Shown here piece by piece: positions 1 through 18,075 of a stretch of DNA of 18,075 bases. The translations under genes and the position numbers were made by a program. How positions within the stretch are numbered: position 1 is the stretch's first letter; the number at the start of each line of letters is the position of its first letter. Under the pieces are notes generated by a model. The model was not told where the DNA came from. It saw nothing but the letters and a program-made list of their open reading frames with translations, and made no database searches. The DNA comes from Campylobacteraceae bacterium (lineage in GTDB: Bacteria > Campylobacterota > Campylobacteria > Campylobacterales > Campylobacteraceae), in NCBI GenBank assembly GCA_031256525.1, contig JAIRQK010000141.1:1-18075 (forward strand). Direction: 5' to 3'.

Positions 1-21
1 CACAAATAGGTACTTGAGATA

Positions 22-219
22 ATGCTAAAAAATAAGCATAGTGTGGCAAAGCAAGAAAAAAACATTATTTTTCCTAAATCGGGAGTAGATGGTAGTGGTA
101 AAGGTTCTATATCTAAAAGTGGTTTATATGTTGTCTATAAATCACTCATCAAAGAAAAAAATATCAATATTTTAAAAAATATTGATAAAATATGCTTTGC
201 TATAATTGCTTTAATATAA
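22..219 (+). CDS. Doubtful small ORF, 65 aa
   Basis: An ATG-started reading frame of 65 codons with no recognisable family. It contains GVDGSGKGS, which looks superficially like a nucleotide-kinase P-loop, but nothing around it fits a kinase and the protein is far too short. I see no good ribosome binding site before the ATG. Its 3' part runs through a 12-bp palindrome and the -10 box of the next gene, which argues against a conserved protein. It could be a decayed gene end or chance. Very unsure. Confidence 0.15.
   Translation: MLKNKHSVAKQEKNIIFPKSGVDGSGKGSISKSGLYVVYKSLIKEKNINILKNIDKICFAIIALI
162..187. repeat. Perfect AT-rich palindrome upstream of the Sel1 operon
   Basis: TATCAATATTTT and its exact reverse complement are separated by two bases. 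The right arm covers the place where a -35 element would sit for the -10 box at 201-206, so an operator is plausible. Read on the - strand the palindrome is followed by a run of T, so a weak terminator for leftward transcripts is an alternative. Only one G-C pair lies in the stem, which makes an RNA hairpin weak. Confidence 0.5.
196..206 (+). promoter_or_regulatory. Promoter of the Sel1-repeat operon
   Basis: TTTGCTATAAT gives a perfect -10 hexamer (201-206) with TTTG-type upstream bases, in an AT-rich stretch without a clear -35, as is usual for sigma-70 promoters of Campylobacterota. The predicted start of transcription near 213 leaves a leader of about 30 nt before the TTG start at 244. 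Confidence 0.6.
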
Positions 220-243
220 AAAAACAGATATGAGGTAAAAATT

Positions 244-960
244 TTGGAAAAGCTTTTCTATATTTTAATTATCGCCTTTTCGCACACAGTTCTTTATGCA
301 CAGAGCGATCTTATGATTATCTCAAAACCGGAAAAAACTACTGCAGAAAATATTAAAAAAGAGGCTTTATGTAACGAAGAGAACGCAACTGCCTGCCATG
401 AGGATGCACTTGTTTTTTTAAACCAAAAACCGATAAACTACAAAAAAGCCACTGAGCTTTTAGCAGCAGCGTGTGATAGTAAGCATTCACTCTCTTGTCT
501 AAAACTTGGGACTATGTATGAGGGGCATCAAGGGGTAAAACAGGACTTGATAGAGGCGTATGTTTTGTATGATAGGGCTTGTGAGGACGATCTGTTTGAG
601 GCGTGTAGCAATTTGGCAAGACTAAACAAAAAAGGGTTTGATATAAAACCAGACCTATCCAAAACTCTGTATTTTTACAAAAAAGCGTGTGAAGGAGATG
701 ATGCAAAGGGTTGTACAAATTTGGGATTTATGTACTACAAAGCAGAAGGAGTCAAAAAAAATCTCTCTCTTGCGGAGAAGTACTTTGTAAAAGGGTGTGA
801 GCTTGATAATTACACAGGTTGCTTTAACGCTGGTTATATTTATGAGAATGGAGAAGGCGTTAAAAGGGACTTATTAAAGGCTGCTAATTTGTATAGAAAA
901 GCCTGTAATGGGAAAATCAAAGAGGCTTGTCTCGCTCATGAAAAAATGAGGCTTTTTTAG
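244..960 (+). CDS. Exported Sel1-repeat protein, Hcp-like, first of three
   Basis: A secreted solenoid protein of the Sel1-like repeat class, close in design to the Helicobacter cysteine-rich (Hcp) proteins. The start is TTG, with GAGGT eight bases upstream. Residues 1-19 form a signal peptide, probably cleaved after VLYA. The mature part has six cysteine pairs, each C-x7-C (43/51, 77/85, 113/121, 149/157, 185/193, 221/229), at an almost exact 36-residue period. In Hcp structures such pairs form a disulfide that ties together the helices of each repeat, so periplasmic or extracellular folding is expected. GxGVKxDxxKA loops mark the repeats. It is the promoter-proximal gene of a three-gene run. 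The binding partner is unknown; Sel1 proteins usually act as protein-binding scaffolds. Confidence 0.85.
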   Translation: MEKLFYILIIAFSHTVLYAQSDLMIISKPEKTTAENIKKEALCNEENATACHEDALVFLNQKPINYKKATELLAAACDSKHSLSCLKLGTMYEGHQGVKQDLIEAYVLYDRACEDDLFEACSNLARLNKKGFDIKPDLSKTLYFYKKACEGDDAKGCTNLGFMYYKAEGVKKNLSLAEKYFVKGCELDNYTGCFNAGYIYENGEGVKRDLLKAANLYRKACNGKIKEACLAHEKMRLF

Positions 961-985
961 CTTTAAAATGATATAAAGGAAAATG

Positions 986-1762
986 ATGAAAAAAATAGTT
1001 TTATCCGCTCTTGTTTTTTTAACAACAATCTCTGCAAATGAGGTTTTCATTGACACAAAAAAACTTGAAACTGAGTGTAAAGAGAGCAATGGACAAAGTT
1101 GCAATGAACTTGCAATCTACTATTCGCAAGGAAAAGGCAAAAACAGTAAAAAAACTACAGAGTTTTTTACAAAATCTTGTAAACTATCTTATGCTAATGG
1201 CTGTTTTAATTTGGCTCTCTTGTATGACAAAAAACAGGACTATAAAAACGCACTAAATTTTTACCAAAAAGCGTGTGAATATGGAAATTTTGATGCTTGT
1301 TACAATGTGTCTGATATCTATATGAATGAGCCAAAAATCAAGAAAGATTATCAAAAAGCGGCTAATTTTTTACAAAAAGCGTGTGAAAATGGAAACATGA
1401 AAGCTTGTAACGAGCTTGGAAATTTGTACTATTATGGCAAAGGGGTTGAAAACGACTACATAAAAGCAAACGATTTGTACTCTTATGCGTGTGAAAATGG
1501 GTATTTTGCAGCGTGTAACAATTTTGGATTGTTGTTTGATAATGCTTTGGGTGTTGAGAAAGATAGCAAAAGGGCGTTGGAACTTTTTGAACTTGCATGT
1601 GCAAATGATGTTGCAAATGGGTGTCTAAATGCTGGTGTTGGTCATGCAAATAGCAACAGCAATAAAGAGACTATCGAAATTGCCTATGACTATTTTCAAA
1701 AAGCGTGTAAATTGGGTCTTAAAAATGGTTGCAAAAAAGCAAGTGCGATAAAAACGGAATAG
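986..1762 (+). CDS. Exported Sel1-repeat protein, Hcp-like, second of three
   Basis: A paralogue of the gene before it. Two ATG codons stand in tandem at 983 and 986. AAAGGA ends at 980, so the second ATG has the better spacing and I chose it; the 983 start would add one Met. The signal peptide ends near TISA-NE, giving an exported protein of about 240 residues. Seven C-x7-C pairs follow (in the numbering from 983: 32/40, 66/74, 98/106, 134/142, 170/178, 206/214, 242/250), with exact 36-residue spacing in the last four intervals. The start lies 25 bases after the previous stop with no promoter seen, so it is probably in the same transcript. Function beyond a disulfide-stapled repeat scaffold cannot be read from the sequence. 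Confidence 0.85.
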   Translation: MKKIVLSALVFLTTISANEVFIDTKKLETECKESNGQSCNELAIYYSQGKGKNSKKTTEFFTKSCKLSYANGCFNLALLYDKKQDYKNALNFYQKACEYGNFDACYNVSDIYMNEPKIKKDYQKAANFLQKACENGNMKACNELGNLYYYGKGVENDYIKANDLYSYACENGYFAACNNFGLLFDNALGVEKDSKRALELFELACANDVANGCLNAGVGHANSNSNKETIEIAYDYFQKACKLGLKNGCKKASAIKTE

Positions 1763-1763
1763 T

Positions 1764-2795
1764 TTGAAAAAAGTTTTAATAGCACTTGGCATACTCTTTT
1801 TTATAGCTATCCTCTTTTTTGTCTATTTCTTTTTTTTCAATTTTGAAAGTAGAGAGGTTAGGGCTTGTAAAAAAGGTAATGCCCAAAGTTGTTATTTGCT
1901 TGGAAATATCTATTTTTCAAAGACAGAGAATTCTAATGATAATATTCAAAAGGCTATCTCTTTTTTCAAAAAAGGGTGTGAATTTGGATTTGATGATAGC
2001 TGTTTGGCACAAAAATATATGGGACTAAAGGGCTTTGATATTCTTAGTAGTCAAAGTGAAGCGGTAGAGTATTTTGATAAATTGTGCAAAAATGGCGATT
2101 TAGATGCCTGTTTTAACTTGGCTTCAAGATATTTTATCGGCGAGGATCTGTTTCAAGATATGCAAAAAGCTATCTTCTATTTTGATAAATTGTGTGAAAA
2201 AGATTATCAAAACTCCTGTTTTTTTAGTGCTCTTATATATGAAAATGATTTGGTTTTTAAAGATGAAGATAGGGCTATAAATAGCTATGAAAGGGCTTGT
2301 GAAAATAGCTCATCTGATGCTTGTTATAATTTAGCAAGTATACATATAACAAGTTTTAAAAATAGAGATATAACAAAATCAATTCCACTTTTCAAAAAGG
2401 CTTGTAGTACGAATATATCAGAAAGTTGCTACTCTCTTGGGCATATACTAAGCTCTCAAATCGGCTATAAAAACTACTCCGAAGCGGTTAAATATTATGA
2501 AAAAGCGTGTAAATTAGACTCAACAAAATGCAACAATTTGGCTGTTATTTTTAGCACTGGAAGAGGAAATATCCCAAAAAATCAGAAAAAGGCTTTAGAG
2601 TTTTACGAGCTTTCGTGTAACTCAAAAGATTTAATAGCTTGTAATAACTTAGGACTTATCTATCAATATGAAAAAGGAGTTGAAAAAGATTTGCAAAAAG
2701 CAAGAAGATATTTTTCAGACTCGTGCCAAAATGGTTTTCAAAAAGCGTGTCAAAACTTGCAAGAGGTGGAAAAGCAAATTGGAGAAGCAAAATAA
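1764..2795 (+). CDS. Membrane-anchored Sel1-repeat protein, third of three
   Basis: The longest of the three Sel1 paralogues, 343 aa. It begins at a TTG one base after the preceding TAG with only a weak ribosome binding site, so translation is probably coupled. Residues 4-27 are a very hydrophobic, Phe-rich helix without an evident cleavage site. This predicts a signal anchor with the repeats held at the outer face of the inner membrane, unlike the two upstream paralogues, which look freely exported. Nine cysteine pairs can be followed from C35/C43 to C321/C329. Eight have the normal eight-residue spacing; C249/C256 has lost one residue. The repeats are less regular than in the first two proteins, for example in 87-100 and 190-205. 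Role unknown, presumably a protein-interaction scaffold working with its neighbours. Confidence 0.85.
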   Translation: MKKVLIALGILFFIAILFFVYFFFFNFESREVRACKKGNAQSCYLLGNIYFSKTENSNDNIQKAISFFKKGCEFGFDDSCLAQKYMGLKGFDILSSQSEAVEYFDKLCKNGDLDACFNLASRYFIGEDLFQDMQKAIFYFDKLCEKDYQNSCFFSALIYENDLVFKDEDRAINSYERACENSSSDACYNLASIHITSFKNRDITKSIPLFKKACSTNISESCYSLGHILSSQIGYKNYSEAVKYYEKACKLDSTKCNNLAVIFSTGRGNIPKNQKKALEFYELSCNSKDLIACNNLGLIYQYEKGVEKDLQKARRYFSDSCQNGFQKACQNLQEVEKQIGEAK

Positions 2796-2815
2796 CAAAA
2801 CTTTGCATATAAACG

Positions 2816-3241
2816 CTATTTTTTGCCTGCCAATCCTTCAAAAAACTCATAAACTCTTAGTTGTAATATTTTTTTATCCTCCGATATATCGTCTTTTACA
2901 AACCTTTTTATATGGTCTAAATTTATCTTATCTATAAGCTCTTTTTTTATTTTTACATTTAAATCCACATCTTTCACAAAATCATCAAAGCCAAATCTTG
3001 GATTGTTCAATATCTTACAAATATACTCTTTTGTTGTGCGAATTAAAACCTCTTGTCTTTTTTTATCATCCACATATATTTCGCTTGCAACCTCTTTTAG
3101 CCTCTCAAGAGAATACTCTTTTTTTTCATTAGTACCAGCTGCTATAATCAAAGCAAATATCTTTGCACGAAACTCAAGTGAACGGTAATGGTACAAAAAA
3201 ATCTCTCTAAATGATGAAATGAGCCATGTTCTAATACTCAA
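2816..3241 (-). CDS. Conserved-looking hypothetical protein, 141 aa
   Basis: I do not recognise this protein. The TTG start at 3241 has AAAGGA about five bases upstream, a strong site, so the frame is very likely real. The protein is mostly helical and charged, with no signal peptide or strong membrane segment. An Ala-rich helix, KIFALIIAAGT (27-37), followed by a charged helix faintly recalls the TerB/DjlA-type helical fold, but no key residues confirm it. Its stop lies 20 bp from the stop of the converging Sel1 gene, and its start is about 60 bp upstream of the divergent SRP RNA gene. A cytoplasmic role is likely; nothing more can be said. Confidence 0.7.
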   Translation of the reverse strand: MSIRTWLISSFREIFLYHYRSLEFRAKIFALIIAAGTNEKKEYSLERLKEVASEIYVDDKKRQEVLIRTTKEYICKILNNPRFGFDDFVKDVDLNVKIKKELIDKINLDHIKRFVKDDISEDKKILQLRVYEFFEGLAGKK

Positions 3242-3280
3242 CTATTTTCCTTTGTTCTGTAAATAAGTTTTAAGCAGTAA

Positions 3281-3296
3281 AAAGATACCATTTTAC
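3281..3296 (+). promoter_or_regulatory. Probable promoter of the SRP RNA gene
   Basis: GATACCAT at 3284-3291 is a reasonable -10 box, preceded by an A-rich stretch and TTTTAAGC. It would start transcription near 3298-3300, which agrees with the 5' end of the RNA deduced from its closing helix. Confidence 0.45.
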
Positions 3297-3299
3297 TCG

Positions 3300-3403
3300 C
3301 TCTTCTTTAGACCTGTGCAATGACTACTTTGGCATCGCTTCAGGGCGGGAACGCAGCAGAGCACTGGATTAGCTCGTGTGCCGCAGGTATCTGGGGAAGA
3401 GTC
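3300..3403 (+). ncRNA. ffs: Signal recognition particle RNA, small 4.5S type
   Basis: RNA scaffold of the bacterial SRP that binds Ffh and directs nascent membrane proteins to FtsY. The diagnostic domain IV hairpin is clear at 3339-3360: TTCAGG, a GCG/CGC stem closed by a GGAA tetraloop, then AGCAG, the asymmetric loop bound by the Ffh M domain. The two ends pair: CTCTTC (3300-3305) with GAAGAG (3396-3401), and AGACCT (3309-3314) with AGGTATCT (3385-3392). The conserved CGTGTGCCG also matches E. coli 4.5S RNA. Length is about 104 nt, with no Alu domain. A short T-rich stretch follows at 3404-3412. The HD protein gene converges and stops at 3405, so leftward readthrough would make antisense to this RNA. 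Confidence 0.92.
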
Positions 3404-3404
3404 T

Positions 3405-4613
3405 TTAATTTTCATAAAATTTGCCTATTTTACAAGCAAGTTCATAAAAATCTACACCGTTTATTATCCTGTTTTCCTCTATTTTTTCAAGTGTTGTCTC
3501 TTTTCCACTAACCAATTCTCTTGATTTTATCCCGCAAGATAAAGAGATAACTGCCTCTAAAAAAGCGGCTAACCTATCACAATTTTTAAGTGCTTTTCCA
3601 TCAATAGTATTGTATATATCATCGTTATACTCTTCTAAAGATTCAACTTGTGTAATTTTATTATCATAAAAAATTCTATTCTCAAACTCATTTTTTTTAT
3701 CGCTATTTATGCCCAAAATATACAAAAATTCGCTTTTAAATGATTCTGGGATAAATGGGGTGATAAATTTATCGATTCTCTTCATCTCAATCTTATTTAC
3801 AATGCTTTCAAGATTGCTACTTGAGTGTTTAACCGGACTTATGATGTCTCTTGTTAAAGACTCTGGAAAATCGTGAAATAAGGCACAATAAAAATTATTC
3901 TCAAGCCTTTTTGAAGATGCACATATTTTTAACGAAAAAAAGTAACCCAAAATAGCAACGATTAACATATGTCCTAAAACAGAGGTTTCTGGAATTCTTG
4001 GAGCTTGTGCCCATCTTTTTTGAAAACGAAGGCGTCCGCTTAAATCTATAATTTTCTCTATTTTTGTGCTTAGGGTAATATCCCTTATTCCATTTAAATC
4101 GTAGTACTCTTCAAGCTCTTTTTCAACAGACTTCTTAACCTCTTCAATATCGCTTAAAAATTTGCTTGATTCATATATAATCTGAAACTCCCATCTTGTC
4201 GATAGATAAGATGCTGCTTTTAGTATATGTTTCTCTTTTTTATGCAAACAATCATTATCCAAATAGTTCTCAAATCTCCTCCAAAATTCACCATTTTCAA
4301 TATCTACCAACATACCTCTCAGTTCGTTTCTTACAAGATTATCAATCTCTTTTCTATTCTCTTTTAAAATATCGTGAAAAACATCTGGTCTAATATCAGT
4401 TACAACAACTCTTTTTAAAAACTCAAATATTCCAATCTCTATCAACGTCCTAATATCAATCTTCTCATCTTCACACTTAGCAAGAAGATAGGCAATTATA
4501 AATTTGTGGGCTTGTTTATCAAGCTCGATTAGCTCCATAAGTCTTGGGAAATCATTCCAGCGTCTAATAAATGTGGCGGAAAAAATTTTATCTATTAGTT
4601 CTGGACTTATCAT
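3405..4613 (-). CDS. YfbR-like HD-domain phosphohydrolase with apparently duplicated N-terminal half
   Basis: The C-terminal half is a YfbR-like HD domain, the family of metal-dependent 5'-deoxynucleotidases. RWAQAPR (200-206) leads into H215 (SVLGH), then H247-D248 in FHDFPES, a TRDIISPVK segment (254-262) and D346 in NCDRLAAF, which gives the four expected metal ligands. Members are normally near 200 aa; this protein has 402. The first 190 residues look like a diverged copy: RRWNDFPR (17-24), H36, then EFLKRVVVTDIRPDV where HDFPESLTRDIISPV would be, with the HD pair missing. The ATG overlaps the queF stop (ATGA), so the two are translationally coupled. The natural substrate is unknown; nucleotide house-cleaning is an inference from the family. 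Confidence 0.85.
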   Translation of the reverse strand: MISPELIDKIFSATFIRRWNDFPRLMELIELDKQAHKFIIAYLLAKCEDEKIDIRTLIEIGIFEFLKRVVVTDIRPDVFHDILKENRKEIDNLVRNELRGMLVDIENGEFWRRFENYLDNDCLHKKEKHILKAASYLSTRWEFQIIYESSKFLSDIEEVKKSVEKELEEYYDLNGIRDITLSTKIEKIIDLSGRLRFQKRWAQAPRIPETSVLGHMLIVAILGYFFSLKICASSKRLENNFYCALFHDFPESLTRDIISPVKHSSSNLESIVNKIEMKRIDKFITPFIPESFKSEFLYILGINSDKKNEFENRIFYDNKITQVESLEEYNDDIYNTIDGKALKNCDRLAAFLEAVISLSCGIKSRELVSGKETTLEKIEENRIINGVDFYELACKIGKFYEN

Positions 4614-4993
4614 TTTTCTTGAGCTTCTGAATCAATTTCTATAAGCGTATGAACATTTCCTCTTGGATTAAAATCGCCAACTATTTTCATCCATTTTGGC
4701 TTTAATCTACTATACAAAACATCATAAATTTCATTTATACTATCTTCATGTGATATATTTCTGTACATAAAGCTATTAATATAGAGTTTTACTGCTTTTA
4801 ATTCAACAACCCACTCATTTGGAATATATTCAAGATAGATAGTCGCAAAATCAGGATATCCACTTCTTGGGCACAAGCACATAAATTCTGGGAGTGTTAT
4901 TTTAATAATATAGTTTTTTTCATGTTTGTTTTCCCAAATTTCTAAATCTCTCTTGACATCAAACTCTTTTATCTCTTTTTCACCATACTTCAT
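4610..4993 (-). CDS. queF: NADPH-dependent 7-cyano-7-deazaguanine reductase, QueF
   Basis: Reduces preQ0 to preQ1, the step before insertion of the base into tRNA in queuosine synthesis. The 127-residue length fits the short unimodular QueF type (tunnelling-fold enzyme). C41 and D48 in CPRSGYPDF are the expected nucleophile (thioimide formation) and general acid, seven residues apart as in the Bacillus enzyme. ELKAVKLYINSF (64-75) is the QueF signature, SHE (81-83) and DFNPRGNVHT (107-116) are further conserved substrate-site segments. The start ATG has AAAGGA upstream and lies within the last codons of the preceding gene (14-bp overlap). The only oddity is Ala in ELKA where Ser is common. 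Confidence 0.95.
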   Translation of the reverse strand: MKYGEKEIKEFDVKRDLEIWENKHEKNYIIKITLPEFMCLCPRSGYPDFATIYLEYIPNEWVVELKAVKLYINSFMYRNISHEDSINEIYDVLYSRLKPKWMKIVGDFNPRGNVHTLIEIDSEAQEK

Positions 4994-6422
4994 CTTTTTC
5001 CTTTATAATTTTGCTTATTAGTTTTGGTTTATCATACAAAAAACCTTGCACATAATCAGGCTTCAACTCATTCAATTTGTCTTCAATCTCTCTTTTATCA
5101 ACAAATTTTATTAATGTTTTTATATTCAACGCCTTACACATATTTATCATCGCTTTTAATATCTCAAAATAGCTATTTTTATTTAAATTTTTCGTAAACT
5201 CCAAATCTATAGCAAACATATCAAAACCAACATTCTCTTTTAAATATGCCATTGCAGCGTTGTTTAGTCCAAATTCGTCAAAAATAATACAAAAACCATA
5301 ATCTTTATATTTTTTTACTATCTCTTTGAGTCTATTTGTATTTTCATATATCTTGCTCTCATTTAACAATAAGCAAATTTTATTAGGATTTATGTCATTA
5401 TTTTTTAATATTTTCAACAGCTGTACCAAAAAATTGTTGTTTTTGAAAGATGCAATAGAGACTTTTATTATCACTTTTAACTCTTCTTTTTCAATCAAAA
5501 TCTCTTTAATTTCTTTTAAAATTGTCTTTATTGCCAAAAAATCAAACTCAATTTCATAGCTATTTTTTTGAATCGTTTTTGATATTTGATTTTTAGTTAA
5601 ATGTCCAAAATTTTCAATATATATCTTTGTACTCACGCTTAGATATTTAATCCTATCTTGATATCCAAAAGCATAAATATACTGATATTGATTTATAAAT
5701 TTCTCTTTTTTTATAGCTTTTTTTATCAAAATATCGAATTCATCAGGCTTAATTAAAATATTAAGTTGTTGGGCTTCCTCATTTGGCAAATTGATAAGTT
5801 TTGAAATAATATTTTTCACATTCGTATCATAAGAGATATTTACAATAGAGCTTTGTGTATTTATTTCAATATTATCAATCTCTTCGTTGCTGATTTTTTT
5901 GCAAAATTCATTAAGTAGATGCTTGATAAGTTTTCTGTTTTGTTCATCTTTAAAAAGCAACAAAAAACTTCCTGATTGATATTTTCCAATCGAAATATTT
6001 TTAAAATTTTTACTAATTAAAAAAGAGTTCAATTTTTGAATAAATTTTTTGAGAATTTCATCTCTTGTATCAACACCATATTGTTCTTCAACAAAAGTAA
6101 TGTTTTTAATAGATACCATTGCCACAAAACCATTTTTATTTGCATCTAAAGCTTTTTTTATCTCTTTTGTGATTACTTCACTATTAAAAGTTTTTGTGTT
6201 ATTGTCTAATAGTGATATTTTAAAACTTTGATATATTAGATAAAAAATATAGTATATGTATATGATTACAAAAAAAATTAGAAGAAAAAAATCATTATGT
6301 TTCAAGTCAAATATATTAAATATAAAAATATACAGAGCCAGGAATATAAGAAAAGGGAAAGATATCTTTAGCGCTGTTTTAAAGCGTGTATGCCTCTCTA
6401 CTGACTCTGAATACAACATCAT
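4980..6422 (-). CDS. Membrane protein with degenerate GGDEF and EAL domains
   Basis: Two membrane helices (about 18-38 and 45-66) precede a GGDEF-like domain (about 80-215) and an EAL-like domain (about 235-472). Both active sites are lost. The GGDEF motif position reads YQSGS (148-152). In the EAL part, the EAL triplet position reads about AFG (251-253), DDFG has become DEFG (382-385), KID has become AID (404-406), and the catalytic EGVE has become KFVDK (439-443); VQGF (458-461) survives. It therefore should neither make nor break c-di-GMP, and may act as a ligand sensor or protein-binding regulator. It starts directly after the gyrB stop and overlaps queF, so it sits inside a housekeeping transcript. 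Very Lys/Ile/Asn rich and fast-evolving in appearance. Confidence 0.85.
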   Translation of the reverse strand: MMLYSESVERHTRFKTALKISFPFLIFLALYIFIFNIFDLKHNDFFLLIFFVIIYIYYIFYLIYQSFKISLLDNNTKTFNSEVITKEIKKALDANKNGFVAMVSIKNITFVEEQYGVDTRDEILKKFIQKLNSFLISKNFKNISIGKYQSGSFLLLFKDEQNRKLIKHLLNEFCKKISNEEIDNIEINTQSSIVNISYDTNVKNIISKLINLPNEEAQQLNILIKPDEFDILIKKAIKKEKFINQYQYIYAFGYQDRIKYLSVSTKIYIENFGHLTKNQISKTIQKNSYEIEFDFLAIKTILKEIKEILIEKEELKVIIKVSIASFKNNNFLVQLLKILKNNDINPNKICLLLNESKIYENTNRLKEIVKKYKDYGFCIIFDEFGLNNAAMAYLKENVGFDMFAIDLEFTKNLNKNSYFEILKAMINMCKALNIKTLIKFVDKREIEDKLNELKPDYVQGFLYDKPKLISKIIKEKDEVW

Positions 6423-8747
<2,325 letters not shown>

Positions 8748-9815
8748 TTATTTAATAATTGGCATTATTATTGTTATAAGATTTTGTGATTCAAGCATAA
8801 ATGGAACATTTGAATCATTATACCCTAAAATAAAATTATTCTCTTCTATATTTGATAAAAAGTCTAATATATATCTACTATTCATCATAAAATAGATATC
8901 CTCTTCAAGTCCTGTTTCAAAATCAATCTCTGTTTTACCTTCACTATTATCATCATTTAAACTTTCAAAAATAATGCTTTTTGATTTAAAAATAATTTTT
9001 ATTTCTGATGATAGAATAGAAATTTGTCTTATTGACTCTACCATTTTTTCGCGACTTAGTTGAATTCTATATTTTAACTCTTTTGGAATTATTCTTTCAT
9101 ATTCTGGAAATCTTCCATTAATCAATTTTGTAAAAAATAGAAAATCTTCACTTTTAATTATTAATATATTTTCATCGTAAAAAATTTCCATTTTATTAAA
9201 AAATAGTTTTTGAATCTCTAAAATAGCTTTTTTTGGAATAATTAAAGAGAAATCTTTTTCAGTGTTTTTCTCTATTTTAAAAAGAGCCAATCTCTTAGTA
9301 TCTGTTGAAACTAAATTTATATGATCACTTTTTATACTAATTAAAGCACCATTTAACTCATATTTTGGATTGTTATTGTCAATAACAGGAGTGACTTTTT
9401 TGATTGCTTTTATAAACTCTGCAGAATCAATATCAAATTTTGATTGATTTTCAACTATAGGAAACTTTGGAAATTCTAATGCATTCATCATAGGAAGTTT
9501 AAATTTTGAATTATTTTGTTTTACAAATAGATCGTTATTAATTGTCTCTAAAGTTACATTTTCATCTTTAAAAGTTTTAACAATATCAAGTAGTTTTTTA
9601 CCATTTGCAGTTGCAACTCCTTTATTAACAATAGTAACATTTTGTGATGAAAAACTAAGACCTATCTCAAAGTCAGTAGATTTTATCTGTAAACAGTCCT
9701 CTTCAGCATTTAGATAAAAATGTGAAGTTATTTGACTCAAATCTTTTTTTTCTAAAAATGGGGTAGCATTAGTTAGAATATTTTCTAAAACGCTTTTTAA
9801 AATGATTACTTTCAA
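8748..9815 (-). CDS. dnaN: DNA polymerase III beta sliding clamp
   Basis: Processivity clamp that dimerises around DNA and binds the polymerase and other partners. The N-terminal KVIILKSVLENILTNATPFL and the GRFPEYERIIP segment in the third quarter are typical. I place the start at the TTG at 9813-9815, not at the longer in-frame start at 9854: a perfect AAAGGAG (9821-9827) lies five bases before this TTG, and the resulting 355-aa protein begins where clamp homologues begin. The extra 13 residues of the longer frame (STKFNLNNKGDK) would be untypical. Followed after 12 bp by gyrB and preceded by an origin-like spacer behind dnaA. Confidence 0.95.
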   Translation of the reverse strand: MKVIILKSVLENILTNATPFLEKKDLSQITSHFYLNAEEDCLQIKSTDFEIGLSFSSQNVTIVNKGVATANGKKLLDIVKTFKDENVTLETINNDLFVKQNNSKFKLPMMNALEFPKFPIVENQSKFDIDSAEFIKAIKKVTPVIDNNNPKYELNGALISIKSDHINLVSTDTKRLALFKIEKNTEKDFSLIIPKKAILEIQKLFFNKMEIFYDENILIIKSEDFLFFTKLINGRFPEYERIIPKELKYRIQLSREKMVESIRQISILSSEIKIIFKSKSIIFESLNDDNSEGKTEIDFETGLEEDIYFMMNSRYILDFLSNIEENNFILGYNDSNVPFMLESQNLITIIMPIIK

Positions 9816-9870
9816 TTTATCTCCTTTATTATTTAAATTAAATTTAGTAGACACAGTAGTTTATATTGAA

Positions 9871-9953
9871 AAAGTGAAAACTATTTTAAAACATTCATTT
9901 TAAAGCAACTTAAAAGTGAAAACTATTTTAAAATTTTTCACACATTTTCACAT
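9871..9953. other. Candidate oriC segment: direct repeats and four DnaA-box cores in the dnaA-dnaN spacer
   Basis: Four copies of the TTCAC core described for epsilonproteobacterial DnaA boxes occur within 78 bp: two as GTGAA on the + strand (9875-9879, 9917-9921) and two as TTCAC (9938-9942, 9948-9952). The first two lie in a perfect 22-bp direct repeat (9871-9892 and 9913-9934), offset by 42 bp, about four helical turns, so the boxes face the same side of the helix. The rest of the spacer toward dnaN is almost pure A/T (9828-9848), a possible unwinding element. The position behind dnaA matches the site of origins in this phylum. Inferred from pattern only. Confidence 0.7.
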
Positions 9954-9956
9954 TAA

Positions 9957-11279
9957 CTACAACTCTTTTGTTAAAATTTTATTTTTAATCTCATCAACTC
10001 TCAACCTAAAATTTTCATTTTTTTCTATTAATTCATTTATTTTTTTTATACTATGAGAGACTGCTGTATGGTCTTTCATATTAAAAAAAGAGGCTATTAT
10101 CGGCATTGAATTAAGTGTTATATTTCTTGCTAAATAGATAGCAATTCTTCTTGCTTCAACAATACTTGTAGTTCTCTTTTTTGATTTGATATCGCTTGAT
10201 TTTATATTTAACTCTTTTGAAATAACTTTTATTATGTTTTCTAAATTTATATTTTCGTGTTTCTGTTTTATCTGTTCTTTTATAATGTTTTTTGCAAAAT
10301 CAATCGAAATTTTTTGATTCATTAAAGATGCATAAGCATTTAAATTTATAATAGCACTCTCTATCTCGCGTATATTATCGCCCATATTTGAAGCAATATA
10401 GCTTATAACCTCTTTATTTAACGCAATACCATCAAGTTCGCATTTCTTCTTAATAATCTCTATCTTTGTTTCAAGTTCAGGATAACTAATATCAGCGATA
10501 AGTCCCCACTCAAATCTCGTTTTAAGTCTATCTTCAAGACCATCAATCATCTTTGGTGGTTTATCAGAAGTTAAAACAATTTGACTTTTGTTTGCGTGTA
10601 GCTCATTAAATGTGTGAAAAAATTCCTCTTGTGTTTGTACTTTATTCATTAAAAATTGTACATCATCAATTAACAAAACATCACAATTTCTATATTTTTC
10701 TCTAAATCTATCCATAATTTGATTTCTAATATGATATGTAAAGTCATTCATAAATTGTTCTATTGTTGTATAGATAACAATTTTATTTTTTTCTTGAATG
10801 TAATTTCCAATTGCTTGAAGAAGGTGTGTTTTTCCAAGTCCAGTTGGCCCATAAATAAATACAGGATTGTAGACAACGCCAGGTTTACTCGCAACTGATT
10901 TTGCAGCGGTAAAAGCGTATTTGTTTGACTCTCCAACTATAAAAGTTTCAAAGTTATATGATGGGTTTAAAATGGTATTTTTTGTATTTTTTTGTCTTTC
11001 AATACTATCTATAATTTGTGATTTTTTAAACTTAATATCTTCATTTTTTATAATAAATTCAACATTGTGTCTAATACCAGTCTTTAGTTCATAAAGATGT
11101 GCTATCTTATCTCTATATTTTGTCTTTATCCAATTTGAAATTAAAACATTCGGCACATTAAATACCGCAAGATTAGACTTTGACTCTTTTTCGTTAAATT
11201 TTAGTTGAGCTATATATCTCTCATATTCAATTAAAGGAATTTCGTTTTTTAGAAGTTCTAAAATATCATCTGACAACAA
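9957..11279 (-). CDS. dnaA: Chromosomal replication initiator DnaA
   Basis: AAA+ ATPase that binds DnaA boxes and melts the origin. Domain I occupies about residues 1-80, followed by a short linker domain II and the AAA+ module with Walker A GPTGLGKT (144-151), Walker B LLIDD (202-206), sensor 1 LTSDKPP (236-242) and the RLKTRFEWG region (251-259) with the arginine finger. The C-terminal helix-turn-helix carries the DnaA signature DHTAVSHS (403-410). Length 440 aa is typical of the phylum. The start is TTG at 11277-11279 with AAAGGAG (11286-11292) six bases upstream; a second TTG follows directly and could also be used. Diverges from ruvC and is followed by dnaN. Confidence 0.97.
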   Translation of the reverse strand: MLSDDILELLKNEIPLIEYERYIAQLKFNEKESKSNLAVFNVPNVLISNWIKTKYRDKIAHLYELKTGIRHNVEFIIKNEDIKFKKSQIIDSIERQKNTKNTILNPSYNFETFIVGESNKYAFTAAKSVASKPGVVYNPVFIYGPTGLGKTHLLQAIGNYIQEKNKIVIYTTIEQFMNDFTYHIRNQIMDRFREKYRNCDVLLIDDVQFLMNKVQTQEEFFHTFNELHANKSQIVLTSDKPPKMIDGLEDRLKTRFEWGLIADISYPELETKIEIIKKKCELDGIALNKEVISYIASNMGDNIREIESAIINLNAYASLMNQKISIDFAKNIIKEQIKQKHENINLENIIKVISKELNIKSSDIKSKKRTTSIVEARRIAIYLARNITLNSMPIIASFFNMKDHTAVSHSIKKINELIEKNENFRLRVDEIKNKILTKEL

Positions 11280-11313
11280 AAAACTCTCCTTTGAAATATA
11301 TGTAATGGATATT

Positions 11314-11319
11314 ATTTTA
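11314..11319 (-). promoter_or_regulatory. Possible dnaA -10 box
   Basis: On the - strand GATAAAATAAT offers a TAAAAT hexamer that would start transcription near 11307, some 28 nt before the dnaA TTG. Just upstream of it, TCGTTAAAAT (+ strand reading) occurs twice at a 12-bp period (11328-11337 and 11340-11349). No -35 box is evident. Weak evidence. Confidence 0.35.
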
Positions 11320-11380
11320 TCTAAAATTCGTTAAAATTATCGTTAAAATAAGAAATTGTTACAAAAAATGAGGTTTTAAT

Positions 11381-11851
11381 TTGACTATTTTAGGAATTGA
11401 TCCGGGAAGTAAAAATTGTGGATATGCTATTATTGAAAAAAATGTTGGAAAATTGATATTAAAAGAGGCTGGTCTTATAAAGATAAAATCTAACATTTTA
11501 CAAGAGCAGATAGTTGAACTTGTTGAAGGAATTGATATTGTTTTTAGTAATAATAAAATTGATGAAGTTGCAATTGAAGATATTTTCTTTGCGTTCAATC
11601 CAAAAACAGTTTTAAAATTAGCACAATTTCGTGGAGCTTTAAGTCTGAAGATTTTGCAAATTTTTGGAAATTTTTATGAATATACACCACTTCAAGTTAA
11701 AAAATCAGTTACTGGAAAAGCAAAAGCGACAAAAGAGCAAGTATCTTTTATGGTGAAAAAAATTTTAAATATAAAACAAGAGATAAAACCGCTTGATATT
11801 ACCGACGCTATCGCCATTGCATTAACTCACGCACAAAGATTAAAAGCCTAA
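11381..11851 (+). CDS. ruvC: Holliday junction resolvase RuvC
   Basis: Endonuclease that resolves Holliday junctions with RuvAB during recombination and fork repair. The four catalytic acidic residues are in place: D7 (GIDPGS), E66 (AIEDIFFA), and D139 and D142 near the C-terminus ([13 protein letters not shown]). The 156-aa length is normal. The start is TTG, with TGAGG (11369-11373) seven bases upstream. It diverges from dnaA with about 100 bp between them, and the three DnaA boxes of the next spacer begin only 9 bp after its stop. The RuvC-DnaA pairing is common in Campylobacterota. Confidence 0.96.
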
Positions 11852-11859
11852 ATATACAG

Positions 11860-11900
11860 TGTGAATAATTCTATAAAAATAGATGTGAATTTGTGAATAA
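11860..11900. other. Cluster of three DnaA boxes in the ruvC-typA spacer
   Basis: Three TGTGAATWW boxes on the + strand: 11860-11868 (reverse complement TTATTCACA), 11884-11892 (AAATTCACA) and 11892-11900 (TTATTCACA). Two match the epsilon-type consensus exactly, and the last two overlap by one base. All point the same way. The following 60 bp are very A/T-rich (11901-11960) and could serve as an unwinding element. With the boxes in the dnaA-dnaN spacer this would make a two-part origin around dnaA-ruvC; regulation of typA or ruvC by DnaA is the alternative. Confidence 0.7.
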
Positions 11901-11964
11901 AATTAAATTATATGCAAAGAAAGTAAAGAAAATATCGTATATATAAAACTTAAAGTATATTTTG

Positions 11965-11975
11965 GATACTATACA
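11965..11975 (+). promoter_or_regulatory. Possible typA promoter
   Basis: GATACTATACA contains overlapping -10-like hexamers (TACTAT at 11967, TATACA at 11970) about 35-40 bp before the typA ATG. No -35 box is visible. The site lies directly downstream of the DnaA-box cluster. Confidence 0.35.
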
Positions 11976-12007
11976 CGCCTTATTTTATTTAGGAGAAACA
12001 GATAAAT

Positions 12008-13807
12008 ATGATTAGAAATATAGCTGTAATTGCTCACGTAGACCATGGAAAAACTACATTAGTTGATGAACTACTAAAACAATCTGGTACTTTTGCTGAG
12101 CATCAAACTACGACTGAGAGAATGATGGATAGTAATGATATTGAAAAAGAGCGTGGAATTACTATTTTGTCAAAAAATACTTCCATAACCTATAAAGATT
12201 GTAAAATTAATATTATAGATACCCCTGGTCACGCTGATTTTGGAGGGGAAGTTGAGCGAGTACTTAAAATGGTTGATGGAGTGTTACTTTTAGTAGATGC
12301 TCAAGAGGGCGTTATGCCTCAAACCAAATTTGTTGTTAAAAAAGCTCTGAATTTAGGTCTTAAACCAATTGTTGTAATTAACAAGATAGACAAACCAGCA
12401 GGCGATCCAGAGAGAGTTATAAATGAGATATTTGACCTATTTGTAGCACTTGATGCAAACGAAGAGCAGCTTGATTTTCCAGTTGTTTATGCGGCTGCTC
12501 GAGATGGATATGCAAAATTAAATTTAGAAGATGAAAACAGAAATTTAGAACCGCTTTTTGAGATGATAGTAAAACATGTTCCAAGTCCAAGCGGAAGCGA
12601 TGCAAATCCAGCACAGATACAAGTTTTTACACTTGATTATGACAATTATGTTGGAAAAATAGGAATCGCAAGAGTTTTTAATGGAACAGTGAAAAAAAAT
12701 CAGACAATTTTACTTGTTAAAGCAAGTGGCGAGAGAATAAACGGAAGAGTTAGTAAGTTAATCGGCTTTAAAGGCTTAGAAAGACACGATATTGAAGAGG
12801 CTAATTCCGGTGATATTATAGCTGTTGCGGGATTTGATGCACTTGATGTTGGCGATAGTTTAGTTGATCCAAACAACCCTATGCCACTTGACCCACTTCA
12901 TATTGAAGAGCCAACACTTTCAGTCGTTTTTTCTGTAAATGATTCGCCTTTAGCTGGGTTAGAAGGTAAATTTGTAACCTCAAACAAAATTGCTGAAAGA
13001 CTTGAAAACGAAGTTAAAACAAATATTGCTATGAGATATGAAAACATAGGCGAAGGAAAATTTAAAGTTTCAGGTCGTGGTGAACTTCAGATAACAATTT
13101 TAGCTGAAAATATGCGTCGTGAAAAATTTGAATTTGCTCTTGGACGTCCTGAAGTTATCACAAAAATAGAAAATGGCATAAAATTGGAACCATTTGAGCA
13201 TTTAGTTGTTGATGTTCCTGATGATTTTACCGGTATAGTTATAGAAAAATTGGGAAAAAGAAAGGCTGAGATGACAACCATGAATCCAACAGGTGATGGT
13301 CAAACAAGAATAGAGTTTGAAATTCCAGCTCGTGGACTTATAGGATTTAGAAGCCAATTTTTAACCGATACTAAAGGTGAAGGCGTTATGAACCACTCGT
13401 TTTTAGAGTTTCGTCCATTTAGCGGAAGCGTAGAACATCGCTCAAATGGAGCGTTGGTCTCTATGGAAAATGGCGTAGCACTTGGATACTCTCTTTTTAA
13501 TTTACAAGAAAGAGGAGTTTTATTTATAGAGCCTCAAACTAAAGTCTATGTTGGAATGGTTATAGGAGAGCATTCTCGTCCAAATGATTTAGATGTAAAT
13601 CCTATCAAGGGAAAACAACTAACGAATGTAAGAGCTTCAGGAAGCGATGATGCAATTAAACTTATTCCTCCAAGAAAATTGAACTTAGAACGTGCATTGG
13701 AGTGGATAGATGATGATGAAATAGTCGAAATTACACCACAAAATATTCGCGTTAGAAAAAGATATCTTGATCCAACGCAAAGAAAGAGATTGTCCAAAAA
13801 AGATTAA
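12008..13807 (+). CDS. typA: Ribosome-associated GTPase TypA/BipA
   Basis: Translational GTPase of the EF-G/LepA superfamily that binds the 70S ribosome and helps assembly and growth under stress. GTP-binding motifs: HVDHGKTT (10-17), ERGITI (48-53), DTPGH (71-75), NKID (125-128). The middle holds domain II and an EF-G-like domain III ([14 protein letters not shown]), and the C-terminal part, including [11 protein letters not shown] and [12 protein letters not shown], is specific to TypA. The 599-aa length is standard. The ribosome binding site AGGAG lies about 12 bases before the ATG, a little far. Stand-alone gene with its own upstream promoter region. Confidence 0.97.
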
Positions 13808-13819
13808 CTACAAATAGGC

Positions 13820-13858
13820 AGATTTATGACAACTGCGAAGTGCTGTTGTCATAAATCT
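13820..13858. repeat. Perfect 14-bp inverted repeat after typA
   Basis: AGATTTATGACAAC is followed by its exact reverse complement, with an 11-base spacer that can itself form two more pairs. It starts 12 bp after the typA stop, where a terminator is expected, but no run of T follows. It could be a Rho-independent-like hairpin of weak type, an mRNA 3'-end stabiliser or a binding site. Confidence 0.6.
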
Positions 13859-13921
13859 CTATCCATAAATTATCTAACTAAAATAAAAAGTAAACAATAT
13901 ATAAACATTATAATTAAGCAT

Positions 13922-13935
13922 ATTTTAGATACAAT
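13922..13935 (+). promoter_or_regulatory. Promoter of the first DUF4878 lipoprotein gene
   Basis: ATTTTAGATACAAT, with TACAAT (13930-13935) as the -10 box. The same 14 bases recur before the second lipoprotein gene at 14552-14565, again followed by a T8 run and a purine-rich ribosome binding site, so the upstream region was copied together with the gene. Confidence 0.6.
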
Positions 13936-13964
13936 TCATTTTAATATTTTTTTTGAGGGATATT

Positions 13965-14369
13965 ATGAAAAAATTTTTAGTTTTAGTGTTTTCACTATCG
14001 GTGTTTTTTGGGTTTAGTGGTTGTGATAACTCTTCGAGTGATCCAGAAAAAATTGCAGTCTCTTTTTTTCAAAATTGGTTCGATGGTCAAATTGATTTGG
14101 CTATGGGAACACTCTATTTTAATGTATCAGATAGCGAAAAAGCTGAACTTGTAGAAAATAGAGCAAAAAGTAAAATTGCAGAGATTGCAGAACATTTTGA
14201 AAAAGACAATAAAGATCCTATGGTAGTCTCTAAAGGCGTTAAATATTCAGATGATGAAAGCAGAGCTACGGTTGAATTGGAAATGTCATCAAAAGATGAA
14301 GTAAAAACGGAAATTGTTATTGTTGATCTTGTAAAAGTAAACAAAGAGTGGAAAATATCCTATCGTTAA
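13965..14369 (+). CDS. DUF4878-like lipoprotein, first of three paralogues
   Basis: A 134-aa lipoprotein. The start is the ATG at 13965, set by GAGGG six bases upstream; a TTG twelve bases earlier lies in that ribosome binding site and is unlikely. Residues 1-19 are the signal peptide and C20 the lipidated cysteine (FSGC). The mature part starts with SSDPEKIAVSFFQNWFDGQIDLA and ends with LVKVNKEWKISYR, the layout of DUF4878 / NTF2-like fold proteins: a helical pair and then a curved sheet. The residue after Cys is Asp, unlike Gly in the two paralogues; in enterobacteria Asp at +2 keeps lipoproteins in the inner membrane. Function unknown. A decayed peptidase fragment follows directly. Confidence 0.85.
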   Translation: MKKFLVLVFSLSVFFGFSGCDNSSSDPEKIAVSFFQNWFDGQIDLAMGTLYFNVSDSEKAELVENRAKSKIAEIAEHFEKDNKDPMVVSKGVKYSDDESRATVELEMSSKDEVKTEIVIVDLVKVNKEWKISYR

Positions 14370-14456
14370 TTTTAACAAAGACCAATATCGTTTCTATTTA
14401 TTATTTCGTGTTCATATGTAGACTAAGCCAAGTTTTTAGATAGACTCGGCTTAAAA
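14348..14456 (+). pseudogene. Remnant of the 5' end of a YiiX-like peptidase gene
   Basis: This stretch aligns with the start of the intact peptidase gene at 15461-15571 over its whole length with a net loss of two bases. The best part, 14404-14456 against 15519-15571, matches at 44 of 53 bases by eye. In that frame it reads SCSYVD, stop, AKFLDRLGLK against SCSYANQAEFLDKLGVK: CAA has become TAA. The start codon is GTG rather than ATG and the two-base loss shifts the frame. The similarity ends at about 14456. It lies directly after the first lipoprotein gene, in the same relation as the intact peptidase gene to the third one. Confidence 0.8.
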
Positions 14457-14551
14457 CTACTTTTAGAACTTTAATCATTATAAATTCATTTGTTGGTATC
14501 GTTGAAGCATTAAGAGTTGATGATTAATTTGTTGCATATTTACTTAAGTGA

Positions 14552-14565
14552 ATTTTAGATACAAT
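14552..14565 (+). promoter_or_regulatory. Promoter of the second DUF4878 lipoprotein gene
   Basis: An exact copy of the ATTTTAGATACAAT found before the first lipoprotein gene, with -10 TACAAT at 14560-14565. A short CTCGA/TCGAG inverted repeat (14570-14588) lies in the leader just before the ribosome binding site and might modulate translation, but the stem is only five pairs. Confidence 0.6.
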
Positions 14566-14598
14566 CTACCTCGATATTTTTTTTCGAGAGGAGTATAT

Positions 14599-14991
14599 AT
14601 GAAAAAATTTTTAGTTTTAGTGTTTTCACTATCGTTGTTTTTAGGGTTAAATGGTTGTGGCAATTCTGCAAATGACCCAGAAAAGGTTGCGATCTCTTTC
14701 TTTCAAAATTTAGCTAATGACAAAGTTGATTTGGCTATAGAGTTGCTTGATTTTAGTGAACTAAAAGATGATGAAGCCAAAATGGCAAAGGACAAAATGA
14801 GATACATTTTTTCAGGAGCTGCACAGGAGCTTAAAAAAGAGGGCAAAGATCTTAAAAAAGTAGTATCAAAAGGCGTTAAATATTCAGATGACAAAAAAAA
14901 GGCTACAGTTACACTGGCAATCTCAGAAGATGAAACAGAAGATGTTGAACTTGTAAAAGTAAACAAAGAGTGGAAAATCGTACTACGATAG
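14599..14991 (+). CDS. DUF4878-like lipoprotein, second of three paralogues
   Basis: A 130-aa lipoprotein with signal peptide 1-19 and lipobox LNGC (C20). I chose the ATG at 14599 because GAGAGGAG stands just upstream and the lipoprotein signal begins there; the 17 extra residues of the longer frame have no support. The first 31 codons differ from those of the third paralogue only at six synonymous positions, whereas the middle of the protein has diverged strongly. The end, LVKVNKEWKIVLR, is again close to the first paralogue. The central region is Lys/Asp-rich with a VSKGVKYSDDKKKATVTL strand pair typical of the NTF2-like sheet. Envelope protein of unknown role with its own promoter. Confidence 0.85.
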   Translation: MKKFLVLVFSLSLFLGLNGCGNSANDPEKVAISFFQNLANDKVDLAIELLDFSELKDDEAKMAKDKMRYIFSGAAQELKKEGKDLKKVVSKGVKYSDDKKKATVTLAISEDETEDVELVKVNKEWKIVLR

Positions 14992-15040
14992 TTTATTGGC
15001 GCTATTAAATTATAGTAAGGCTGTATGTTTGTTTAGATAT

Positions 15041-15054
15041 GGTCTTGCTATGAT
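15041..15054 (+). promoter_or_regulatory. Promoter of the third lipoprotein-peptidase pair
   Basis: TTGCTATGATAAT gives a TATGAT -10 (15049-15054) with extended upstream bases. It differs from the repeated promoter of the other two copies. The ribosome binding site TAGGAGGAG follows before the ATG at 15078. Confidence 0.5.
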
Positions 15055-15077
15055 AATGTTTTTTAGGAGGAGTATAT

Positions 15078-15488
15078 ATGAAAAAATTTTTAGTTTTAGT
15101 GTTTTCGCTATCGTTGTTTTTAGGGCTAAATGGTTGTGGCAACTCTGCAAATGACCCAGAAAAAGTCGCACTCTCTTTTTTTCAAAACGTATTTAATGGA
15201 AAAACTAATGTGGCTTTAGTCACTATAGATACGAGTGGATTGGAAAGCAGAAGAGTTAAGGAGATAAGAGACAATATTGAATATAGAATAAAAAGCTCTA
15301 AAGAAGATGGCATTAAAGATTTCAAGATAGTCTCCAAAGGTGTTACATATAATTCAAATAAAGATGAAGCTACGGTCAAGATAGAAACATCGTTTAAAAG
15401 AAGCAATGAAGACACAAAAACAAGAAATATGGATATCAACCTTGTAAAAGTAAAAGGAAAATGGAAAATATCAAATCGTTACTTTTAA
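15078..15488 (+). CDS. DUF4878-like lipoprotein, third of three paralogues
   Basis: A 136-aa lipoprotein with lipobox LNGC (C20) and a very strong AGGAGGAG ribosome binding site. The signal peptide and first mature residues, through NDPEKVA, are identical to the second paralogue. The middle (residues about 37-115) is diverged and rich in Arg/Lys/Ser, and the end reads INLVKVKGKWKISNRYF, the family's closing strand. Its last 28 bp overlap the start of the peptidase gene, so lipoprotein and peptidase are almost certainly co-translated. This suggests that the lipoprotein serves as partner, inhibitor or localisation factor of the peptidase, which is inference. Confidence 0.85.
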   Translation: MKKFLVLVFSLSLFLGLNGCGNSANDPEKVALSFFQNVFNGKTNVALVTIDTSGLESRRVKEIRDNIEYRIKSSKEDGIKDFKIVSKGVTYNSNKDEATVKIETSFKRSNEDTKTRNMDINLVKVKGKWKISNRYF

Positions 15489-16051
15489 CTAAAAAACTAC
15501 TATTTTTACTCTTTTTTGTTTCGTGTTCGTATGCAAATCAAGCCGAGTTTTTAGACAAACTCGGCGTAAAATCCGGATATATGATATTTAGAGATGGAAC
15601 GGAACTAATAAGCGATGTCGTAACGAGTGCCGATGATAGCGAATACTCACATGTTGGAATGCTCTATAATGATCAGGGACTTTGGAGAGTTGTTCACGCT
15701 ACACCATCAGAAAAAAAGAATCAGAAAGATGGTGTTGTGGTCGATGACTTTGAGTTTTTTATAGATAAAAATCGCTCCAAAAAATATGCCATTTACGAAG
15801 TTATCGCAAATGAAAATGAATATGAAAAGTCAGTAAAAAACACACTTAGTCAAATTGGCAGAGAGTTTCACTATGATGAAAAAAAAGGAATATATTGCAC
15901 ACTCCTTTTATATAGGGCTTGGCAAACAGCTGGAGTTGAATTAGATGTGAAGTTTAAAAAAGTAGATTTTCTGATTTTAAAAGGGGAGTATGTTTTTCTA
16001 AAGGGATTTATGTCATCGCCGCGTTTAAAACTTGTGTATAAAAGCGATTAA
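15461..16051 (+). CDS. Exported YiiX/YebB-like NlpC/P60 cysteine peptidase
   Basis: A 196-aa protein of the permuted papain-like NlpC/P60 group (YiiX/YebB-like). Residues 1-25 form a signal peptide ending near SYA-NQ; a lipobox-like FVSC at 19-22 is an alternative. GYMIFRDG starts the domain, H64 in YSHVGM is the expected catalytic His and C146 in YCTLLLYRAW the nucleophile, in the permuted His-before-Cys order. Members of the superfamily cut peptidoglycan peptides or amide/thioester-like bonds; the substrate here is unknown. The ATG lies inside the third lipoprotein gene with a crowded ribosome binding site (GGA two bases away), so translation probably depends on the upstream gene. Its stop shares TTAA with the stop of the converging gene. 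Confidence 0.85.
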   Translation: MENIKSLLLTKKLLFLLFFVSCSYANQAEFLDKLGVKSGYMIFRDGTELISDVVTSADDSEYSHVGMLYNDQGLWRVVHATPSEKKNQKDGVVVDDFEFFIDKNRSKKYAIYEVIANENEYEKSVKNTLSQIGREFHYDEKKGIYCTLLLYRAWQTAGVELDVKFKKVDFLILKGEYVFLKGFMSSPRLKLVYKSD

Positions 16052-16470
16052 CTCTCGCATATAAAGAGTTTAGTTTCGATATCGTACAGCTCATATCTTA
16101 TATTTTTAAACTTTTCTGCCTCTTTCGTATCATAAAGTTTTAGTGCCTCTTCCAACACCCTCGCACTCTCTTGTGCTCTTTTTAAACTTGCTATTTGTAG
16201 AGAAATTAGACTATCTCTTGAAGCCTCGCTTTTTGTGGTGGATTTTAGTACATCATTTCTAATGTTGCGGTTTCGTAAAAGTGTAATGTATGGCTCAACT
16301 CTGGCTTTATGACGCAACTCTTTTAAAGCCTTAGCAAAAGTTGCATCATCAAAGCAATATCTTCTAATATCTTCAACAACCCTAATGCCCTCTCTTAGTC
16401 GGTTTAGGTTAGCATCAAGCAGACGAAGTATCGAACTTGGAAGCTCCAAGTCCGAAGATTGTGTATTCAA
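16048..16470 (-). CDS. Stand-alone ThiD2-like (ThiE-associated) domain protein
   Basis: The 140-aa protein matches the N-terminal domain that precedes thiamine-phosphate synthase (ThiE) in, for example, cyanobacterial fusions, called the ThiD2 family and linked to phosphorylation of the hydroxymethylpyrimidine moiety. The hallmark segment LLDANLNRLREGIRVVED (17-34) recurs in weaker form as LQIASLKRAQESARVLEE (91-108), each followed by an LRH/IRY helix (52-54, 124-126). This shows two helical half-domains. No ThiE barrel follows, so the domain stands alone here. The TTG start lies three bases after the stop of the upstream gene; GAGAGAT serves as a poor ribosome binding site, suggesting coupling. 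The biochemical assignment is by family only. Confidence 0.75.
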   Translation of the reverse strand: MNTQSSDLELPSSILRLLDANLNRLREGIRVVEDIRRYCFDDATFAKALKELRHKARVEPYITLLRNRNIRNDVLKSTTKSEASRDSLISLQIASLKRAQESARVLEEALKLYDTKEAEKFKNIRYELYDIETKLFICES

Positions 16471-16473
16471 GGG

Positions 16474-17166
16474 TTAATCTCTCATTATGCCTAAAATATT
16501 AAGCAGATGTACGAATAGATTGAAAACATCAAGATAAAGAGCAATTGCCCCTTCAATCGGAGTTTCGTAAGCACCTTTTATAATGTTTTGTGTATCATAA
16601 AGTATATAAGCACTAAATAAAATTACAGCAACTACTGATATAGCCAAGCCCATAAACGAACTTTGTATGAATAGGTTTATAATAGACGCAGCGACAACAA
16701 CAAGTAGTATTATAAAAAGCATTTTGCCCATAACGCTAAAATCTCTTTTAGTTGTCATAGCAAACAAAGATAACCCTCCAAAAGCTACCGCAGTTAATAT
16801 AAATGCAGTAGTTACTAAATGACCAGCTCCCATACTTACATAAGCCATTATCATAGGAGATATGATAAGACCACCAAAAAATGTAAATGCAAAAAGCATT
16901 ATATAGTTTATAACTGGTTTATGGCGTACTGCTTTTAATATAAATAGCATTGCGATCCAAGGAACCAATACCCAAAGCCCAGCTTTTGCTATAGTGCCAG
17001 CAAACCCCATACCAACATAAGCACCTGCCGCTCCCGCAATTAACGATGCTGCAAAAAGCTGATAGGTTTTCCTTATAAATGCCGATAAAGCAGTTCTATC
17101 AGATAGCCTATGCTCAGTCGCAGTTTGGGCTTGTTCATTTATATAGTCTCTATTATAAAGCGACAT
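16474..17166 (-). CDS. Bax inhibitor-1 / YccA-YetJ family membrane protein
   Basis: A 230-aa TMBIM-family protein with about seven membrane helices from residue 35 to 226. The Asp pair that gates Ca2+ leak and senses pH in Bacillus YetJ has counterparts in D191 (ILYDTQ) and D213 (LYLDVFNLF). The start is the ATG at 17166: GGAGGAA stands five to six bases before it, and the earlier in-frame ATG at 17178 overlaps that site and would add only MEEF. Bacterial homologues interact with FtsH or leak Ca2+; which applies here is unknown. Own promoter at 17198-17203. Confidence 0.9.
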   Translation of the reverse strand: MSLYNRDYINEQAQTATEHRLSDRTALSAFIRKTYQLFAASLIAGAAGAYVGMGFAGTIAKAGLWVLVPWIAMLFILKAVRHKPVINYIMLFAFTFFGGLIISPMIMAYVSMGAGHLVTTAFILTAVAFGGLSLFAMTTKRDFSVMGKMLFIILLVVVAASIINLFIQSSFMGLAISVVAVILFSAYILYDTQNIIKGAYETPIEGAIALYLDVFNLFVHLLNILGIMRD

Positions 17167-17197
17167 AAATTCCTCCATTATTTTAAATAAAGAGGCG

Positions 17198-17210
17198 ATT
17201 ATAGCAAAAA
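17198..17210 (-). promoter_or_regulatory. Promoter of the Bax-inhibitor-family gene
   Basis: On the - strand TTTTTTTGCTATAAT gives a perfect -10 (17198-17203) with the same TTTGC extension as the Sel1 operon promoter. Transcription would start near 17191, leaving a leader of about 25 nt with GGAGGAA in it. Confidence 0.65.
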
Positions 17211-17292
17211 AAGTTATTTAATTGCAAATGTAATATTTTGGATAATTGATTATTGTTTTTTTGTAAAAAATCATTTTTTTATTTAACATCAT

Positions 17293-17305
17293 TGCTTAGT
17301 ATAAT
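17293..17305 (+). promoter_or_regulatory. Promoter of the terminal lipoprotein gene
   Basis: TGCTTAGTATAAT carries a perfect TATAAT (17300-17305). The predicted start near 17312 leaves a leader of about 64 nt containing an extra AGGAGG (17334-17339) too far upstream of the likely start codon. The region 17211-17290 between the divergent promoters is A/T-rich without other recognisable signals. Confidence 0.6.
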
Positions 17306-17375
17306 AATGTATCTTAATTTTTTTGAAAAGATTAGGAGGATATAATTAGCAGATATGTATGTAAGAGGAAAGGCA

Positions 17376-17879
17376 ATGAGAAATTTTATTGTTTCTATTG
17401 TAATACTATTTGTGTTAATTGTTATGATGGGTTGCGGTACAAAGTCATCATATATTCAAACATCTGGTACGAAAATTGTTAATGTTGCAGAGGGCTTTAC
17501 GGTTGGTCGAGTTGAGGACCAATCTATCTTCTATTTTGGTCCGCATGATAGTGATGCTTTTATTATTGATGAAACCATGAAAGCCGAACTTGAAGCCCAG
17601 CTTGTTAAATATAAATTGATCGGAAATGGTTATAAAATTGATGTGAACATATTAGATTATTCTCCGGGTAATGCTTTTGCGAGATGGATATTGCCGGGAT
17701 TAGGAGCTACGCGTCTTGCTGTTGAGGCTTTGATTAAGGATAAAGAGGGTGTTGTACTCGCTAAGATACCAGTTAATCGTCATATATCAGCAGGTGGTGC
17801 TTTTACGATTGGAGCATACAAACGTATCTTTACAGATGTTGCCCAAGAGATAGTGGATGTTATAAAAAAACAAAAATAG
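17376..17879 (+). CDS. Lipoprotein resembling DUF4410
   Basis: A 167-aa lipoprotein: MRNFIVSIVILFVLIVMMGC is a full lipoprotein signal with Cys at 20. I chose the ATG at 17376, which has GAGGAAAGG at proper distance; the ATG at 17355 has AGGAGG fifteen bases away and would add seven charged residues before the signal. The mature protein alternates strand and helix, with GNAFARWILPGLGATRLAVEALIKDKEG in the middle and GGAFTIGAYKRIFTDVAQEIVDVI at the end, which resembles DUF4410-type lipoproteins. Function unknown. Single gene with its own promoter and terminator. Confidence 0.8.
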   Translation: MRNFIVSIVILFVLIVMMGCGTKSSYIQTSGTKIVNVAEGFTVGRVEDQSIFYFGPHDSDAFIIDETMKAELEAQLVKYKLIGNGYKIDVNILDYSPGNAFARWILPGLGATRLAVEALIKDKEGVVLAKIPVNRHISAGGAFTIGAYKRIFTDVAQEIVDVIKKQK

Positions 17880-17898
17880 AGCGAAAATAGACACATAG

Positions 17899-17945
17899 AG
17901 CTACTTGTTGTCTTTGTTTAATCTCAAAGGCAACAAGGCTATTTT
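17899..17945 (+). terminator. Rho-independent terminator of the last lipoprotein gene
   Basis: CTTGTTG-T-CTTTG pairs with CAAAG-G-CAACAAG (13 pairs including one G-U) around the 8-base loop TTTAATCT; an outer AGC/GCT adds three pairs past a two-base bulge. ATTTT follows. It lies 19 bp after the stop. The T run is short, so efficiency is uncertain. Confidence 0.7.
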
Positions 17946-18040
17946 GCAAATTCCCTCCCCTAAAAAAATAACTTTTTAACATTTTCTAAATATTTTTCTA
18001 AATTCCCCCCAAATTTATCACTACACTAAAGCTACTCTTA

Positions 18041-18059
18041 AGCATCAGGAATATATAAT
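18041..18059 (+). promoter_or_regulatory. Possible promoter reading out of the window
   Basis: TATAAT (18054-18059) follows an A/T-rich stretch beginning AGCATCAGGAA. A gene starting beyond the right edge could use it. The preceding 17946-18040 contain only C-rich spots (CCCTCCCC, CCCCCC) in A/T-rich DNA, with no gene that I can see. Confidence 0.4.
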
Positions 18060-18075
18060 TTCGTCCTTGTTTGAA

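Follow-up and report, generated by a model that had tools for sequence, protein, structure and literature searches.

Behind the first of three lipoprotein genes in a contig from a Campylobacteraceae bacterium, the opening 110 bases of a YiiX-like enzyme gene further along the same cluster are present a second time as a dead copy, and this fossil (14348-14456, plus strand) is a true remnant of local duplication. In itself it is an ordinary scar of such an event; it points to a conserved, tightly coupled pair of lipoprotein and enzyme in the family. The reading preferred here, to which a probability of roughly 0.55 is given, is that a leader, a lipoprotein gene and part of an enzyme gene were duplicated together, that the enzyme piece then drifted, and that the lipoprotein restrains or places a lipid-active enzyme the translation of which is coupled to its own. 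The window, meaning the whole stretch of 18,075 nucleotides that was analysed, is contig C32 in a genome bin of 996,579 bases and 183 contigs that is 67% complete.

The cluster and its fossil

To the right of a typA-like gene, whose identity comes from reading its translation, are lipoprotein genes A (13965-14369, 134 aa), B (14599-14991, 130 aa) and C (15078-15488, 136 aa), and an enzyme gene (15461-16051, 196 aa) overlapped by the final 28 bases of C. All four are on the plus strand and intact, and the cluster has three NTF2-like (DUF4878-like) lipoprotein genes to one intact enzyme gene. A is preceded by a leader block (13911-13954, plus strand) that contains TTTTAGATACAAT and matches 14541-14584, before B, at 77%. 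Directly 3′ of the typA-like gene is a strong palindrome (13820-13858) with 17-base arms, 94% complementary, and a 5-base loop. Elsewhere the window has three consecutive Sel1-repeat protein genes (244-2792, plus strand) and an additional lipoprotein-like gene (17355-17879) with a DUF4410 match at E 4e-11. The 1.5 kb behind typA in 11 of 41 genomes, none of them of the window's genus, gave no blastn match to the lipoprotein-enzyme cluster, and no relative was detected in scans of genome-contig and viral-contig collections.

The enzyme is of the permuted papain-like type. It passes the cut-off of Peptidase_C92 / YaeF-YiiX (PF05708) narrowly, with 27.6 bits against 27, and is below that of the NCBIfam YiiX equivalog NF007458, with 37.2 against 216. 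The predicted catalytic His precedes the Cys, as the permuted order has it; His64, His79 and Cys146 are invariant across 14 aligned sequences, and fold comparison gave 2if6_A (E 4.7e-9, TM 0.65 and 0.70). By fold and sequence profile the lipoproteins fit the NTF2-like 3k7c kind. The DUF4878 (PF12870) cut-off of 24.1 is not reached (20.1 for B, 13.7 for C and no match for A), and the DUF3828 profile had no match to A, B or C at E 0.1. A lead to an IseA-like inhibitor was discarded, its Pfam matches (E 0.048-0.05) falling short of the cut-off; IseA is not among the 50 matches listed in the fold comparison of the lipoprotein, an absence that carries no weight against it.

Outside the overlap with A, 14377-14456 aligns without gaps to 15492-15571 with 62 of 80 bases identical. 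Scored at 2 for a match and -3 for a mismatch this gives 70, which none of 2000 dinucleotide shuffles equalled (the highest reached 39). With the 3′ end of A and one 2-base gap included, the alignment has 110 columns and 21 differences in 108 bases (87/108 identical), so the initial annotation was right to match this DNA to the start of the YiiX-like gene, and its count of 44 of 53 is correct for 14404-14456 against 15519-15571. Blastn with 14320-14600 as query, run over the genome in its 67%-complete state, gave two strong matches. One of these alone concerns the fossil part, and it is to the start of the enzyme gene (79%, E 8.6e-25); the other, 36 bases long (97%, E 7.5e-11), is to lipoprotein B at its 3′ end. 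A dispersed repeat was considered and rejected, since no further strong copy turned up in this 67%-complete sequence; a weak match in C112 is a shared leader block that stands before another gene.

What had been taken to kill the copy was an in-frame stop, a two-base deletion and a lost ATG. The stop is there, as TAA at 14424-14426. The alignment does have a two-base gap, after 14376, which may equally record bases gained by the intact gene as bases lost from the fossil. The absence of ATG is a weak case and not in itself a defect, because the fossil begins with GTG (14348-14350), a usual bacterial start, and the enzyme gene of one relative, G050, likewise has GTG as its first possible start at the equivalent place. 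Translation of the fossil falls into two separate frames, VENILSLIL in one, and RPISFLFIISCSYVD, a stop and AKFLDRLGLK in the other, with MENIKSLLLTKKLLFLLFFVSCSYANQAEFLDKLGVK opposite them in the enzyme. Differences from the enzyme start are spread over the three codon positions (9/35, 6/37 and 6/36), which gives no hint of past selection at the protein level, in so far as the small sample of 108 bases can tell. What was found, then, is significant similarity to a nearby intact gene together with a broken frame that appears free of protein constraint, as in a truncated duplicate.

The last 30 columns up to 14456 have 26 identities, and beyond them similarity drops to background. The rest of the enzyme gene is not detectable above chance in 14457-14560 (1745 of 2000 shuffles equal) or in 14457-14540 (987 of 1000), and a junction test of 14457-14540 against the DNA before A, 13808-13910, gave no match (357 of 1000 shuffles equal). 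Leader DNA of the kind that precedes A reappears only from 14541, over 44 columns and with no equal in 1000 shuffles. As similarity is lost so abruptly at 14456, and as neither enzyme nor pre-A DNA is found in 14457-14540, the end of the fossil looks like a breakpoint and not like gradual decay. In the gap 3′ of lipoprotein B no enzyme remnant was detected (842 of 2000 shuffles equal).

A two-gene unit in the family

An enzyme profile built from 14 sequences was searched over 153 family genomes and matched 24. Four of these (G019, G025, G036 and G056), all of genus g11, have a distant C92 subfamily and were left out of the count; no lipoprotein gene is present in their fetched loci. An NTF2-like lipoprotein gene stands upstream of the enzyme gene, in the same orientation, in 17 of the 20 genomes with this enzyme subfamily (G000, G005, G016, G026, G040, G050, G060, G070, G074, G080, G088, G304, G371, G399, G420, G445 and G449). 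From this evidence, which is independent of the fossil, the initial proposal of an ancestral unit of lipoprotein followed by peptidase is right. In the remaining three genomes the two genes are divergent neighbours (G017) or unlinked (G007), or a 3′ scrap of the enzyme is present without a lipoprotein (G045). G060 has one extra gene between lipoprotein and enzyme (L045:4396-4929); it is secreted-looking, of 177 aa, and has a GEWK-motif end like that of the lipoproteins. In G399 (L129:3854-4681) the enzyme frame is open, and degenerate repeats are inserted in frame between the part with the His and that with the Cys.

Lipoprotein and enzyme genes overlap by 28 bases in the window and by 18 in G050, and in seven further loci, judged by first possible start codons, the gap between them is 20 bases or less. 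In both the window and G050 the start of the enzyme is buried within the lipoprotein's terminal Lys-Trp-Lys codons, a placing that suggests coupling of the enzyme's translation to that of the lipoprotein.

Arrays of lipoprotein genes are not confined to the window. Two or three per enzyme are present in G000, G005, G080 and G371. The closely related G005 and G080 have two each, the first copy in G080 being cut by the contig end, and G371 has three, of which two are incomplete and one is intact beside a frameshifted enzyme, the frameshift of which may be a sequencing error. The 1-kb gap between lipoproteins in G371 was inspected for a second fossil and the idea abandoned; another open frame is there, with no convincing enzyme match. 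A second enzyme gene was not found in any of the 24 matched genomes, the paired matches in G371 and G399 being pieces of one gene. Where the enzyme gene is broken in G088 and G304, so is the lipoprotein gene. The view that A is a retained partner without its enzyme is unsupported, because an intact enzyme gene stands 1.1 kb downstream in the same cluster; among relatives only G371, with its intact lipoprotein and frameshifted enzyme, favours it.

A lipoprotein profile search matched 64 genomes, many by a short signal-peptide stretch, and only matches at E <= 1e-13 were counted. Profile A4 was built partly from proteins picked for adjoining an enzyme gene; the pairs in G074, G040, G050, G088 and G017 had been found earlier with profile A1, which held no such protein from relatives. 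At that threshold 27 family genomes have a lipoprotein match and nine of them (G022, G039, G059, G064, G087, G254, G314, G333 and G400) have no enzyme match, so DUF4878-like lipoproteins also occur without the enzyme. The nine loci fetched for these lone lipoproteins gave no enzyme remnant nearby (E <= 0.01), and the lipoproteins may be other DUF4878-like paralogues. Such paralogues are numerous in G007 and G017; in both (L147:4203-8412 and L134:445-3452, respectively) there are groups of them with near-identical signal peptides, diverged mature parts and no enzyme, adjoining what by eye reads as an anaerobic-reductase-like operon.

How the fossil may have arisen

Under the preferred reading a block was copied beside itself that comprised the leader, the lipoprotein gene and no less than the opening 110 bases of the enzyme gene, as homology of 13911-14456 to the leader of B and to the C unit shows. 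Behind A the remainder of that enzyme gene is absent, most likely because the breakpoint fell inside it. The copied piece then drifted, as its stop, its break of frame and its lack of codon-position bias show, and the lipoprotein copies stayed intact, leaving three NTF2-like lipoproteins per enzyme.

The initial annotation had a tandem duplication of the whole unit and loss of one peptidase. In full, both enzymes would have been active for a while before the upstream one decayed and its last 480 bases were lost, its lipoprotein being kept. A conserved unit in the family, repeated breakage of enzyme genes (G371, G304, G088 and G045) and the fossil's GTG start and overlap geometry, those of a working gene, are all in keeping with the larger event. 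A complete second enzyme that was then selectively lost is harder to reconcile with a fossil that has no excess of third-position differences, with the absence of any trace of those 480 bases, and with the single enzyme gene in each of the 24 matched genomes, and this version is possible only as a tentative second choice. As homology stops abruptly and there is no third-position excess, a truncated duplication fits as well as or better than a full one, and would rank a little above full duplication with early loss. That latter course is a close rival, a complete second enzyme that died early leaving an identical trace, and the codon-position test is not a firm one, with few bases (108) from a signal-peptide region that is weakly constrained in any case.

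The lipoprotein genes themselves have an uneven history. Codons 1-15 of A, B and C are 93-98% identical, and codons 46-75 in A-C are 36-56% identical, against a difference of 19% for the fossil; with middles that differ so much more than the fossil does, A and C may be older than it or have been reshuffled. Third-position differences between B and C number 8/45 in codons 1-45 and 24/45 in codons 46-90 (p 0.0008), and the deficit in the 5′ half is present also for A and B (p 0.03) and for A and C (p 0.047). Near their 3′ ends A and B have a common 36-base block at 97%. The fossil groups with the conserved ends. Positive selection alone would not suffice for this pattern, because third positions at the ends would not be slowed by it; the alternatives are an exchange of the middles, and ends that were homogenised or are under constraint at the DNA level. 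Another assembly (the P0004-P0006 set) seems to carry lipoprotein B, a C-like protein without its N-terminus and an extra paralogue, P0006, that has a nearly identical signal peptide and a diverged mature part and that ends RYF, as lipoprotein C does. The matches listed for lipoprotein A are from the window's contig only, and with P0006 extra elsewhere the content of the array may vary between strains.

These features give some ground for a recombination mosaic, in which A, B and C are old paralogues with gene-converted ends and a later tract, from the end of C across the enzyme start, made the fossil. The fewer third-position differences in codons 1-45, the 97% block and P0006 are what it would lead one to expect. 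Conversion, however, requires homology on both sides of the tract, nothing matches past 14456, and constraint near translation starts could equally slow the 5′ ends, so that this origin for the fossil is doubtful.

Whether selection has kept A can be approached through rates. With no disabling change in the 402 bases of A against two in the 108 of the fossil, P is about 0.0006 at the point estimate and rises to 0.41 at the lower 95% rate, and the argument is therefore not decisive.

Possible roles and known relatives

The likely role of the pair is that of a coupled envelope lipoprotein restraining or placing a lipid-active amidase or acyl-hydrolase. The lipoprotein would be made first and the enzyme translated by coupling from the start within the lipoprotein's final codons. 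The lipoprotein, anchored in the envelope, would bind the exported YiiX-like enzyme and restrain or place it, and the enzyme would cleave fatty-acyl amide or ester bonds in lipids or lipoproteins of the envelope. Added lipoprotein copies would raise the dose of that control or broaden its range. The divergent genes of G017 and the unlinked genes of G007 weigh against a partnership. If the lipoprotein does control the enzyme, bacterial YiiX-like enzymes, the functions of which have been described as poorly understood (PMC7387801), would gain a partner and DUF4878 lipoproteins a testable role; a structure has been solved for 3k7c and the family is still named a 'domain of unknown function' (PMC3924330).

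Immunity or inhibition by the lipoprotein, suggested at the outset, is a hypothesis with a precedent in Tai3 (PMC13082787). An ambitious form of it, improbable as a whole, has an undescribed Campylobacteraceae envelope system in which a lipid-cutting YiiX-like enzyme would be checked by an NTF2-like lipoprotein made immediately ahead of it, the arrays would be spare or orphan immunity genes with diversifying mature domains behind fixed signal peptides, and the fossil would mark growth of the array. Its narrower relative, in which A and B would be diverged immunity lipoproteins directed at rivals' enzyme variants and C would guard the cell's own enzyme, is quite improbable too. A lipoprotein gene that precedes and overlaps the enzyme gene, mature domains that diverged behind nearly constant signal peptides, several lipoproteins per enzyme in G000, G005, G080 and G371, and the Tai3 case all suit orphan immunity. 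Against these are the want of a delivery module on visual inspection of the frames that flank the enzyme, no match to PF05936 (T6SS_VasE, a single marker) in the window's 67%-complete genome, and whole-gene dN/dS values for A, B and C of 0.51-0.54, below 1.

Least probable by far is that the fossil has been kept for its RNA, serving the message of lipoprotein A as a 3′ end or an attenuator: it has the same hairpin (14424-14453) as the intact gene (15542-15565), and 14415-14475 folds at -15 kcal/mol with none of 200 shuffles equal (-13.7 and 2 of 200 for the intact gene), yet an equally good fold survives in 624 of 5000 neutral simulations and in 236 of 5000 (4.7%, borderline) when the actual changes are repositioned, no T run is present 3′ of the hairpin and there is no Rfam match at gathering score. 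Retention of the hairpin is not clearly beyond neutral expectation. A terminator was considered and rejected, the fossil side being without a T run; a scan of 13750-16100 gave two terminator-like sites, both on the minus strand and inside the intact enzyme gene.

No published description of a pairing of NTF2-like lipoprotein and YiiX-like enzyme was found in the literature searched. The nearest case is that of the DUF3828 genes, NTF2-like genes known in operons with NlpC/P60 enzymes and for which a regulatory role has been proposed (PMC3924330). There too an exported or lipid-anchored NTF2-like protein is encoded with an enzyme of the NlpC/P60 superfamily, but the window has a DUF4878-like protein and a circularly permuted YiiX-type enzyme; the genomic-context account there ties the association with NlpC/P60 enzymes to DUF3828 only (PMC3924330). 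In type VI secretion the amidase Tae3 has as its immunity partner Tai3, a periplasmic DUF3828 protein (PMC13082787). In contrast, the window's lipoproteins have no DUF3828 match, its enzyme is of the permuted YiiX type and the one type VI marker searched for, PF05936, has no match in the 67%-complete genome.

On the lipoprotein side the comparison is with Cj0202c (3k7c) of Campylobacter jejuni, an NTF2-like DUF4878 protein. The G088 protein differs from it by a few residues and precedes a C92 enzyme gene, but in G088 (L047:4501-5448) lipoprotein and enzyme genes both, by reading, shift frame close to the start. An N-terminal piece of the enzyme may be what is listed as the gene for integral membrane protein Cj0201c.

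With YiiX of E. coli (2if6) and BcPPNE (3kw0) the window's enzyme shares its fold and the order of His before Cys (PMC3142127), though identity to them is just 16-19%. BcPPNE has His49 and Glu64, 15 apart, where the enzyme has His64 and His79 at that spacing, a likeness of spacing only and not of superposed structures (PMC3142127). There is a likeness also to LnsA/LnsB of S. aureus (PMC7387801) and to the Salmonella protein Tox-Act1 (PMC12994826), where members of the NlpC/P60 superfamily related to the permuted kind act on lipoproteins or lipids. The partners are different: LnsB is CAAX-protease-like (PMC7387801), and Tox-Act1, a secreted effector, has an immunity protein that is associated with the membrane (PMC12994826).
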